Shown: positions 1 to 64,000 of the stretch, piece after piece
How the letters are laid out: every line of letters starts with the position of its first letter
How positions within the stretch are numbered: position 1 is the stretch's first letter
DNA from: Streptacidiphilus albus JL83
GTDB taxonomy: Bacteria > Actinomycetota > Actinomycetes > Streptomycetales > Streptomycetaceae
Reading direction: 5' to 3'
Assembly: GCF_000744705.1 (NCBI RefSeq)
Contig: NZ_JQML01000001.1
Span: 8,008,017 to 8,072,016, forward strand
Length of the DNA stretch: 64,000 nt
Made by a program: the position numbers and the translations under genes
Notes under the pieces: generated by a model
The model's database searches: none
What the model was told of the DNA's origin: nothing
The model's input: the letters and a program-made list of their open reading frames with translations, nothing else

Positions 1-2
1 CG

Positions 3-776
3 GAGATCGCACGCGGACGGCTGGACGGCTCCCGGGCCGGCCGCCCCTGCTTCACCTCCGACCTGTCCGTCAACGAATTCGTCCTGGTGACCCAGGCCGG
101 CTTCGAACCGCTGGGCATGGTGATGGGCACCAGCGTCTACCACGTCGGCATACAGACGGCCGGCTGGAAGGTCAGCCAGGAGCTGGGCGTGCTGACCCAG
201 GCCATGTACAACGTGCGCGAACTGGCGATGAGCCGGATGGAGGCCGAGGCGGCGCAGCTCGGCGCGGACGGCGTGGTCGGCGTCGTGCTGCGGCCGATGA
301 ACTACGCCTTCCTCGGCGAGGTCATCGAGTACGTCGCCGTCGGCACGGCCGTCCGCGCCACCGACGGCCGGGGCTACCGCGCCCCGGACGGGCGGCCGTT
401 CACCACCAACCTGTCCGGCCAGGACTTCTGGACCCTGTGGCAGCACGGCTGGCTGCCGCGCCGGCTGGTGCTGGGCAACTGCGTCTACCACGTCGCGCAC
501 CAGTCGCTCCGGCAGACCATGTCCCAGGTCGGCCAGAACGCCGAGCTGCCGATCTTCACCCAGGCCCTCTACGACGCACGGGAGTTGGCGATGGCCCGGA
601 TGCAGTACGAGGGCCAGCAGATGGGCGCGGACGGCATCGTCGGCACCCGGGTCGACGACTTCCAGTACTGGGGCGAGCACGGCATCGAGTTCTTCGCCAC
701 GGGCACGGCCGTCAGCCGGATCCGCCCCGACGCGGCCCCGGTCCAGCCCACGCTGACCATGCCCCTCAACGGCTAG
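3..776 (+). CDS. YbjQ-type heavy-metal-binding domain protein, 5' truncated
   Basis: The reading frame is open from the left edge of the window and ends with TAG, so the start lies outside. The visible part holds two related blocks (roughly bases 87-360 and 470-720), each with the pattern TQA(M/L)Y(N/D)xRELAM, then ADG(V/I)VG and a C-terminal VGTAV or TGTAV. This is the YbjQ/DUF74 fold, a small pentamer-forming domain annotated as heavy-metal binding. Here the domain is duplicated in one chain. The substrate is unknown; I see no cysteine cluster, so metal binding is inherited from the family name only. It converges with the small gene on the other strand, overlapping it by 4 bases. Confidence 0.8.
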   Translation, partial: EIARGRLDGSRAGRPCFTSDLSVNEFVLVTQAGFEPLGMVMGTSVYHVGIQTAGWKVSQELGVLTQAMYNVRELAMSRMEAEAAQLGADGVVGVVLRPMNYAFLGEVIEYVAVGTAVRATDGRGYRAPDGRPFTTNLSGQDFWTLWQHGWLPRRLVLGNCVYHVAHQSLRQTMSQVGQNAELPIFTQALYDARELAMARMQYEGQQMGADGIVGTRVDDFQYWGEHGIEFFATGTAVSRIRPDAAPVQPTLTMPLNG

Positions 777-1021
777 CCATCAAGTTCCGCTGGAGATCGG
801 GGCCTCGGGCCGTGGGCGGCGCTGCTGTCGGGACGGCAGGCGTCCGCAGCATCCGCGCAGCGGAGGCAGCGGCACGGGGGGAAGGCGGCACGCAGGCTGC
901 GCGGGCTGCCTTCCGAGCGCGTGACCGGCAACTCCGTGCGTGCGCCCGTCGCCCGGTCCACGCGGTAGACCCGTAAGGTCATCCGCCCGGTCCTGCCCGT
1001 CGGGCCGTCGGCAGCGGTCAT
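773..1021 (-). CDS. Small Cys-containing protein, unknown function
   Basis: An 82-residue protein whose ATG overlaps the stop of the preceding gene (ATGA at 1018-1021), so translation is probably coupled. An in-frame ATG at 982 (MTLRVYRVD) is an alternative start. The recognisable part is MTLRVYRVD followed by PPCRCLRC, a proline-cysteine block I associate with short Streptomyces proteins encoded next to XRE-DUF5753 regulators; that association is from memory. The C-terminus is low-complexity. Function is unknown; a small partner of the neighbouring regulators is a guess. Confidence 0.5.
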   Translation of the reverse strand: MTAADGPTGRTGRMTLRVYRVDRATGARTELPVTRSEGSPRSLRAAFPPCRCLRCADAADACRPDSSAAHGPRPRSPAELDG

Positions 1022-1305
1022 TCCGTCCGCCCCTGCTCGCCCGAGGCGGCAGCCACCGGCACGTCGTCGGCCGGGCGGCGGGCGCGGTGGTGCGTCTCCA
1101 GCAGCTGCGACACCTGGTCGAGCGCGGCCGGCTCGACCACCCCGATCCGAACCCCCCACTCGCCCCGCGCCGACCGCTGCACCGCGCCCGAGGGCACGTC
1201 GAACCCGAGCAGCCCCATCGCCGCGAGGAACCGGATCCGCGCCCCGTACGCCGACTGCTCGGGGTCCGTCTCCGACCGGCTGCTTCCTTCGGAATGCTGG
1301 GTCAT
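1018..1305 (-). CDS. Hypothetical protein in regulator island
   Basis: A 95-residue acidic, soluble protein without signal peptide or membrane segment. An AAGGAG ribosome-binding site sits 8 bases before the ATG, which supports this start. The central stretch (IRFLAAMGLLGFDVP, then VRIGVVEPAALDQVSQLL) looks like a folded alpha/beta core, but I recognise no family. It is the first gene of a two-gene unit with the 82-residue protein (ATGA overlap) and is divergent from the XRE-DUF5753-DUF397 regulator, with about 195 bases between the two starts. Confidence 0.6.
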   Translation of the reverse strand: MTQHSEGSSRSETDPEQSAYGARIRFLAAMGLLGFDVPSGAVQRSARGEWGVRIGVVEPAALDQVSQLLETHHRARRPADDVPVAAASGEQGRTE

Positions 1306-1499
1306 GGTCTGAATTCTCCTTCTGCAAAAGGGAACTGAAAGGCAGGCGGAATCGGGCCCGGCAGGGCTTCAGCATGATTCGGCCGCCGGCGGGGCATCTC
1401 CTGAATACGCTCCCGATCGAGTGTCGCGCCGTGACAGGACGGCAACCAAGAAAGTCCTTATGGCAGTTGCAGGTAGGTCATAAGTCGTGGAGGCAGCGC

Positions 1500-2624
1500 A
1501 TGGCACGTCGCAAGCCCGAGCAGGACGCCGGCCGCCGAGCTACTGAGCTCTGGGGCGAGGAACTGCGAACCTGGCGGAGGGCCGCCGGCCTCACCCAGGC
1601 CCAGTTGGCGGCGGCGATCCACTGCGACCAGTCCTGGATCAGCGACCTGGAGCGGGGAACGAAGGCCGCCGGCCCGCAGGTCGCGGTGCAGCTGGACGAA
1701 GTCCTGCACACGGGCGGGGTGCTGCTGCGCACCCTGGAATATCAACGGCGGGAGGTGACTGACTATCACCCGGACTGGTTCCGCTTCTACCGGGGAATGG
1801 AGGCCAAGGCCCTACGTATGTGTGAGTGGACTCCCTACATGCTGTCAGGCATGTTGCAGACAGAGGCAGTCATGAGGGACCAGTTCGAGCAGTGGGGTCA
1901 TAGCCCTTCGCGGGTCTCCGAGCTGACGGAGGCGCGACTGGAGCGTCAGGAGCGACTGTTCGGGGCGGACCCGCTGCAGTTGCTGGTCATCATGGACGAG
2001 TCGGTGCTGCGTCGAATCGTGAGCAACCCCCTACTCGGCCCAGGTCAGCTGGCGCACCTCTTACAGCTTTCGCAGCGGCGCAACGTTGCGATCCAGGTGT
2101 TCCCCTTCGGTCGCGCGCATCCGGCGGCGACGTCGAGCCTTATGGCTTTCCTTGAACTCCCAAGGGGTGCACGCTGGTTCTACTCCGAGGCCCTGGATCG
2201 TGGCTATTGCACCGACGAGCGGGACGAAGTGCGCAAGCACAGCGGACGCTATGATCGGATGAGGTTCTTGTCGCTCTCCGTGACCGAGTCTCGAACTCTG
2301 TTTCGCCGCACCTTGGGAGAAATGGTCAACATGTCCAAGCCCGAACCAGTCGGTCACTACGCTGACATGAGCCCTCTCAAGTCCATCGCCTACGCGGACC
2401 TGAAGGTCTTCAAGTCCAGCCACTCCACTGACGGCAACGGTGGCTGCGTCGGGGCCTCGCGGACGCACCTCGGCTCCGGGCTGGTGCCGGTCGTCGACAC
2501 CACGCTCGGCGCGTCCACCCCGATCCTGCCGTTCACCACGGCTGCGTTCGCCTCCTTCGTGGACGCGATCAAGTCCCACGACCCGGCCTTCGCCTTCGGC
2601 GAGCAGTACGTCACCCTTTGCTGA
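1500..2624 (+). CDS. XRE regulator: HTH, DUF5753 and C-terminal DUF397 fused in one protein
   Basis: A 374-residue regulator. Residues about 20-75 form an XRE helix-turn-helix (LTQAQLAAAIHCDQSWISDLERG). Residues about 100-280 are DUF5753 (WTPYMLSGMLQT, IQVFPFG, then YDRMRFLSLS). The C-terminal 75 residues (DLKVFKSSHSTDGNGGC to FASFVDAIK) are a DUF397 domain, normally a separate small protein encoded beside such regulators (WhiJ-like loci). The start is the ATG behind GTGGAGG. Leu188 is encoded by TTA (2061-2063), a codon that in streptomycetes needs the developmentally timed bldA tRNA. Third positions are less GC-rich than in flanking housekeeping genes, suggesting acquisition. Probably a DNA-binding regulator of development or secondary metabolism; targets unknown. 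Confidence 0.88.
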   Translation: MARRKPEQDAGRRATELWGEELRTWRRAAGLTQAQLAAAIHCDQSWISDLERGTKAAGPQVAVQLDEVLHTGGVLLRTLEYQRREVTDYHPDWFRFYRGMEAKALRMCEWTPYMLSGMLQTEAVMRDQFEQWGHSPSRVSELTEARLERQERLFGADPLQLLVIMDESVLRRIVSNPLLGPGQLAHLLQLSQRRNVAIQVFPFGRAHPAATSSLMAFLELPRGARWFYSEALDRGYCTDERDEVRKHSGRYDRMRFLSLSVTESRTLFRRTLGEMVNMSKPEPVGHYADMSPLKSIAYADLKVFKSSHSTDGNGGCVGASRTHLGSGLVPVVDTTLGASTPILPFTTAAFASFVDAIKSHDPAFAFGEQYVTLC

Positions 2625-2901
2625 TCGTTTCAGAACGAGTTGGACCGAACGGATCGGCTGCCCGGTTGAGCAACTGCACCGGCGTCACGTCCGGCTGTTC
2701 CTGAGCGTCGGTCATGAGTGCACGCGGTTGGCGCTGGTCCCACAGACCGTAGGTGTGCCGGATGCAGTAGGCGCAGTCCAGGGGGCATCCCTGGACGTGG
2801 TTCAGGCTGAGTCCGCTCTTGCGGTACTCGACCACTTCACGGGCTCGTTCGGGTAAGCGGGCAATCTGATCACTGCTGAGCAGCGGTACGAACGTGGGCA
2901 C
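2611..2901 (-). pseudogene. Radical SAM protein remnant (N-terminal part with internal deletion)
   Basis: The 96-residue frame starts at GTG with GGGAG upstream and keeps the radical SAM signature CPLDCAYC (Cys39, Cys43, Cys46; C-x3-C-x2-C) that binds the 4Fe-4S cluster. Radical SAM enzymes are usually at least 230 residues. Here the sequence jumps from ALMTDAQ to DVTPVQLLNRAADPF, which I read as an internal deletion, and stops soon afterwards, overlapping the 3' end of the convergent regulator by 14 bases. It cannot form the whole barrel, so it is called a remnant. Its substrate class is unknown. Confidence 0.72.
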
Positions 2902-3036
2902 ATAGTTCTCCCAAGATCCCGAGGGGATGGACGCGGTTTGCCGTCCTGAAAAGGAGAGTAGGGCCCATGGACGTATCAGGACAGAAAGTTTCTCGGTATT
3001 TCTAGCAACTCCACGATCGATACAAGGGAGTCGAAA

Positions 3037-3900
3037 TCAGGAGTCATCCTCCGGCGCGAGATCATCGATCACGCGGGTGATGATCGTTCGAGCTGCCCGG
3101 CCATAGCTGGCGACGGCGGCGAGCTGGTCGAAGACGCTGCCGTACAGCTCGACCTCTTGCGGCTGGGCAAGGTTCAACTCCGCAGAGAAGGTCTCGACCA
3201 TCACCAGGTCGTTGTCCAGGAGCCAGAATCCATGAGCGGGTGCAACCACGTATGCCGTCTCGAAACCGATGATGCCGAGCTTCACGTTCGGCAGTGCGGC
3301 AAATGAGATCAGCCGGTCAAGCTGACCGAGCATCACGTCTGGAGCGCAGAGCTTATAGCGCAGTGCGGCTTCCGTAAGAATGAAGTGGAACCGCTTGTCA
3401 CTGCGGTACAAGACCTCCTGGCGTCGTACGCGCTCTGCGACTGCTTCGTTGATGTCGTTGCGCACCTTGAACACGGTGATGCTTTGGGCGAAGCGTGCTC
3501 GGGCGTAGTCGGCGGTCTGGAGAAGCCCGGGGATAAAGGTCGCCTCGAACGCACGGTAGAAACGGGTTTTTGCATCAAGCCCAATGAGGTCTTGCTGGTG
3601 CTTCTTGAGACCGGTTTTGATCTGCCGTTGCCACTCGGAGTGCTGGCTCTCAAGCGTGTGCAGCGAGGCCAGGAGGGCATCGGCCGTCGCCTCGCTGCCC
3701 GTCTCCCGAGTCCAGCCTCGGATGTCTTCATCGGTCGGCGTCTGGTGGCCGTTCTCCAACTTGGAGATCTTGGAGGCCGGCCATGCCAACGACTCCGCAA
3801 GCTGTCGCCCGGTCAGGTTGGCCTGCTGGCGTAGCTCGCGGAGTCGTTGACCGAGGGCGAGACGTGCCTCACGCACGCTCGCTACGTCCGTGGTTCTCAT
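3037..3900 (-). CDS. XRE-family regulator with DUF5753 domain
   Basis: A 287-residue protein starting at MRTTDVASVREAR; upstream in-frame starts (3915, 3948) would only add residues inside the preceding gene. An XRE helix-turn-helix lies at about residues 14-65 (LTGRQLAESLAWPASKISKLENG). DUF5753 follows at about 100-275 (FYRAFEATFIPGLLQTADYAR, VKLGIIGFE, ELYGSVFDQLA). The start overlaps the 3' end of the DUF6879 gene by 32 bases, so the two are probably co-transcribed with the broken small gene before them. No DUF397 partner is attached or adjacent. Expected role: DNA-binding regulator working with the DUF6879 protein. Confidence 0.9.
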   Translation of the reverse strand: MRTTDVASVREARLALGQRLRELRQQANLTGRQLAESLAWPASKISKLENGHQTPTDEDIRGWTRETGSEATADALLASLHTLESQHSEWQRQIKTGLKKHQQDLIGLDAKTRFYRAFEATFIPGLLQTADYARARFAQSITVFKVRNDINEAVAERVRRQEVLYRSDKRFHFILTEAALRYKLCAPDVMLGQLDRLISFAALPNVKLGIIGFETAYVVAPAHGFWLLDNDLVMVETFSAELNLAQPQEVELYGSVFDQLAAVASYGRAARTIITRVIDDLAPEDDS

Positions 3901-4408
3901 CGGTGGCAAAGTCATCCCGTCGTACAGCGTAGTGCCAGGCGGCATCACGCCAGTAGTTGTGCTCCACGATCACGGCGGGGTCTTCGATGATTTCACCGCC
4001 CAAGAAGTTCTCGTCATCATCGAAGTGCATCCGCACCAGCTTGCGCGAGTCGAACAGCCAGTAGTCATAGTCCGGCAGTTCGGCCACTTCACCACGGGGC
4101 AGGTACCGAATGTCTTCGCCCGCCGCGTTGGTGTGCTGGGAACAGTACAGACCGAAGCGGCTGTAGTCGGTCAGCGGCATACTCACCACGCGCACGCGGG
4201 AGATGCGACGCCCCTTGGACGACGCATCACGGATCATGTCCAACCAGTTCTGGAACCAACCCAGTTCTACGGGCTCGCCTGCGACGAACTGACGGAGAGC
4301 GGCCGACTCGTGGGGGGACTTGTATTGGTCCCGCGTTTCCAGCCGGAATGCCGTGTGCTCGAAGGTGCGAAAGAGCTGACCGAATTCAGCTCCGACGATG
4401 AGGCTCAG
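3869..4408 (-). CDS. DUF6879 family protein with CTG start codon
   Basis: A 179-residue protein. Family-like sequence (GAEFGQLFRTFEHTAFRLE, then ETRDQYKSPHES, GWFQNWLDMIRDAS, DYDYWLFDSRKLVRMHFDDD) runs continuously from base 4408 with no ATG, GTG or TTG before it. The first in-frame ATG (4243) would remove about 55 conserved residues. The likely start is therefore CTG at 4408-4406, 7 bases after a strong GGAGG, overlapping the previous gene's TGA as CTGA in place of the usual ATGA/GTGA. The function of DUF6879 is unknown; it is commonly encoded beside XRE-DUF5753 regulators, as here. Confidence 0.85.
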   Translation of the reverse strand: MSLIVGAEFGQLFRTFEHTAFRLETRDQYKSPHESAALRQFVAGEPVELGWFQNWLDMIRDASSKGRRISRVRVVSMPLTDYSRFGLYCSQHTNAAGEDIRYLPRGEVAELPDYDYWLFDSRKLVRMHFDDDENFLGGEIIEDPAVIVEHNYWRDAAWHYAVRRDDFATDENHGRSERA

Positions 4409-4642
4409 TGGTCTCCCTCCTGCTCCATGTAGCGGCGGGCGTAGAACTTGAGCACTTCTTCGGGGATCTCGACCAGCGTCTCGTGGTCCGGCACCGGGCC
4501 GACGTCGGCGAGCGCCTGCGGGTCAACCACCTTCCACCCCTGAGCGAGGATAGGTCTTGCGGTCGGTGCGGTCGGTGGCGAACAGGGTAGGCGAGTTGCC
4601 TTCCTGGGACTCCGGGTCCTTGCCAAGGATTCGTGCGCGCAT
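4405..4642 (-). pseudogene. Frameshifted small protein preceding the DUF6879 gene
   Basis: An ATG at 4642 behind GGGAG opens a frame reading MRARILGKDPESQEGN then LFATDRTDRKTY, which soon stops. The adjacent frame continues plausibly with LAQGWKVVDPQALADVG, HETLVEIPEEVLKFYARRY and ends EQEGDH at 4405. Joining them at the TATC around 4552-4556 (for instance by restoring a lost AT) gives one coherent protein of about 78 residues. I read this as a 2-base deletion in the first gene of the operon, or a sequence error. Its function is unknown; it seems to be the small third member of the DUF6879/XRE unit. Confidence 0.6.
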
Positions 4643-4941
4643 GGGCACTCCCTGATTGAAGGTTCGAGAAAGATTCGCGCTCCGCATCGTGCTTGCGGCT
4701 GTTCCCAGGAGTCAAGGGCGCGTCCCCCCGGGTCTTCAAAAGCGATCCGAACCAGCCATGATCATATTTGGTCCGACGTGCTGCCTTCGGGGTGTCCCGG
4801 GGGCAGGCCAGACAGGCCGACGAGGAAGATCAATTCGTCACTGAGCTTACCGATGAGCTCGCTCGGCCCGCCATGTCTCCGAGGGGATAGTGGGGGGTGC
4901 CCAAATGGCCCTCTGATCTGCCAGATGACCCCCTGGAAAGA
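4643..4941. other. Intergenic stretch without recognisable gene
   Basis: About 300 bases between the regulator operon and mug. Open frames here have poor codon structure and no family resemblance. It probably holds the promoter of the leftward regulator operon and the 3' region of mug, but no convincing -35/-10 pair or terminator hairpin is visible. Confidence 0.4.
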
Positions 4942-5577
4942 TCAACTTTGGCTCGTGGCCTCCCGCAGCTTGCGGAACTCCTCGGCGATGCCGTCGAGGG
5001 TGTAGTGCGCGTTCAGGCCGCTCGGATTGGGCAGGACCCAGACCGCGACGTCGCCCAACGGCTCCTCCTGTCGGCCGACCGACGCGCGCGGCCGGCCGAA
5101 GGCGGTCCGGTAGGCGCCGATCCCCAGCACGGCCAGGGCCCTGGGGCGCAGCAGGGCGACCCGTTCGGCGAGTGCCCGGCCGCCCTCGCGGAACTCGTCG
5201 GCCGTCAGCTCGTCGGCCTTGGCAGTGGCGCGGGCGACGACATTGGTGATCCCCAGGCCGAGCGCGAGCAGTTCCCCCTGCTCCTCGGGGCGGAACTGCC
5301 GGGGGGTGAACCCGGACCTGTGCAGGGCCGGCCAGAAGCGGTTGCCGGGGCGGGCGAAGTGGTGGCCGGTCGCGCCGGACCACAGGCCGGGGTTGATGCC
5401 GCAGAAGAGCACCCGAAGCCCTGGCCCACTGACGTCCGCGATGGTCGTGTCATGCGCCAGGGCCAGTTGCTCGGCGCTCGGCCGGAGGCTGGGACCGGTG
5501 TTGGTGGTGTTGGTGGTTTTCCGCACCTGCCAAGTCTGGCAGTCCGGCGCCCCGGCGGCGTGACGCGAGGCTGACAT
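4942..5577 (-). CDS. mug: G/U mismatch-specific DNA glycosylase
   Basis: A 211-residue uracil-DNA glycosylase superfamily protein of the Mug/TDG type. It excises uracil and related bases mispaired with guanine, starting base-excision repair. The active-site loop GINPGLWS lies at about residues 60-67, the following HHFARPGNRFWPALH block is typical, and the C-terminal NPSGLNAHYT loop (about 183-192) contacts the mispaired strand. The N-terminal 40 residues are variable, so the true start could be slightly later. It is a single gene that follows the regulator operon on the same strand. Confidence 0.92.
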   Translation of the reverse strand: MSASRHAAGAPDCQTWQVRKTTNTTNTGPSLRPSAEQLALAHDTTIADVSGPGLRVLFCGINPGLWSGATGHHFARPGNRFWPALHRSGFTPRQFRPEEQGELLALGLGITNVVARATAKADELTADEFREGGRALAERVALLRPRALAVLGIGAYRTAFGRPRASVGRQEEPLGDVAVWVLPNPSGLNAHYTLDGIAEEFRKLREATSQS

Positions 5578-5627
5578 GATCGCTCAAGCCCTGCCGCTCC
5601 GCCGATGGCAACGCCGGCTGCGGGGAC

Positions 5628-6404
5628 TCAGCCCTGGTTCTCCTGGGCCGCAAGGGGGTTGGTGTAGCTCTGGGCCGGCAGGCAGGTGGGAACGGTGCCG
5701 CGCAGCAGTCCGGACTGCCAGTCGCGGAAGGTGTTGCCGGGGGAGGTCCGGGCGAGGGGGAAGTAGAGGTAGAGGGTGTCTCCGGCGGGGATCCCCTCGG
5801 GGTTGACCTCAAGCAGGGTGCTCCGGCCCCGGTCGGTGAAGGTCAGCCCGGCCTGCTTGTAGTCGGCGGCGGGGGCGTCGGGCAGGCCCTTGAGGGCGGG
5901 GCCGTTGTTGACGACGCTGATGCCGTTGCCGCAGCCGGGGTCGCCGGCGTAGACATGGGCGCGGATGCCCAGTCGGTCCAGGTTGTGCTGGAGGCCGGCG
6001 AGGTCGATCTTGCTCTCGGCGTTGACGACGGCCAGCGTCACCACATGGTTGCTGCTCTGCAGGGTGTAGCCGACGGCGGAGATGGTGCCGACCGTGGCGG
6101 CGGGGCCGGAGGCCTGGGGGGAGGCCTGTGGGGAGGCGCTGACGGAGTGGCCGGTCAGCGAGGCGATGGCGACGCCGACGGCGGCCAGACCGGCCGGGAT
6201 CGCGATCCGCAGGGCCAGGGCGCGGCGGCTGCGCGGACGCTTCGCAGGGGCGGGCTGGTTGTGCTCGGCCACGGTCTTCATCAGGTGTTCCTTCAGCAGG
6301 AGGTGCCGGCTGGGGGAGAGGTCCGGGTCGGCCGCGGCCGGCAGCAGCCGGGCCAGTACCTCCCGCTCGGCCTGCTCGGACCGGGGCTGGGGGGTGGCGT
6401 TCAT
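5628..6404 (-). CDS. Single-pass membrane protein paired with ECF sigma factor (putative anti-sigma factor)
   Basis: A 258-residue protein. Residues 1-60 are cytoplasmic (REVLARLLPAA, SRHLLLKEHLMKTV). A positively charged RPRSRRALALR precedes one membrane helix (about 67-85), and the rest is extracytoplasmic. The ATG overlaps the sigma-factor stop (ATGA, 6401-6404), so the two are translationally coupled. Position and topology suggest an anti-sigma factor that holds the ECF sigma at the membrane. No ZAS zinc motif (HxxxCxxC) is seen, so this is inferred from context only. The external domain contains CGNGISV but matches no family I know. Confidence 0.7.
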   Translation of the reverse strand: MNATPQPRSEQAEREVLARLLPAAADPDLSPSRHLLLKEHLMKTVAEHNQPAPAKRPRSRRALALRIAIPAGLAAVGVAIASLTGHSVSASPQASPQASGPAATVGTISAVGYTLQSSNHVVTLAVVNAESKIDLAGLQHNLDRLGIRAHVYAGDPGCGNGISVVNNGPALKGLPDAPAADYKQAGLTFTDRGRSTLLEVNPEGIPAGDTLYLYFPLARTSPGNTFRDWQSGLLRGTVPTCLPAQSYTNPLAAQENQG

Positions 6405-7072
6405 CGGTGGCTCTCCCTGAGCGTCGTGGCTGCGGAAGCGCAGTCATCCAGTACCTGTCCGCGGGCCGCGCGGCGTTGCAGGTCTCCCTGGGCGGCGGAG
6501 GAGGCAGCGGCAGAGGCAGAGGCGGTCGCCGCCAGTTGCTTCTCGGTGAGTGCCTGCAGCCGCTTGCGGGCGCGGGAGAGCCGGGAGCGGATGGTGCCGA
6601 CCGGCTTGCCCAGGGCCTCGGCGACCGCCGCGTGGTCCAGGCCCTCCCAGACGCACAGCGCGAAGACCTCCCGCTCGGCCGGGCGCAGCTGCTCCAGCGC
6701 GGCCTTGGCGGCGGCGAGCTGCGCGGCGTCGGCGATGCGGCCGGCCAGTTCGTCGGCGAAGTCCGGCACCACCTCGGGCGGGGGCAGCTGCGCCACGGCA
6801 TTGGCGTGGCGGCGGGCGGCGCGGCGGGTGTTGCGCAGGACGTTGGTGGCGATGCCCAGCAGCCACGGCCGCAGGCTCCCGCCTTCGGGCTCCACCCTCG
6901 CCCGCAGCCGCCAGGCCTCCAGGAAGGTCAGCGAGACCACGTCCTCGGCGGTGGCCCAGTCCCCGGTGACCCGCACCGCGTACCGGTGGACGGCGCGGCC
7001 GTGCTCCTCGAAGATCTGCCCGAACGCTGCCGGACTGCCGGCCCGTACCCCGGCGCGTATCGAAATGCTCAT
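6401..7072 (-). CDS. ECF-type RNA polymerase sigma factor
   Basis: A 223-residue protein starting at ATG 7072, behind AGGGCAAGG. Region 2 (FGQIFEEHGRAVHRYAVRVTG, DWATAEDVVSLTFLEAWR) and region 4 (LRPAEREVFALCVWEGLDH, VAEALGKPVGTIRSRLSRAR) are both clear, with no sigma 1.1 or 3 region, as in group 4 sigma factors. The C-terminal 50 residues are an alanine-rich extension. It directs RNA polymerase to a small regulon, probably including itself, under control of the coupled membrane protein downstream. The stimulus cannot be read from the sequence. Confidence 0.93.
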   Translation of the reverse strand: MSISIRAGVRAGSPAAFGQIFEEHGRAVHRYAVRVTGDWATAEDVVSLTFLEAWRLRARVEPEGGSLRPWLLGIATNVLRNTRRAARRHANAVAQLPPPEVVPDFADELAGRIADAAQLAAAKAALEQLRPAEREVFALCVWEGLDHAAVAEALGKPVGTIRSRLSRARKRLQALTEKQLAATASASAAASSAAQGDLQRRAARGQVLDDCASAATTLRESHR

Positions 7073-7184
7073 GCCTTGCCCTGTCCGACTCGGCACCGCC
7101 GTTGCCGTGACCTGCATCACAGGGGCACGGCAACGGCGTCGGTCAGGCGGTCTCGGTCAGGCGGTCTCGATCAGGGGGTCCCGG

Positions 7185-8279
7185 TCACGGGGTCTCGATC
7201 GCGGTCGGGCCGACGACCGCGCTGAGCGGTGAGGTGTTCCGGTAGATGTCCGTCTCGTCGACCCGATAGTAGTAGGCGACGGTCGGTGAGCCGCTGGCGT
7301 CGGTGTACCCGGCCATGTCCGTACTGGCGAGCAGGGTGAAGGGGCCGTTCGGGGAGGTCGAGCGGTAGACGTCGTACTCGCCGCTCCCGGCTCCGTCCCA
7401 GTCGATGGTCTCGTTCCCGGAGTAGCCGAACAGCTGGAAGTGGTTCGGCGCCCCCGGCGGGGTGTAGTTCACCGGCTTCAGCAGGGCCGGCGTCACCGGG
7501 CTGACATTGCCGCTGGTGTCGTACGCGACGATCGCGTACGAGCTGTTGGGCGCGTAGGTGAAGGCCCCGGACGCGTCGACCCAGCTGCGGGCCAGCGGAC
7601 TCAGCGTGGCCACCAGGTTGGCCGGCGCGTAGGCGTTCCAGCTCTGGGTGCCCCGGTAGATGCGGTAACCCGCCAGGTCCATCTCGACGTTCGGGGTCCA
7701 GCTGAGGCCGACCCGGTTGTCCGCCTCCTCGGGGAAGTGTGCCGCCTTGAACCCGGCCACCGCGTTCGGGGCGACCGTGTCGTAGGCCGCAGGGGCGTAG
7801 CCGAGCCGGACGTCCGCTCGGCCCTGGTAGACGGAGTAGTCCAGTTGGACCGTGTGGACGCCCGGGGTGAGGTTCAGGGTGAACCCGGCGCCGTGGTCGC
7901 GCTTCACGTCGCTCCACAGGTTGACCCGGCGCACGCCGTCGACGTACAGCCGCAGGCCGTCCTCGCCGGAGACGTTGAAGGCGATCGGGCCGCCGCCGCC
8001 GAAGTCGCGCTTCATCGTCCAGCGCGCGGAGAAGTGCCCGTTCGACAGGGCGATCCCGGCCGGGTGGCCGGCGCCCCAGTTGTAGTTCAGCGAGGCGCCC
8101 TCGCAGCGGGTCTTCCGCGCGGTTCCCCCCAGCCAGGTGTTCGCGTAGTACTGCGCGAGCCAACTGCCGTTCGCACAGGTCACCGCCGCCGCGTTCGCCG
8201 GGGCGGCCGCCGTCATCGGCAGCACCGCCCCGAGGACCACCGATGCCGCCAGTGCGGCCGTACGTGCCTTGCCTGCCAT
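7185..8279 (-). CDS. Secreted PA14-like and fibronectin type III domain protein
   Basis: A 364-residue exported protein with a Sec signal peptide (KARTAALAASVVLGAVLP, cleavage after ANA near residue 31). Residues about 35-165 form a PA14-like carbohydrate-binding beta barrel (WLAQYYANTWLGGTA, FSARWTMKRDF, FNVSGEDGLRLYVDG, LDYSVYQGRADVRLGY). The remaining part has two fibronectin III-like repeats (VGLSWTPNVEMDLAGYRIYR and IDWDGAGSGEYDVYRS). No catalytic domain is present, so it is likely a cell-surface or extracellular glycan-binding protein. It is a single gene transcribed away from the ABC/two-component unit. Confidence 0.8.
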   Translation of the reverse strand: MAGKARTAALAASVVLGAVLPMTAAAPANAAAVTCANGSWLAQYYANTWLGGTARKTRCEGASLNYNWGAGHPAGIALSNGHFSARWTMKRDFGGGGPIAFNVSGEDGLRLYVDGVRRVNLWSDVKRDHGAGFTLNLTPGVHTVQLDYSVYQGRADVRLGYAPAAYDTVAPNAVAGFKAAHFPEEADNRVGLSWTPNVEMDLAGYRIYRGTQSWNAYAPANLVATLSPLARSWVDASGAFTYAPNSSYAIVAYDTSGNVSPVTPALLKPVNYTPPGAPNHFQLFGYSGNETIDWDGAGSGEYDVYRSTSPNGPFTLLASTDMAGYTDASGSPTVAYYYRVDETDIYRNTSPLSAVVGPTAIETP

Positions 8280-8400
8280 GCCAGTTCCCCCAAGTGCCGG
8301 CGGTGATCGAGCCGATGTGCCCGATCATTCGTCATATCCTGATCTTCACAGGGGAGTCAGGGCAAGTCGGTGGTTCACCCACAGCCCGGCGGAACCCCTC

Positions 8401-8470
8401 GGTCCGCCGGTCTCTTGGTCCGCCGGTCCGTCGGTCCCCTGGTCCGCCGGTCCGCCGGTCCGCCGACCCG
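8401..8470. repeat. Short tandem repeats of GGTCCGCC type
   Basis: Seven or so imperfect copies of the octamer GGTCCGCC/GGTCCGTC follow one another between two divergent genes. The stretch has no coding character. It may be slippage-generated spacer DNA; I see no function. Confidence 0.6.
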
Positions 8471-8479
8471 GCGTCCACC

Positions 8480-8508
8480 GTTCGGTTGACGCCGGGGTTC
8501 AACCGAAC
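8480..8508. promoter_or_regulatory. Inverted repeat upstream of ABC exporter/two-component operon
   Basis: Perfect 10-bp arms GTTCGGTTGA and TCAACCGAAC are separated by 9 bases, 42 bases before the ATG of the ABC ATPase gene. Position and symmetry suggest an operator, most simply for the LuxR-type response regulator encoded at the end of the same unit. No matching -10 element is obvious. Confidence 0.6.
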
Positions 8509-8549
8509 GCCGCTCATGCCGGACCCCTCCGCCGCCGCAGGCTTGAGAC

Positions 8550-9398
8550 ATGCCGAACGACACCGCCATCCGGGCCCGAGGGCTGCGGAAGACCTACCAG
8601 GACGTCATCGCCGTCGACCATGTCGACCTCGACATCCAGCACGGCGAGATCTTCGCCCTGCTCGGCCCCAACGGGGCCGGCAAGACCACCGTCACCGAGA
8701 TCCTTGAGGGCTACCGCAACCGCGACGCCGGGGAGCTGAGCGTGCTCGGGACCGACCCGGACCGGGCCGGCGCCGACTGGCGGCAGCGGATCGGGATCGT
8801 GCTCCAGAAGAGCGGCGACTTCGACCTGGTGACGGTCGAGGAAGTGCTCCGTGAGTTCGCCCGCTACTACCGCGCCCCGCGCGACCTGGACCAGGTCATC
8901 GGCGCGGTCGGCCTCACCGACAAGCGCCACACCCGTACCGGCAAGCTCTCCGGCGGGCAGCGCCGCCGGCTCGACGTCGCCCTCGGCATCCTCGGCAACC
9001 CCGAGCTGCTGTTCCTGGACGAGCCCACCACCGGTTTCGACCCGGAGGTCCGCCGACAGTTCTGGGACCTGGTCGCGGGCCTGCGGGACGAGGGCACCAC
9101 CGTGCTGCTCACCACCCACTACCTCGACGAGGCCGAGCACCTGGCGGACCGGGTCGGGGTGGTCAGCAAGGGCCGGCTGGTCGACGTCGACACCCCCGCC
9201 CGGCTGGGCGGACGGCAGGTCGCCATGGCCACCGTGGGCTGGACCGGCCCGGAGGGGCCGACCGAGGTCCGGGTCGCCGACCCGACCCGGACGGTGCTGG
9301 AGCTGTCGGCCCGCTTCGGCGGCGAGGTGCCGGGCCTGGTGGTCCGCCGCCCCAGCCTGGAGGACATCTACCTGACCATGATCGGAGAGCAGCCGTGA
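8550..9398 (+). CDS. ABC transporter ATP-binding protein (DrrA-type)
   Basis: A 282-residue ATPase subunit of an ABC-2 exporter. Walker A GPNGAGKT is at residues 39-46. The signature LSGGQRRRLDVAL is near 134-146, Walker B LLFLDEPTTGFDPE near 153-166, and the switch histidine is in TTHYLDEAEHLADR. A C-terminal domain of about 80 residues follows, as in drug and antibiotic self-resistance exporters. The stop overlaps the permease start by 4 bases (GTGA, 9395-9398), and the operon continues into a histidine kinase and response regulator, suggesting induced export of a toxic compound. The substrate is unknown. Confidence 0.93.
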   Translation: MPNDTAIRARGLRKTYQDVIAVDHVDLDIQHGEIFALLGPNGAGKTTVTEILEGYRNRDAGELSVLGTDPDRAGADWRQRIGIVLQKSGDFDLVTVEEVLREFARYYRAPRDLDQVIGAVGLTDKRHTRTGKLSGGQRRRLDVALGILGNPELLFLDEPTTGFDPEVRRQFWDLVAGLRDEGTTVLLTTHYLDEAEHLADRVGVVSKGRLVDVDTPARLGGRQVAMATVGWTGPEGPTEVRVADPTRTVLELSARFGGEVPGLVVRRPSLEDIYLTMIGEQP

Positions 9399-10261
9399 CC
9401 ATCACCACGACCACCGGCACCAGCACCGCCCCGGGACCGCGCCAGACCGCCGCACCCCGCGCCGCCGCGCCGTCCGTCCTGCGCCTCGGGCTCTCCCGGG
9501 GCCTGCTGGAGACCCGCCAGTTCTTCCGCAGCCGGGGCCAGATGTTCTTCACCTTCTCGATGCCGGTGGTGATGCTGCTCCTGCTGTCCGGCATCTACCA
9601 CGGCAGCTACGGCGACGGGGGCGTCACCACCCAGCAGATCTTCACCACCGGGATGCTGGGCGTCGGGATCATGGGCAGCAGCCTGCAGAGCCTGTCGCTG
9701 CAGATCGCCGGCGAGCGGCAGAACGGCACGCTGAAGCGGCTGCGCGGCACGCCGCTGCCGAAGTCCGCGTACTTCATCGGCAAGATGCTGTGCGTGCTGG
9801 TGTCCAGCCTCGGCCAGGCGGCCGTGCTGCTGCTCGTCGGGCGGCTCTGCTTCGGGGTGCGGCTGCCGGTGGACGCCGGGCACTGGCTCACCTTCGCCTG
9901 GGTCTACGCCCTGGGCGTGGCCGGCTGCTCGATGCTCGGCATCGCCTACAGCAACCTGGTCCGCAGCGCGGACTCCGGCGCGGTGGTGATGCTGCCGATG
10001 ATGGTGCTCCAGTTCATCTCCGGGGTGTTCGTGATCTTCAGCCAGCTGCCCAAGGGGCTGCAGGTCGCCGCCTCCTTCTTCCCACTGAAGTGGATCTGCC
10101 AGGGCATGCGCTCCGCGCTGCTGCCCGAGGCGTACGCCAGGATGGAGCCTGCGGGAAACTGGGAGCCCGGCCGGACCGCCCTGGTCCTGGGCCTGTGGGC
10201 GGTCGCGGGGCTGGTGCTGTGCCTGACCACGTTCCGCTGGAAGGGTCGGAACGACGGATGA
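9395..10261 (+). CDS. ABC-2 type transporter permease
   Basis: A 288-residue integral membrane protein with six predicted helices and the ABC-2 pattern. A cytoplasmic N-terminus of about 45 residues is followed by a first helix (MFFTFSMPVVMLLLLSGIY), a loop with ERQNGTLKRLRGTPLPKSAYFIGK that couples to the ATPase, and a membrane core ending in LVLGLWAVAGLVLCLTTF. GTG start in a GTGA overlap with the ATPase; its own stop overlaps the kinase start (ATGA). It forms the exporter channel. Confidence 0.92.
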   Translation: MTITTTTGTSTAPGPRQTAAPRAAAPSVLRLGLSRGLLETRQFFRSRGQMFFTFSMPVVMLLLLSGIYHGSYGDGGVTTQQIFTTGMLGVGIMGSSLQSLSLQIAGERQNGTLKRLRGTPLPKSAYFIGKMLCVLVSSLGQAAVLLLVGRLCFGVRLPVDAGHWLTFAWVYALGVAGCSMLGIAYSNLVRSADSGAVVMLPMMVLQFISGVFVIFSQLPKGLQVAASFFPLKWICQGMRSALLPEAYARMEPAGNWEPGRTALVLGLWAVAGLVLCLTTFRWKGRNDG

Positions 10262-11457
10262 GTGACGACGGCGCGGGAGACCGCAGCACCACCCGGGAGA
10301 CCGGCGCGGGCTTCCGGGCGGAGGAGCGGCGCTGGGAGCGCAACCTCTGGTTCCTGTGGCACGGCTGCTTCGCCCTGATGGCCGCGGTCGTCCTGGCCTG
10401 CCTGGTCGCGGACCGGGCGCCGGTCCTCGCGTACGTCCTGCTCGCCGCCATCTGCGTGGCCTACGCGGGTCCCTTCCGGGCCGGTCTGTGGCAGGAGGGC
10501 GGCTACCACCGGATCGGCTACCTGGTGGTCGCCCTGCCGGCCACCCTGGGACTCGGCTATCTGGACCCGAACGGACTGCTGATCCTCTACGTGGTCTTCC
10601 CGCACGTCTTCGCGGTGACCCGGAACGGACGGACGCGGCTGCCGCTGCTGCTCGGCCTCGCGGCCGGCTCGATCGCGGTGGCGCTGCACCACGACAGCCT
10701 GGTCGGCGCGCTGGCCGCGGTCCTCTCGGCGCTGCTGATCAGCCTGATCATGGGGGTCTTCACCCAGCTGATGATGCGTGAGGCCGAGCGCCGGGGCGAG
10801 CTGATCCGGCAGCTGGAGGTGGTCAGTGCCGAGCGGGACGAGGCCCACCGGCAGGCCGGGGTGCTGGCGGAGCGGGAGCGGCTGTCGCACGAGATCCACG
10901 ACACCCTCGCCCAGGGCTTCACCAGCCTGCTGATGATCATCCAGGCCGCCGACAGCACCGTCGAGAAGGACCCGGCGACCACCCACGAGCGGTTGGCGCT
11001 GGCCGAGCGCACCGCCAGGGAGAGCCTGGCGGAGGCCCGCTCGCTGGTCGCCGCGCTGGCCCCGGCCGCGCTCCAGGGGATGCCGCTGGACCAGGCGATC
11101 ACCCGGGTCACGGCCCGGATCGGCGAGGAGCTGGGGATCGCCGCCGAGGCGCGGATCCTCGGCACCCCGCGCGAGCTTCCGGCCGACGTCCAGGTGGTGC
11201 TGGTGCGGGCGACCCAGGAGTCGCTGGCCAATGTCCGCAAGCACGCCGCCGCCGCGAGCGTGGACGTCCGGCTGCACTACCGCGAGCGCAGCGTGCTGCT
11301 GGAGGTCAGCGACGACGGAACGGGGTTCACGGCCGAGTCCGGCGACGGCTCGTTCGGGCTGCGCGGGATGCGCGCCCGGGTGGAGCAGGTGTCGGGCACC
11401 CTGGAGGTCCAGAGTGCCCCAGGGGCGGGCACCACCGTGCGAGTGGAGATCCCGTGA
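10258..11457 (+). CDS. NarL-type sensor histidine kinase
   Basis: A 399-residue sensor kinase starting at the ATG that overlaps the permease stop. Residues about 30-175 carry six hydrophobic segments with little external loop, so it likely senses a membrane or intramembrane signal. A short coiled coil leads to the HisKA_3 box (SHEIHDTLAQGF, phospho-His near residue 212). The HATPase domain is at about 300-399, with N-box TQESLANVRKHA and GTGFTAESGDGSFGLRGM. It phosphorylates the response regulator encoded next (GTGA overlap). Fusion into one operon with an exporter resembles bacitracin- or antibiotic-sensing modules. Confidence 0.93.
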   Translation: MSDDGAGDRSTTRETGAGFRAEERRWERNLWFLWHGCFALMAAVVLACLVADRAPVLAYVLLAAICVAYAGPFRAGLWQEGGYHRIGYLVVALPATLGLGYLDPNGLLILYVVFPHVFAVTRNGRTRLPLLLGLAAGSIAVALHHDSLVGALAAVLSALLISLIMGVFTQLMMREAERRGELIRQLEVVSAERDEAHRQAGVLAERERLSHEIHDTLAQGFTSLLMIIQAADSTVEKDPATTHERLALAERTARESLAEARSLVAALAPAALQGMPLDQAITRVTARIGEELGIAAEARILGTPRELPADVQVVLVRATQESLANVRKHAAAASVDVRLHYRERSVLLEVSDDGTGFTAESGDGSFGLRGMRARVEQVSGTLEVQSAPGAGTTVRVEIP

Positions 11458-12128
11458 GTGCCGCAGAGCCGACCGCCGAAGAGTCGCCCGTGCGCCGGAT
11501 CAGGCTGCTGCTGGCGGACGACCACCCCGTGGTCCGGGCCGGACTGGCCGGGATGCTGGCCGCCGAGGAGGACCTCGACATCGTCGGCGAGGCGGCGGAC
11601 GGCGACGCCGCCGTGGTCCTGGCCCGCGAACTGCTGCCGGACGTGGTGCTGATGGACCTGCGGATGCCGGGGACGGACGGGGCGACCGCGACCGCCCGGA
11701 TCAGCCGGGAGCTGCCGCAGGTCAGGGTGCTGGTGCTGACCACCTACGACACCGACGGCGACATCGTCCGCGCGGTCGAGGCCGGCGCCAGCGGCTACCT
11801 GCTCAAGGACACGCCCCGGCGCGAACTCGCGGACGCGGTACGGGCGGCGGCCCGCGGCGAGACGGTGCTGGCGCCCGCCGCCGCGGCCATCCTGCTGACC
11901 CGGATGCGGACGCCGGCTCCGGTGCAGCAGCCGCTGACGGCGCGGGAGACCCAGGTGCTGGCGCTGGTGGGGGAGGGGCGCACCAACGCCGACATCGGCC
12001 GGGAACTGTTCATCAGCGAGGCCACGGTGAAGACCCATCTGATCCGGATCTTCCAGAAGCTGGGCGTCGACGACCGGACCGCCGCCGTCACCGCCGCGAT
12101 GCGCGGCGGGCTGCTGCCCCCGGCCTGA
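11454..12128 (+). CDS. NarL/LuxR-family response regulator
   Basis: A 224-residue regulator with an N-terminal receiver domain (LLLADDHPVVRAGL, phospho-acceptor Asp68 in LMDLRMPG, Lys in LLKDTPRREL) and a C-terminal LuxR helix-turn-helix (LTARETQVLALVGEGRTNADIGRELFISEATVKTH is the span, about residues 161-195). GTG start in a GTGA overlap with the kinase. It probably controls its own operon; the inverted repeat at 8480-8508 is a candidate binding site. Confidence 0.94.
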   Translation: MSAAEPTAEESPVRRIRLLLADDHPVVRAGLAGMLAAEEDLDIVGEAADGDAAVVLARELLPDVVLMDLRMPGTDGATATARISRELPQVRVLVLTTYDTDGDIVRAVEAGASGYLLKDTPRRELADAVRAAARGETVLAPAAAAILLTRMRTPAPVQQPLTARETQVLALVGEGRTNADIGRELFISEATVKTHLIRIFQKLGVDDRTAAVTAAMRGGLLPPA

Positions 12129-12214
12129 CCGCGATCTCCGTCCCGCCGGGCCGGTTCCGCTGTGTACGCTGAGCCGGTTCCGTGGACGTGGAATCAGCCG
12201 CGAAGGAGGGGTGG

Positions 12215-13333
12215 GTGGCCGAACGCCGAGTCACCGACGACAGCCGGGCGGGCGGGAGCGCCTCCGTCCGGCGGGGCGGGAACGGGACGCCGGCCCGGCC
12301 GACGCTGCAACAGGTCGCCCAGCTGGCCGGGGTGTCCCGGGCGACGGTCTCGCGGGTGGTCAACGGCGGGACCGGGGTCAGGGCCGAGGTCCAGACCCGG
12401 GTCCGGCAGGCCGTCGACGAGCTCGGCTACGTGCCCAACCCGGCCGCGCGGACCCTGATGACCCGGCGTCACAACGCCGTGGCCGTGGTGGTGGCCGAGC
12501 CCGAGAGCCGGGTCTTCACCGACCCGTTCTTCGCCCGGCAGCTGCGCGGCATCAGCAAGGAGCTGTCCGCCGCCGGGGTGCAGCTGGTGCTGCTGCTGAT
12601 CGCCGACACCGGCGACTACGCCCAGGTCGGCGCGTACCTCGCGGCCGGGCACGTGGACGGCTCGCTGATCTTCTCGCTGCACAACGACGACCCGCTGCCC
12701 GCGATCGTGGACCGGCTCGGACTGCCCACCGTCTTCGGCGGCCGCCCCGGCTGGGTCGGGACCGAGGAGCACCCCGACACCGACGGGGTGCTCTACGTCG
12801 ACGCCGACAACTTCGGCGGCGCCCGCACCGCCGTCGGGCACCTGGTCGACCGGGGCCGGGAGCGGATCGCGGTGATCACCGGGCCGCTGGACCAGACCTC
12901 GGCGCTGGACCGGCTGCGCGGCTACCGCGCGGTGCTGCCCGGCGCCGATCCGCTGCTGGTCGCCGAGGGCGACTTCAGCGCGGTCGGCGGCCGGCGGGCG
13001 ATGGAGGAGCTGCTCGCCCGCCGACCGGACCTGGACGGGGTCTTCGTCTGCTCGGACCTGATGGCCTCGGGCGCGCTCACCGCGCTGCGCGCCCACGGCC
13101 GACGGGTGCCGGAGGACGTCGCCCTGGTCGGCTTCGACGACGTGGAGACCCCGGAGCTCTGGGGCGGGCCCACGCTGACGACGGTCCGTCAGGACATCGA
13201 GGGGATGGGCAGCCTGATGGCCAGACTGCTGCTCACCCGGTTGGAGCTGGTGTTCACCGGGAGGTCGGCGGAGGCCGCCGCGATGCGCCCGGTGGTGACC
13301 CCGGCCCGGCTGGTCGTCCGCTCGTCCAGCTGA
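12215..13333 (+). CDS. LacI-family transcriptional regulator (CebR-like)
   Basis: A 372-residue repressor. The GTG at 12215 follows GGAGGGG, a better start than the GTG at 12182. The LacI DNA-binding segment (LQQVAQLAGVSRATVSRVVNGG, then hinge ELGYVPNPAARTL) is at about residues 30-85. The periplasmic-binding-protein-like sensor follows (VFTDPFFARQLRGI, HVDGSLIFSLHNDD, VDADNFGGARTAVGHL, VALVGFDDVETPELW). LacI members of this type bind TGGGAGCGCTCCCA-like palindromes and respond to cello-oligosaccharides. A 30-bp palindrome of this type lies between the adjacent GH16 and GH9 genes, making them the likely targets. Confidence 0.93.
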   Translation: MAERRVTDDSRAGGSASVRRGGNGTPARPTLQQVAQLAGVSRATVSRVVNGGTGVRAEVQTRVRQAVDELGYVPNPAARTLMTRRHNAVAVVVAEPESRVFTDPFFARQLRGISKELSAAGVQLVLLLIADTGDYAQVGAYLAAGHVDGSLIFSLHNDDPLPAIVDRLGLPTVFGGRPGWVGTEEHPDTDGVLYVDADNFGGARTAVGHLVDRGRERIAVITGPLDQTSALDRLRGYRAVLPGADPLLVAEGDFSAVGGRRAMEELLARRPDLDGVFVCSDLMASGALTALRAHGRRVPEDVALVGFDDVETPELWGGPTLTTVRQDIEGMGSLMARLLLTRLELVFTGRSAEAAAMRPVVTPARLVVRSSS

Positions 13334-13344
13334 GCCGGGGCCTT

Positions 13345-13362
13345 CGCGGCCTGCGGGCCGCG
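13345..13362. terminator. Hairpin between convergent lacI-type and GH16 genes
   Basis: A 7-bp stem CGCGGCC/GGCCGCG with loop TGCG lies in the short gap between two convergent stops. There is no T-tract, as is common for actinomycete terminators. Confidence 0.5.
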
Positions 13363-13376
13363 GTCGCCCGAAACGG

Positions 13377-14903
13377 TCAGTTGGCCGGGAAGTCGAAGTA
13401 GTGGAGGCTCGCGTAGGGCGGGTTGCCGCCGGCCTGGGAGACGAACTCCAGGTAGACGGTGTGGGTGCCGCTGGTCGCGGCGATATTGGCGGGCACGGTC
13501 TCCCAGGACGACCAGCCGCCGGTGTTGCCGACGGCGAAGCTGCCGATGGGCGGGTTCGACGGGTTGTCCAGCACCACGTCGACCAGTCCGCTCACCCCGC
13601 CCGCGGCCCCGGAGGCCACTCTGGCGTCGAACTGGGTCGAGCCGCTGCCGAAGTCGATGCCGGGATAGGCGAGGGTGTCGCCGTTGGCCAGTTGGGCGAC
13701 CTGGTCGCCGTCCACGCCGGCCGGGTTCACGTCCCCGGTGGCCGCCGAGACGGTGACCGAGCCGGTGGCGGAGGAGTAGCAGTCGGCCGAGATCTCCGAG
13801 ACCGCACTGGTGGCGCAGGCGGTGCCGCCGCCGGGGCCGGAGCCGGTGGGGGAGCTGGTCGGTGAGCTGCTGGCCGTAGCGGTGGGCGTGGGCGTGGGCG
13901 TGGGCGTCGGGGTCGGTGTGGGTGTGGGTGTCGGGGACGCCGTGCTGCCGGCGGCCTGCTTCTCGTAGACGGCGAACCAGGCGACGCTCATCCCCGCGCC
14001 CGAACTGGTCGCCGCCGTGGGCGAGGTGCAGCCGCAGATCGCGTCCGGGTAGGCGCCGCCGACGGCGACGTTGAAGATGGCGAAGAAGCCGTGGTCCACG
14101 GCGGCCTGCCAGGTGGCGACCGGGACCTGGCTCTCGTTGACCGAGAAGGTCTCGTTGCCGTCGAGGTAGAACCGCAGCTGCTCGGCGGAGGTGTCGGTGC
14201 GGTCCAGGATCACCGAGTAGGTGTGGTAGCCGGTCTGGCAGCCGGAGCAGGGCAGCAGACCGCTGCCGATCCCGGTGGTCTCGTTGCAGGGGCCGCCCGG
14301 GTCCACCCCGCAGTGGAGGGTGGACGAGTGCTCGCTGAGGGCGTTGACGTCCTCCATGATGTCCAGCTCGCCGATGCCGGGCCAGTTGGTCGCGCCGACC
14401 GGACGGGCCGCCGCGCCCAGGGCCCAGAAGGCCGGCCAGTAGCCGACGCCGCCGGCCGGGTCCGGCTGCTCGATGGAGGCGCTGAGCTCGACCTCGCCGC
14501 CGGGAGGCGCGGCGAAGTCGGTGCGCTGGGTCTCGACCCGGCCCGAGGTCCAGTTGCCGTTGGCGTCCTCGACCGGCTTGATCACCAGGTGCCCGTTGCC
14601 GTCCAGGTAGACGTTGCTGGTGGAGGTGGTGTTGCTCTCGACCTCGCCGGTACCCCAGTTGGCGGCCCCGCCCGGGTAGCTGGTGCCGGTGTCGTAGAGC
14701 CAGTCGGTGGTGGACAGGGCGCTGCCGGCCGGGCCGCTGAAGTCGTCGCTGAATGCGGTGGTCCAGCCGCTGGGGGCGGCCGGGACGGTGTCGGCCTGGG
14801 CGGTGCCGGCGGTGACGGAGAGTCCGAGCAGCCCTGCCAGCGGCAGGGCGAAGGCAGTGATCAGGGCCAGGGTACGGCGGCGCGGAGGGGTGGTTCTGCG
14901 CAT
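13377..14903 (-). CDS. Secreted GH16 beta-glucanase with C-terminal CBM6-like domain
   Basis: A 508-residue exported enzyme starting at MRRTTPPRRR, with a Sec signal (LALITAFALPLAGLLGLS, cleavage near AQA-DT). Residues about 45-310 form a GH16 jelly roll, with the catalytic ExDxxE motif as GELDIMED. A linker of alternating Pro-Thr follows (encoded by the GT-rich stretch near 13880-13940). The last 140 residues look like a CBM6-type sugar-binding domain (ISADCYSSATGSV, VAQLANGDTLAYPGIDFG, VYLEFV). Expected substrate: beta-1,3 or mixed beta-glucan outside the cell. It is divergent from the GH9 cellulase, with a shared LacI-type operator between them. Confidence 0.93.
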   Translation of the reverse strand: MRRTTPPRRRTLALITAFALPLAGLLGLSVTAGTAQADTVPAAPSGWTTAFSDDFSGPAGSALSTTDWLYDTGTSYPGGAANWGTGEVESNTTSTSNVYLDGNGHLVIKPVEDANGNWTSGRVETQRTDFAAPPGGEVELSASIEQPDPAGGVGYWPAFWALGAAARPVGATNWPGIGELDIMEDVNALSEHSSTLHCGVDPGGPCNETTGIGSGLLPCSGCQTGYHTYSVILDRTDTSAEQLRFYLDGNETFSVNESQVPVATWQAAVDHGFFAIFNVAVGGAYPDAICGCTSPTAATSSGAGMSVAWFAVYEKQAAGSTASPTPTPTPTPTPTPTPTPTATASSSPTSSPTGSGPGGGTACATSAVSEISADCYSSATGSVTVSAATGDVNPAGVDGDQVAQLANGDTLAYPGIDFGSGSTQFDARVASGAAGGVSGLVDVVLDNPSNPPIGSFAVGNTGGWSSWETVPANIAATSGTHTVYLEFVSQAGGNPPYASLHYFDFPAN

Positions 14904-15026
14904 GGTGGGGGCCTTTCCGGTCCGTGGAATCGATTCGTGAAGTGAAGCCTCGGCCTCGACCGGGTGGCCCTTGGCGTCACTTCGGAGAGGGATGCGGGTG
15001 GTGCCGGCGGCGCGGTTCCTCGGAAT

Positions 15027-15056
15027 GTGCGGCTTGAGAGCGCTCTCAAGCCGCAC
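15027..15056. promoter_or_regulatory. Perfect 30-bp palindrome, LacI/CebR-type operator
   Basis: Two perfect 15-bp arms (GTGCGGCTTGAGAGC and its complement) meet at a central GAGAGCGCTCTC. The core resembles the CebR box TGGGAGCGCTCCCA. It lies 124 bases before the GH16 start and about 270 before the GH9 start, in the divergent region, with a LacI-family gene next door. Confidence 0.8.
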
Positions 15057-15226
15057 TCGTGGGGGGCTCGGGGGACTCCTTGGAGTTCTGAAGCAGTGTC
15101 AGTCCTGGTCGGTGCCAGGTCAATACGGCCGACCGGCTTCAGAGGGTGAAGGCAGGCGGCCGGGTCGGTCGTTTCGTTCGCGGTCCAAGGCGACGGCAAA
15201 TTTTGTTAAGGAACATGACAAGGCTA

Positions 15227-15256
15227 TTGACGCTGTGTCATGCCAGTCCCTACCGT
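15227..15256 (+). promoter_or_regulatory. Candidate sigma-70-type promoter of GH9 gene
   Basis: TTGACG (15227-15232), an 18-base spacer and TACCGT (15251-15256), 67 bases before the ATG, inside an unusually AT-rich stretch for this genome. Confidence 0.5.
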
Positions 15257-15322
15257 CCCAAGGGCGAGAACAAGTAAGGAAGTTTAACTAAATCAGCTCG
15301 TCGAACCGGAGGAGCCACCCCC

Positions 15323-18313
15323 ATGGATTCACCAACCCGCAGGCAGAGAACACACGGTGACAGCCGGCGCAGCCGGACCCTGTTGGCCGCGGCGCTCGGC
15401 GGCGGCCTCGTCCTGGCCTTCGTGCCGGTGGTGGGCGCCCAGGCCGCGACCGCCGGTCAGCTCCGGGTGGACCAGGTCGGCTACGGCACCGGCGACACCA
15501 AGATCGCCTACCTGATGGCCGGCTCCTCGCTGTCCGGGGAGACCTACTCGGTCGTCAACTCCTCGGGGGCGACGGTTGCCAGCGGCTCGGTGACCACGAC
15601 CAGCCGGGGCTCGTGGAACTCGGCCTACCCCGACGTCTACCCGATCGACTTCTCCTCGGTGACCGCGGCCGGCACCTACCACGTCGTCACCAGCGGTTCG
15701 TTGAGCCTGACCTCGGACACCTTCCAGATCGAGGCCCCGGCCACGCTCTACACCGGGCTGGTCAATGCCGGGGTCAACTTCTTCCAGAACCAGCGCGACG
15801 GCGCCGACGTCATCACCGGCGGCGCGCTCAACCGGCAGCCCTCGCACCTGAACGACGAGAGCGCGACGGTCTACCAGACCCCGGCCTTCATCGCCAACAG
15901 CGACGGCGGCACCGGCGACCAGTTCAACGGCAGCCTGACGCCCATCTCCGGTGCGGCCAAGGTCAATGTCGAGGGCGGCTGGTTCGACGCCGGGGACTAC
16001 CTGAAGTTCACCTTCACCGCCTCCTACGCCGACGACCTGCTCTACTCGGCCGCCCGCGCCCTGGGCGCCGACGCCCCGGCCTCGCTGACCGCCGAGGCGC
16101 AGTACGGCACCACCTGGCTGAACAAGATGTGGAACCCCGCCACCAAGACGCTGTTCCTCCAGGTCGGCGTCGGCGCCGGCAACGAGTCCACCACCTACGG
16201 CGACCACGACGTCTGGCGGCTCCCCCAGGCCGACGACACCGACTCCGCCTCCACCGACATCTACATCAAGAACCGCCCGGTCTTCGAGGCCGCCGCCCCC
16301 GGCGCCAAGATCGACCCGGACGTGGTCGGCCGGGTCGCCGCCGCCTTCGCCTTCGCCGCCCAGGCGGACGCGGCGGCGGGCAACACCAGCGGCGCGACCA
16401 CCGAACTGGCGGACGCCACCTCGCTCTACGCGATGGCCAACACCAGCCCGAGCGGCACCCTGGAGAGCGCCGACCCCGCGGCCTACTACCCCGAGTCGAT
16501 CTGGCACGACGCCATGGAGCTCGGCGCCACCGAGATCGCGCTGGCGCAGCAGGACCTCGGCGACGCCTCCTCGGTCTACACCCCGTACCTGACCCAGGCG
16601 GCGACCTGGGCCAAGGACTACATCGCCGGCGACTCCGGCCAGGACACGCTGAACCTGTACGACGTCAGCGCCATCGCCCATGCCGACCTGATCACCGCGA
16701 TCGCCAAGGCGGGGACCCCGTCCGGGCTGGCGGTGACCTCCGCCCAGCTGATCGCCAACCTCAAGGCGCAGGTAGCCTCCGCCGCGACCGTCGCCGCGGC
16801 GGACATCTTCCACGAAGGCGGTGACTACACCAACTTCGACGTCGACTCGCACACCTTCGGCTTCATCTCCACCGAGGCGCTCTACCAGAAGGCCAGCGGC
16901 GACACCTCGTACGCGGCCTTCGCCGACGAGCAGCGGGACTGGCTGCTCGGCGACAACGCCTGGGGCACCAGCTTCATGGTCGGCGAGGGCACCACCTTCC
17001 CCGACTGCATGGGCTCGCAGATCCCCAACATCCTCGGCAACGCCAAGGGCACCGGCCCGATCGACACCGGCGCCGTGGTCAACGGCCCGAACGACCCCTC
17101 CAACTTCACCAGCAGCAACCTCGGCGACCTGATGACCGGCATGGTCGACTGCGAGAACGACTCCTTCACCGCCTTCACCGGCCACGGCGGCGAGTACATC
17201 GACGACGTCCGCTCCTGGGCCAGCAGCGAGCCCGCGCTCGACATGAGCGGCAGCGCGGTCCTGGCCGGCGCGCTCCAGGCGTCGCTCAGCGGCGGCACCG
17301 TGAGCAACGACTTCACCATCGCGGCGGCGCCCGGCTCGTCCACCGTCACGGCCGGCGGCACCGCCGTCACCACGGTGAGCACCGGCATCGCCTCCGGCAG
17401 CGCCGAGAACGTGGCGCTGACCGCCTCCGGCGTACCGAGCGGGGTCACCGCCTCCTTCTCGCCGACCTCGGTGGCCTCGGGCGGCTCGTCCACGCTGACC
17501 CTGGCCAGCAGCTCCTCGGTGACGGCCGGTTCCTACCCGATCACCATCACCGGGACCGCCGCCTCCGGCAGCCACACCGCGACCTACACCCTGACCGTCA
17601 GCAGCGGCACGGCCGGGAACGACTTCTCGATCGCGGCCACGCCGACCTCCGCCTCGGTCACGGCCGGGAGCTCGGCCACCACCACCGTCAGCACCGCCGT
17701 CGCCTCGGGCAGCGCCGAGACCGTCGCGCTGACCGCCTCCGGCGCGCCGAGCGGGGTGACCGCGACCTTCTCGCCGACCTCGGTCAGCTCCGGCGGCTCC
17801 GCCACGCTGACCCTGGCGACCACCGCCGCGACCACGCCGGGGACCTACCCGGTCACGGTCACCGGGACCGCCGCCTCCGGCAGCCACACCGCGACCTACA
17901 CCCTGACCGTCACCGCCGCGGCCTCCGGCGGCAACACCTACCTGGCCGCCTCGGCGGCCCTGGCCAACGGCGCCGCCGTGACCAGCTGCACCGCCTGCAC
18001 CGGCGGCGAGAAGGTCAGCAGCATCGGCGGCGGCAGCGACGGCACCGCGACCTTCACCGGCGTCTCCGAACCCTCCGCCGGCAGCTACACCATGACGGTG
18101 TACTACCTGGCGGTCGGCGAGGCCAAGCCGGCCACCGTCACCGTCGACGGCGTCGCCCAGACGGTGAGCTTCCCGGAGACCTCCTCCAGCAGCTACTCCG
18201 TCATCGGTAGCTACACCGTCACCGTCAAGCTCAACGCCGGCAGCTCCAACACCGTCGAGTTCTCGGCCGACGGCACCAAGGGCGCACCCGACCTGAGCAA
18301 GATCACAGTCTGA
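15323..18313 (+). CDS. Secreted GH9 endoglucanase with two Ig-like repeats and a C-terminal carbohydrate-binding domain
   Basis: A 996-residue exported cellulase behind a GGAGGAG site. Residues 1-41 are a signal peptide (SRTLLAAALGGGLVLAFVPVVG). An N-terminal Ig-like CelD_N domain follows (LRVDQVGYGTGDTKIAYL). The GH9 barrel (about 145-650) shows GGWFDAGDYLKFTF with the catalytic base Asp, GDNAWGTSFMVGEG, and the catalytic acid Glu region DDVRSWASSEPALDM. Two near-identical 104-residue Ser/Thr-rich Ig-like repeats then follow, then a 130-residue CBM35-like or malectin-like domain (FTGVSEPSAGSYTMTVYYL, PDLSKITV). It cleaves cellulose or related beta-1,4-glucans; probably controlled with GH16 by the LacI regulator. 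Confidence 0.93.
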   Translation: MDSPTRRQRTHGDSRRSRTLLAAALGGGLVLAFVPVVGAQAATAGQLRVDQVGYGTGDTKIAYLMAGSSLSGETYSVVNSSGATVASGSVTTTSRGSWNSAYPDVYPIDFSSVTAAGTYHVVTSGSLSLTSDTFQIEAPATLYTGLVNAGVNFFQNQRDGADVITGGALNRQPSHLNDESATVYQTPAFIANSDGGTGDQFNGSLTPISGAAKVNVEGGWFDAGDYLKFTFTASYADDLLYSAARALGADAPASLTAEAQYGTTWLNKMWNPATKTLFLQVGVGAGNESTTYGDHDVWRLPQADDTDSASTDIYIKNRPVFEAAAPGAKIDPDVVGRVAAAFAFAAQADAAAGNTSGATTELADATSLYAMANTSPSGTLESADPAAYYPESIWHDAMELGATEIALAQQDLGDASSVYTPYLTQAATWAKDYIAGDSGQDTLNLYDVSAIAHADLITAIAKAGTPSGLAVTSAQLIANLKAQVASAATVAAADIFHEGGDYTNFDVDSHTFGFISTEALYQKASGDTSYAAFADEQRDWLLGDNAWGTSFMVGEGTTFPDCMGSQIPNILGNAKGTGPIDTGAVVNGPNDPSNFTSSNLGDLMTGMVDCENDSFTAFTGHGGEYIDDVRSWASSEPALDMSGSAVLAGALQASLSGGTVSNDFTIAAAPGSSTVTAGGTAVTTVSTGIASGSAENVALTASGVPSGVTASFSPTSVASGGSSTLTLASSSSVTAGSYPITITGTAASGSHTATYTLTVSSGTAGNDFSIAATPTSASVTAGSSATTTVSTAVASGSAETVALTASGAPSGVTATFSPTSVSSGGSATLTLATTAATTPGTYPVTVTGTAASGSHTATYTLTVTAAASGGNTYLAASAALANGAAVTSCTACTGGEKVSSIGGGSDGTATFTGVSEPSAGSYTMTVYYLAVGEAKPATVTVDGVAQTVSFPETSSSSYSVIGSYTVTVKLNAGSSNTVEFSADGTKGAPDLSKITV
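17547..17912 (+). repeat. 54-bp perfect direct repeat inside the GH9 gene
   Basis: Bases 17547-17600 and 17859-17912 are identical and start 312 bases (104 codons) apart. They encode the ends of the two Ig-like repeats. This marks a recent in-frame duplication or gene conversion; recombination would delete one repeat in frame. Confidence 0.85.
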
Positions 18314-18328
18314 CGCCCGTCGGAGACC

Positions 18329-18374
18329 ACCGGGCCCGGTCCCGCCACCAGTACGTGGCGGGACCGGGCCCGGT
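18329..18374. terminator. Strong bidirectional terminator between GH9 and ABC ATPase genes
   Basis: A perfect 20-bp GC-rich stem (18329-18348 with 18355-18374) with a 6-base loop CAGTAC lies between two convergent stops. No T-tract follows, but stem length makes it the clearest hairpin on this side of the window. Confidence 0.85.
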
Positions 18375-18380
18375 CCGCGC

Positions 18381-19238
18381 TCAGGCGCCGGTCAGCACGG
18401 ACCGGCCGGCGGCGGCGCGGGCGGACCAGCGGCCCTCGTCCCGGGTGATCCGGATCGGGTGGTCGAAGCAGGCGCTGACCAGCTCGGTGGTCATGATCTC
18501 GTCGACCGGGCCCAGGCCCAGGCACTCGCCCCCGCGCAGCAGCAGGGCATGGGTGGTGCTGGCCGGTAGCTCCTCCAGGTGGTGGGTGACCAGGACGGTG
18601 GCCAGGGACGGATGGGCCAGCCGCAACTCGTCCAGCGCGGTCAGCAGTTGCTCGCGGGCCGGAAGGTCGAGGCCGGTGGCGGGCTCGTCCAGCAGCAGCA
18701 GTTGCGGGCTGGGCATCAACGCCCGGGCGATCAGCGTCCGTCCGCGCTCGCCCTGGGAGAGGGTGGGCCAGGGGGAGTCGGCCCGGTGACCGATGCCGAG
18801 GGTGTCGATCAGCCGCTCCGCCTGGGCGACCTGCTCCGCCGTGGGCCGCCAGCGGGGCGGCAGCTCCACCGAGTTGGTGAGTCCGGTGAGCACCACGCTG
18901 CGGACCGGCAGCCGCGAGCGCAGCGGATGACGGGGGTTCACATGGCCTATCCGGGTCCGCAGTTCGCGCAGGTCCACCTGGCCCAGTCGGTGGCCGAGGA
19001 CCTGCACCTCCCCCCGGCTGGGGTGGTTGGTCGCGCCGAGCAGCGCCAGCAGGGTGCTCTTGCCGGCCCCGTTGGTGCCGAGGACGGCCCAGTGCTCGCC
19101 GGGATCGATGGTCAGCGAGATCGAGCGGAGCAGGTGGCGGCCCTCGCGGACCACATCGACGTCGACGGTGCGGAGCAGCGGCGCGCCGGGTGCGGGTGCG
19201 GGTGCGGGTGCGGCGTCGCTGTCGGTGGTGGTGCTCAA
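18381..19238 (-). CDS. ABC transporter ATP-binding protein (ModF/CcmA-like, no permease nearby)
   Basis: A 285-residue ATPase with Walker A GTNGAGKST (about residues 54-62), signature TLSQGERGR, Walker B LLLLDEPATGLDLP and switch His in VTHHLEELP. The signature is LSQGE rather than LSGGQ. After an Ala-Pro-rich N-terminus there is a single nucleotide-binding domain and no membrane segment. No permease gene is adjacent; instead the ATG overlaps the stop of a FadR-type regulator (ATGA, 19235-19238). It resembles orphan ATPases such as ModF/YlmA; the substrate is unknown. Confidence 0.88.
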   Translation of the reverse strand: MSTTTDSDAAPAPAPAPGAPLLRTVDVDVVREGRHLLRSISLTIDPGEHWAVLGTNGAGKSTLLALLGATNHPSRGEVQVLGHRLGQVDLRELRTRIGHVNPRHPLRSRLPVRSVVLTGLTNSVELPPRWRPTAEQVAQAERLIDTLGIGHRADSPWPTLSQGERGRTLIARALMPSPQLLLLDEPATGLDLPAREQLLTALDELRLAHPSLATVLVTHHLEELPASTTHALLLRGGECLGLGPVDEIMTTELVSACFDHPIRITRDEGRWSARAAAGRSVLTGA

Positions 19239-19933
19239 CGCGTGGCCTCCTGGGCGCGGATGTAGTGGATGACGACTTCGAGGTTGTCCAGGGTCGCGGC
19301 GGTGGCGGCCGCGGCGTCCCCGGCCTCCAGGGCGGCGAGCAGGTCGAGGTGGGCGCAGGAGGTGTCGGGGAGGCCGGGCTCGTTCTCGATCATCTCGACC
19401 AGGGCGGTCCTGAGGATCGGCAGCGCGGCGGTGAACAGGTCGAGCAGTACCGCGTTGCGTGAGAGCTCGACCACGGCGAGGTGGAAGGCGAGGTCGGTGT
19501 CGACGAACTCGGCCGCCGCCTGCGGGCTGCGGGCCTGGTGCTCGGCGAGCAGTCGGCCCAGCTCGGCGCGTTCCTCGGGCAGCGAGCGCTCGGCGGCGAG
19601 CCTGGCGGCCTCGACCTCCAGTGCCCGGCGGACCTCGTAGACCTCCAGCAGCCGGGCCCGGCGCAGCCGTTCGTCGACGGTGTCGCGGCCGGCGGGGGTC
19701 CGGGCCACGAAGGTGCCGACGCCGTGCCGGACGTCCAGCAGCCCGTCGCGGGCCAGCAGCCGGACCGCCTCGCGCACCGAGGAGCGGCCGACGCCCAGCT
19801 CCCGCGCCAGTTCGGCCTCGTTGGGCAGTCGGTGGCCGACCTCCCAGCGTCCGCCGGTCAGCGCGGTGCGCAGGGCGGCCTCCACTCGGGGCACCAGCGG
19901 CCCGCGGCGCAGCTGCTCCAGTGCGAGCTCCAT
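19235..19933 (-). CDS. FadR-subfamily GntR transcriptional regulator
   Basis: A 232-residue regulator starting at the ATG behind GGAGGTG. The winged helix (LPNEAELARELGVGRSSVREAVRLLARDGLLDVRHGVGTF is the span) covers about residues 25-75. The all-helical FCD effector domain follows, with metal-ligand-type residues in DTDLAFHLAVVELS and CAHLDLLAAL. FadR-type proteins sense small carboxylates or fatty acids. It is translationally coupled to the ABC ATPase, and a perfect 20-bp palindrome lies 30 bases upstream of its start, implying autoregulation. Confidence 0.93.
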   Translation of the reverse strand: MELALEQLRRGPLVPRVEAALRTALTGGRWEVGHRLPNEAELARELGVGRSSVREAVRLLARDGLLDVRHGVGTFVARTPAGRDTVDERLRRARLLEVYEVRRALEVEAARLAAERSLPEERAELGRLLAEHQARSPQAAAEFVDTDLAFHLAVVELSRNAVLLDLFTAALPILRTALVEMIENEPGLPDTSCAHLDLLAALEAGDAAAATAATLDNLEVVIHYIRAQEATR

Positions 19934-19962
19934 GTCCACCTCCGGGTCCGAGGCTAGCACTG

Positions 19963-19982
19963 GTCCTCAGACGTCTGAGGAC
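19963..19982. promoter_or_regulatory. Perfect 20-bp palindrome, likely GntR/FadR operator
   Basis: GTCCTCAGAC followed directly by its reverse complement, 30 bases before the FadR-type gene. The core CAGACGTCTG has the symmetry and length of FadR/GntR operators. It lies close to the start, where binding would block transcription. Confidence 0.78.
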
Positions 19983-20136
19983 AGAAATGCCTCATGGGAA
20001 TACCTCGTGACGATTGCATGACATGTGAAGTTCACCGTCGTATGGTCGACGGGTCGGATCGGCATCACCCGGCGTCACTACGCTCCGCACGTACCGGTGA
20101 GAGTTCCCCCCGCCCGCACCGTCCTCTGGAGTCCCC

Positions 20137-21045
20137 ATGCGTCCGATCTCCCGCACGATCTGGTCCCTGGTGTCCGCCACCGCCGTAGCCGCGGTCGGCG
20201 TGGTCGCCCTGCAGCCCCACGCCGCGCCCGTCGCGAGCAGCGCACCGGCTGCGCGGATCGCGGCCGGGCTCGCCTCCAGCTCCGTGCCGACCCCCGCGCA
20301 CGTGGTGATCGTGATGGAGGAGAACCACTCCTACAGCGACGTCATCGGCGACACCACCGACGCCCCGTACATCAACTCGCTGGCGTCCCAGGGTGCGCTG
20401 CTGACCTCGTCGTTCGGGGTCACCCACCCCAGCGAGCCCAACTACATGGCGCTGTTCTCCGGCAACACCGACGGGCTGACCGCCGACACCTGCCCGGTCA
20501 GCGAGAGCACCAAGGCCAACCTCGGCTCCGAGCTGCTGGCCGCCGGCGACACCTTCAAGGGCTACTCCGAGGGCCTGCCGAAGACCGGCTCCACCACCTG
20601 CACCTCCGGCAACTACGCCCGCAAGCACTCGCCGTGGATCAACTTCAGCGCGATCCCCACCTCGGACTCGCTGCCGTTCACCTCCTTCCCCAGCTCCTCG
20701 AACTACGCCAGCCTGCCGACGCTGTCGTTCGTGATCCCGAACCTGAACGACGACATGCACAACGGCACCATCGCCGAGGCCGACAGCTGGCTGAAGACCA
20801 ACATGTCCGCCTACGCGACCTGGGCCAAGGCCAACAACAGCCTGCTCATCGTCACCTGGGACGAGGACGACTACACCGAGAACAACCAGATCCCGACGCT
20901 GTTCGTCGGCCAGTCGGTGAAGCCCGGCACGTACGACGAGACCGTCAACCACTACAACGTGCTGGCCACGCTGGAGCAGATGTACGGCCTCACCGAGGTC
21001 GGCTCGAGCGCCACCGCCACCCCGATCACCGACATCTGGAACTGA
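20137..21045 (+). CDS. Secreted phosphoesterase / acid phosphatase (AcpA-like)
   Basis: A 302-residue exported protein with an N-terminal signal (SATAVAAVGVVALQP). The phosphoesterase family pattern is clear: HVVIVMEENHSYSDVIG near residue 55 (metal-binding Glu-Asn), FGVTHPSEPNYMALFSG with the catalytic region, and VTWDEDDYTENNQIPTLFVG plus NHYNVLATLEQMYGL at the C-terminus. Family members hydrolyse phosphomonoesters or phospholipid head groups at acid to neutral pH. It lies 12 bases before efeO and may be co-transcribed with it, although the functional link is not obvious. Confidence 0.88.
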   Translation: MRPISRTIWSLVSATAVAAVGVVALQPHAAPVASSAPAARIAAGLASSSVPTPAHVVIVMEENHSYSDVIGDTTDAPYINSLASQGALLTSSFGVTHPSEPNYMALFSGNTDGLTADTCPVSESTKANLGSELLAAGDTFKGYSEGLPKTGSTTCTSGNYARKHSPWINFSAIPTSDSLPFTSFPSSSNYASLPTLSFVIPNLNDDMHNGTIAEADSWLKTNMSAYATWAKANNSLLIVTWDEDDYTENNQIPTLFVGQSVKPGTYDETVNHYNVLATLEQMYGLTEVGSSATATPITDIWN

Positions 21046-21057
21046 GCAGCCCGCACC

Positions 21058-22263
21058 ATGTGGAACAGAACACTGAGTCGACTGCCCCGCGGGCGACGGC
21101 TGCCGCTGCGCACCGTCGCCGCGGCGGCCGTCGTCCTCCTCCTGCTCGGCGGCGGCGCCGTCGCCGCCGAGAGCAGCAGCGGGAGCAGCGCCGCGCCCGT
21201 GGTCACCATCGGTGAGCACGGGTGCGGCGCCGTGCTGCCCCGGCCGGTGGCCGGGCACCAGCTGATCGACATCGACGACACCGCGCGCGACCCCGCCCAG
21301 GTGTACCTGATCGACCCGCGCGGCGGCGCGGTCTACGCCGAGCTGACCGACCTGCTGCCGGGCGCCACCCGGTCGCTGTCGACCACGATCGGCGCCGGCA
21401 GCTACGCCCTGCGCTGCGTGTTCAGCAACGGGGTGGTGCTGACCTCGGGCAGCTGGACGGTCACCGGCAGCGCGGCCGGGGCGGTCCCCGGCATCCAGCC
21501 GATGCCGGACCTCGCCCTGGGCGCCCCGGTCGCCGCCTACCGCGCCTACGTCGGCCGCAGCCTGCCCGGACTGCTCGCCGACAGCCGCACCCTGGACGCC
21601 GACGTGGCCGCCGGCGACCTGGCCAGGGCCAGGACCGACTGGCTCACCGCCCACCTCGACTACGAGCGGCTCGGCGCGGCCTACAACAGCTTCGGCGACT
21701 TCGACGACGAGATCAACGGGATGGCGAGCGGCCTGCCGCTGGGCACCGCCGACCCCTCCTGGACCGGCTTCTTCCGGATCGAGTTCGGCCTCTGGCACGG
21801 CCAGTCGGCCGGCGAGTTGCTGCCGCTGACGAAGGGTCTGGTCTCCGCCGTGCAGGGGCTGATCGCCGACTTCCCCAGCGAGGAGGTCGATCCGGGCGAC
21901 GTGCCGCTGCGCAGCCACGAGATCCTGGAGAACGCGCTGCAGTTCCAGCTCACCGGCATCGCCGACTACGGCAGCGGCACCACCCTGGCCACCCTGTACG
22001 CCAACACCCAGGGCACCCAGGCGGTACTGGCCACCATCACCGGACTGATCACGGCGCGCGACCCGCAGCTGCTCGCCTCGATCGACCGGGGGATCGCCAC
22101 GGTCCAGGGCGAACTGCTCGCCGACCACGCCGACGACGGCGGCTGGGTCCCGCCGTCCGCGCTGCCCCGGGCCCAGCGGCAGCGGCTCGACGGGGACCTC
22201 GGCGCGCTGCTCGAAAACCTCTCCAGCATTCCTGACCTGCTCACCGGACGGACCTCCGCATGA
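21058..22263 (+). CDS. efeO: Iron uptake lipoprotein-like EfeO (cupredoxin plus M75 imelysin domains)
   Basis: A 401-residue exported protein with one N-terminal hydrophobic segment (VAAAAVVLLLLGGGAVAA). Residues about 45-140 form the small cupredoxin-like domain. Residues about 155-400 form the M75/imelysin helical domain (VAAYRAYVGRSLPGLLADS, FDDEINGM, FFRIEFGLWHG, LRSHEILENALQFQL). EfeO binds iron outside the membrane and, with the peroxidase EfeB and permease EfeU, imports ferrous iron. Here it overlaps the ATG preceding efeB (ATGA at 22260-22263), but no efeU gene is found in the window. Confidence 0.9.
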   Translation: MWNRTLSRLPRGRRLPLRTVAAAAVVLLLLGGGAVAAESSSGSSAAPVVTIGEHGCGAVLPRPVAGHQLIDIDDTARDPAQVYLIDPRGGAVYAELTDLLPGATRSLSTTIGAGSYALRCVFSNGVVLTSGSWTVTGSAAGAVPGIQPMPDLALGAPVAAYRAYVGRSLPGLLADSRTLDADVAAGDLARARTDWLTAHLDYERLGAAYNSFGDFDDEINGMASGLPLGTADPSWTGFFRIEFGLWHGQSAGELLPLTKGLVSAVQGLIADFPSEEVDPGDVPLRSHEILENALQFQLTGIADYGSGTTLATLYANTQGTQAVLATITGLITARDPQLLASIDRGIATVQGELLADHADDGGWVPPSALPRAQRQRLDGDLGALLENLSSIPDLLTGRTSA

Positions 22264-22356
22264 CCGCCGCCCCGCCCCCGCCGACGCCGCCCCGCCCGGG
22301 GCGGCTGCCCCTACGGCGGCGCCGCCGATGCCCCCGCCGCCTCCCGGGCCGCCGGC

Positions 22357-23586
22357 GTGGCCCGCCGCGCCTTCCTGCGCGGGGCCGCGCTCGGCACCGT
22401 CGGCGCGGCCGTGCTCGGAGCCGCCGGGGTCGCCGCCGACCGCGCGGTCGCCGACGGCGGCACCCCGGCCGGGTCGGACCGGAGGATCCCCTTCGAGGGA
22501 CCGAACCAGGCCGGGATCACCACCCCGCAGCAGGCCGCCGCCACCTTCGTCTCCTTCGACGCCGTCGCCCCGGACCGGGCCGCGCTGACCGAGCTGTTCC
22601 AGACCCTGACCGACCGGATCCGCTTCCTGACCAGCGGCGGCACCCCGCCCGACGTCAGCATCGCCTCGGTGCCCTCGGACAGCGCGACGCTCGGCCCGGT
22701 CGTCCCCAGCGACGGCCTGACCGTCACCGTCGGCGTCGGGGCCTCGCTCTTCGACGCCCGGTACGGCCTCGCCGCCCGCAAGCCGGCCCGGCTGACCACC
22801 ATGCCGGTCTTCCCCAACGACGACATGGTCGGCTCCACCGAACTGCACGGCGACATCTCGCTGCAGATCTGCGCGGACTCCAAGGACACGGTGATGCACG
22901 CGCTGCGCGACATCGCCAAGCACACCCGCGACGGGATGCAGCTCAACTGGAAGGCCGACGGCTTCCACGCCGCGCCCCGCCCCAGCGGCACCCAGCGCAA
23001 CCAGCTCGGCTTCAAGGACGGCATCGCCAACCCGGACACCACCGACGCCGCCAGCAACGACGCGCTGATCTGGGCGCGCGGCGGCGTCGGCGGTGAGCCG
23101 GCCTGGGCCGAGGGCGGCTCCTACCAGGTGGTCCGGATCATCCGGATGCTGGTCGAGTTCTGGGACCGGGTCTCGCTGCACGAGCAGGAGACGATGATCG
23201 GCCGCCGCCGCGACACCGGCGCCCCGCTCGACGGCACCGTCGAGGGCGACATCCCGGACTACGCCAAGGACCCGAACGGCCTCGGCATCCCGCTGACCGC
23301 CCATATCCGGCTGGCCAACCCGCGCACCAAGGCCACCGACGACCAGCAGATCCTGCGCCGGGGCTACAACTACGACCGGGGTGTCGACGCCGACGGCAAC
23401 CTCGACGTCGGGCTGGTCTTCTGCTGCTACCAGCAGGACGTGCTGCGGCAGTTCACCGCCGTGCAGACCCGGCTGATCGACGAGCCGCTGGTGGACTACA
23501 TCTCGCCGACCGGCGGCGGCTACTTCTTCGCGCTGCCCGGCGTCAGCGGGCCGGAGGACCACCTGGCCTCCGGCCTGCTGGCCTGA
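22357..23586 (+). CDS. efeB: Dyp-type deferrochelatase/peroxidase EfeB, with disturbed N-terminus
   Basis: A 409-residue DyP-type heme peroxidase. Tat signal RRAFLRGAALG lies directly after the GTG start. The DyP motif region NQLGFKDGIANP (GxxDG) is at about residue 215, with distal heme residues in LNWKADGFHAAPRP and the C-terminal VFCCYQQDVLRQFTAVQ. The GTG at 22357 has no ribosome-binding site. The frame continues upstream as GAADAPAASRAAG to the TGA of efeO without another start codon. An ATG at 22260, coupled to the efeO stop, opens a different frame (MTAAPPPPTPPRPGRL). A single-base indel near 22300-22325 would join them, so the gene may be frameshifted at its signal region. It converges with the next gene at 7 bases. 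Confidence 0.88.
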   Translation: MARRAFLRGAALGTVGAAVLGAAGVAADRAVADGGTPAGSDRRIPFEGPNQAGITTPQQAAATFVSFDAVAPDRAALTELFQTLTDRIRFLTSGGTPPDVSIASVPSDSATLGPVVPSDGLTVTVGVGASLFDARYGLAARKPARLTTMPVFPNDDMVGSTELHGDISLQICADSKDTVMHALRDIAKHTRDGMQLNWKADGFHAAPRPSGTQRNQLGFKDGIANPDTTDAASNDALIWARGGVGGEPAWAEGGSYQVVRIIRMLVEFWDRVSLHEQETMIGRRRDTGAPLDGTVEGDIPDYAKDPNGLGIPLTAHIRLANPRTKATDDQQILRRGYNYDRGVDADGNLDVGLVFCCYQQDVLRQFTAVQTRLIDEPLVDYISPTGGGYFFALPGVSGPEDHLASGLLA

Positions 23587-23593
23587 GGCCCCG

Positions 23594-24748
23594 TCAGCCT
23601 TCGGCTCCGGGGGTGGGACTGCCGGAGCCGCTGCCGGGCGGCGGGTGCGGCGTCTCGCACTGGGTCGGGTGCGGGGTGGCGCTGACATTGGAGGTCGGCA
23701 TCGGGACCGGGGGTGTGGTCGCCGCGAAGTCGGCCGCCACCTGGGTGAAGCCGTAGGCGGTCTGCGGGACGCCGCTGCAGTCCCCGGCCCTCCCGTGGCC
23801 GGGGTCGGCGGCGGTGCACGGCCGGTCCCGGTCGACCGACCAGAGGGTGAGCCGGTTCATCCCCTGGGCCTTGGCGAAGGCCTCCACGGTCGCGAAGCCG
23901 GCGGGGGTCAGTGAGCCCCCGTCCTCCCGGCCGGCCGTGGCGACCAGTCCCTCGTGGGCGTAGGTGACGGCGCGGTCCCAGGGGAAGTCGGCCTCCAACT
24001 GGGTGTTGAGGTCCTGCAGGGCGGTGATCTGGGCGGCGGGGCCGGTGAAGCCCGCACCGCCGGTCCGGATCGAGACATTGCCGGGGACCAGGCCGCCCTG
24101 CGGGATGTCGGCCAGCGCGGCCGTCCCGTCGCTGGAGAGCCCGGTCGGGCCGCCCGGCAGGGTCACGGTGAAGAAGAGGTCCGGGTACTCCCGCTGGAGG
24201 ATCCCGGCGGCGTCGATGTCGTTCGCCACCGCGGTCGGGTCCTTCAGTTCGGCCGCGCTCAGGTCGAGGTCGACCGCCGAGGCGTGGACGTACTCGATGG
24301 CGTCGAGGTCGGCTGCGGCGGTCGCGGCGGGGGTGCCGCACTCCGCCCCCAGGCTGGTGTCGCCGGTGCTGCCGAAGCTGAGCGCGAGATCGCCGCCGGC
24401 CGCGGCGATCTGGTTCAGCGCGGCGCCCAGTGCGGGCGGCGGGGCCGAACCCGGGCCCTGGAGGATGTGGACGCCGTCCCAGCTCGGGTCGCACTGGTGC
24501 TGCTTCCTGATCCCCTGGACGGAGGCCAGGTCCACCACCTTCTCGCCGGTGGCGGCCAGCAGCGCGGTGAAGTCCGGGGGAGTGGGGTCCTGTACGTCGT
24601 AGTAGGGGGCGGAGGCGTACCAGTTGGCAGCGAACTCGCCCGGCGTGGTGGTGCTCGCCCGGCTGCTGCCGGCGTTGAGCAGCACGCCCCCGATCCCGAG
24701 GGCCAGGCAGGCCGCCGCGGCCGGGAAGAACACCGAAGTCTTGCGCAT
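23594..24748 (-). CDS. Secreted chitinase-like (GH18-fold) protein lacking the catalytic glutamate
   Basis: A 384-residue exported protein starting at ATG behind AGGAG. Signal peptide (VFFPAAAACLALGIGGVLL) followed by a GH18-like barrel: ANWYASAPYYDVQ, LALSFGSTGDTS (the SxGG-like strand), and RLTLWSVDRDRPC near the end, as in bacterial chitinases of the SCO-type. The catalytic DxxDxDxE strand reads ASAVDLDLSAAEL, so the acid/base Glu is replaced by Ser and the first Asp is lost. It probably binds rather than cleaves chitin-like glycans. The C-terminus is Pro-rich. A DasR-like site upstream supports a link to chitin or GlcNAc metabolism. Confidence 0.8.
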   Translation of the reverse strand: MRKTSVFFPAAAACLALGIGGVLLNAGSSRASTTTPGEFAANWYASAPYYDVQDPTPPDFTALLAATGEKVVDLASVQGIRKQHQCDPSWDGVHILQGPGSAPPPALGAALNQIAAAGGDLALSFGSTGDTSLGAECGTPAATAAADLDAIEYVHASAVDLDLSAAELKDPTAVANDIDAAGILQREYPDLFFTVTLPGGPTGLSSDGTAALADIPQGGLVPGNVSIRTGGAGFTGPAAQITALQDLNTQLEADFPWDRAVTYAHEGLVATAGREDGGSLTPAGFATVEAFAKAQGMNRLTLWSVDRDRPCTAADPGHGRAGDCSGVPQTAYGFTQVAADFAATTPPVPMPTSNVSATPHPTQCETPHPPPGSGSGSPTPGAEG

Positions 24749-24847
24749 CGCTTCACTCCTGTGGCCCGGTGCGGGCAGTGGGACGGCGGGGCCGTCGGGG
24801 GTTCGGCGTGTACACATCCACGGTGGCCCAGGGCCGTTCCGGGGGTC

Positions 24848-24863
24848 AAGGGTCTAGACCAAT
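24848..24863. promoter_or_regulatory. DasR-responsive element (dre)-like site
   Basis: The 16-mer AAGGGTCTAGACCAAT matches the published dre consensus ACTGGTCTAGACCAGT at 13 of 16 positions, with a perfect core GGTCTAGACC. It lies about 100 bases upstream of the chitinase-like gene, as in streptomycete chitinase promoters controlled by the GntR regulator DasR. Confidence 0.75.
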
Positions 24864-25027
24864 GAGGGAGGCCGCCCTCCGCTCCGCCCGGCCCGGCCCG
24901 GTGGCCGACCGGGCCGCCGCGGAGGGCTCCTGCAGCGCGCCCCCTTACGGAGCGGCCCGGCTGCGACCACACTCGAAGCGCGTCACCGGACCGGAACCGC
25001 CAGGCCGCTCGCGGAAGGACCGCCGGA

Positions 25028-26521
25028 ATGCCCGACTCGACCCCGACCACGACCCCCGTGCCCACCACCGAGGACCCGCCCGGACCAGGGCTGCGGCGGA
25101 CCCTGACGGTCTGGCAGGCCGTCGGCCTCTCCATGGCGCTGATGGCGCCCAGCATGGCCGTCAACATCAACCCCCAGGCGGCCGAGCCCAGCGTCGGCCG
25201 CGCCGTTCCGCTCGCCTTCCTGATCGCCGCCGTCGGCGTGCTGCTGGTCACCTACGTCTTCGTCCGGCTCTGCCAGTACTACCGGCACTCCGGCTCGGTC
25301 TACGCCTTCGTCGGCGCGACCCTCGGCCCGCGCACCGGCGTGGTGGCCGGCTGGGGCCTGATCGGCACCTACGTCTTCTACGGCGTCACCACCTCCTCCG
25401 TGGTCGGCATCTTCGGCATCTCCTTCCTCCAGCGGATCGGCGCCTGGTCGCACCCGCCCACCGACGCCCCGTTCATCCTCACCGCGATCGTGCTGGTCCT
25501 CTCCTGCTGGCTGACCATCTCCTCGGTCCGGCGCGGCACCAATGTGCTGCTCACCGTCGAGGGCGCGACCGTGGCGCTGATCCTCACCGTCAGCGCCGTC
25601 GTACTGGTCCGGCTGCTGCTCGGCAACGCCCCGGCCGGGCACCGGTTCACCATGTCGGTCTTCGCGGTCCCGCACGGCACCGCGCCCTCCGCGCTCTTCC
25701 TCGGTGTGGTCTTCGGCTTCCTCTCCTTCGCCGGGTTCGAGGCCGCGTCCACCCTCGGCGAGGAGTCGGTCAACCCGAACCGGGACATCCCGCGTGCGAT
25801 CCTCGGCACCACCCTCTTCGGCGGGGCGTTCTTCGTGGTCGTCACCGCCGTCGAGATGATGGGCTTCGGCACCAACACGGCCGGGACCGGCGCCTTCGGG
25901 GCCTCCACCTCGCTGGTCGGCGACCTCGGCGGCAGCTACCTCAGCCCCTGGGTCGGCAATGTGGTCACCCTCGGCGCGACCGTCAGCGCCTTCGGCTGCT
26001 GCCTGGCCTGCACCGTCGGCTCGGCCCGGCTGCTGTTCGCGATGAGCAGGGACGGCTTCGGCGAGCACGGCCTCGGCCGGGTCTCCGGGCGCGGCACCCC
26101 GGCCCGCGCGGCCGTCGTGATCAGCACCACCATGGCGGTGATCCTCGGCCTGTGCATCACCGCCTTCTCCGCCGTGCCGGAGTCCACCTTCGTCTGGGGC
26201 GGCACCATCGGCACGCTGATCCTGCTCGTCGCCTACGGCCTCACCACCATCGGCGCGATCCGGCTGATCTTCGTCCAGCGGCGGATGGCCGTCCCGATGT
26301 GGCAGGTGGTGATCCCGCTCGCGGCCCTGGCGCTGCTCGGCTACACCCTCTACCGCAACGTCATCCCCTACCCCTCGTCAGGTCCCGGGCACTGGTTCCC
26401 GATCGTCGCCGGCGGCTGGCTGCTGGCCGCGATCGTCGCCGTCCTGCTCGCCCCGGCCACCGCCCGCCGCCTCGGCGGACGCCTCACCGCCTCGGAGGGG
26501 CTGCCCGGCGGCCCTGACTGA
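25028..26521 (+). CDS. APC-family amino acid permease
   Basis: A 497-residue integral membrane protein with about 12-14 helices. The first helix contains the APC substrate motif region (LMAPSMAVNINPQAA). Helix 6 has FGFLSFAGFEAASTLGEES and the loop EESVNPNRDIPRAI is typical. Helix 8 contains CCLACTVGSARLLFAMSRDGFG. Imports amino acids or related polyamines by cation symport; the substrate cannot be told. AAGGA precedes the ATG. It is a single gene, divergent from the chitinase-like gene across 279 bases. Confidence 0.92.
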   Translation: MPDSTPTTTPVPTTEDPPGPGLRRTLTVWQAVGLSMALMAPSMAVNINPQAAEPSVGRAVPLAFLIAAVGVLLVTYVFVRLCQYYRHSGSVYAFVGATLGPRTGVVAGWGLIGTYVFYGVTTSSVVGIFGISFLQRIGAWSHPPTDAPFILTAIVLVLSCWLTISSVRRGTNVLLTVEGATVALILTVSAVVLVRLLLGNAPAGHRFTMSVFAVPHGTAPSALFLGVVFGFLSFAGFEAASTLGEESVNPNRDIPRAILGTTLFGGAFFVVVTAVEMMGFGTNTAGTGAFGASTSLVGDLGGSYLSPWVGNVVTLGATVSAFGCCLACTVGSARLLFAMSRDGFGEHGLGRVSGRGTPARAAVVISTTMAVILGLCITAFSAVPESTFVWGGTIGTLILLVAYGLTTIGAIRLIFVQRRMAVPMWQVVIPLAALALLGYTLYRNVIPYPSSGPGHWFPIVAGGWLLAAIVAVLLAPATARRLGGRLTASEGLPGGPD

Positions 26522-26554
26522 GGGCCGCCGGTTCCCGTGGCATAGCGTCGGAGG

Positions 26555-27070
26555 ATGGACGAGATCACTACCGAACGCCTCCGCCTCCGGCCGTTGACCA
26601 GCTCCGAAGCCGACGTGGACTGGTGGGTGCGGCTGCACGCGGACCCCGAGGTGAACCGCTTCGTCGGGAGCTACACCCGGGAGACGGCCGTCGCCCGGCT
26701 GGAGGGCATCGAGTCCCAGTGGGCCACGCGCGGCCACGGCCTGTGCGCGGTCGAACTGCGGGCGACCGGGGAGGCCGTCGGCCGCTGCGGACTGAACTGG
26801 TGGGAGCAGTTCGACGAGACCGAGGCCGGCTGGACGTTCGCGCGCGCCCACTGGGGCCACGGCTACGCCACCGAGGCCGCCCGCGCGGTCGTCGACCGGG
26901 GCTTCGCCGGGCTCGGCCTGGAGCGGATCACCGCGATGATCCACCACGGCAACAGCGGCTCGGTCGCGGTGGCGGAGCGCCTCGGCTTCACCCGGAGCCG
27001 TGAGGACGTGCTCCACGAACGCCCGGTCACGGTCTTCGCGCTGGACCGGGCCACCCACGCGGCGGGCTGA
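26555..27070 (+). CDS. GNAT N-acetyltransferase (RimJ/RimL-like)
   Basis: A 171-residue acetyltransferase. It starts with TERLRLRPLTSSEAD, the usual opening of the RimJ/RimL group. The acetyl-CoA binding region lies at about 98-125 (FARAHWGHGYATEAARAVVDRGF), followed by LERITAMIHHGNSGSVAVAERLGF. It likely acetylates an amino group of a protein N-terminus or a small molecule; the substrate is unknown. Confidence 0.9.
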   Translation: MDEITTERLRLRPLTSSEADVDWWVRLHADPEVNRFVGSYTRETAVARLEGIESQWATRGHGLCAVELRATGEAVGRCGLNWWEQFDETEAGWTFARAHWGHGYATEAARAVVDRGFAGLGLERITAMIHHGNSGSVAVAERLGFTRSREDVLHERPVTVFALDRATHAAG

Positions 27071-27171
27071 CGCTCCGGCGAATCCCGGGTGCGGCCGGTC
27101 GGCGGTGATCGCTAGGCTGCGGTGGACAGCGCGGGGTGCGGCGCGGTGAACGGCTGGGGGAGGCACGGGCC

Positions 27172-28119
27172 ATGTCGGTCATGAGGATGCAGGCGACCGG
27201 GGAACTGCTGACGCTGGTCGACCCGCGACAGGCGGCCCGCGTCCGGATTCGGCTGGCGGCGGCGGGACACACCCCCACGATGGCGGAGCAGCAGAGTACG
27301 TGGCAGCTGCAGTGCACCTTCCAGCAGTCGCCGCCGTCGACCCTGCTGTGGCTGCTGGAGTGCGACGACCCGGTGCTGAACACCGCCCTCTTCCACGTCC
27401 GGGCGCTCGGTGACGCCATCCGCCGGGACATCCTGGCCGGGGTGCCCTTCGACTCCGCCCGGACCGAGCCGGTCCCGGTCACCGACGAGCTCCGGGCGGT
27501 GGAGCACGGCCGGGGGCGGGACCAGCTGTTCGACCTGCCACCGCAGACCGCCGCCGAGCTGATCCCGAAGCTCCGGGCGGCCGGCGCGGCCCGTCGGCCG
27601 AAGACCTGCCGGTCGCTCGCGCGGGCCGTGCCGCGCGCCGAGTGGGGGCTGGTGGCCGAGGCCGACGCGCGGGAGCCGCTGCCCGGCTACGCCCGCTGGG
27701 CGCTGGCCTGCCACGTCAACTGCCCGCAGCCGCTGCGCTCCCGCTTCGGCGACCACCCCAAGTTCGCCCACCGGCTGCGGCAGGCCGGGGTCCTGGTCGA
27801 CGTCGAGGACTACCTGACCGGGCAGTCGGCGGCACGGGCGCTGGTCTCGCTCGGCGCGCTGCTGCGCAGCGACTCCACCCGGGGTCGGCGGGTCCGGGAG
27901 GAGTTGACGCTGCTGGTGCGGGAGCAGCTCGGCGGCCACGTCGAGGCCTGGGCCGTGCTGGCCCAGCTGCAGCCGACCTTCAGCGGCACACTGCCCGAGC
28001 TGATCGTGACCGCCTCCGCCATCGCCGGTCCGCCGCCGGCGGACGAACTGGAGGAGGACGAAGCGGGGGAGACGTACGGGCGCGAACGGCGGGCCCCGGC
28101 GGGAATCGAACCCGCGTGA
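27172..28119 (+). CDS. Hypothetical helical protein of the vWA/AAA/tRNA-like locus
   Basis: A 315-residue soluble protein starting at ATG 9 bases after GGGGGAGG. I do not recognise a family. The N-terminal third is beta-rich (TWQLQCTFQQSPPSTLLWLLECD), then LNTALFHVRALGDAIRRDILAGVPF. The C-terminal half looks like helical repeats (FGDHPKFAHRLRQAGVLVDVEDYL, ALVSLGALLRSD, VREELTLLVREQLG, AWAVLAQLQPTFSG). It points the same way as the metallopeptidase/vWA and ATPase genes, 124 bases before the former, so it is probably a member of that system. Its last 29 bases overlap the 3' end of a tRNA-like gene on the other strand. Confidence 0.75.
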   Translation: MSVMRMQATGELLTLVDPRQAARVRIRLAAAGHTPTMAEQQSTWQLQCTFQQSPPSTLLWLLECDDPVLNTALFHVRALGDAIRRDILAGVPFDSARTEPVPVTDELRAVEHGRGRDQLFDLPPQTAAELIPKLRAAGAARRPKTCRSLARAVPRAEWGLVAEADAREPLPGYARWALACHVNCPQPLRSRFGDHPKFAHRLRQAGVLVDVEDYLTGQSAARALVSLGALLRSDSTRGRRVREELTLLVREQLGGHVEAWAVLAQLQPTFSGTLPELIVTASAIAGPPPADELEEDEAGETYGRERRAPAGIEPA

Positions 28120-28163
28120 TCCGGTTCTGGAGACCGGTGCGACTGCCTCTGCGCTACAGCCCC
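28091..28163 (-). tRNA. tRNA-Trp(CCA)-like gene with mispaired acceptor stem
   Basis: A 73-nt cloverleaf. D arm GCGCAGAGGCAGTCGC, anticodon stem CCGGT/ACCGG with loop CTCCAGA (anticodon CCA), variable region ATCAC, and T arm GCGGG-TTCGATT-CCCGC. The acceptor strands GGGGCTG and CGGGGCC pair only at 1, 2, 5, 6 and 7; positions 3:70 and 4:69 are G-G. No CCA is encoded. It shares its body with the three tRNA-like genes at 32.9-33.2 kb. It sits between the unknown protein gene and the vWA gene on the opposite strand. It may be a mimic rather than a translating tRNA. Confidence 0.7.
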
Positions 28164-28243
28164 GCCGCTCGCGCGGGCGACTCTACCCGTACCCGCTGCA
28201 CCCGCCGTACTCGCCTCACCCGATTCCGCAGGGGAGCGGTCCG

Positions 28244-29647
28244 ATGACCTTCGACCCGCACCGGGCCCCGCGCCTCCACGTGGTGGACCCCACCGACCGC
28301 CGCGCGCTGGAGCGCTGGCAGCCCGCCGCGCCGGCGGTCATCGCCGAGGCGCGACGGCTCAAGGAGGCCGCGCTGCTGGACTTCGGGCTCACCCAGTCCG
28401 CCGTCGGCTCCTGGCTCTACGCCAAGTGCCGGCACCAACTGCCCACCACCGCCGTCGACACCGCCGCCGTGGTGGCCTCCGGCGACGGCACCTGCCTGCT
28501 GCTCTACAACCCGGACTTCTTCGTCGGCCTGGGCCTGGACGGGGTGAAGTTCGTCCTCTTCCACGAGGCCCGGCACCTGGTCCAGCGCCACCTCCAGTAC
28601 GAGCCCGAGCTGCAGGCGGACCCGGTCTTCCGGCTGGCGGCCGAGGTGACCATCAACCACGTGGCGCTGCTGCGGCTGGGCCGGAGCGGGTTGCCGCTGC
28701 TGGACGGGCGACCGGTCGGGATCGACCCGCGCGAGGTGCACGCCGGCTATCAGCGGGACCTGGCCGCCCAGGGGTTGGAGTCGGTGCCCTACCCGCGCTT
28801 CGTGGAGACCGACCACGGCTGCTACGCCGAGCTCCGGCGGATGACCGACCCGCCGGTGGCGGAGCAGGGCTGCATCCACCAGGACGGGGAGGCGGTCCCC
28901 GCCGACCAGGAGACGGTGGACGGGGTGGTCTCCGCGGTGCTGCTGAACGCCCTGCTGGCGGGCGTGCGCGGGAACCGGGTGGCGGAGGCGGAGCTGGGCG
29001 AACTGATGCGCCGGAGCGAGGGCGGCTCCGAGCGGACCGCCCGGATCTGGGGGCGGCTGGGCGTGGGCGCGCTGCGCGGCGAGACCGCCCGCACCGGACG
29101 GGTGGACTGGTGGCAGCGCTGGCTGGTGGACGTCCTCGGGTCGCGGCTGCGCGAGGGCGAGCGGCTGGTCTACCCCAGGAAGCGCGGGGCGATCCTGACC
29201 GCGCTCGGCCACGACCCGATGCTCTCCCGGCGCGGGCCGCTCCGGGAGCGGGTGCTGGTGATCGCCCTGGACACCTCCGGCTCGATGCCGCAGTCGGTGG
29301 TCGGCTGGCTGACCGGGCTGGTCGGCTCCATCGACGGCGTCCGGGCGCACTGGCTGTCCTTCGACGGCGTGGTCATGCCCTTCCGCCCCGGTGAGCGGGT
29401 CCGCGGCGGCGGCGGGACCAGCTTCCAGGCGGTCGCCGACCACATCGAGGGCCGCACCGCCGTCCAGGGCGCCTTCTTCGAGGAGAAGCCGGACGCCGTG
29501 ATCGTGCTCACCGACGGCTACGCCCCGCACATCACCCCCGCCGAGCCGGACAAGTGGATCTGGCTGATCACCGAGGGCGGCGACGACTGGCCCGAGGTCC
29601 ACCGGCCGCCGATGGCCTGCCACCGTGTCATGACAGGAGAGCAGTGA
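28244..29647 (+). CDS. Putative metallopeptidase / vWA-like domain protein (DUF2201 type)
   Basis: A 467-residue cytoplasmic protein with two domains. Residues about 35-200 form a zincin-like metallopeptidase domain with HEARH at 107-111 (HExxH with the catalytic Glu). Residues about 330-467 form a von Willebrand A-like domain with the MIDAS motif DTSGSM near 343-348, GGGGTSFQAVADHI and VIVLTDGYAP. The stop overlaps the GTG of the AAA gene (GTGA), so the two are made together. vWA plus MoxR-type AAA pairs act as chaperone or metal-insertion machines that remodel a client. Here the likely client or partner is encoded nearby or is RNA; this is inference. Confidence 0.9.
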   Translation: MTFDPHRAPRLHVVDPTDRRALERWQPAAPAVIAEARRLKEAALLDFGLTQSAVGSWLYAKCRHQLPTTAVDTAAVVASGDGTCLLLYNPDFFVGLGLDGVKFVLFHEARHLVQRHLQYEPELQADPVFRLAAEVTINHVALLRLGRSGLPLLDGRPVGIDPREVHAGYQRDLAAQGLESVPYPRFVETDHGCYAELRRMTDPPVAEQGCIHQDGEAVPADQETVDGVVSAVLLNALLAGVRGNRVAEAELGELMRRSEGGSERTARIWGRLGVGALRGETARTGRVDWWQRWLVDVLGSRLREGERLVYPRKRGAILTALGHDPMLSRRGPLRERVLVIALDTSGSMPQSVVGWLTGLVGSIDGVRAHWLSFDGVVMPFRPGERVRGGGGTSFQAVADHIEGRTAVQGAFFEEKPDAVIVLTDGYAPHITPAEPDKWIWLITEGGDDWPEVHRPPMACHRVMTGEQ

Positions 29648-31497
29648 CCGCCAACCCTCCCGCCCCGGCCAGCGAGCACTCGCGGCTGGAGCGGTTCATC
29701 GACGCCATGATCGACCTCGGGCTGACCGGCCAGGTCTTCGGCGAGCACGGCATCGGCAAGACCGCGACCTTCTTCAGCCACATCCCGGCCGCCCGTCCGG
29801 ACGCCGTCCTGGTCTTCGTCCCGGCGGCCAACCTCACCCCGGACGACCTGCTCGCCAACGCCCCGGTCCGCGACGCCTCCGGCGGGCTGGTGCTCCGTCA
29901 GCTGATCATGCGTCAGCTGAAGCCCGGCAGGCCGTTCGTGCTGCTGATCGACGACTCGCTGCAGGCCGGCGAGACCATCCAGTCGCAGCTGATGCAGATC
30001 GCCTGCAACTGGACGCTGGGCGAGTACGACCTGCGGGCGCTCGGCTGCATCGGGGTGTTCCTCACCGACAACGAGTCGCTGGCCGAGACCTCGGCCCGGC
30101 GCAGCGACCTGGCCATCCTGGACCGGATGACCACCGTCAGGATCGGCGCCAACGACACCTCCTGGCGGGCCGCGCTCGCGGACCGGTTCCCGCAGTGGGA
30201 CCTGCGGCCGGTGTTCGGGATCTGGGCCGCGCTCACCCCCGCCCTGCGGCAGCTGCTGTCGCCGCGCACCCTGGAGCACGTCCTGGCCAATGCCCGCGAG
30301 GGCTTCCCGCTGGTCTGGGGCCTGCCGCTGGTCAACGGCGAGCGGCTGCGGCTGGCCGAGCCCGCCCCGGGCGGCCGGGGCGCGCCCGGGGCCGACCGCA
30401 CCCACGAGATCCTGGACCGGATCGCCGCCGCGCTCGGCACCGACAACCCGGCCACCGTCGCCGACCCGGTCCGCCGGGTGGTCCGGGCCGCGCTGCGCAA
30501 CCGCTGGACGGTGCTGCTCCAGGGCCCGCCCGGCTGCGGCAAGACCGAGATCGTCCGGCAGCTGGTCCGGGAGGAGCTCGGACGCGAGCCGCTGTACTAC
30601 TCGATGCCGGTCACCAATGTCGAGGACCTGTGCGCGCCGGTGCCCACGGCGGACGGAACGCTGGACAACCTGCTCGCCGTCAACTTCACCGGCAGCGAGC
30701 CCAAGGCCATCGTCTGGGACGAGTACAACCGTCCCAAGGACAAGGCGGCCTTCGCCAAGCTGATGGAGATCACCCAGGAGTGGTCCCTGGCCGGGCAGCC
30801 GATCCAGGGCCTGCGGGGCCAGATCGCCCTGCAGAACCCGCCCTACCACCTGGGCCGCAAGCTCCAGGTGGCCCGCAACAACATCGCCCAGGCGACCAGG
30901 TTCACCGCCTCGCTGGTGGTCGACCCGGCGGACATCCCCGCCAACGAGTGGCTGATCGCCCGCTACGGCCCGGTCGCCGAGACCGTGCTGGAGTGGTGGA
31001 AGAACGACATCGACGAGGAGGGCCGGGCCTGGATCACCAAGCGGACCCTGGAACGGCTGATCAAGCTGCACGGCCACGGACTGCCACTGGAGATCGGCAC
31101 CGTCTACCTCGGCGACGGCGAGTACGCCCCGGTCCCGCTCACCGCGCTGACCGACCGGCTCAGCCGGCGCACCGTCACCGGGCTGCGCGAGCTGGCCGCC
31201 GACGCGGCGGGCTGGGAGGCCAGGCTGGTGCGCGCGGGCGAGGACTCGACCGAGGGCGGCAACGACACCGACCTGGTGCACCAGGTGATCGCCAACGCCG
31301 AGCTGTCACAGCTGCGCAAGCACCGGGCGACCGTGGTCCGGCTGGTGGCCCGGCTGCCCCCGAAGCTGCGCTCGACCTACCTGGTCGGGGCGACCGAGCA
31401 GCAGCAGCGCTTCTGGATCGAGGTCTTCGCCGCCATGCCCCGGCACCCCCGGCCCGGTCGGTGGCGCCTCACCAGTCGGCGACCCGGTAGTCCTTGA
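29644..31497 (+). CDS. MoxR-like AAA ATPase with two P-loop modules
   Basis: A 617-residue ATPase. Module 1 has a P-loop GEHGIGKT at residues 33-40 and a Walker B-like RPFVLLIDDS. Module 2 has GPPGCGKT near 294-301, Walker B IVWDEYNRP near 355-363, and a sensor-like ALQNPPYHLGR. This tandem arrangement is longer than a usual MoxR protein (about 330 residues). The C-terminal 150 residues are helical. GTG start inside the vWA stop; the 3' end overlaps the convergent SDR gene by 29 bases. It probably energises remodelling of a target by the vWA partner. Confidence 0.9.
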   Translation: MTANPPAPASEHSRLERFIDAMIDLGLTGQVFGEHGIGKTATFFSHIPAARPDAVLVFVPAANLTPDDLLANAPVRDASGGLVLRQLIMRQLKPGRPFVLLIDDSLQAGETIQSQLMQIACNWTLGEYDLRALGCIGVFLTDNESLAETSARRSDLAILDRMTTVRIGANDTSWRAALADRFPQWDLRPVFGIWAALTPALRQLLSPRTLEHVLANAREGFPLVWGLPLVNGERLRLAEPAPGGRGAPGADRTHEILDRIAAALGTDNPATVADPVRRVVRAALRNRWTVLLQGPPGCGKTEIVRQLVREELGREPLYYSMPVTNVEDLCAPVPTADGTLDNLLAVNFTGSEPKAIVWDEYNRPKDKAAFAKLMEITQEWSLAGQPIQGLRGQIALQNPPYHLGRKLQVARNNIAQATRFTASLVVDPADIPANEWLIARYGPVAETVLEWWKNDIDEEGRAWITKRTLERLIKLHGHGLPLEIGTVYLGDGEYAPVPLTALTDRLSRRTVTGLRELAADAAGWEARLVRAGEDSTEGGNDTDLVHQVIANAELSQLRKHRATVVRLVARLPPKLRSTYLVGATEQQQRFWIEVFAAMPRHPRPGRWRLTSRRPGSP

Positions 31498-32869
31498 GGA
31501 AGACCCCGGACAGCGGCTCGCCCGCCTCGCCGCGCACGATCGGGTCGTAGACCCGGGCGGCGCCGTCCACCACGTCCAGCGGGGTGCGGAAGCCCTCGTC
31601 GGCGATCCGGTCCCGCTTGGGCAGCGGGTTCTCGTCGGTGATCCAGCCGGTGTCCACGCTGGCGAGGTGGACGCCCTGGGCGGCCAGCTGCTCCGCGCTG
31701 GTCCGGGTCAGCATGTTCAGTGCGGCCTTGGCCATATTGGTGTGGGGGTGGCCGGCCGTCTTGTTGCGGACCGCGAACCGGCCCTCGACGGCAGTCACAT
31801 TGACCAGGTAGCGGCGCGGGTACGGGGACGCCAGCAGCAGCGGCAGCAGCCGGTCGCAGAGCAGCGCCGGGGCGATGGCGTTGACCAGGTGGGTCTCCAG
31901 CAGCTCGGCCGGGTCGAGCTGCCCCAGCCGGGCCGACCAGGAGTTCTCCGAGGCGGTGTCGGGCAGCAGGCCGGACTCGTCCACGGCGGCCCCGGCCCCG
32001 GCCCCGCCCGCGCCGACGGCGGCCGGGAGCAGCAGCCGCCAGTCGCCGGGCGGCGGCAGGACGCGGCCGAGGCGGAAGCCGGGGGCCTCCAGCAGCGCCC
32101 GGACCGGGGCCCCGGCCGGCAGCGGCTCGTGCTCGGCCCGGGCCAGCGGCTCGTAGTTGCCGGGCGGACGGCGGACGGTCTGCGCCGCGTTGTTGACCAC
32201 GATGTCCAGCGGCCTGCCCTCGGCCCGCAACTGCTCGCACAGGCCCAGGACCTGGCGCGGGTCGCGCAGGTCGATGCCGACCACGGTGATCCGGTCCAGC
32301 CACTCGGCGCTGCCCGGAGCGGCCCGGAACCGGCGGACGGTGTCCCGGGGGAAGCGGCTGGTGACCATCAGTTCGGCGCCGTCGCGCAGCAGCATCAGCG
32401 CCAGCTGGAAGCCGATCTTCACCCGGCCCCCGGTGAGCAGCGCCCGCCGTCCGCGCAGGTCGGTCCTGGCCTCCCGGCGGGCCAGGTTCTCGGCCGCGCA
32501 GTCGGGGCAGAGCAGGTGGTAGAAGGCGTCGACCCGGGTGAACGGGGACTTGCAGCTGTAGCAGAGCCGGGGCCTGCGGTAGCTGCCGACCGGCTCCGGC
32601 CGCTGGGCCGGCACCGTCAGCGGGGCGTCCATCCGCCGCAGTTCGGCGCCGGTCGCGGTGGCCCGGACCAGCTCGGCCTCGGCCGCGCGGACCGCCGCGC
32701 GCCGGTCCTGCCGACGGCGGTGCCGCCCGTCCCGGGCGAAGGAGGAGGCGACCTCCTCGGCCAGCAGCCGCTGCGGGTCGTCCGCAGGCAGCGCGCGCAG
32801 CTTGCCGACGGTGCGGTGGAAGGCCTCCCACTCCTCCGCGTCGATCGGACCCGCGTCGGGCTTGGTCAC
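31469..32869 (-). CDS. Zinc-ribbon SDR-like protein without catalytic tyrosine
   Basis: A 466-residue protein starting at GTG (MTKPDAG) behind GAGGA; the open frame further upstream is tRNA-like DNA, not coding. Residues 1-100 are helical and basic. Cys103, Cys106, Cys121 and Cys124 form a zinc ribbon (CYSC and CPDC). From about 138 on there is a Rossmann SDR fold with TGGRVKIG for the dinucleotide and NNAAQ. The usual catalytic YxxxK is TNMAK here, so Tyr is replaced by Thr, and there is a Gly/Ala-rich insert near 275-320. It may act as a nucleotide-binding or RNA-binding protein rather than a dehydrogenase. Three tRNA-like genes lie directly upstream on the same strand. Confidence 0.85.
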   Translation of the reverse strand: MTKPDAGPIDAEEWEAFHRTVGKLRALPADDPQRLLAEEVASSFARDGRHRRRQDRRAAVRAAEAELVRATATGAELRRMDAPLTVPAQRPEPVGSYRRPRLCYSCKSPFTRVDAFYHLLCPDCAAENLARREARTDLRGRRALLTGGRVKIGFQLALMLLRDGAELMVTSRFPRDTVRRFRAAPGSAEWLDRITVVGIDLRDPRQVLGLCEQLRAEGRPLDIVVNNAAQTVRRPPGNYEPLARAEHEPLPAGAPVRALLEAPGFRLGRVLPPPGDWRLLLPAAVGAGGAGAGAAVDESGLLPDTASENSWSARLGQLDPAELLETHLVNAIAPALLCDRLLPLLLASPYPRRYLVNVTAVEGRFAVRNKTAGHPHTNMAKAALNMLTRTSAEQLAAQGVHLASVDTGWITDENPLPKRDRIADEGFRTPLDVVDGAARVYDPIVRGEAGEPLSGVFLKDYRVADW

Positions 32870-32901
32870 GCTACTGCCGTCCTCGCGCTGCTCTGCTTCG
32901 A

Positions 32902-32977
32902 TGGTGAGCCGGGCCGGATTCGAACCGGCGTGGTCCTCGATGAAGTCGAGGTGCGTCTGCCTCTGCGCTACCGGCTC
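32902..32977 (-). tRNA. tRNA-Glu(UUC)-like gene with encoded CCA
   Basis: A 73-nt cloverleaf plus genomic CCA. Perfect acceptor GAGCCGG/CCGGCTC, discriminator A, D arm GCGCAGAGGCAGACGC, anticodon stem CCTCG/CGAGG, loop ACTTCAT (anticodon UUC), variable ACCAC, T arm GCCGG-TTCGAAT-CCGGC. Position 33 is C, not the near-universal U, and A32/U38 could pair. Its 3' end is 32 bases before the start codon of the zinc-ribbon SDR gene. Confidence 0.82.
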
Positions 32978-33011
32978 CCGGGGTGACGGTACGACGGGGT
33001 GTCCGTCGCTG

Positions 33012-33084
33012 CCCGGCCGACCGGATTCGAACCGGCGTGCTCCGCGATGCCGTCGCGGCGCGCCTGCCTCTGCGCTACGGCCGG
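33012..33084 (-). tRNA. tRNA-Ala(GGC)-like gene
   Basis: A 73-nt cloverleaf. Perfect acceptor CCGGCCG/CGGCCGG, D arm GCGCAGAGGCAGGCGC (4-bp stem), anticodon stem CCGCG/CGCGG, loop ACGGCAT (anticodon GGC), variable AGCAC, T arm GCCGG-TTCGAAT-CCGGT. As in its neighbour, position 33 is C. The acceptor helix can extend beyond position 1 into the flanks by about three pairs. No CCA is encoded (GCAG follows). It lies 34 bases before the Glu-like gene. Confidence 0.8.
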
Positions 33085-33121
33085 ACATTGCCGATGATCC
33101 TACCGCGCGGGCGGGGTGGTG

Positions 33122-33194
33122 CTCGGGCGGCCGGATTCGAACCGGCGTGACCCACTTTGGCAAAGTGGTACGACTGCCTCTGCGCCACACCCGA
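33122..33194 (-). tRNA. tRNA-Gly(GCC)-like gene
   Basis: A 73-nt cloverleaf. Acceptor TCGGGTG/CGCCCGA with one G-U pair, D arm GCGCAGAGGCAGTCGT, anticodon stem CCACT/AGTGG, loop TTGCCAA (anticodon GCC, normal U33), variable GTCAC, T arm GCCGG-TTCGAAT-CCGGC. The acceptor helix extends by four further flanking pairs (GTGC with GCAC), which a mature tRNA would not have. No CCA encoded. It is the first of three tandem tRNA-like genes (gap to the next: 37 bases). Confidence 0.8.
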
Positions 33195-33309
33195 GCACGC
33201 CGCAGTCCATTCCTCGGCCTGCGCCAACGCGCCTCGCGCCGAGAGGAGTTCGCGGCGCCGCTGGTGCGGCGGCGCGGGGGAGCGGTGGCCGTCGCGGCGG
33301 CGTCGCCGG

Positions 33310-33590
33310 GCTATGTCGCCGGAGAAGTGGCCCCCGCTGGTGGTGCCGGTCCGCCCGAGGCCCAGCGGTACCCGGCGGGCCAGGGCCTTGCACTGGCCGG
33401 GCAGCAGCGGCGCGTCCGTGCCGACCACGACGATCACCGAGCCGGCCCCGCCGGGGGCGAACCGGTGGGTGTCCTCCATCGGGTCGTCCGCCCGCAGCTC
33501 CCGCCCCACCGGGACGCCGCCGACCACGAGTTCGCCATCGCGGTCGGGATGCCGGCCGTCGGCTGCGCCTGCTACTACGCCTACCTCCAC
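33310..33590 (-). pseudogene. P1-family (DmpA-type) aminopeptidase remnant
   Basis: About 90 residues on the minus strand read like the middle of a P1 peptidase: ELVVGGVPVGREL, then GAGSVIVVVGTDAPLLPGQC, LARRVPLGLGRTGTTSG and HFSGD. In DmpA-type enzymes the Gly-Ser bond of this GS-x-IVVV strand is self-cleaved and the Ser becomes the nucleophile. Intact proteins are about 330-380 residues. Here the family resemblance stops at both ends (beyond FSGD the frame becomes Arg-rich and runs into the tRNA-like genes), so it is a decayed fragment. Confidence 0.6.
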
Positions 33591-33698
33591 CCGCGCCGCG
33601 CCGACCGCTGGACGATGCCCGACCCGGTCCGCGAGGAGGACCGGTCCCCGGTCGGGCTCGGGTGAGCCGGCTCGGGTGATCGGCTAGGGTCGCTCCCC

Positions 33699-34199
33699 GT
33701 GACCACCACCCCGCCCTCGTTCGCCAGCGAACGCGAGGCCCTCGGCGCCTTCCTGGACCGGCAGCGGTCCGCCCTGCTCCGCAAGGTGGAGGGGGTCTCC
33801 GACGCCGATGCCCGCAGGGTGCCGACGGCGAGCTCGCTGTCCCTGCTGGGACTGCTCAAGCACGCGGCCCTGTGGGAGCGCCGGTGGTTCCAGGTCATCT
33901 TCGCCGGGCGGGTCCTCCCCGGGGAGTGGCCCGAGGAGGGCGCGCCGGACCCGGACGAGGAGGACTTCCGGGTCGACGGGCGCGACACCGTGCGGCAGTG
34001 GGCGGTCTACTTCGAGGAGCAGGCCGCCCTCTCCCGGGAGATCGCGGCCGGTGCGGAGCTCGACGACTGCTGCGCCCGGCCGGCGCAGGCGCACCGCTCG
34101 CTCCGCTGGGTGCTGCTGCACCTGATCGAGGAGACCGCCCGGCACGCCGGCCACGCCGACATCATCCGGGAGACCCTGGACGGAAGCCGGGGCGTCTGA
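33699..34199 (+). CDS. DinB-like / DUF664 family protein
   Basis: A 166-residue four-helix-bundle protein of the DinB/DUF664 group, GTG start. The first metal-ligand-type His is in LLGLLKHAALWERRWF (about residue 55) and the paired region is LLHLIEETARHAGHADIIRE (about 140-158). Family members are often thiol-dependent transferases using mycothiol or bacillithiol; the substrate is not known. It is a single gene between the tRNA-like locus and the sortase. Confidence 0.85.
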   Translation: MTTTPPSFASEREALGAFLDRQRSALLRKVEGVSDADARRVPTASSLSLLGLLKHAALWERRWFQVIFAGRVLPGEWPEEGAPDPDEEDFRVDGRDTVRQWAVYFEEQAALSREIAAGAELDDCCARPAQAHRSLRWVLLHLIEETARHAGHADIIRETLDGSRGV

Positions 34200-34223
34200 C
34201 CGCGCCCCGCTCCGGGCGCGGTC

Positions 34224-34997
34224 TCAGTCCTTCGGCCGCAGGACCGGAGGCTGCACGGCCGGCGCCTGCGGTTCCGGTGCTGCCGCACTCTGTGGTGCCG
34301 CATTCTGCGGTGCGATCGCCGGCATCGGCTGGGCCGAGACGAGGTGCGCGAAGACCACGACGTTGCTGGTGTACTCCTGCGTCTTGCGGTCGAAGTGCCC
34401 GCCGCAGGTGATCAGGTGCAGCTCGGGCACGGACGCGTCGGAGTAGATCGAGTTGTCGAAACCGGAGCGCGCGATCACCCGGACCGAGTCGACGGTGAAC
34501 TGCGCGGTGCTGTGGTCGGCCCGCTGGACATCGATGGTGTCCCCGCGCTTGACCGAGCTCAGCGGGTAGAACACGGCCGGGCCGGTGTGGGTGTCGACAT
34601 GGCCCACGATCAGCGCGGTGCCGACCTCGCCGGGGGTCACCGAACCGTCGTACCAGCCGGCCGTGCCCGGCTTCGAGAACGGCGGGGTGTCGATGGTGCC
34701 GTCACTGCGCTGGTCCACCACCATCAGCGGGGCGTGCACGCCGAGACGGGGGATGTCGATGCGCTCCGGAGCGGACTCGGGCAGGCCGTCGACGGAGACG
34801 CCGCGGTAGGGACGGACCGCGGGGGAGGGCACGGCCGGCGCCTGGGCCGCGGAGTTCACGGGGGCCGGAGCCGCCGCCGGAGCCGAGTGCTGGCCGCAGC
34901 CACTCAGGCAGAGGATGGTCGTCGCTGCGAGCAGCGCGCAGGTGGCCGCGACCGGAGTGCGGTCACGACCACCTGCGCTGATCATGCTGTCAGCCAC
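34224..34997 (-). CDS. Class F sortase, lipoprotein-type N-terminus
   Basis: A 257-residue protein with an N-terminal lipobox-like signal (ATTILCLSGC; the Cys would be lipidated). The sortase barrel lies at about 70-225: ERIDIPRLGVHAPLMVV, catalytic His in IVGHVDTHTGPAVFYPL, catalytic Cys in LHLITCGGHFDRK, and NVVVFA. The tail is Pro/Ala-rich. Sortases cleave sorting motifs and join proteins to the wall or to each other; class F enzymes are common in actinomycetes and their substrates are mostly unknown. The GTG overlaps the stop of the small GHDGW-repeat protein by 8 bases, so that protein is a possible partner. Confidence 0.9.
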   Translation of the reverse strand: MADSMISAGGRDRTPVAATCALLAATTILCLSGCGQHSAPAAAPAPVNSAAQAPAVPSPAVRPYRGVSVDGLPESAPERIDIPRLGVHAPLMVVDQRSDGTIDTPPFSKPGTAGWYDGSVTPGEVGTALIVGHVDTHTGPAVFYPLSSVKRGDTIDVQRADHSTAQFTVDSVRVIARSGFDNSIYSDASVPELHLITCGGHFDRKTQEYTSNVVVFAHLVSAQPMPAIAPQNAAPQSAAAPEPQAPAVQPPVLRPKD

Positions 34998-35316
34998 CGA
35001 TGTGCGAGGTCAGCCGAGCGACCGAGTTCGCCATGGCGCCGCCACCGGCCCAGACGCCGCCGTGGGGGTGGCCCCAGCCGCGGTGGCCGTGGTGGTGGTG
35101 ACGCCAGCCGTCGTGGCCCCAGCCGTCGTGGCCCCAACCGTCGTGGCCCCAGCCATCGTGGCCCCAGCCGCGGTCACCGCCACTCGGACCGTCGGCGGGT
35201 GCGACGGCAACGTGGGAGACGACGGCCGGCGCGGTCGCGGCGTAGACCGGCGCGGCAGCACCGAACGCGAGGGCGAGCACGGCGACAGTCGTACCGGCGG
35301 TGCGTAGAACGTTCAT
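34990..35316 (-). CDS. Small secreted Gly-Trp-His-Asp repeat protein
   Basis: A 108-residue exported protein. Signal peptide (LRTAGTTVAVLALAFGAAAPVYA) followed by about 25 residues, then four tandem GWGHD pentapeptides and a His-rich WRHHHHGHRGWGH segment. The His and Asp content suggests metal binding or surface adhesion, but no family is recognised. No LPxTG motif is present, although the next gene of the unit encodes a sortase. Confidence 0.75.
   Translation of the reverse strand: MNVLRTAGTTVAVLALAFGAAAPVYAATAPAVVSHVAVAPADGPSGGDRGWGHDGWGHDGWGHDGWGHDGWRHHHHGHRGWGHPHGGVWAGGGAMANSVARLTSHIGG
35106..35165 (-). repeat. Four tandem 15-bp repeats encoding GWGHD
   Basis: Four consecutive copies of AGCCGTCGTGGCCCC (plus-strand reading), the last two with single changes, inside the small secreted protein gene. 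Copy number may vary by slippage while keeping the frame. Confidence 0.85.
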
Positions 35317-35599
35317 GCATTCCTCCGAGATGGGGACTGATGTGAAGGTCCGGGATGCTGGTGCATCCGCTGGACTGACTACATCGTGTGCACGAGGAAT
35401 GACGATTCGTCACCTGGGCGCGGCCGAAAGGGCCGCAGATGCCCCGGTTGGCCGGATGGGGCGGGTCCAAGCGAGTGAACAGGGGCCTGCCACGGCCGGT
35501 CCCCACCGCCGCTGACGTGCGTCTTTCCGGGATCCGGGGCTCGTGCCCCGGCGAGCCGGGGCTGCTGATGGGCGGTCAGGCCAGTGGTCAGGCCGGCGG
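35317..35599. other. Intergenic stretch between small secreted protein and lipase genes
   Basis: Bases 35317-35599 hold no credible gene. The part near 35320-35410 is less GC-rich (ACTACATCGTGTGCACGAGGAATGACG region) and probably carries the promoter of the sortase unit; no clear -35/-10 pair is assigned. Confidence 0.4.
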
Positions 35600-36556
35600 T
35601 CAGGTCAGCGGCCCGGTGACCGGCAGCACCACCTCGCAGGGGACCGGCAGCGGGGCCGCCGGGTCGAGGGCGTTGAGCATGTCGGTCAGCGCGATCGGGT
35701 CGTAGGCGATCTCCAGGTGGTCGGCGGCGTCGAGCAGGCACTGGTTCTGCAGGGTGATGTCCGTGACGTTCGGCGCGGCCGGCAGGAAGGCGTTGGTGTA
35801 CGGGGTGACCACCTCGTCGTCGGTGGTCTCGATCACCGTGTACTGGACGCTCGGCACCGTCTCCCCACCGGAGTTGAGCGCGGTGAGGAACGCCGATCCC
35901 TGCTCCTGCTCCACGCAGGCGGGGCAGGCGCCGGAGCCGGTGAGGAAGCTGTTGGCCGGGTCGAGGATGCCCAACTGCTTTCCCAGTTCCGTGATTCCGT
36001 CCAGCGTGGTGCCGTTGTTGCTGGGGGCGAGCGCCACCAGCTTGTCGACGGTGGCCGCGCCGCCGAGGTTCTTGATGTAGTAGCGCGGCATCATCCCGCC
36101 CTGCGAGTGGCCCACGATGTCGACCTTCGCGGTGCCGGTGGCGGTCAGCACCTGGTTGACGAAGGTCGCCAGTTGGGCCGCCCCCGACTCGATCGTCCCG
36201 GTCCCCTGGATGTCGGAAGTGGCGCTCGCGCCGCCGTAGTTGAAGGCGAAGACGCAGTAGCCGGCATCGGCCAGCAGCGGGGAGGCGGCACCCCAGTTGT
36301 CGTTCATGTTCTCGAAGGTGCCGTGCACCAGCACCACCGGGTAGGGATGGGCCGCCGTCGGTCTGCAGGACCAGTCGTCGGCCCCGGCCGGAGCCGTGGT
36401 GGGACTGGCGAAGCCGGCCAGGAAGCCGGTGGAGAAGTGGTAGTTGACGGGGTAGTCGGCCGCCGCGGCGGGCTGGACCCCGGACAGGGCGAGCCCGGTG
36501 GCCGCGGCCGCCGTCGTCGCGAGCAGCCGCAGCGCGTTCCTGGTGCTGGTGTTCAT
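35600..36556 (-). CDS. Secreted triacylglycerol lipase (class 2 / LipA-like)
   Basis: A 318-residue exported alpha/beta hydrolase. Signal peptide (LRLLATTAAAATGLALSG, cleavage near AAA-DYP). The oxyanion-hole region is PVVLVHGTFENMNDNW, and the nucleophile elbow is GHSQGGM (Ser in VDIVGHSQGGMMPRYYIKNL). The candidate acid and His are in TDDEVVTPYTNAFLP and CLLDAADHLEIAYDP. Two Cys pairs (SCRPT and CPACV) may form disulfides. It hydrolyses lipids outside the cell. It is a single gene. Confidence 0.92.
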   Translation of the reverse strand: MNTSTRNALRLLATTAAAATGLALSGVQPAAAADYPVNYHFSTGFLAGFASPTTAPAGADDWSCRPTAAHPYPVVLVHGTFENMNDNWGAASPLLADAGYCVFAFNYGGASATSDIQGTGTIESGAAQLATFVNQVLTATGTAKVDIVGHSQGGMMPRYYIKNLGGAATVDKLVALAPSNNGTTLDGITELGKQLGILDPANSFLTGSGACPACVEQEQGSAFLTALNSGGETVPSVQYTVIETTDDEVVTPYTNAFLPAAPNVTDITLQNQCLLDAADHLEIAYDPIALTDMLNALDPAAPLPVPCEVVLPVTGPLT

Positions 36557-36842
36557 ATCCCTGACCGTCCCTTGTCGTGGATTTCCGGATCCGATTGGTT
36601 CGCCGTCGAGCGGGAAAGCAGCCCCGGTGAACAGGCGGTGACGCTAGAAGTGGAGAGCGGGCCCGTCAACGGTTTCCACAGGCTTCGGGAGAAGAGTACG
36701 AGCGGGTGCCAGAAATGCTGCGGCGACGCCTCCGGCTTCTGTCACCGGAGTGAGCGGATTCGCTCGGGCCACCCGTTCCCGGCCCGCCGCCGCCCGGTCG
36801 GCAGTCGGCCCCGGCCGCCAACGAACAGCCATGTCAGAACTA
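36557..36842. other. Intergenic stretch upstream of lipase and PucR-type genes
   Basis: Part of the divergent region between the lipase and the PucR-type regulator. It holds no open frame with coding character. The lipase promoter must lie here, but I see no clear consensus boxes. Confidence 0.35.
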
Positions 36843-36870
36843 TTGACTGACCAGTAACATCGCCGCATAA
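36843..36870 (+). promoter_or_regulatory. Strong sigma-70-type promoter upstream of PucR-type regulator
   Basis: TTGACT (36843-36848), 16-base spacer, CATAAT (36865-36870), 54 bases before the GTG. This is the closest match to the HrdB-type consensus that I see in the window. Confidence 0.7.
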
Positions 36871-36924
36871 TCGCGTCGGACGGTCCTGCCCGGGAGAGGG
36901 CGGGCCCCGAGGAGGGGGCGACGG

Positions 36925-38124
36925 GTGACCGGACGCCGGACGGTTCTGCCACGCCATTTCGCGGCCGAGATACGAAAAGAGCAGGAGAGCCTGGCGGCCG
37001 AGATCATCCGCGAGATCCGGCTCCATGTCCCCGAATTCTCCCGGCCATTGACCGGGAAATTCGGCGCCGGAATGCAGGGCGGTGTGGAGACCGCGCTCGC
37101 CGAGTTCGCCGACCTGGTCGCGGGCCGTGCCGCCGACGTGGCCTTCCCCTGCTCCTCCGACGCCCTCGGCGAGGAGCACCTACGGGTCTACCGCGCGCTG
37201 GGGCGCGGCGAGTTGGCGGAGGGGCGGAGCCTGGACGCGCTGCAGGCCGCCTACCGGCTGGGCGCCCGCGTCGCCTGGCGGCGCTACGCCGACGTCGCGC
37301 GCCGGGCCGGACTCGGACCCGAGCTGGTGGTGGTCCTCGCCGAGGCGGTCTTCGCCCATATCGACGAGATCGCCTCGGTCTCGGTCCAGGGGTACGCCGA
37401 GGCCAAGGCGGACCAGGCCGGATCACTCGGCCCGCGGCGGCACCGGCTGCTCGGACTGCTCGTCGGCGGCGCCCCGGCGGAGGAGGTCCGGCAGGCCGCC
37501 GCCGACGCCGACTGGCCGCTGCCGGAGCGGATCGCCGTCGTGCTGCTCGGGCCGGCCCCGGCCGCCGGGAAGGGCGAGCACCGCGCCCACCTGCCCCCGC
37601 TGGTCCTGGCCGACCTGCATGCGCCGGAGCCCTGCCTGCTGCTGCCCGAACCGCTGCGCTGCCTGCGCGACCGCGCGGTCCGGGCGCTGCTGCACGGCAG
37701 CGGCGCCGTCGTCGGACCGACGGTGCCGCCCGACCGGACGGCCGACTCGCTGCGCTGGGCGCGCGCGGCGCGGGCGGCGCTGCCCCCGGGGATCGGACCG
37801 GCGCCGCTGCTCTGCGACGACCGGCTGCCCGACCTGCTGCTGCTCGGTGACCCGCCCCTGGTGCGGCTGATGGCCGAGCGCCGACTCGCCCCGCTCGCCG
37901 AGCTGACGGCCAAGCAGAGCGAGCGGCTCGGCGCGACCCTGCTGGCCTGGCTGCAGACCGACCGGGGCAGCGCCCCCGAGGTCGCCGCCCGGCTCGGCAT
38001 CCATCCGCAGACCGCCCGTCAGCGGCTGCACCGGGTGCAGGAGCTGTTCGGCGAGGCGCTGAGCGACCCCGACGCCCGGTTCGAGCTGGAGGTCGCGCTG
38101 CGCGGCCGACTGCTGCCGGGCTGA
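36925..38124 (+). CDS. PucR/CdaR-family transcriptional regulator
   Basis: A 399-residue regulator, GTG start. The N-terminal half is helical and resembles the RsbT co-antagonist/sensor part of such regulators (EEHLRVYRALGRGELAEG, LDALQAAYRLGARVAWRRYAD). The C-terminal PucR helix-turn-helix is clear: ETLLAWLQTD-type segment as ATLLAWLQTDRGSAPEVAARLGIH, then PQTARQRLHRVQELFG. Such regulators respond to purine, amino-acid or lipid-related signals. No operon partner; the convergent neighbour is the acyl-CoA synthetase. Confidence 0.88.
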   Translation: MTGRRTVLPRHFAAEIRKEQESLAAEIIREIRLHVPEFSRPLTGKFGAGMQGGVETALAEFADLVAGRAADVAFPCSSDALGEEHLRVYRALGRGELAEGRSLDALQAAYRLGARVAWRRYADVARRAGLGPELVVVLAEAVFAHIDEIASVSVQGYAEAKADQAGSLGPRRHRLLGLLVGGAPAEEVRQAAADADWPLPERIAVVLLGPAPAAGKGEHRAHLPPLVLADLHAPEPCLLLPEPLRCLRDRAVRALLHGSGAVVGPTVPPDRTADSLRWARAARAALPPGIGPAPLLCDDRLPDLLLLGDPPLVRLMAERRLAPLAELTAKQSERLGATLLAWLQTDRGSAPEVAARLGIHPQTARQRLHRVQELFGEALSDPDARFELEVALRGRLLPG

Positions 38125-38188
38125 GCCGCCGGGGCCGTTCGGGCCGTCGGCGGCCGGGGGTCAGTGGCCGGGGTCAGCGGCCGGGGGG

Positions 38189-39835
38189 TCAGCGGCCGAG
38201 CAGCTTGGCCGACTCCGCGCGCATCTCGACCTTGCGGACCTTCCCGGTCACCGTCACCGGGAACGCGTCGACCAGGTGGACGTAGCGCGGGATCTTGTAG
38301 TGCGCCAGCCTGCCGGTGCAGAACTCCCGCACCGCCTCCGCCGTCAGCTCCGGCGCCCCCGGGCGCAGCCGGACCCAGGCCATCAGCTCCTCCCCGTAGA
38401 CCGGGTCCGGCACGCCGACGACCTGGGCGTCCAGCACGTCCGGGTGGGTGTAGAGGAACTCCTCGATCTCGCGCGGGTAGATGTTCTCGCCGCCCCGGAT
38501 CACCATGTCCTTGATCCGGCCGGTGATGGTCAGATAGCCGTCCTCGTCCATCGCGGCCAGGTCGCCGGTGTGCATCCAGCCGTCCGGGTCGACCGCCTCG
38601 GCGGTCTGCTCGGGCTGCTCCCAGTAGCCCAGCATCACCGAGTAGCCCCGGGTGCACAGCTCGCCGTCGGTGCCGCGCGGCAGGGTCTCGCCGGTCTCCG
38701 GATCGACGACCTTGGCCTCCAGGTGCGGGCCGACCCGGCCGACGGTGGACACCCGGTGCTCCAGCGAGTCGGTGGTCCGGGTCTGGGTGGACACCGGCGA
38801 GGTCTCGGTCATGCCGTAGCAGATCGACACGTCGCGCATCCCCATCCGTTCCACGACCTGCTTCATCACCTCGGCCGGGCAGGGGGAGCCGGCCATGATG
38901 CCGGTGCGCAGCGCGGACAGGTCGTGCGCCAGGAAGTCGGCGAAGGAGGGGTCGTTGAGCATGGCGATGAACATGGTCGGCACCCCGTAGAGAGAGGTGC
39001 AGCGCTCCCCGGCGACCGCGCGCAGCGTCGCCGCCGGGTCGAAGGCGGGGGCCGGGATCACCACGCACGCCCCGTGGCTGACGGCCGCGAGGTTGCCCAT
39101 CACCATCCCGAAGCAGTGGTAGAAGGGGACGGGCACGCAGATCCGGTCGGCCTCGGTGTACTCGCACAGCTCGCCGACGAAGTAGCCGTTGTTCAGGATG
39201 TTGCGGTGGGAGAGGGTCGCGCCCTTGGGGAAGCCGGTGGTGCCCGAGGTGTACTGGATGTTGATCGGGTCGCCCGGCGCCAGCTCCGCCCCGAGGGCGT
39301 CCAGCCGGGCCCGGTCGCGCTCGCCGTCGCCGGACCGGCCGGAGGCGAGCAGCGCGGTCCACGGCTCCTCGCCGATCAGCAGCACGTTCCGCAGGGCGGA
39401 GCAGCGGGGCGCCGCCTCGGCGAGCATCCCGGCGTAGTCCGAGGTCTTGAACGAGGGCAGCGCCACCACCGTCCCGATCCCGGCCTGGTTGAGCACGTAC
39501 TCCAGCTCGTGGGTCCGGTAGCCGGGGTTGACGGTGACCAGGACCGCGCCGATCCGGGCGGTGGCGTACTGGAGGAAGACCCACTCGGGGCAGTTGGGGG
39601 ACCAGATGCCGACCCGGTCACCGCGTTCCACGCCCAGCGCCAGCAGTCCCAGCGCCACCGCGTCGACCTCCTCGGCCAGCTCGCGGTAGCTCCAGCGGCG
39701 TCCGGAGCCGACGTCGACCAGCGCCTCCCGCTCCGGGTGGGCGGCGACGGTGCGGGCGAGGCAGCCGCCGATGGTCTCGTCCAGCAGCGGGGGGTCGGCG
39801 GGACCGGCGGCGTGGCTGGGCGCGAGGGTGGCCAT
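38189..39835 (-). CDS. Acyl-CoA synthetase (AMP-binding, FadD-like)
   Basis: A 548-residue adenylate-forming enzyme. The ATP/AMP loop [16 protein letters not shown] is at about residues 197-212, with [12 protein letters not shown] (A5 motif) near 340, [28 protein letters not shown] (A7/A8) and the C-terminal Lys in [13 protein letters not shown] that catalyses adenylation. It activates a medium- or long-chain fatty acid to acyl-CoA, cytoplasmic. Start at ATG behind GGAG. It is convergent with the PucR-type gene. Confidence 0.93.
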
Positions 39836-39999
39836 GGGCTGCTCCGAGAGGTGGGCGGGGCACAGGACGGGTACGGCTCAGCAGCACCCTAGAGCCGCGA
39901 GCCCGGCCGGGAAACAGGGTCGGCGCGGCGCCGCCCCGCCGCCCCGCCCCCGCCCGCCACCGGGCAGTACCGGTACGGGGGCGGCGGGCCGGTCCGGGC

Positions 40000-41361
40000 T
40001 CAGCCGGTGACGACCGGGTCGAGCTGTTCCGGCGCGGGCTCCAGCGCCCACAGGTCGCCGCCGGGCGGCGGGGTCAGCTTCGCCAGGGCGGCGGATGCCC
40101 CGGCGTCGCCGGCGACGGCCGCCGCGTGGATGTCGTCGTCGGCGGCGAACGCCTGGAAGTCCAGCTCCGGGTAGGGCCAGGCCGCGGCTCCGGTCGCGGC
40201 CGGGACCAGGTAGTCGATCGAGCCGAGCAGGGAGCCGCCGGCCGGCGTGGTGCAGCTCCAGAGGTCGACGCCGACCTTCTGGCCGATCTGCGCCAGCCGG
40301 GTCAGCGCGGTGAGGTTGAAGTTGGAGTAGTGCCAGCTGCGGGTGCGGGTGATCTCCAGCGGCTCGCTGCCGTCGGCCGCCAGCTGCCCGGGCAGCAGCC
40401 GGGTCTCCACCCCCTGCACCAGGCCCCTGGCGGTGGCCTGCTGACCGGTCGCCAGGGCCAGCGCGGCGTCCTCCATGGCGGCGAAGGAGCCGTGGTTGTT
40501 GGGCTGGGCGAACTCGGCCCTGCCGTCCGGGCTGGTCCGGTTCCAGCTCAGGAACCTGCCGTACCAGCTGTTCATGGCGGTGTGGTCGGCGCCGGTCCAG
40601 CCGGGCGCGCCGGCGTCCAGGATCGCGGTGGCGTCGATCACATCGGTGAACTGCTGGGAGAAGTCGATGCCGCCCTCGCCGCGGACGGCGCTGCTGCAGG
40701 GGATGAACTGGGCGTAGTTCAGGTCGGGGTTCATCGCGGTGGCGGGGTCGGTGAACCAGGTCCGGACGTCCAGCTCGGCCCGCCGGGCGTAGCCGGCGTT
40801 GCCGGTGTAGTACCAGGCCAGGGCCAGGTTGTAGACGGCGGTGAACATCTCGCCGCGCTCCAGGTGGTCGCTGATGCCGTCGACGGCGGGATTGACGTCG
40901 CCGTCCTTGTCGACATAGGGACAGCCCCAGGGGTTGGCGTCGGTGACCGGTTCGGTCGGCCACCAGTAGGGGGCCTCGCTGAGGTAGTCGTGCTTGCTGC
41001 CGCTCGGGGGAGTCTGCTTCTTGTCCATCACGGACCAGGGGCCCTGGGTCAGCTCGGCGTCGGCGCTCGCGGTGAGGACGGCCAGCTCGGACTTGAGCCG
41101 GGCGCTGCCGCCGGCCGCGAGTCGGGCCCGGGTGGCGGCGATGGTCGCCCCGTCCAGCACCACGGTCTTCGGCACCGGCAGCGGCGGCAGGGCGGTCGCG
41201 GGGGCGGTCACGGGGGCGGTCACGGGGGCGGGGGAGGCGGCGGTGGGGGCGGCCGTGGCGGCGGTGGTCGAACCGGCGGTGGCCACGGCGGCCGCGGTGG
41301 CCAGCGAGACCAGGAGCAGACGTCTGCGGGCGGGAGCGCGGTGCCGAGCTGTGGGGAGCAT
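40000..41361 (-). CDS. Secreted alginate-lyase-family polysaccharide lyase
   Basis: A 453-residue exported protein. The chosen ATG (41361) follows GGAGGAAAGCCC; in-frame ATGs further upstream lack such a site. Signal peptide (RRRLLLVSLATAAAVATAG). The (alpha/alpha) barrel of the PL5-type alginate lyase family follows, with SEAPYWWPTE, RGEMFTAVYNLALAWYYTG, QPNNHGSF (the NNHG catalytic Asn-His pair, about residue 285) and SWHYSNFNLTALTRLAQIG. Likely acts on uronate-rich polysaccharide outside the cell; the exact substrate is not certain. Confidence 0.9.
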   Translation of the reverse strand: MLPTARHRAPARRRLLLVSLATAAAVATAGSTTAATAAPTAASPAPVTAPVTAPATALPPLPVPKTVVLDGATIAATRARLAAGGSARLKSELAVLTASADAELTQGPWSVMDKKQTPPSGSKHDYLSEAPYWWPTEPVTDANPWGCPYVDKDGDVNPAVDGISDHLERGEMFTAVYNLALAWYYTGNAGYARRAELDVRTWFTDPATAMNPDLNYAQFIPCSSAVRGEGGIDFSQQFTDVIDATAILDAGAPGWTGADHTAMNSWYGRFLSWNRTSPDGRAEFAQPNNHGSFAAMEDAALALATGQQATARGLVQGVETRLLPGQLAADGSEPLEITRTRSWHYSNFNLTALTRLAQIGQKVGVDLWSCTTPAGGSLLGSIDYLVPAATGAAAWPYPELDFQAFAADDDIHAAAVAGDAGASAALAKLTPPPGGDLWALEPAPEQLDPVVTG

Positions 41362-41394
41362 GGGCTTTCCTCCGGACGGAAGCAGCAGGACTTT

Positions 41395-41410
41395 GTTCAT
41401 CTTCTTGAAC
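41395..41410. promoter_or_regulatory. Short inverted repeat upstream of alginate-lyase-like gene
   Basis: GTTCA and TGAAC arms with a 6-base spacer, 34 bases before the start. An AT-rich stretch (41470-41500) further upstream may contain the promoter. Only weak support. Confidence 0.35.
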
Positions 41411-41602
41411 GGTGACCACATATGAAGAACCGTCAGGGAACGCTAGCCCCGTCCGGGCCACTCGTCCAGAGGATTGGTTAAGCATGTTTACAAGAATCTT
41501 CGGCCGGGTCGGGGTCGGGGCGGAGCGTCCGGAACGCCACCCCGGGGGGCCCGTCGAGTGACGCCGGGTGATCGCGGCACTCTGCTAGAGTGGAGTCACC
41601 GA

Positions 41603-41676
41603 CGCGGGGTGGAGCAGCTCGGTAGCTCGCTGGGCTCATAACCCAGAGGTCGCAGGTTCAAATCCTGTCCCCGCTA
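41603..41676 (+). tRNA. Initiator tRNA-fMet(CAU)
   Basis: A 74-nt cloverleaf. Acceptor CGCGGGG/CCCCGCT with an unpaired 1:72 (C1, U72), the hallmark of initiators; D arm GAGCAGCTCGGTAGCTC; anticodon stem CTGGG/CCCAG with three consecutive G-C pairs below loop CTCATAA (anticodon CAU); T arm GCAGG-TTCAAAT-CCTGT; discriminator A. No encoded CCA. It is followed by a strong terminator. Confidence 0.96.
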
Positions 41677-41680
41677 CTTG

Positions 41681-41724
41681 AACTCTGTAGGCCCAGCGTT
41701 CGCACGCTGGGCCTACAGAGTTTT
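41681..41724 (+). terminator. Rho-independent terminator of the initiator tRNA
   Basis: A perfect 18-bp stem (41681-41698 with 41705-41722), loop TTCGCA, running into TTTT. It begins 4 bases after the tRNA. Confidence 0.92.
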
Positions 41725-41814
41725 GCGCGCCAGGTCGGCGCCTCCCCTTGCGGAGATCCCCTCCGCCCCCCTGGCTCGTTCTTGTGAACCTCCGTGCGTC
41801 ATCCTGCGGAGCCC

Positions 41815-41839
41815 TCCTCGAAGCGTGCCGCTACGAGGA
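41815..41839 (+). promoter_or_regulatory. Hairpin covering the ribosome-binding site of the DEAD-box helicase gene
   Basis: TCCTCG (41815-41820) can pair with CGAGGA (41834-41839), hiding most of the Shine-Dalgarno GAGGAAGG that precedes the ATG at 41849. The 6-bp stem is weak enough to be opened by a helicase, cold-shock factor or temperature change. Confidence 0.4.
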
Positions 41840-41848
41840 AGGTTCTGC

Positions 41849-43399
41849 ATGAACCACCGCACCAGCCGTTCCAACGACCCGCGCCCGGCGACCCGTTTCG
41901 GTCGACCCACCGGCGCCCCCCGTACCAACCCCGCCTCCTCGCGCAGCCGGGCCCCGCAGCAGGGCGCGCCGCGCCGCCGCCCGCTGGTCCAGTCGGGCGA
42001 GTTCGAGATGCCGGTGAGCACCACCCCCTCACTGCCCGCCGTCGAGACCTTCGCCGAGCTGGAGATGCCCGGCGCGCTGCTGGCGACGCTCACCCGCGAG
42101 GGTGTCACCCAGCCGTTCCCGATCCAGGGGGCGACCCTGCCCAACTCGCTGGCCGGCCGGGACGTCCTCGGCCGGGGCCGCACCGGCTCCGGCAAGACGC
42201 TGGCCTTCGGGCTGGCCGTGCTGGCCCGCACCGCGGGCCGCCGGGCCGAGCCCAAGTGCCCGCTGGCGCTGGTGCTGGTCCCGACCCGCGAGCTGGCCCA
42301 GCAGGTCGCCGACGCACTCACCCCGTACGCCACCTCGGTGAACCTCCGGCTGACCACGGTCGTCGGCGGGATGTCCATCACCCGGCAGTCCGCCGCGCTG
42401 CGCCGCGGCGTCGAGCTGCTGATCGCCACGCCCGGCCGGCTGAAGGACCTGATCGACCGTGGCGACGCCCGGCTCGACCGGGTCGCCATCACCGTCCTGG
42501 ACGAGGCCGACCAGATGGCCGACATGGGCTTCCTGCCCCAGGTCACCAATCTGCTGGAGCAGGTCCAGCCGAACGGCCAGACGATGCTGTTCTCGGCCAC
42601 CCTGGACCGCAATGTGGACCGACTGGTCCGCCGCTTCCTCTCCGACCCGGTCACCCATTCGGTCGACCCCTCGGCCGGCGCGGTCACCACCATGGACCAC
42701 CACGTCCTCTATGTCGCCGACGCCGACAAGCGCGCCGTGACCGTCGAGATCGCCGCCCGCGAGGGCCGCGTGATCATGTTCATGGACACCAAGCACGCCA
42801 CCGACAAGCTCGCCCGCGAGCTGCTGGCCAACGGCGTCCGGGCGGCCTCGCTGCACGGCGGCAAGTCCCAGCCGCAGCGCAACCGGGTGCTGGAGCAGTT
42901 CCGCGACGGCCACATCACCGCCCTGGTCGCCACCAACGTCGCCGCCCGCGGCATCCACGTCGACAACCTCGACCTGGTGGTCAACGTCGACCCGCCGACC
43001 GACCACAAGGACTACCTGCACCGCGGCGGCCGCACCGCCCGGGCCGGCGAGTCCGGCACCGTGGTCACCCTGGTCCTGGCCAACCAGCGCCGGGAGATGG
43101 CGCGGCTGATGGCCGACGCCGGGATCACCCCCAACAACGACCGGGTCCGCTCGGGCGACGCGGAGCTCTCCCGGATCACCGGCGCCCGCAAGCCCAGCGG
43201 CGTCCCCGTGGTCATCGCCGCCCCGGCGCCGGCCGTCCCGGCCCAGGGCTCCCGCCGCCCGCGCGGCGGCGGCTCCGGTGGCAACGGCGGTTCCGGCAGC
43301 GGTTCCGCCGGTGGCGCCGGACAGTCGCGCAGCCGTCGTCCCCGCCGCAGTGGCGGCACCGGCGGCGGCAGCGGCACCCGGCCGAGCCGTTCCGTCTGA
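41849..43399 (+). CDS. DEAD-box RNA helicase
   Basis: A 516-residue helicase starting behind GAGGAAGG. The N-terminal 60 residues are basic and disordered. The helicase core has Q-motif FPIQGATLP, motif I GRTGSGKT, Ia PTRELAQQ, II VLDEADQM, III FSATLD, IV VIMFMDTK, V TNVAARGIHVDNL and VI HRGGRTARAG. The C-terminal 70 residues are Gly/Ser/Arg-rich, suited for RNA contacts. It remodels RNA, probably in ribosome assembly or mRNA decay at low temperature. The leader contains a hairpin over the ribosome-binding site. Confidence 0.95.
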   Translation: MNHRTSRSNDPRPATRFGRPTGAPRTNPASSRSRAPQQGAPRRRPLVQSGEFEMPVSTTPSLPAVETFAELEMPGALLATLTREGVTQPFPIQGATLPNSLAGRDVLGRGRTGSGKTLAFGLAVLARTAGRRAEPKCPLALVLVPTRELAQQVADALTPYATSVNLRLTTVVGGMSITRQSAALRRGVELLIATPGRLKDLIDRGDARLDRVAITVLDEADQMADMGFLPQVTNLLEQVQPNGQTMLFSATLDRNVDRLVRRFLSDPVTHSVDPSAGAVTTMDHHVLYVADADKRAVTVEIAAREGRVIMFMDTKHATDKLARELLANGVRAASLHGGKSQPQRNRVLEQFRDGHITALVATNVAARGIHVDNLDLVVNVDPPTDHKDYLHRGGRTARAGESGTVVTLVLANQRREMARLMADAGITPNNDRVRSGDAELSRITGARKPSGVPVVIAAPAPAVPAQGSRRPRGGGSGGNGGSGSGSAGGAGQSRSRRPRRSGGTGGGSGTRPSRSV

Positions 43400-43412
43400 G
43401 TCGGACACAGAA

Positions 43413-43443
43413 GTGGCGGGCACCCCCCCGTGGTGCCCGCCAC
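43413..43443 (+). terminator. Terminator hairpin after the helicase gene
   Basis: A perfect 12-bp stem GTGGCGGGCACC/GGTGCCCGCCAC with a 7-base C-rich loop, 14 bases after the stop codon. Confidence 0.85.
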
Positions 43444-43637
43444 CAGGCACGTTGCCGTGCCGAGGGCCCATCCTGGTCGTAATCGAACAGCAGGGATCAC
43501 CCCCGGCCAGGGGTGATTCCGCCGCCGACCGGGGGTCGCTCGGTTCCCCGCAGCGATTCGTGCGGCTTGTACGGTCGTAGGGGGGAAGCGTCCCGGGGCA
43601 GGGGGCCCGGCCCAGGTATCGAGTCAGGAACATTCAC

Positions 43638-44372
43638 GTGGTCCCAGTCACAGCAAACGGCTCCGAAGCCGCAGGCCAGGCCGGTCACGCCGGCCGGATC
43701 GGACACCTCGGCACGGTCCGGGTCGTCGTCGTGGACGACGAGGCGCTGATCCGCTCCGGGCTGGCGATGATCCTCGGCAGCGCACCCGACATCACCGTGG
43801 TCGCCACCTGTTCGGGCACCGAGGCCGTCTCCGTGGTGCGCACCCACCGGCCGAACGTGGTCCTGCTGGACATCCGGATGCCCGACATCGACGGGCTCAC
43901 CCTGCTGCGCCGGCTGATGGCGCTGCCGGACGCCCCGCACGTGGCCATGCTCACCACCTTCGACACCGACGAGTACCTGGACCAGGCGCTGCGGCTGGGC
44001 GCCACCGGCTTCCTGCTCAAGGACACCGACCCGGAGGCCCTGGCCAACTCGGTGCGGGCGGTCGCGACCGGCGCGGGCTGCCTGTCCGCGCCGGTGCTCC
44101 GGCGGCTGCGCGAGGTCCAGGACCGGGTCAGGTCCGCCGCCGCCCCGGGCGTCGCCAAGGTGGACCTGCTCACCGCCCGTGAGTTGCAGGTCCTCGGCCA
44201 CCTCGGCCACGGCCTGTCCAACGCCGAGGTCGGCGCCCGGATGCACCTGGGCGCGGCCACCGTCAAGGACTACGTCAGCGCCGTGCTCACCAAGCTCGGC
44301 GTGGCCAACCGGATCCAGGCGGCGGTGCTGGCCGAGCGGGCCGGGCTGCTGGACCGCCCGGAGACGCCGTGA
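43638..44372 (+). CDS. NarL/LuxR-family response regulator
   Basis: A 244-residue regulator. Receiver domain from about residue 27 (VRVVVVDDEALIRSGL, phospho-Asp78 in LLDIRMPD, Lys in LLKDTDPEAL) and LuxR helix-turn-helix (LTARELQVLGHLGHGLSNAEVG, HLGAATVKDYVSAVLTKLG). The first 26 residues are not conserved, so translation may begin later; no good ribosome site marks the GTG at 43638. The stop overlaps the start of the kinase gene (GTGA), so the order is regulator then kinase, opposite to the first two-component pair. Confidence 0.92.
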   Translation: MVPVTANGSEAAGQAGHAGRIGHLGTVRVVVVDDEALIRSGLAMILGSAPDITVVATCSGTEAVSVVRTHRPNVVLLDIRMPDIDGLTLLRRLMALPDAPHVAMLTTFDTDEYLDQALRLGATGFLLKDTDPEALANSVRAVATGAGCLSAPVLRRLREVQDRVRSAAAPGVAKVDLLTARELQVLGHLGHGLSNAEVGARMHLGAATVKDYVSAVLTKLGVANRIQAAVLAERAGLLDRPETP

Positions 44373-45526
44373 GACGGCTCCGCCTCGGCGGCCCCCGGCT
44401 GCAGGCCGCCGCAGTAACGTTCTGCCTGGTCGGCGCGTCGATGCTGGACGCCTGGCTGAACTTCCCCAAGCCGCGCGACTGGACCTTCTACGCCTCGGTG
44501 CTCGCCGCCGCCTCGCTGCTGCTGCGCAAGCGCTTCCCCCGGACCGTGCTGCTGGTGACCCTGCCCGGCCTCTACGCCGGGACCGCCATGGTCGCCTCGA
44601 TGGTCGCGCTCTACGAGGTCGCCCGAGCGGGCCGGGCCAACTGGCAGACCTGGTCCGCGGGCGTGGTGGTCGGGCTCGGACTGTTCATCACCTGGCCGCT
44701 CTCCGCCTTCAACAAGGAGTCCCTGGCCGACCACACCCTGGACCTGATCCACGCGGTGATGCTGGCCGGCGGCCCGGCCGCGCTGGGACTGCTGCTGCGC
44801 ACCCGGGAGGCGCTGTCCGCTCGGGTGGCCGAGCTGGCCTCGCTGCGCGACCACGAGCGGGAGCTGCACGCGCAGACCATCCTGGCCCGGGAGCGGGCCA
44901 GGATCGCCCGGGAGATGCACGACGTGGTCTCGCACCAGGCCGGACTGATAGCGGTCCAGGCCGGGGCGCTGCAGGTGACCGCGCGCGACCCGGAGGTCCG
45001 GCAGACCGCGAAGATGCTGCGCGGTCTGGCGGTGGCCACCCTGGAGGAGCTGCGGACCATGATCCTGGTGCTCCGTGCCGCCGGGGCCGGCCCCACCGAG
45101 CTGGTGCCGCAGCCCCGGCTGACCGACCTGCCCCGGCTGGTCGCCGAGTCCGAGGTGGACGCCGCGCTGCAGCTGCTGGTGCCCGGGGACGCGGTGCTGC
45201 CCGAGCCGGTGGAGCGGGCCGCCTACCGGACCGTCCAGGAGGCGCTGACCAACGTCCGCAAGCACGCCCTGGGTGCGCCGACCGAGGTGGTGGTGCGGCT
45301 GGACGGGGACCGGCTGCTGGTCGCGGTCGACAACGGCCCGGCCGCCACGCCCGGCCGGCTCGACCTGCCCGGCGGCGGCCACGGCATAGTCGGCCTGCGC
45401 GAGCGGGCCACTCTGCTCGGCGGCACGCTGACCGCCGCCGAGGCGGTCGGCGGCGGCTTCGGCGTTCACCTCAGCGTGCCCGTGACGCCTCCTCCGGGGT
45501 CGGCCCGCGATCACCTTCGGGACTAG
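44369..45526 (+). CDS. NarL-type sensor histidine kinase
   Basis: A 385-residue kinase with a GTG start overlapping the regulator stop. About four to five hydrophobic helices fill residues 10-145, with almost no external domain. The HisKA_3 box is [19 protein letters not shown] (phospho-His184). The ATPase domain shows [16 protein letters not shown] and [18 protein letters not shown]. It phosphorylates the coupled response regulator. The signal is unknown and no obvious target operon is adjacent; pgi follows 70 bases downstream. Confidence 0.93.
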
Positions 45527-45596
45527 GCTCAGCTCCGTACCGAGTCGTCCGTACCGAAGTACCGTTCGTGCGGGAAATCAGGATGGAGTGAACGTG

Positions 45597-47258
45597 ATGT
45601 CCGAGGGAACCCCTGTGCACCGGCTTCCGCTCGACCGCTCGCCGGAGTGGGCGGAGCTGGGCAAGCACCGGGCGCAGCTGGGCGAGGTGCATCTGCGCGA
45701 ACTTTTCGCCGACGATCCGCGACGCGGCGAGAACTACACCCTCCAGGTCGGCGACCTCTACCTGGACTACTCGAAGCACCTGGTGACCGACGAGACGCTG
45801 GCCCTGCTGCGCCGGCTGGCGGCGGCGCGCGGGGTGTTCGAGCTGCGGGACGCGATGTTCCGCGGCGAGAAGATCAACATCACCGAGGACCGGGCGGTGC
45901 TCCACACCGCGCTGCGCGCCCCGCGCGAGGCCGTGATCGAGGTGGACGGCGTCAACGTGGTCCCCGAGGTGCACGCGGTCCTGGACAAGATGGCGGCCTT
46001 CGCCGACCGGATCCGCTCGGGGGAGTGGACCGGCTACACCGGCCGTCCGATCCGCAACGTGGTGAACATCGGCATCGGCGGCTCGGACCTCGGCCCGGCC
46101 ATGGCCTACGAGGCGCTGAAGGCCTTCAGCGACCGGGGCATCGGCGTCCACTTCGTCTCCAATGTGGACGGCTCGGACCTGCACGAGGCGGTCCACGGCC
46201 TGGACGCCGCCGAGACGCTGTTCATCGTCGCCTCGAAGACCTTCACCACCATCGAGACCATCACCAACGCCACCTCGGCCCGCGACTGGCTGCTGGCGCA
46301 GCTCGGCGCCGGGCAGGAGGCGGTGGCCAAGCACTTCGTGGCGCTGTCGACCAACGCCGCCGCGGTGGCCGACTTCGGCATCGACGTCGACAACATGTTC
46401 GAGTTCTGGGACTGGGTGGGCGGTCGTTACTCCTACGACTCGGCCATCGGCCTGTCGCTGATGATCGCGATCGGCCCGGAGCGCTTCCGCGAGATGCTGG
46501 CCGGCTTCCGGCTGGTGGACGACCACTTCCGGACCGCTCCGCCGGAGCAGAACGTGCCGCTGCTGCTGGGCCTGCTCGGGGTCTGGTACGGGGCGTTCTT
46601 CGACGCCCAGTCGCACGCGGTGCTGCCCTACTCGCACTACCTGTCCAAGTTCACCGCCTACCTCCAGCAGCTGGACATGGAGTCCAACGGCAAGTCGGTG
46701 CAGCGCGACGGCGAGCCGGTGGACTGGCAGACCGGCCCGGTGGTCTGGGGCACCCCCGGCACCAACGGTCAGCACGCCTACTACCAGCTGATCCACCAGG
46801 GCACCAAGCTGATCCCGGCCGACCTGATCGGCTTCGCCCGGCCGCTGGCCGAGCTGGAGCCGGTGCTGGCCGCCCAGCACGACCTGCTGATGGCCAACCT
46901 CTTCGCCCAGGGCCAGGCGCTGGCCTTCGGCAAGACCCCGGACGAGGTGCGCGCCGAGGGCGTGGCGGAGGAGCTGGTCCCGCACAAGACCTTCAAGGGC
47001 AACCACCCGACCACCACCGTCCTGGCCCAGGAGCTCACCCCCTCGGTGCTGGGCCAGCTGATCGCGCTCTACGAGCACAAGGTCTTCGTCCAGGGCGCGA
47101 TCTGGAACATCGACTCCTTCGACCAGTGGGGCGTGGAGCTCGGCAAGGTGCTGGCGAAGAAGATCGAGCCGGTGCTGGTCGAGGGCGTCGGCGGGGAGTC
47201 GCTGGACTCCTCCACGGCCACCCTGGCCACCCGCTACCGCGCGCTGCGCGGTCGCTGA
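45597..47258 (+). CDS. pgi: Glucose-6-phosphate isomerase
   Basis: A 553-residue enzyme interconverting glucose-6-phosphate and fructose-6-phosphate in glycolysis and gluconeogenesis. Conserved blocks are [60 protein letters not shown] (catalytic Glu region), QLDMESNGK and [11 protein letters not shown] (catalytic His). Length is normal for the long bacterial/eukaryotic form. I place the start at ATG 45597, 8 bases after GGAG; a GTG at 45588 is an in-frame alternative. Confidence 0.96.
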
Positions 47259-47294
47259 CCCCGGCCGGACCGGTCGCCGGCGGCGGGGCGGTGC

Positions 47295-48104
47295 CTACCA
47301 GGGCATCGCCACGCCGCCGTTGGGCCGCAGGATCTGCCCGGTGACGAACCGGGCGGCGTCGCTGACCAGGTAGTGGATCGCGTAGGCGATGTCCTCCGGG
47401 TCGCCGATCAGGCCCAGCGGCGACATCCGGCGCAGCGGCTTCTCGGCCGCCGCGCGGGCCTCCTCGTCCAGGCTGCCGTCGGGCAGCAGGTAGTGCCGGG
47501 CGGTCATCGCGGTCCGCACCAGGCCGGGGGCGACCGCGTTGACCCGGACGCCGTGCCGGCCGACCTCGGCCGCGAGGTTCCGGGTCAGCTGGACCACGGC
47601 GGCCTTGGAGACCGAGTAGCTCATGATCCCGGGGGTGGCCGAGTCCACCGCGCCGGAGGCGGTGTTCACGATGGAGCCGCCGCCGGCGGCGCACATGATG
47701 CGCGCGGCGGCCTGGCAGGCGTGGAAGGTCCCCTTGAAGTTGACGTCGAGGACCGCGTCCAGGTCGGCCTCCTCCACGTCGACCACCTCGCCGGTGCGGA
47801 TGATCCCGGCGATGTTGCACAGCACGTCCAGCCGCCCGTACTCGGCCGCGACGCCCTCGACCAGGTCGAACACCGCTGCCCGGTCGGAGACGTCCAGGGC
47901 GGCGGAGGCGGCCCGGTGGCCGCCGGCGTGGATGCTCTTGGCGGTCGCCTCGGCGGCCCCGCCGTCGACGTCGGTGCAGACGGCCAGCGCGCCGGCGGCG
48001 GCCAGCACCTGGGCGGTGGCCCGCCCGATGCCGCTGCCCGCGCCGGTGACCACGGCCACCCGCTCGTCCAGCCGGTAGGGGAGGGGGAGCGGCGCTGCGG
48101 GCAT
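47295..48104 (-). CDS. SDR-family oxidoreductase
   Basis: A 269-residue classical short-chain dehydrogenase/reductase. The NAD(P) motif is TGAGSGIGRA (about residues 20-29), with an acidic CTDVDGG after beta-2 suggesting NAD preference, NIAGI for the adenine side, Ser in NTASGAV, catalytic YSVSK (about 165-169) and the C-terminal FVTGQILRPNGG. The substrate is a secondary alcohol or ketone that cannot be named. It is divergent from the thioesterase gene across 128 bases and may share regulation with it. Confidence 0.93.
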   Translation of the reverse strand: MPAAPLPLPYRLDERVAVVTGAGSGIGRATAQVLAAAGALAVCTDVDGGAAEATAKSIHAGGHRAASAALDVSDRAAVFDLVEGVAAEYGRLDVLCNIAGIIRTGEVVDVEEADLDAVLDVNFKGTFHACQAAARIMCAAGGGSIVNTASGAVDSATPGIMSYSVSKAAVVQLTRNLAAEVGRHGVRVNAVAPGLVRTAMTARHYLLPDGSLDEEARAAAEKPLRRMSPLGLIGDPEDIAYAIHYLVSDAARFVTGQILRPNGGVAMPW

Positions 48105-48232
48105 CCGGGACTCCTGGGGGGCGGTGCGGCAAGAACTGATGGGGCATCAGGCGTATCACGTTCACCGTGGCGTAGGAAGCTCCGTTACGATGGTCTACTG
48201 ATGAGTAACTTCTTGGAGGGTTGGACCGCACC

Positions 48233-49120
48233 ATGACCACGACAGCGGCGGAACAGGCATCCGGCATCGACTCCGAGTTCGACCGGGGGACCGCCGTCGT
48301 CCGGCGCGCCGCCCCGGCCGCCGGCCCCGACCCGGTCGTCTACGACGCCGAGCTGGACGGCGGCTGGCGGATCGGCGGCGGCATCAACGGCGGGCTGCTG
48401 CTCGCCCTCGCCGGGCGCGCGCTCGCGGACCACCTCGGCACGGCCGCCGGCCACGCCGACCCGATCTCCGTGAGCGGCTACTACCTCAGTGCCTCCCGCC
48501 CCGGCCCGGCCGAGGTCCGCACCACCGCCGTCCGCACCGGCCGGACGCTCTCCACCGGCACCGCCGCGCTGTTCCAGCAGCGCGAGGACGGCACTCCCGT
48601 CGAGCGGCTCCGGGTCCTCGCCTCCTACGGCGACCTGAGCGGCGCCGAGCAGGACGTCCGCACCAGCGCCACCCCGCCGGAGCTGCCGCCGGTCGAGCAG
48701 TGCATCGGCACCGAGCACGCCCCGCCGGCCTTCCTGAAGAGCGCCGACCTGCTGAACCGGCTCGACCTGCGGCTCGACCCGGCCTGTGTCGGCTGGGCGC
48801 TCGGGAAGCCCAGCGGCGAGGGCCGGATCCAGGGCTGGCTGCGGCTCAAGGACGGGCGTCAGCCCGACCCGCTGATGCTGCTGCTGGCGGTCGACGCACT
48901 GCCGCCGACCACCTTCGACCTGGGCCTGCCCGGCTGGACGCCGACCGTCGAGCTCACCGTCCACGTCCGGGCCAGGCCCGTGCCCGGCTGGCTGCGCGTG
49001 GTCCACTCGACCCGCAACCTGGCCGGCGGCTTCCTGGAGGAGGACGCCGAGGTCTGGGACGAGTCCGGCCGGCTGGTCGCCCAGTCCCGCCAGCTCGCCG
49101 TGGTTCCGCGCCTGGGCTGA
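48233..49120 (+). CDS. TesB-like acyl-CoA thioesterase
   Basis: A 295-residue double hot-dog protein starting at ATG 48233, behind TTGGAGGG. First hot-dog: YDAELDGGWRIGGGINGGLLLAL, then DPISVSGYYLSASRPGPAEVRT with typical VRTGRTLSTGTAALFQ. Second hot-dog: RIQGWLRLKDGR, LLLLAVDALPPTTFDLG, TVELTVHVRARP and FLEEDAEVWDESGRLVAQSRQLA. It hydrolyses acyl-CoA. Together with the divergent SDR it suggests lipid or ketone metabolism. Confidence 0.9.
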   Translation: MTTTAAEQASGIDSEFDRGTAVVRRAAPAAGPDPVVYDAELDGGWRIGGGINGGLLLALAGRALADHLGTAAGHADPISVSGYYLSASRPGPAEVRTTAVRTGRTLSTGTAALFQQREDGTPVERLRVLASYGDLSGAEQDVRTSATPPELPPVEQCIGTEHAPPAFLKSADLLNRLDLRLDPACVGWALGKPSGEGRIQGWLRLKDGRQPDPLMLLLAVDALPPTTFDLGLPGWTPTVELTVHVRARPVPGWLRVVHSTRNLAGGFLEEDAEVWDESGRLVAQSRQLAVVPRLG

Positions 49121-49158
49121 GCCGGGGCCTGCGGGCCCGGTCCTGCGGGCCGCGACCG

Positions 49159-49380
49159 TCAGTGCACGTGGTCGGTGAAGGGCGCCTCCGCGTGGGCGAG
49201 CAGCCAGCGGAGGCGCTCCCGGCTCGGCCCGTCGGCCGGGGTGTGGACGATCAGCTCGGTGTCGGGGGCGGAGGCCGGGACGAATCCGCTGATGGCGACG
49301 GAGACCTCGGGTGCCACCCGGGCCCGACGGCTGCGCAGGAACGCCGCGAGCTCGGCCCGGCGTGCGGTGCTGGTGGTCAT
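49159..49380 (-). pseudogene. MmyB-type XRE regulator remnant with internal deletion
   Basis: A 73-residue frame starting at ATG 49380 behind AGGATGG. The beginning (MTTSTARRAELAAFLRSRRA) is the usual N-terminus of MmyB-like XRE regulators, and the end (DTELIVHTPADGPSRERLRWL) looks like their C-terminus. The helix-turn-helix and ligand-binding parts (about 200 residues) between them are missing. I read this as an in-frame deletion remnant. It could still be a translated small protein. Confidence 0.55.
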
Positions 49381-49418
49381 GGCACCATCCTGCACCCCGG
49401 CACTGACAACCGGTCGGA

Positions 49419-49760
49419 TCACGTGGTCGGCGGCGGGAAGGGACGGGACCGGCCGAAGCGGCTCTGCCGGGGCCCGGGTGCGAGCAACTGCTCCAGCGGC
49501 GGCGGGGGCGGCGCGGTGTGCTCGGCGGTGAGGCCGAGCCGCCCGGGATGGACGCAGACCGGGGTGCCGTCGGCCAGGTGGCGGTAGCCGTCGGCCGGGG
49601 AGAACGGCCAGTCCTGGTAGGGACGGTCGGCGGTGGTGAAGGCCGCCCTGGGCAGCCGCAGCGAGGGACAGACCCAGCAGGCCGCGCCGGCGTCCGGATC
49701 CGTCACGAACGGGGCGTCGGCGGGATCGCCGGGCCCTGCGGAGTCCCCTTCGGAGTCCAT
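49419..49760 (-). CDS. Hypothetical protein
   Basis: A 113-residue acidic, proline-rich protein with GACWVCPSLRLPRAAF (one CxxC) and VCVHPGRLG. No family recognised. Good third-position GC bias and its place on the strand of its neighbours make it a likely gene. It lies 38 bases before the MmyB remnant. Confidence 0.55.
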   Translation of the reverse strand: MDSEGDSAGPGDPADAPFVTDPDAGAACWVCPSLRLPRAAFTTADRPYQDWPFSPADGYRHLADGTPVCVHPGRLGLTAEHTAPPPPPLEQLLAPGPRQSRFGRSRPFPPPTT

Positions 49761-49800
49761 GGGAGCAAGCTAGCGGACGCGCCGCCGGGTCAGTGCCCGT

Positions 49801-50292
49801 TCAGAGCCGCTGGTACATGACGTGCAGTCCGACATAGCCCAGCGTCGGGTGCCGGAACGCCTCCGGCAGGGTCGCCATGACCTCGAAGCCCAGCGACTTC
49901 CACAGCGCCACCGCACCGGTGTTGGACTCCACCACGGCGTTGAACTGCATCGCCCGGTAGCCCTCCGCCCGGGCCCAGGCCAGGACGTGCTCGCCCAGCG
50001 CCCGGCCCACGCCGCGCCCGGCGCAGGCCGGGTCGACCATGAAGCTGGCGCCGGCGACGTGCGAGGCCGGACCCATGTGGTTGGGGTTCATCTTGGCGCT
50101 GCCGAGCACCGCCCCGGTCGTCCCGTCCACCGCCACCACCGTGCGTCCGGGCGCGGACAGCATCCAGATCGAGCGGGCCTGCTCCTCGCCCAGGTCGCGG
50201 GGGTAGGTGTAGGTCTCGCCCGCGGCGACGATGGTGTGCAGGAAGGGCCAGATGGCGGGCCAGTCGGCCCCGGTGGCTTCGCGGATCAGCAT
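49801..50292 (-). CDS. GNAT N-acetyltransferase
   Basis: A 163-residue acetyltransferase. It opens with LIREATGADWPAIWPFLHTIV. The acetyl-CoA region is SFMVDPACAGRGVGRALGEHVLAWARAEGY (about residues 88-118, R/Q-x-x-G-x-G/A as RGVGRA), then MQFNAVVESNTGAVALWKSLGFE. It resembles phosphinothricin-type or L-amino acid N-acyltransferases. The substrate is not known. It is divergent from tex. Confidence 0.9.
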   Translation of the reverse strand: MLIREATGADWPAIWPFLHTIVAAGETYTYPRDLGEEQARSIWMLSAPGRTVVAVDGTTGAVLGSAKMNPNHMGPASHVAGASFMVDPACAGRGVGRALGEHVLAWARAEGYRAMQFNAVVESNTGAVALWKSLGFEVMATLPEAFRHPTLGYVGLHVMYQRL

Positions 50293-50399
50293 CCGGTCAG
50301 TCTAGGAAGGGCGACCCGCCCGAGCGCCAGTGGTTTTCCCCCCGGGGTCGGGCGCGGCACAATGCAGACGGAGTCCCTGCGAGAGAGCGGTAACTGAGC

Positions 50400-52946
50400 G
50401 TGACCCTTCAGAGTGCGTCCAACCCCGGTGCGGCCCCTTCGGCCACCGGTGAGCAGCCCACCGTCGACCAGGCCGGGGCGATCCGGCGGACCATCGCCGA
50501 GGAGCTCGGCGTACGGGCCGGCCAGGTGCAGGCGGCAGTCGACCTGCTCGACGGCGGGGCGACCGTGCCCTTCATCGCCCGCTACCGCAAGGAGGCGACC
50601 GGAGAGCTCGACGACGCCCAGCTGCGCACCCTGGAGGAGCGGCTGCGCTACCTGCGCGAGCTGGAGGACCGGCGGACCGCGATCCTGGAGTCGGTCCGCA
50701 GCCAGGGCAAGCTGGACGCGGCGCTGGAGGCGCAGATCCGCGCCGCCGACTCCAAGGCCCGGCTGGAGGACATCTACCTGCCGTTCAAGCCCAAGCGCCG
50801 GACCAAGGCCATGATCGCCCGCGAGGCCGGTCTGGAGCCGCTGGCCGACCTGCTGCTCGGCGACCCGGGCCGGGACCCGCAGGCCGAGGCCGCCGCCTTC
50901 GTCGGCGAGGGCGTCACCGACGCCGCCGCCGCGCTGGAGGGCGCGCGCTCGATCCTGGTCGAGCGCTTCGGCGAGGACGCCGACCTGATCGGCGCGTTGC
51001 GCGAGAAGATGTGGAGCCGGGGCCGGCTCTCCGCCAAGGTCCGCGAGGGCAAGGAGGCGGAGGGCGCGAAGTTCTCCGACTACTTCGACTTCGCCGAGCC
51101 CTTCACCCGGCTGCCCTCGCACCGGGTGCTGGCGATGCTGCGCGGTGAGAAGGAGGACGTCCTCGACCTCACCCTGGAGCCCTACGCCGACGAGGCCGAC
51201 GCCGAGGCGCCCGGCAGCTACGAGTCGCGGATCGCCCAGCGCTTCGAGATCGCCGACCGGGGCCGGCCGGGCGACCGCTGGCTGCTGGACACCGTCCGCT
51301 GGGCCTGGCGCACCCGGATCCTGGTCCACCTCGGCATCGACCTGCGGCTGCGGCTGCGCACCGAGGCCGAGGACGAGGCGGTGCGGGTGTTCGCCGCCAA
51401 CCTGCGCGACCTGCTGCTGGCCGCCCCCGCCGGGACCCGGGCCACCCTCGGCCTGGACCCGGGCTTCCGCACCGGCGTCAAGGTCGCCGTGGTCGACGCC
51501 ACCGGCAAGGTCGTCGCCCACGACACCATCTACCCGCACGTCCCGGCCAACCGCTGGGACGAGTCGATCGCCACCCTGGCCAAGCTCTGCGCGGCGCACC
51601 GGGTCGACCTGATCGCCATCGGCAACGGCACCGCCTCCCGCGAGACCGACAAGCTGGCCGGGGACCTGATCAAGCTCCACCCGGAGCTCAAGCTCACCAA
51701 GGCCGTGGTCTCCGAGGCCGGCGCCTCGGTCTACTCGGCCTCCGCCTACGCCTCGCAGGAACTGCCCGAGCTCAATGTCTCGATCCGGGGCGCGGTCTCC
51801 ATCGCCCGCCGGCTGCAGGACCCGCTGGCGGAGCTGGTCAAGATCGACCCCAAGTCCATCGGCGTCGGCCAGTACCAGCACGACCTCTCCGAGAGCAAGC
51901 TCTCCCGCTCGCTGGACGCGGTGGTCGAGGACTGCGTCAACGGCGTCGGCGTGGACGTGAACACCGCCTCCGCGCCGCTGCTCACCCGGGTCTCCGGGAT
52001 CACCGCCGGGCTGGCCGAGAACATCGTCTCCCACCGCGACGCCAACGGCCCGTTCCGGACCCGCAAGGGGCTCAAGGACGTGGCCCGGCTCGGCCCCAAG
52101 GCGTTCGAGCAGTGCGCGGGCTTCCTCCGGATCCCCGGCGGCGAGGACCCGCTGGACGGCTCCAGCGTCCACCCGGAGGCCTACCCGGTGGTCCGGCGGA
52201 TGCTGGTGAAGACCGGCGGTGAGCTGAAGTCGCTGATCGGCAACGGCGCGGTGCTGCGCGGGCTGCGGCCGGGCGAGTTCGCCGACGAGACCTTCGGGGT
52301 GCCGACGGTCACCGACATCCTGCGCGAGCTGGAGAAGCCGGGCCGCGACCCGCGTCCCGCCTTCCGCACGGCGGCCTTCAAGGAGGGCGTCGAGAAGCTC
52401 TCCGACCTGGAGCCCGGGATGCTGCTGGAGGGCACGGTCACCAATGTCGCCGCCTTCGGCGCCTTCGTGGACGTCGGCGTCCACCAGGACGGCCTGGTGC
52501 ATGTCTCGGCGCTGTCGAAGAACTTCGTCAAGGACCCGCGCGAGGTGGTGAAGTCCGGCGACATCGTCCGGGTGAAGGTGCTGGAGGTCGACATCCCGCG
52601 CAAGCGGATCTCGCTGACGCTCCGTCTGGACGACGAGCTGCCGACGGCCGGGGGCGCGGGGCCGTCCGGGCAGCGCGGCGAGCGGCAGGAGCGCGGGCCG
52701 CGCCAGGGGCGGCCGGGCGGCCGGGCGGGGCAGCAGGGCCAGGGCCAGCAGCAGTCGGGGCAGCAGGGGCAGGGGCAGGGGCAGTCGGGCCAGTCCGGGC
52801 GGGGCCGGGGCGAGCAGGGGCGCGGGCAGCAGTCCTCGCGGGCCCCGCAGCCGCGCAGCGGCAACGGCGGCGGTTCCGGATCGGGCGGGGGCGGCGGGGC
52901 GATGGCCGACGCGCTGCGCCGGGCCGGCCTGACCGGACCGCGCTGA
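50400..52946 (+). CDS. tex: Tex-family transcription accessory / RNA-binding protein
   Basis: An 848-residue protein, GTG start. It has a Tex-like N-terminal helical domain (VPFIARYRKEATGELDDAQLR), a YqgF/RNase H-like domain (TLGLDPGFRTGVKVAVVD, TIYPH, IGNGTASRETDKL), helix-hairpin-helix repeats (GVDVNTASAPLLTRVSGI, FRTRKGLKDVARLGPKAFEQC) and an S1 RNA-binding domain (LEGTVTNVAAFGAFVDVGVHQDGLVH). An extra C-terminal tail of about 90 residues is Gln/Gly/Arg-rich. Tex binds nucleic acids and the transcription or translation apparatus. Confidence 0.95.
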   Translation: MTLQSASNPGAAPSATGEQPTVDQAGAIRRTIAEELGVRAGQVQAAVDLLDGGATVPFIARYRKEATGELDDAQLRTLEERLRYLRELEDRRTAILESVRSQGKLDAALEAQIRAADSKARLEDIYLPFKPKRRTKAMIAREAGLEPLADLLLGDPGRDPQAEAAAFVGEGVTDAAAALEGARSILVERFGEDADLIGALREKMWSRGRLSAKVREGKEAEGAKFSDYFDFAEPFTRLPSHRVLAMLRGEKEDVLDLTLEPYADEADAEAPGSYESRIAQRFEIADRGRPGDRWLLDTVRWAWRTRILVHLGIDLRLRLRTEAEDEAVRVFAANLRDLLLAAPAGTRATLGLDPGFRTGVKVAVVDATGKVVAHDTIYPHVPANRWDESIATLAKLCAAHRVDLIAIGNGTASRETDKLAGDLIKLHPELKLTKAVVSEAGASVYSASAYASQELPELNVSIRGAVSIARRLQDPLAELVKIDPKSIGVGQYQHDLSESKLSRSLDAVVEDCVNGVGVDVNTASAPLLTRVSGITAGLAENIVSHRDANGPFRTRKGLKDVARLGPKAFEQCAGFLRIPGGEDPLDGSSVHPEAYPVVRRMLVKTGGELKSLIGNGAVLRGLRPGEFADETFGVPTVTDILRELEKPGRDPRPAFRTAAFKEGVEKLSDLEPGMLLEGTVTNVAAFGAFVDVGVHQDGLVHVSALSKNFVKDPREVVKSGDIVRVKVLEVDIPRKRISLTLRLDDELPTAGGAGPSGQRGERQERGPRQGRPGGRAGQQGQGQQQSGQQGQGQGQSGQSGRGRGEQGRGQQSSRAPQPRSGNGGGSGSGGGGGAMADALRRAGLTGPR

Positions 52947-52965
52947 CGCCAGGTCACCCCGGTAG

Positions 52966-53023
52966 CTTGCTGCCAGTAGCTGATGGCACAGTGGATCCTG
53001 TCGCCGATTCTGCTGGCAGCAAG
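52966..53023. terminator. Long-range inverted repeat after tex
   Basis: CTTGCTGCCAG (52966-52976) and its exact complement CTGGCAGCAAG (53013-53023) flank a 36-base loop that has its own partial hairpin (GGC-CAG with CTG-GCC). It may terminate tex; its architecture could also be the footprint of a small mobile palindrome. Confidence 0.5.
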
Positions 53024-53153
53024 TCCGGCATATCGTAGGATGATCAGCGGAAGCCCCGGTCGCTCCCCCGTGCGAACGGGGCTCCCTTCATCTCCAAACC
53101 CTCGCTGACCAGCGGTTCTGAGCCCAGCTCACCGGGTCGGCAGCCGCGCCGGG

Positions 53154-54260
53154 TCAGCGCAGATGGCGGGAGATCCAGCGGAAGGCCTCGGGCAGCATCG
53201 CCGCCCAGACATCCATGGTGTGGCCGCCGCGCGCCACCGTCAGCAGGTCGCCCTCGGCGGGCGGACGCAGCACGGCGACCATCGCCCGGGCGTCGGCCAC
53301 CGTCCGGCCGTCCTCCATGCTTCCCGCCATCAGCAGGTCGACGTCCGGCTGCGGGGACGCGGCGCACATCACCAGCCTCGGGTTCTCCCTCCTGACCAGC
53401 GCGGGGTGGCTGAGCACGACGGCGGCCTCCGGATCGGTGTAGCCGGAGAGGCTGACCGCCGAGTGGAACACCCCCGGGAAGTGCACCACCAGGTCGGCCG
53501 AGCAGTAGCCGCCGGCCGAGTAGCCCATCACCGACCAGTCCGCCGGGTCGGCGGAGGCACGGAACTCGCTCCTGACGATCGCGGGCACGTCCGTGCCCAG
53601 CCAGGTCTGGGTGTGCGGTCCGCCGGGCAGGTCGGCGCAGCCCGCGTCACTGCGGCCCAGGGTGTTGGACATGGCCGCCACCAGGATCATCGGGCGGGCC
53701 TGACCGGCAGCCACCAGCCGCTGCAGGGTGCGCTGGCCCTGCAGCACCTGGAACCAGGCCAGCGGGGAGCCCGGCTGACCGGGCAGCAGCTCGACCACCG
53801 GGAAGCGCTCGCCCAGGTGGGCCGGATCCTGGTACTCCGGCGGCAGCCAGACGTAGAGGCTGCCGCGGAGCCCGGACCGGGCGCCGGTCAGCTGCGCCTC
53901 GAGCAGCCCGGCGCCGTCGGGGCGGAAGTCGGGGCGGAAGTCGGGGTGGGGGTCGGAGCGGCTGGGCGCGGCGTCGCTGTCGCTGGAGACGGTGGCCGCC
54001 GCCGACGTCTCCAGGGTGGTCGCGGTGCTCGGCCCGTCCGTCAGATCGCGCCAGGAGTCGTACAGCAGGTAGCTGTCGTTGATGCCGACCAGCACCACCA
54101 GCACCGCCGCCGCCTGGGCGGCCAGCAGCAGCGTCAGCCGGAGACCGGTCCGGAGCGGAGCCGGTCCGCGCATCCGGTTCCACAGGGCGAGCGTGCCCAG
54201 GGTCAGCGAGATCGCCAGGACGATGGTGAACGCGAGGAACGGGGTGCCGATGAGTGACAT
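53154..54260 (-). CDS. Membrane-anchored esterase (EstD/antigen 85-like alpha/beta hydrolase)
   Basis: A 368-residue protein starting at ATG behind GGAGG. Two N-terminal membrane helices (LAFTIVLAISLTLGTLALW and LTLLLAAQAAAVLVVLVG) anchor an external esterase domain. That domain has YVWLPPEYQDPAH, RFPVVELLPGQPGS (oxyanion region), nucleophile elbow MGYSAGGYCSA and the catalytic His in ARGGHTMDVW. It resembles the mycolyl-transferase/EstD group found in actinomycetes. Substrate unknown. Confidence 0.9.
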   Translation of the reverse strand: MSLIGTPFLAFTIVLAISLTLGTLALWNRMRGPAPLRTGLRLTLLLAAQAAAVLVVLVGINDSYLLYDSWRDLTDGPSTATTLETSAAATVSSDSDAAPSRSDPHPDFRPDFRPDGAGLLEAQLTGARSGLRGSLYVWLPPEYQDPAHLGERFPVVELLPGQPGSPLAWFQVLQGQRTLQRLVAAGQARPMILVAAMSNTLGRSDAGCADLPGGPHTQTWLGTDVPAIVRSEFRASADPADWSVMGYSAGGYCSADLVVHFPGVFHSAVSLSGYTDPEAAVVLSHPALVRRENPRLVMCAASPQPDVDLLMAGSMEDGRTVADARAMVAVLRPPAEGDLLTVARGGHTMDVWAAMLPEAFRWISRHLR

Positions 54261-54452
54261 GGTCTGCGCCTCCGGGTCTGGGGAGTGCCCGGGGGCAGGC
54301 TGCCCGCAGCTCCGCGCGGTCACGCGGTCGGGACCGCCGCCGGCGCCCGTCGGCCGACCCGGTGACCGGTCCGGACGTGCACAGCAGCGGGGCCGGTCAC
54401 GGGAGTTCGGGGGAGCGGTGGCGCGCGGGCGGGCCCGGCGGACGCCCGGAAA

Positions 54453-56180
54453 TCATCCGTTCGGCGGAACGGCCGTCCAGGTCGATGCGGAGGCCGACAC
54501 CGAAGCGGGTGCCGAACGCGAGGCCGGGCGCAGCCAGACGGCGGTGTCGGCCGGCAGCAGCGGACCGTCGGGGCCGTCCGTCAGCGCGCCGCTGGCCAGC
54601 AGCGGCTCGCCGTCCACCGGCAGCGGTACCGGCTCGGGGCCGAAGTTGACCAGGCAGCGGAAGTCCGCCGACCGGGTGAAGTCCAGCACCCGCGCGGGGG
54701 ACGGCAGCCAGTGCACGGCCGAGTCGTCGGGACAGGGGTGGGCGCGCCGCAGCCGCAGGGCGGCCCGGTAGAGCTCCAGCTGGGAGCCGGCCGTTCCGGA
54801 CTGCGCGGCGACGCTCAGGTCCTTCCAGGCCGCCGGTTGGACGTCGAGCCAGGGGACCGAGCCCTCGGGGCCGAAGCCGAACGGCGACCGGGAGCCGCCC
54901 CAGGGCAGCGGCACCCTGCAGCCGTCCCGGCCCCGGTCGGCGCCGCCGGTGCGCAGCCAGACCGGGTCCTGGCGCAGTTCGTCCGGGATGGACTCGACCT
55001 CCCACAGGCCCAACTCGTCGCCCTGGTAGACGTAGACGCCGCCGGGGAGGGCGAGCACCAGCAGCGCGGCGGCGCGGGCCCGGCGGGTGCCGAGCGCCAG
55101 GTCCACCGGCAGCCCGTGGCGCCGGGCCCGGTCGAAGCCGTAGCCGGTGTCGGCCCGGCCGAAGCGGGTGACCTGGCGGGTGGTGTCGTGGTTGGACAGC
55201 ACCCAGGTCGGCGGCGCGCCCACCGGGGCGTGCGCGGCGAAGGTCGCGTCGATGACCTGCCGGTAGTCCTCGGCCGCCCACGGGGCGCGCAGCAGGGCGA
55301 AGTTGAAGGCCGCGTGCAGTTCGTCGGGACGCAGGTAGCGGCAGAAGCGACCCGGGTCGGTCTCCCACAGCTCGGCCACGAACATCCGCTCGCCGGGGTA
55401 GCCGTCGGTGATGGCCCGCCAGTCGCGGTAGACCGCGTGCACCCCGTCCTGGTCGCGCCAGGGGTCGGGGTGGCCGTGGTGCCCGGCCGAGTCGGGCAGC
55501 CCCGCCTCCTTCACCAGGTGGTCGGTGACGTCGATCCGGAAGCCGTCCACGCCCCGGTCCAGCCAGAACCGCAGCACCGAGGCGAACTCCGCGCGGACCT
55601 CCGGGTTCTCCCAGTTCCAGTCCGGCTGCTCGGGCGCGAACAGGTGCAGGTACCACTCGCCGGGGCGGCCGTCCGGCTCGGCCACCCGCTGCCAGGCCGG
55701 GCCGCCGAAGTGCGAGCGCCAGTCGTTGGGCGGCAGTTCGCCCTCCTCGCCGAGCCCGGGACGGAAGTGGAAGTGGGCCCGCTCCGGCGACCCGGGACCG
55801 GCGGCGAGGGCGGCCCGGAACCACGGGTGTCGGTCCGAGCAGTGGTTGGGCACCAGGTCGACCACGATCCGCAGGCCCGCGTCGTGGGCCTCGGCGATCA
55901 GCAGCTCGGCCTCGGCGAGGGTGCCGAACGCCGGGTCGATGTCGCGGTAGTCGGCGATGTCGTAGCCGCCGTCGGCGAGCGGCGAGACGTACCAGGGCGA
56001 GATCCACAGGGCGTCCACGCCCAGCTCCGCCAGGTAGGGCAGCCGGGCGCGGAGCCCGGCGAGGTCGCCGGTGCCGTCGCCGTCGCCGTCCGCGAAGCTG
56101 CGCGGATAGACCTGGTACAGCGCCGCCCCGCGCCACCACGCACACCGCTCGGACTGCTGCTCGGTCTGCTGCTGATCCAT
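54453..56180 (-). CDS. GH13 alpha-glucosidase (oligo-1,6-glucosidase / AglA type)
   Basis: A 575-residue cytoplasmic glycosidase starting at ATG 7 bases after AGGAGGT. GH13 motifs in order: VDALWISPWYVSPLADGGYDIADY, region I DLVPNHCSD, region II GFRIDVTDHL (nucleophile Asp), region III FVAELWE (acid/base Glu) and region IV VLSNHDTTR (transition-state Asp). It hydrolyses alpha-1,4 or alpha-1,6 glucosidic bonds of malto- or isomalto-oligosaccharides. No sugar ABC transporter or LacI gene is adjacent, unlike typical mal loci. Confidence 0.93.
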   Translation of the reverse strand: MDQQQTEQQSERCAWWRGAALYQVYPRSFADGDGDGTGDLAGLRARLPYLAELGVDALWISPWYVSPLADGGYDIADYRDIDPAFGTLAEAELLIAEAHDAGLRIVVDLVPNHCSDRHPWFRAALAAGPGSPERAHFHFRPGLGEEGELPPNDWRSHFGGPAWQRVAEPDGRPGEWYLHLFAPEQPDWNWENPEVRAEFASVLRFWLDRGVDGFRIDVTDHLVKEAGLPDSAGHHGHPDPWRDQDGVHAVYRDWRAITDGYPGERMFVAELWETDPGRFCRYLRPDELHAAFNFALLRAPWAAEDYRQVIDATFAAHAPVGAPPTWVLSNHDTTRQVTRFGRADTGYGFDRARRHGLPVDLALGTRRARAAALLVLALPGGVYVYQGDELGLWEVESIPDELRQDPVWLRTGGADRGRDGCRVPLPWGGSRSPFGFGPEGSVPWLDVQPAAWKDLSVAAQSGTAGSQLELYRAALRLRRAHPCPDDSAVHWLPSPARVLDFTRSADFRCLVNFGPEPVPLPVDGEPLLASGALTDGPDGPLLPADTAVWLRPASRSAPASVSASASTWTAVPPNG

Positions 56181-56266
56181 GGACGGACCTCCTGCCGTTC
56201 GTGCCGCCACCCCGCCGCTACCCAGTGGACCCCGCCCGGCCGCCCCGGCTCAAGGGGGCGCCCCGG

Positions 56267-59200
56267 CTACTCGGCCGTCGCCGCTGCCGTCGCCGTCGCC
56301 GCTGCCGGCGGCTCCGCACCGCGTCGGCGCAGCACCGAGCCGGTCCGGCCCTTGCGGACCTCCAACTGCGCCGGGATGCGCAGCCGCAGGTCGGCGACGT
56401 GGCTGACGATGCCGACCGCCCGGTCCCGCTCGCGCAGCCGGTCCAGGACGTCGAGGACCTTCTCCAGGGTGTCCTCGTCCAGCGAGCCGAAGCCCTCGTC
56501 GATGAAGAGGGTGTCCAGCGGCATGCCCCCGGCCTCGTCGGTGACGACGTCCGCCAGGCCCAGCGCCAGGGCCAGCGAGGCGAAGAAGCTCTCGCCGCCG
56601 GACAGGGTCGAGGTGTCGCGCTCCTGGCCGGTCCAGGCGTCGACGACGCTCAGGCCGAGACCCGAGCGGCCGGTGCCCTTCCCCCTGGCATCGTTGTGGA
56701 CCAGGGTGTACCGGCCCTCGGACATGACCGCGAGCCTGACCCCGGCCGCCGCCGCGACCTGTTCCAGCCGCGCGGCGAGGACGAAGGTCTCCAGCGACAT
56801 CTTCAGGGTGTTGCTCCTACTGGTCCCGGAGGCGAGCGCCGCCAGTCCGGCGACCGTGTCGTGGTCGGCCGCCAGCGGCGCGAGCCGCCGGAGGTCCTCC
56901 TCCAGCTCCCGGCCGAGCCGGTCCAGCGCCTCGCAGCGGTCCCCCGCCCGCCGCTCCGCCGCGAAGGCCTCCCGCAGGGCGGCCTCGGCGGCCCGGTGCT
57001 CCGCGAGTCCGGCCTGCGGATCGGCGAGCGGGGAGCTGGCGGCGGCCAGCAGTTCCGGGAGGTCGAGTTCGGCCCGCAGCCCGCGCAGCTCGTCGCCGTG
57101 GCGCCGGACGCCCTCGCGCAGCAGCGCGGTGCGCTCCGGCGGCAGCACCGCCCGCGCGGCGGCGGCCGGATCGGCGAAGCCCTCGCGCTCCGCCGCCGCC
57201 CGGGTGGCGGCCCCGGCCTCGGCCAGCGCCTGCGCGCCGGCCGCCGCCTCGCGGACGGCCGTCCCCGCCCGGGCCAACCGCTCGACCAGCCGGTCCAGTT
57301 CGGCGATCCGGACCGCCACCGACGGGGCCCCGGCCCGTCCCTGGGTCAACTCCGCGTCCAGCCGGGTCTGTCGGGTATCGAGCGCGTGCAGCTCGGCCCG
57401 GGCGGTGGCGACCGACCGGGCGGCGTCCTCGGACTCGGCGCTGCGGCGGCGCTGCTCGCGCTCCAGCCGGTCCAGCTCCTCCTGGGCGCGGACCCCGTCG
57501 GCGGCGGACCGCTGCGCCCGCGCGAGCTCGCCGTCCAGCCGCTCCACCTCGGCGCGGGACTCCTGCGCCGAGCGGTCGCCCGCGACGGCGCCCAGCCGCG
57601 CCACGTCCTGCCCGAGCTGCTGCACCCGACGGCCCACGGCCTCGCTGCGCCGCTCGGCCTCCTGGTGGGCCTGCTCGGCGCGCTGCTCCTGCTCCTGGGT
57701 GACCTGGTCGGGCCCGGCCGGGGCGGGGCGCGGATGCTCGGTCGACCCGCAGACCGGGCAGTCCGCGCCCGGTGACAGCCCGGCGGCGAGCTCGGCCGCC
57801 ATCCCGTCCAACCGGCGCCGGCGCAGGTCGAGCCAGTCCCGGCCGGTGCGGACGGCCTCCTCGCGGAGCGTCAACTGCTCCGCCTCGGCCGACGTCAGCT
57901 CGGCCGCCAGCGACTCGGCCGTGGCGGCGGCCTCCAGCCGGGCCCGGGCGGCGGACAGCTGCTCCGCGAACTGCTCGGCGGCGACGGCGGAGCGGCCGGC
58001 CGCGGCCGAGCGCTCCTCGGCCGCGGCGCGCAGCTCGGGCCAGTCCGCCAGCCACTGCTCCGCATCCGTCCGGCGCTCCTCGGCCGCCCGGTGCTCGGCG
58101 GTCCACTGCTTCTGCAGCCGCCGATTGCCCTCGAACTCCGCCTCGGCCGGGACCAGGGCCCGCAGCCCGCCCAACGACTCGCGCGACTCGCCCTCGCGGG
58201 CCTGCAACCGCGCGCCGTCGGCCGCGCGCAGCGCCTCCGGCAGCCGCAGCCGGGCCTCCTGCTCCTCGGCGGCGAGCCGACGGCTGCGCTGCTCGGCCTC
58301 CTCGTGCAGCCGCAGCAGCGGCACCACCGCCTCGGCGCGCTGCGCCCGCTCCAGCGCATCCTCGGCGGCGCGCTGCTCCTCGGCCCCGGCCTCCAGCGCG
58401 CCGAGACGCTGCGCCGCCCGTCGGCGCCGCTGCTGACGCTCCGCCAGTACCTCGGCCCCCGCGCCCGTTCGGCCGCAGCCTGCTCCCGGAGGGCGGCCTG
58501 CTGCTGCCGCGCCCCGGCGAGCTCCAGCTCCTCCCGCGCCCGGACGCGCAGCTGCGCCGCCCAGCCGAGGGCGTCCGCGTCCGGGTCGTCGGCGGCGGGC
58601 GCGTCGGCGGGCTCGGCCAGACCGCTGCCCGCAGCCTCGCTGATCCGTTCCAGCCGTGCGGCGATGTCGCCCCGCACGGCCTGGCACGCCTTCTCCGAGC
58701 GCTGCCGCCGCTCCACCAGCCAGCCCTCGACCGCGCCGAAGCGCGCCGTGTCGAACAGCCGCCCCAGCAGGTCGGCCCGCTCCTGGGCGCCGGCCTGCAG
58801 GAACCGGGCGAACTCGCCCTGCGGCAGCAGCACCACCTGGCAGAACTGCTCCCGATTCATCCCCAGCAGCTGCTGGACCTCGGCGCCGATCTCCTGGTGC
58901 GACTTGCTGCTCGCCCGCCAGCCGCCGCTGCCGCCCTCCGTCGGCGACCACTCCCGGAGCAGGGTCTGCGCCCGCTCCGGCGTCGAGCCCGAGCCGCGCT
59001 TCTTCGGCCGCAGCTGCTCCGGAATCCGGGTGATCTCCAGCCGTCGGCCGCCGAGGGTGACCTCCAGCACGACCTCGGTCCTGACCTCCGGCCTGGCATG
59101 GTCGCTGCGCAGCCTGGTGCGCGGCCGGGCCCCCGGGACCATCCCGTAGAGGGCGTAGCAGACCGCGTCCAGGACGCTGGTCTTGCCCGCGCCGGTCGCG

Positions 59201-59304
59201 CCGCGCAGCAGGAACAGGCCGTCGGCGGCCAGGGCGTCGAAGTCCACCCGCTGGGTGTCGGGGAAGGGGCCGAACGCGGTCACGGTGAGCTGGTGCAGTC
59301 GCAT
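56267..59304 (-). pseudogene. sbcC: SbcC DNA repair exonuclease ATPase, frameshifted
   Basis: The ATG at 59304 overlaps the sbcD stop (TGATG). The N-terminal half has Walker A GATGAGKTS and LLPQGEFARFL and reads correctly to LREQAAAERARG. There the frame is lost at a C5 run (plus-strand 58456-58460). The next frame continues without a gap with EVLAERQQRRRRAAQRLG, the coiled coil, zinc hook CPVCG, signature LSGGESFFASLALALGLAD and Walker B LFIDEGFGSLDEDT. Adding one base restores a 1012-residue protein of normal length. SbcC with SbcD cuts DNA hairpins and blocked ends. Either a real mutation, a switchable homopolymer, or a sequence error. Confidence 0.9.
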
Positions 59305-60458
59305 CAGACCTCGCCCCTCGCCGCCGCGCCCGCGGCCTCCGTCGCCCGCTGCAGCAGCTCCCGCTCGGCCGGATCGGGGTCGGTGCCCCGGACGTGCCGG
59401 ACGAAGCCGAGCGCGATCTCGGCGTCGCTGCGACCCCGGGTGCGCGAGCCGTAGCTGGGCAGCCCGTCGCCGACCACGCCCTCCGGCTCGAAGGCGAGCT
59501 GCAGGGTGTGCGGGAACCGTCCGCGCAGCTGCTCCATGGCCCGGTCGGGCCGGGCCGTGTCGGTGAGGGTGACCTGCAGCCAGTCCTCGGTGTGGCGTTC
59601 CAGCGACGGGTCGGCGAGCAGCCCGGCCAGGGTGCCGCGGAGCCGGTGCAGCCGACGCGGCACCGGGCAGTCGATCCGCCGGGCGTCGATCTCGCCGCCG
59701 GGGCCGAGGTCGACCAGCCACATCGTCTTCCGGTGCTCCGCCTCGGAGAAGGAGTACGCCAGCGGCGAGCCGCTGTAGCGCAGCCGTTCGGTGATGGTCT
59801 GACAGCCGTGGAGGTGGCCCAGGGCGACGTAGTCGACGCCGGCGAAGACCGGGGCGGGGACACTGGGCACGCCGCCGACGGTGATGTCCCGCTCGCTGTC
59901 GCTGGGCTCGCCGCCGACGACGAAGGCGTGGGCCAGCACCACCGAGCGGGTGCCCGGCGGGCGGGTGGCGAGGTCCGCCCTGACCCGGTCCATGGCCGCG
60001 CCCAGGACGGCGGCGTGGCCGACCCGGGCGGCGCCCAGCTCGGCCGCGGTCAGCGCCGGCTCCAGGTAGGGCAGCCCGTAGACCGCGACCGGGCCGTCGC
60101 CGTCCGGCAGCAGCACCGGTTCGTCGCAGCGGGCGACGTCCGTCCGCAGGTGCACCCCGGCCTGTTCGATCAGCCGGGCGGCGATCCCCAACCGCCGCGC
60201 CGAGTCGTGGTTCCCGCTGATCAGCACCACCGGCACGGCCAGCGCGGCGAGCCGGTGCAGCACCCGGTCGAACAGCTCGACCGCGCCGAGACCGGGGATG
60301 GCCCGGTCGTAGACGTCCCCGGCGACCAGCACGGCGTCCACCCGTTCGGTCCGGACCGTGGTGACCAGGTGGTCCAGGAAGGCGGCCTGGGCCGGCAGCA
60401 GGTCCTCCCGGTGGAGACCCCGTCCGAGGTGCCAGTCGGAGGTGTGCAGCAGCCTCAT
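59304..60458 (-). CDS. sbcD: SbcD metallophosphoesterase subunit of SbcCD nuclease
   Basis: A 384-residue protein starting MRLLHTSDWHLGRGLHREDL. Calcineurin-like motifs: DWH (metal), VAGDVYDRA, SGNHDSARRL, VVLAHAFV and ALGHLHG. It supplies the Mn-dependent nuclease active site of the SbcCD complex, the bacterial Mre11-Rad50. It is the first gene of the unit, with sbcC starting inside its stop codon, so the sbcC frameshift would leave SbcD without its full partner. Confidence 0.95.
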   Translation of the reverse strand: MRLLHTSDWHLGRGLHREDLLPAQAAFLDHLVTTVRTERVDAVLVAGDVYDRAIPGLGAVELFDRVLHRLAALAVPVVLISGNHDSARRLGIAARLIEQAGVHLRTDVARCDEPVLLPDGDGPVAVYGLPYLEPALTAAELGAARVGHAAVLGAAMDRVRADLATRPPGTRSVVLAHAFVVGGEPSDSERDITVGGVPSVPAPVFAGVDYVALGHLHGCQTITERLRYSGSPLAYSFSEAEHRKTMWLVDLGPGGEIDARRIDCPVPRRLHRLRGTLAGLLADPSLERHTEDWLQVTLTDTARPDRAMEQLRGRFPHTLQLAFEPEGVVGDGLPSYGSRTRGRSDAEIALGFVRHVRGTDPDPAERELLQRATEAAGAAARGEV

Positions 60459-60598
60459 GACGGTGCCCCCGCCCGCATGTTCGCCATGGTCGCCCCTCCG
60501 CTCGGTGCCGGTCGGCACGGGAGCGGCCGACCGTCTCCGAGTATCACAGGTGCCACTGACAACGCCCGCGTCCCGCTGGTTGCGCGGCGCACCACGAC

Positions 60599-60638
60599 GG
60601 CCACGGCCCGGACCCCCAGTGGGGCCCGGGCCGTGGCC
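60599..60638. terminator. Terminator hairpin downstream of the MFS gene (second)
   Basis: A 13-bp stem GGCCACGGCCCGG/CCGGGCCGTGGCC enclosing an inner CCCC/GGGG stem with loop AGT. It follows another hairpin and lies upstream of sbcD, on the 3' side of the MFS gene. Confidence 0.75.
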
Positions 60639-60640
60639 GG

Positions 60641-60674
60641 CTCGGCGGGTCGACGGCCCGGTGGGCCCGCCGAG
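60641..60674. terminator. Terminator hairpin downstream of the MFS gene (first)
   Basis: A perfect 9-bp stem CTCGGCGGG/CCCGCCGAG with a 16-base loop, starting 3 bases after the MFS stop codon in the direction of transcription. Confidence 0.7.
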
Positions 60675-60676
60675 GG

Positions 60677-62218
60677 TCAGGTTGTGGTCCTGCTCACAGC
60701 GGTGGCCCCGGCCGGTGCGTCGGTGGTCCCGGCGACCACCGGGTCGGTCCCGGCCGCGTGGCCGACGGCCACCGGCTCGCCGTGGGGGCGGGAGTGGCGG
60801 GTGAGGCCGACGACGGCCACCACGGCGGTGAGCAGCAGGGCCCCGGCGGCGAGGGCGAAGCTGGTGGTGAACTGGCTCTCGGCGGGCAGCGGCGGGATCC
60901 CCTTCGGCAGGCCGGGGATCACCTTGGAGGCGAGCAGCGAGGTGATCACGGCCGAGGCGATGGAGCTGCCGACCGAGCGGGAGATCGAGTTGATGCCGTT
61001 GGCGATGCCGGTCTGCTCGACCGGGACGCTGGCCGCGATCAGGGCGGGCATGGAGGCGTAGCCGAAGGCGACGGCGATGCCGGCCAGGATCCCGGCCATG
61101 ATCACGTTCGGGGTGCTGCCGTGGCCCCAGGCCAGCCAGGCGAAGCCGGCCACGCCGATCAGCGCACCGAGGCCGAGGGTGTAGCGGGCGGTGATCCGGC
61201 GGACCAGGATGCCGCCGAGGGGCGCGGCGATCAGCGCGACCAGGGTGCTGGGCAGCAGGTACTCGACCGAGGCGCGCAGCACCGAGGCGGTGAAGCCGTA
61301 ACCGACGAGCTGACGGGGCATCTGCACCAGGTAGGAGATGCCGATGAACATCGCGAAGGAGGCGAAGCCGACGAACAGCCCGGCCACGTTGGTGAAGGCG
61401 ACCTGCCGGTGGACGAACATCCGCATGTCGACCAGCGGGCTGGCGACCTTCAGCTCGACGACCACCCAGACCACGGCCATCACGACCGAGCCGATGAAGC
61501 AGCCGATCACCTTGTCCGAGGACCAGCCCCAGGTGTGGCCCTGCGAGATGGCGAGCAGCAGCAGGACCAGGAAGGCGGCGAGGGTGCCGGCGCCGAGGAA
61601 GTCGATCCGGCCGCCGCTGCGGTGGCCGCCGTCCGGGACGACGAAGAAGACCGCGACCAGGGCGAGCACCGAGACGGCCGTGGAGAACCAGAAGACCGAG
61701 TGGTAGTTCGGGTGGCTGCCCTGGGTGAGCAGGCCGGTGACCACCAGCGACAGCCCGCTGCCGAACGCCAGGGTGCTGCTGACCAGCGCCATGGCGCCGT
61801 GCATCTTCTTGGCCGGGACCTCGTCACGGATGATCGACAGGCCCAGCGGGAAGATCGCGGTGGCGGAGCCCTGGAGCGCCCGGGCGACGATCAGCAGGGT
61901 CAGCGAGGTGGTGCTCGCCGCGAGCACGGAGCCCGCGACCATCACCACCAGCACGGCGATCAGGGTGCGCTTCTTGCCGTACTGGTCGCCGACGCGGCCG
62001 AGCAGCGGGGTGAAGACGGCGGCGGACAGCAGGGTTGCGGTGGTGACCCAGCTCACGCCGGCCGAGCTGGCGTGGAGGTCGGAGCCGAGCAGCGCCAGGA
62101 TCGGGATGACCTGGGTCTGCGCCATGGAGACGACCATGGCCGCGAGCCCCAGGGCGAGGATCAGTGGCGTGCTGCTGCGGCGGGCATGCGCTGACGTTTC
62201 GGACGGGTCATGGGCCAT
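60677..62218 (-). CDS. MFS drug-efflux transporter (DHA2, 14-helix type)
   Basis: A 513-residue membrane protein with about 14 helices. Helix 1 (STPLILALGLAAMVVSMAQTQVIPIL) carries the DHA2-like position. Motif A is LLGRVGDQYGKKRTLI, motif C-like GSGLSLVVTGLL, and ARALQGSATAIFPLGLSIIRDEVP is the motif B region. Proton-driven export of drugs or metabolites is expected. Its promoter region contains two 14-bp direct repeats overlapping a consensus-like -35 box, so expression is probably repressed by a MarR- or TetR-type factor that is not encoded next to it. Confidence 0.93.
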   Translation of the reverse strand: MAHDPSETSAHARRSSTPLILALGLAAMVVSMAQTQVIPILALLGSDLHASSAGVSWVTTATLLSAAVFTPLLGRVGDQYGKKRTLIAVLVVMVAGSVLAASTTSLTLLIVARALQGSATAIFPLGLSIIRDEVPAKKMHGAMALVSSTLAFGSGLSLVVTGLLTQGSHPNYHSVFWFSTAVSVLALVAVFFVVPDGGHRSGGRIDFLGAGTLAAFLVLLLLAISQGHTWGWSSDKVIGCFIGSVVMAVVWVVVELKVASPLVDMRMFVHRQVAFTNVAGLFVGFASFAMFIGISYLVQMPRQLVGYGFTASVLRASVEYLLPSTLVALIAAPLGGILVRRITARYTLGLGALIGVAGFAWLAWGHGSTPNVIMAGILAGIAVAFGYASMPALIAASVPVEQTGIANGINSISRSVGSSIASAVITSLLASKVIPGLPKGIPPLPAESQFTTSFALAAGALLLTAVVAVVGLTRHSRPHGEPVAVGHAAGTDPVVAGTTDAPAGATAVSRTTT

Positions 62219-62266
62219 GGCGGTGATGGGATCCTTCGGCGCTTCGACGTTTCATGGTCTTGATGC

Positions 62267-62321
62267 TTTATGTAGTCAAGCAATAAGAAGCACGTTAGAG
62301 GCGAAGGTTTACGTAGTCAAG
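62267..62321 (-). promoter_or_regulatory. MFS promoter with two 14-bp direct-repeat operators
   Basis: The repeats CTTGACTACGTAAA (62321-62308) and CTTGACTACATAAA (62280-62267), read on the minus strand, differ at one base and are 41 bp apart, about four helical turns. The first contains the -35 box TTGACT (62320-62315); 17 bases later is TAACGT (62297-62292). The second copy lies just past the expected transcription start, so one factor binding both could repress. Confidence 0.72.
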
Positions 62322-62397
62322 TTAAAAGGTTCAGCACGGGAAGCAATTTGGGTCCCGAGCTGGTCGGCCCCTGGCGGGACGCGCGCCCCGCAGGGAC

Positions 62398-63210
62398 TCA
62401 GTCCTCGGCGTCGTCGGCGGCGGACGGGCGGTGGTGGCCCAGCTGGGTGAGGACCGCGCCGAGCTCGCCGTGCACCCGGCGGTCCATCGCCAGGGCGAAC
62501 TCGACGTCCACCACCGTCCGGGCCACCGGGCGCAGCCGGGCCAGGCTGTCGGCCAGCCGGACGGTCTCCTCCGCCGAGAGCCGGGCGTCCAGGCCGCCGA
62601 GCAGTTGCTTGCCGACCAGCTCGACGAAGAGGTCGGCGAGCGCGTCGGCGCTGGCGCGGACGCCTCGGGCCGCCTCCAGCACGGCCGCCAGCGGCACGCC
62701 CTCCGCGACCAGCGCGGCGGAGGCGTCCAGCAGCCGTCGGCTGATGTGGCTCGCCGTCCCGCCGTCGAGCTGGACGTAGCCGAGGTCGACGGCCTCCGCC
62801 AGGTTGGACGGGTCCACCTGGCCGCCGTAGGCCGCGTCCAGCTCCGCGAGCGTCAGCGGGACGGGCGCCTCCTCCGACCAGGGGGCCGCGATCGCACCCT
62901 CCAGGCCGAGCAGGGCCGCGACGTCCCGGCCCTCCTCCCAGGCGGCGAGCAGCTCGGCGATCCCGCCGAGGGTGTGGCCGCGCTCCAGCAGGTCCGCGAT
63001 GATCCGGAGCCGGGCCAGGTGGTCCTCGGTGTACCAGGCGAGCCGGCCCTCGCGCCGGGGCGGCGGCAGCAGCTGCCGCTCCCGGTAGAAGCGGAGCGTC
63101 CGGACGGTGATCCCGGCCTCCCGGGCGAGGTCCTCGGTGCGGAACTCGCGCAGGGCGCGGCGGGCCGCCGACCGGTCGGCGGCGGCGTCGGACTCCGGAT
63201 TCTCGCTCAT
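62398..63210 (-). CDS. MerR-family transcriptional regulator
   Basis: A 270-residue regulator. MerR winged helix at about residues 22-90 (TEDLAREAGITVRTLRFYRERQLLPPPRREGRLAWYTEDHLARLRIIADLLERGHTLGGI is the span). The C-terminal domain of about 170 residues is helical (LAELDAAYGGQVDPSNLAEAV, VELVGKQLLGGLDARL) and is not a classic metal- or TipAS-type domain. An 18-bp inverted repeat lies 32 bases upstream of its start. Target could be itself, the YiaA-like gene or the MFS gene 180 bases downstream. Confidence 0.92.
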   Translation of the reverse strand: MSENPESDAAADRSAARRALREFRTEDLAREAGITVRTLRFYRERQLLPPPRREGRLAWYTEDHLARLRIIADLLERGHTLGGIAELLAAWEEGRDVAALLGLEGAIAAPWSEEAPVPLTLAELDAAYGGQVDPSNLAEAVDLGYVQLDGGTASHISRRLLDASAALVAEGVPLAAVLEAARGVRASADALADLFVELVGKQLLGGLDARLSAEETVRLADSLARLRPVARTVVDVEFALAMDRRVHGELGAVLTQLGHHRPSAADDAED

Positions 63211-63241
63211 CTGACCGAGCCTATCCGTCCGTGACGTGCAT

Positions 63242-63259
63242 CTGAGTATCCGTACTCAG
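63242..63259. promoter_or_regulatory. Inverted repeat between merR-type and yiaA-like genes
   Basis: CTGAGTA and TACTCAG with a 4-base spacer in the 82-bp divergent region. Size and place suit a MerR-type operator that could serve both genes. Confidence 0.6.
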
Positions 63260-63292
63260 GCGCGCGGCCCGCGCGGGCCCCATCCTGCCCTC

Positions 63293-63583
63293 ATGACAAC
63301 TCCCGTCAGGCGCCGCAATACGACGGCCTTCTACGCGCAGGCGGTGGCCTCCTTCGCGCTCGCGCTCACCGCGATGGCGGTCGGCATCGCCTACCTGTCC
63401 GCGTCGCCGTGGATCCGGGCCTTCCTCGCCCTCGGCCTGCTCTACGTCGTGACCTCGGCCTTCACCCTGGCCAAGGTGATCCGGGACCGGCAGGAGGAGG
63501 AGCAGGTCACCACCAGGGTCGACCAGGCCCGGCTGGACAAGCTGCTGGCCGAGCACGACCCCTTCCGGGTCGACGCACCCTAG
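63293..63583 (+). CDS. YiaA/YiaB-family inner membrane protein
   Basis: A 96-residue membrane protein with two helices (FYAQAVASFALALTAMAVGIAYL and AFLALGLLYVVTSAFTLAKVI is the region, about residues 12-34 and 42-62), the YiaA/B arrangement. A charged C-terminus (RDRQEEEQVTTRVDQARLDK) lies in the cytoplasm. ATG 63293 starts after the divergent control region; no clear Shine-Dalgarno is visible. Function of this family is unknown. Confidence 0.85.
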   Translation: MTTPVRRRNTTAFYAQAVASFALALTAMAVGIAYLSASPWIRAFLALGLLYVVTSAFTLAKVIRDRQEEEQVTTRVDQARLDKLLAEHDPFRVDAP

Positions 63584-63598
63584 AACTGCGACCGGCCG

Positions 63599-63639
63599 AC
63601 GGAGGGACCGCCCGGCGCGAGGCCGGACGGTCCCTCCGT
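63599..63639. terminator. Bidirectional terminator between yiaA-like and G1 peptidase genes
   Basis: A perfect 12-bp stem ACGGAGGGACCG/CGGTCCCTCCGT with an inner CCGGC/GCCGG pair. It lies between two convergent stop codons and ends in GTTGT. Confidence 0.85.
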
Positions 63640-63647
63640 TGTGCAGG

Positions 63648-64000
63648 TCAGCTGGACTTCCAGACGTCGGCGAAGCTGCCGCCGGAGACCGCGCCGGGCT
63701 GGGCCCGGACCTTGCTCCCGCTGCTGTTGATCATGACGATCTCGGTCGGGGAGGTGCTGCCCAGCGCGGTGCCGCCGGCGGTGGCGCCGGTGAAGTCGAC
63801 GGTGCCGAAGTCGGCCAGCTTGGCTATGGTGCCGTTGACCTCGGGGGCCTCGGCGATGACCTCGGCGGAGCTGTCCTGGTAGCCGGAGGAGCCGGCGCTG
63901 ACCGTGGACTTGGTCCAGCCCTCGGTGCTGTCGACCAGCGTCATGGTGAAGTCGCCGTTCCCGTCGTCGGTGACGGTGGCGGTCAGTGCGTCGCCGGCCT
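63648..64000 (-). CDS. Glutamic peptidase (G1/A4, eqolisin family), partial
   Basis: The C-terminal 117 residues of a protein that starts beyond the window edge. The eqolisin fold is visible: LTATVTDDGNGDFTMTLVD, WTKSTVS, then QDSSAEVIAEAPE with the family's catalytic Glu, LADFGTVDFTGATAGG and VMINSSGSKVRAQPG. G1 peptidases use a Glu/Gln pair and work at acid pH; they are secreted. The signal peptide and catalytic Gln would lie in the missing part. Confidence 0.88.
   Translation of the reverse strand, partial: AGDALTATVTDDGNGDFTMTLVDSTEGWTKSTVSAGSSGYQDSSAEVIAEAPEVNGTIAKLADFGTVDFTGATAGGTALGSTSPTEIVMINSSGSKVRAQPGAVSGGSFADVWKSS

Follow-up and report, generated by a model that had tools for sequence, protein, structure and literature searches.

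The locus at positions 27172-33194 of a 64,000-nt stretch of DNA from Streptacidiphilus albus JL83 (GCF_000744705.1, NZ_JQML01000001.1), here called the window, places four tRNA-like genes among genes for a MoxR-like ATPase, a vWA protein and an SDR, and raises the question of whether these RNAs serve translation or belong to the proteins encoded around them.

Genes of the locus

ARAGORN and Rfam RF00005 agree on four tRNA-like genes, all on the strand of the SDR and three of them directly upstream of it (Table 1), as a preliminary description of this DNA had proposed. Its account of the proteins as a helical protein, a metallopeptidase-vWA protein with HEARH and DTSGSM motifs, a double-P-loop ATPase and a zinc-ribbon SDR was likewise borne out by Pfam, modelling and motifs recognised by eye.

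Table 1. Positions of genes and promoter-like hexamers in the window
Feature	Position	Strand	Remarks
P1, all-helical solenoid protein without known family	27172..28119	+	ORF open from 27136, true start uncertain
tRNA-like RNA type A, anticodon CCA	28091..28163	-	R1 80.4 bits; antisense overlap with P1 3' end
TAGAGT, -10-like hexamer of type A RNA	28180..28185	-	16 nt upstream of type A RNA
DUF2201-type metallopeptidase (HEARH) with vWA-like domain (DTSGSM)	28244..29647	+	Pfam PF13203 E 9.8e-7
AAA ATPase, MoxR-like, two P-loops	29644..31497	+	Pfam AAA_5 E 3.5e-8
SDR with N-terminal helical hairpin and zinc ribbon	31472..32869	-	CxxC...CxxC ribbon by eye
tRNA-like RNA, anticodon UUC	32905..32977	-	R1 84.5 bits, fold z -3.18
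tRNA-like RNA, anticodon GGC	33012..33084	-	R1 83.8 bits
TAGGAT, -10-like hexamer	33097..33102	-	12 nt upstream of GGC copy; spacing as in other loci
tRNA-like RNA, anticodon GCC	33122..33194	-	R1 85.8 bits; no clear own -10

The AAA_5 ATPase, of the MoxR/dynein-related type, adjoins the DUF2201_N/vWA protein, and the Walker A motifs of the former (GEHGIGKT and GPPGCGKT) and the MIDAS motif DxSxS of the latter (DTSGSM) were found by eye in the translations; the pair belongs to the MoxR–vWA class, with the second P-loop recognised by eye and the vWA half scoring under the Pfam cut-off for PF09967. In PADLOC, the core models of no defence system were matched, and weak P-loop matches were to the AAA protein only. 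A fold search with the SDR returned generic SDRs only. The classical catalytic tyrosine of the YxxxK motif is absent from this protein, and Thr377 stands in its place in 91/91 aligned rows >400 aa, some genomes being counted twice.

P1 had no match in Pfam, NCBIfam or PADLOC. Its AF2 model (pLDDT 91) is a solenoid of 19 helices, for which the PDB held no clear match (Foldseek best E 1.7) and VIA gave Z scores of 5.1 or less, mostly from PUF/HEAT-like pieces over residues 124-207 and below what is given as noise for helical repeats. The listed structure matches of P1 did not include TROVE, an absence that carries no weight. Relatives of P1 (tblastn, 180 aa or more) were present at 41/49 tRNA-like loci; 31 of 38 translations were kept in the P1 set, those with stops inside or of 400 aa or more being dropped.

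RF00005 matches 83 sites in the 9.9-Mb genome, and the four genes of the window account for four of the five lowest scores, at 41.5-47.2 bits; each of their anticodons is served by tRNAs elsewhere in the genome. The UUC copy is followed by CCA and sits upstream of the SDR, 35 nt from its start. The minimum-energy folds of the type A copy, the acceptor of which is mismatched (z -0.60), and of the copy at 33122 (z -3.92) are not cloverleaves; both copies still align to the model.

A tRNA-like RNA family with a variable tip

The four copies have a near-constant D arm in common. A D-arm/T-arm pattern gave 148 matches, of which 137 were kept and 11 were discarded by eye as spurious. A cloverleaf with a 7-bp acceptor and a 5-bp/7-nt anticodon arm fits most main-lineage copies, while type A acceptors pair partly. 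The stems covary, with changes on both sides in 15/20 stem pairs and 0/500 shuffles as high, and the gene arrangement recurs across dozens of species, so that the arrangement is beyond chance; random tRNA-like hairpins are ruled out by covariation and conservation. Model R1 scored 131 of 133 copies in 80 loci at 66 bits or more, which is partly by construction, and the genome's ordinary tRNAs at 62.2 bits or less. Each locus has one to six copies; some copies are followed by CCA on the 3' side, and decayed copies occur.

The anticodon triplet differs between species at one and the same site. Of the 122 unique copies that have a 5-bp/7-nt anticodon arm, 109 keep U33 (from a recount without bonus; the first arm finder had preferred U33 in ties). 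A regular anticodon arm is missing in 5/137 copies, and five Catenulisporales loci have irregular tips. At loci L105, L120 and L126, ARAGORN with a relaxed threshold returned noise only. When loops were compared with canonical loops, 7/45 distinct loops matched, which is not significant (153/2000 column shuffles were as high), and the likeness of stems to the matching canonical arm came mostly from CCA copies.

By the generally known identity rules for Trp, Gly, Cys, Ser and Ala anticodons, a fitting element was found in 7/84 unique copies, the register of type A being uncertain: G73 in 3/30 CCA copies, U73 in 0/8 GCA and 1/16 GCC copies, G3:U70 in 3/19 Ala-type copies, and a long variable arm in none of the 11 Ser-type copies. 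Because most of the tested copies are without fitting identity elements and some are without an anticodon arm, the RNAs are most likely a non-translating part dedicated to a MoxR–vWA system.

A -10 hexamer was found at a fixed distance upstream of 35/38 single copies and 43/45 clusters, and in 10/10 cases in a second lineage described below; each of 11 control windows had 0-1. Between the last RNA and the SDR, no TANNNT was found in 45 loci and, therefore, the SDR is probably co-transcribed with the upstream RNAs.

Gene neighbourhood in two protein lineages

The AAA protein has 20 full orthologues, the window's own included, in 121 genomes of the window's family. In the best 80 of 118 loci from the AAA scan, RNA and SDR were both present at 48, RNA only at 1, SDR only at 3 and neither at 28. 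When 79 orthologous AAA proteins were placed in a tree (L052, on a 3-kb contig, was left out), one clade had the RNA at 49/51 loci, 48 of these with the zinc-ribbon SDR, and RNA presence required 3 changes compared with a shuffled mean of 24.2 (0/500 shuffles as good). Moreover, type A RNA lies at the same place, between P1 and the vWA gene, in most orthologous loci.

In the second lineage, the MoxR and vWA proteins are dissimilar to those of the window, the vWA protein matches PF09967 with 70 bits, and the gene order is tRNA-like RNA, (SDR), LRR, ankyrin, MoxR and DUF2201-vWA; the LRR gene is absent from the window itself. A related RNA was present in 9/9 genomes of this lineage and, in another family, at 17/20 orthologous loci as opposed to 0/26 for paralogous MoxRs. 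The tips were not regular anticodon arms in 8/10 cases. In total, a homologous RNA family lies beside, and is probably co-transcribed with, a zinc-ribbon SDR and/or LRR protein, next to a repeat adaptor, an AAA/MoxR ATPase and a DUF2201-vWA protein in two protein lineages, and this long-kept adjacency to the same protein set points to an RNA–protein machine new to description. No description of this RNA–protein system was found among the open-access papers searched.

The preliminary description had proposed that the RNAs are dedicated parts of the machine formed by the vWA/AAA pair, and had suggested asking with a covariance model whether they always co-occur with it. The counts in the AAA clade and in the second lineage as well as the RNAs' own promoter-like sites support the proposal in part; in the window's family, however, the RNA follows the SDR, not the vWA/AAA pair. 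vWA/AAA loci without SDR had no RNA, with L094 as the sole exception, 12 stretches had SDR and RNA without a vWA or AAA match, and solitary RNA relatives, mostly with a CCA anticodon, exist in unrelated contexts. These stretches and solitary copies count against a strictly vWA/AAA-bound reading, and the occurrence of RNA genes independently of the protein genes, which had been named as evidence against the idea, was thus seen in part. Similarly, 24 of 48 close SDR homologues are without a good RNA copy beside them and, thus, the SDR can do without the RNA. We conclude that the RNA tie to vWA/AAA is not obligate. In the rest of the phylum (a sample of 296), 19 genomes outside the window's family had matches, with a maximum of 67.4 bits, which we take for canonical tRNAs.

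Possible roles of the RNAs

Judged from sequence and neighbourhood, it is highly probable that the RNAs are a dedicated component of the MoxR–vWA system. The full account, in which the four RNAs would be a dedicated, non-translating tRNA-mimic component acting by the mechanism below, is put forward tentatively, with somewhat less than even confidence. For the mechanism itself, we favour, with comparable reserve, that the SDR/LRR proteins hold the RNA as a bait or sensor. The constant tRNA-like body, with the D and T arms foremost, would form an RNP with the SDR and/or LRR protein that binds it; the tip, which varies but is shaped like a real anticodon loop in the main lineage, would be a bait for a tRNA attacker or binder, possibly a toxin or a phage-triggered anticodon nuclease; and binding or cleavage would release or activate the remodelling machine of AAA and vWA proteins, metallopeptidase domain included. 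Roles as decoy, sensor or guide, or in defence or RNA quality control, all of them suggested in the preliminary description, are conjectural. The irregular tips in the second lineage and at the five Catenulisporales loci weaken the anticodon-bait reading. More doubtful is the wider proposal that such loci encode a new, RNA-equipped class of MoxR–vWA machine for immunity or stress, in which rapidly diversifying tips on a constant body would be baits reporting attack on the tRNA pool, the catalytically altered SDR and the RNase-inhibitor-type LRR would handle RNA and nucleases, and the AAA and metallopeptidase-vWA proteins would be the effector. Few clients of the widespread MoxR–vWA machines are known; a dedicated RNA partner, if true, would give a handle on what these machines sense. 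Conserved tRNA mimics that tRNA finders list as ordinary tRNAs would, moreover, imply that some of the extra tRNA genes in Streptomyces and relatives are not tRNAs. The system is open to tests in laboratory Streptomyces.

Ro/Rsr proteins combine helical repeats with a vWA domain, and a vWA-containing protein with a tRNA-like RNA is the theme of Ro and YrlA. We consider it rather unlikely that the RNAs are, like a Y RNA on Ro, an RNP scaffold without bait, the body of which would tether or gate the proteins and the tip of which would be a variable handle or client-binding site. For this reading, both lineages keep the body, whereas the tip is variable and has lost its anticodon form in the second lineage and in Catenulisporales; against it, most main-lineage copies retain U33 and 7-nt loops, features that a plain handle could do without. 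Auxiliary tRNAs for translation or mistranslation are improbable. Their uniform body with diverse anticodons would be as in allo-tRNAs (PMC7609411), U33 is kept, CCA follows some copies, and real tRNAs include 3-bp D stems, so that such a stem alone is not disqualifying; however, identity elements for the anticodon are mostly absent, several tips are without an anticodon loop, and acceptor stems and position 73 vary so freely among copies that the usual elements do not allow any one synthetase to read the body. Ordinary duplicate tRNAs are disfavoured: identity elements are missing, some tips have no anticodon, and the gene neighbourhood is fixed.

Synthetase genes have regulatory tRNA-mimic leaders. 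Here, a single promoter-like site is followed first by the RNAs and then immediately by SDR or LRR. That the RNAs regulate the SDR/LRR operon in cis from a 5' leader is nevertheless still less probable, given that the type A RNA forms a unit of its own, with a separate -10, and lies on the other strand from vWA and P1, and that copies number one to six at each locus. It is very unlikely that uncharged mimics enter the ribosomal A site to slow down translation or set off the stringent response; anticodon loops are kept, charging elements are missing and the anticodons are G/C-rich, but the SDR, LRR, AAA and vWA proteins would not be needed and tips without anticodon do not fit. Least credible are hitch-hiking tRNA relics or mobile-element remnants, for which the solitary and the decayed copies speak and against which stand compensatory stem changes, fixed -10 sites, deep co-conservation and the absence from IMG/VR contigs of the one exact RNA pattern tried. 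With 0 matches to that pattern, phage or plasmid cargo was also rejected; the SDR had only two distant plasmid matches (E 1e-60, 49-51%).

The dedicated, non-translating component that we prefer resembles several known systems in part. In 2016, Burroughs and Aravind reportedly described 'a novel tRNA-like molecule' in SPFH/Band-7 systems of RNA repair, which would likewise be a tRNA-like RNA beside a conflict or repair gene set; the loci here are without RtcB nearby. MoxR–vWA NTP-dependent conflict systems, which are preponderant in multicellular prokaryotes (Kaur et al. 2020, PMC7159879), have a MoxR-type AAA protein adjoining a vWA protein as well, but the accessible text of that article has no RNA component, with 'ncRNA' occurring 0 times and 'tRNA' once, in the reference list. 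Allo-tRNAs have a uniform body, many anticodons and an irregular acceptor branch, of 8/4 or 9/3 type with Ser or Ala identity (PMC7609411), whereas in the family here the acceptors vary, the D arm is nearly constant and the gene neighbourhood is fixed. The Bacillus cereus pseudo-tRNA tRNA-Other is a tRNA-like element with a Trp anticodon and no translation role; as far as its description goes, however, it is a single element beside an island, perhaps in a larger regulatory RNA, and not a protein-tied family (PMC3399842). Finally, YrlA of the Ro/Rsr–Y RNA systems is a non-coding RNA with a tRNA-like domain, suggested as a possible competitive inhibitor of anticodon nuclease (PMC7790460); here, the whole RNA is tRNA-like, and SDR, LRR, MoxR and DUF2201 proteins replace TROVE/RtcB. 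RtcB (PF01139) was present in 18/18 genomes, with none within 300 kb of the tRNA-like genes on the same contig. TROVE (PF05731) gave short partial matches in 14/18 genomes, none near the tRNA-like genes; the nearest of all on the same contig, in the window's genome, lies ~170 kb from them.

Four tRNA-like genes and their family

The preliminary description had placed four tRNA-like genes on the SDR strand of the window, and all four were recovered by both ARAGORN and Rfam. The 9.9-Mb genome has 83 RF00005 matches, and these four are among the five with the lowest scores.

Features of the window locus and second-lineage loci
Feature	Position	Strand	Basis or remark
tRNA-like, anticodon CCA (type A)	28091-28163	-	ARAGORN, Rfam
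tRNA-like, anticodon UUC	32905-32977	-	ARAGORN, Rfam
tRNA-like, anticodon GGC	33012-33084	-	ARAGORN, Rfam
tRNA-like, anticodon GCC	33122-33194	-	ARAGORN, Rfam
P1		+	helical, no family match
DUF2201-type metallopeptidase/vWA protein		+	
AAA_5 ATPase		+	
SDR		-	after tRNA-like RNAs
Second-lineage loci with tRNA-like RNA, LRR and ankyrin protein	L217, L332-L340		

ARAGORN named 77 tRNAs in 40 stretches of the same genome covering 77 of the 79 other RF00005 matches, including tRNAs for Trp(CCA) (2), Gly(GCC) (2), Ala(GGC) (3) and Glu(UUC) (1). Because tRNAs for all four anticodons are present elsewhere, the four tRNA-likes should be dispensable for decoding. The window also carries a tRNA-Met(CAT) (41603-41677, +; RF00005 score 61.7, the same at five genome places) that is unrelated to the locus. 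L163 (G000:C1:6687400-6688350) is a second divergent tRNA array (Met, Met, His, Trp, Gln, Asn), which may be a mobile-element tRNA set; one of its tRNAs has a D arm close to that of the tRNA-likes.

A GTDB-based genome collection was scanned with the AAA protein, and the best 80 of 118 loci were kept. In these loci and the window stretch, a D-arm/T-arm pattern matched 148 places, of which 11 were removed by eye and 137 kept. The family has TA at positions 8-9, the T loop TTCGAAT, a 10-nt D loop (CAGAGGCAGN) and a 3-bp D stem, the pairs of which change in step (GCG/CGC, GAG/CTC, GGG/CCC, GCA/TGC); 3-bp D stems are also known in real tRNAs. When 36 copies, each 73 nt long, were aligned, pairing held in 91.5% of cells and 15/20 pairs had changed on both sides, and these pairing and covariation values were equalled in 0/500 shuffles. 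R1, a covariance model built from the 36 copies, gave the window's four copies 80-86 bits versus at most 62.2 bits for other fetched tRNAs of the same genome. Within the best 80 of 118 loci, 131/133 copies scored at least 66 bits (the remaining two 59.0 and 44.7); these scores are partly built in, as the model was trained on copies from the same loci. Two further matches there were ordinary or unrelated.

In first-lineage loci, i.e. those with window-type AAA and vWA proteins, a TANNNT hexamer was found 9-16 nt upstream of 35/38 single type A copies (in most loci between P1 and vWA) and of the first copy in 43/45 SDR clusters, while 11 control windows of equal width had 0 or 1 each. Inner cluster copies had TANNNT in 7/49 cases, and neighbouring copies were separated by 6-16 nt in 37/48 gaps. 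In 45 loci, the stretch from the last RNA to the estimated start of the SDR contained no TANNNT, suggesting that the RNAs and the SDR are probably co-transcribed. In the window, TAGGAT lies 12 nt upstream of the GGC copy and TAGAGT 16 nt upstream of the type A copy; no -10-like hexamer was seen upstream of the GCC copy, the first in its cluster.

Association with the AAA protein and the SDR

On an AAA tree of 79 of the best 80 of 118 loci (L052, on a cut contig, was excluded), the RNA label changed 3 times versus a shuffled mean of 24.2, and 0/500 shuffles were as low. The preliminary description had proposed a covariance-model check of whether the RNA always accompanies the vWA/AAA pair. This association was borne out in one AAA clade spanning Streptomycetaceae, Actinospicaceae, Pseudonocardiaceae and Catenulisporaceae, in which 49/51 loci have the RNA; L081 and L085, the two without it, have neither SDR nor P1. 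It did not extend to the window's family as a whole, in which R1 matched at E ≤1e-13 in 35/121 genomes: 11 had AAA and SDR, 14 had SDR and no full AAA (G041 has an AAA fragment), two had only an N-terminal SDR piece, one had only P1, six had only solitary copies at this cut-off and one (G072) had a second-lineage locus. No R1 match at E ≤1e-13 was found in the nine remaining family genomes with a full AAA orthologue.

In the window's family, the tRNA-like RNA goes with the SDR. Across the genome collection, RNA and SDR occurred together in 48 of the best 80 of 118 loci, RNA only in one (L094), SDR without RNA in three (L105, L120, L126) and neither in 28; in Catenulispora, despite a rearranged gene order, the RNA remains immediately upstream of the SDR. 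Close SDR homologues (at least 580 bits) were present in 48/121 family genomes, and 24 of the 48 loci (two of the stretches cut at a contig end) had a copy of at least 58 bits. Three more (L222, L230, L246) had relics of 23-33 bits, decayed copies upstream of the SDR that suggest ongoing loss of the RNA. In 16 loci with more distant SDRs, R1 matched once (L302, 62 bits) apart from canonical tRNAs.

The SDR lacks the catalytic tyrosine, with Thr377 in 91/91 aligned rows (some genomes counted twice), and is predicted (pLDDT 73) to comprise an N-terminal helical hairpin, a ribbon and a Rossmann core. An LRR_6-type LRR protein is encoded downstream of the SDR in 38 of the best 80 of 118 loci, of which 37 have RNAs and the other is L052; two of these LRRs are short pieces, and the window has none. 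A paralogous zinc-ribbon SDR (~54%; L293, G000:C1:1205384-1206772), of a kind present in most of the 121 family genomes, has no tRNA-like, and a canonical tRNA cluster lies ~3.5 kb off. Solitary tRNA-likes, mostly with a CCA anticodon and a D arm equal or close to GCGCAGAGGTCG, were found in unrelated gene contexts (L213, L214, L215, L309-L317); several acceptors look 8-bp. At L216 (G066:C267), a P1 homologue (31%) directly adjoins a tRNA-like (GCT), with no SDR, vWA or AAA match.

A second MoxR–vWA lineage

The G072 operon reads RNA, LRR, ankyrin-repeat protein, MoxR (AAA_5) and DUF2201-vWA. Used as a class-wide query, its LRR matched 13/296 genomes, four of them with first-lineage LRRs (42-45%); G072, of which the locus had itself been found by its RNA, and the eight others form the lineage-2 set. 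The RNA adjoins LRR or SDR in 9/9 genomes, with an SDR (47-51%) between RNA and LRR in four, and MoxR and vWA were present in 8/9 (split over two contigs in G641; not found within the fetched stretch of G655). TANNNT lies 9-10 nt upstream of 10/10 lineage-2 RNAs. The LRR had tblastn matches in the best 80 of 118 first-lineage loci; MoxR, vWA and ankyrin protein had none at 1e-4.

In a fairer test, MoxR was the query against 150 genomes of another family. It was found at 77-82% identity in 20, and in 17 of these an R1 match lay within ~8 kb on the same strand, as read from coordinates and with stricter scan filters that lose weak matches. The other three were one split contig and two genomes without the RNA, G697 (contig starts 2.2 kb upstream) and G710. 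No R1 match accompanied the 75% partial MoxR match of G768 or, in 0/26 cases (a few at contig ends), the 50-61% MoxR group. This second lineage (L217, L332-L340) merits separate study.

Anticodon arms and possible function

Among 126 unique tRNA-like sequences from the best 80 of 118 loci and the window, 122 have a 5-bp/7-nt anticodon arm with at least four pairs, with U33 in 109 (with either arm finder, with or without a U33 bonus) while position 37 is a purine in 96; the arm of five Catenulisporales copies differs and is longer. CCA is the commonest anticodon (30), followed by GCC (16), GTC (15), CTC (14), GCT (11), GGC (10), GCA (8), CGC (6) and a few others, and the triplet varies among related species at one genomic site. 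Identity elements of canonical tRNAs include G73 (CCA), U73 (GCA, GCC), G3:U70 (Ala-type) and a long variable arm (Ser-type). These are mostly absent from the tRNA-likes: G73 was present in 3/30 CCA copies, U73 in 0/8 GCA and 1/16 GCC copies, G3:U70 in 3/19 Ala-type copies and the long arm in 0/11 Ser-type copies, the register being uncertain in copies with an irregular acceptor. Stems of distinct arms were closer to the canonical arm with the matching anticodon than under shuffled labels (6.29/10 vs 5.22, 0/2000), mostly due to CCA (5.76 vs 5.33 with CCA removed, 9/2000); distinct loops were canonical no more often than in column shuffles.

A chance tRNA would hardly account for a homologous RNA that is retained beside two distinct MoxR–vWA pairs and has promoter-like sites of its own. 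The tRNA-likes very probably have a function at these loci as RNAs that do not serve in translation. The earlier proposal that they are dedicated parts of the vWA-MoxR machine is thus supported by retention in both lineages but weakened in the window's family, where the RNA follows the SDR. Since the body is the constant part and the tip the variable part, the proteins would probably hold the body and the tip would probably contact an outside partner. We favour a bait or sensor for a tRNA-attacking activity because main-lineage tips retain U33 and 7-nt loops; the lineage-2 tips, regular in 2/10 RNAs, argue for a plain scaffold.

We found no description of a tRNA-like RNA at such loci in the open-access full text searched. 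Burroughs & Aravind reportedly described in 2016 a tRNA-like molecule with Band-7 proteins, with which the present tRNA-likes may overlap. RtcB and TROVE had no match near tRNA-like loci in 18 genomes, and no RNA component was found in the passages searched of a MoxR–vWA survey (PMC7159879). The nearest published cases are Ro/YrlA (PMC7790460), allo-tRNAs (PMC7609411) and a B. cereus pseudo-tRNA (PMC3399842), and the tRNA-like domain of Ro/YrlA is suggested to be a competitive inhibitor of an anticodon nuclease (PMC7790460).
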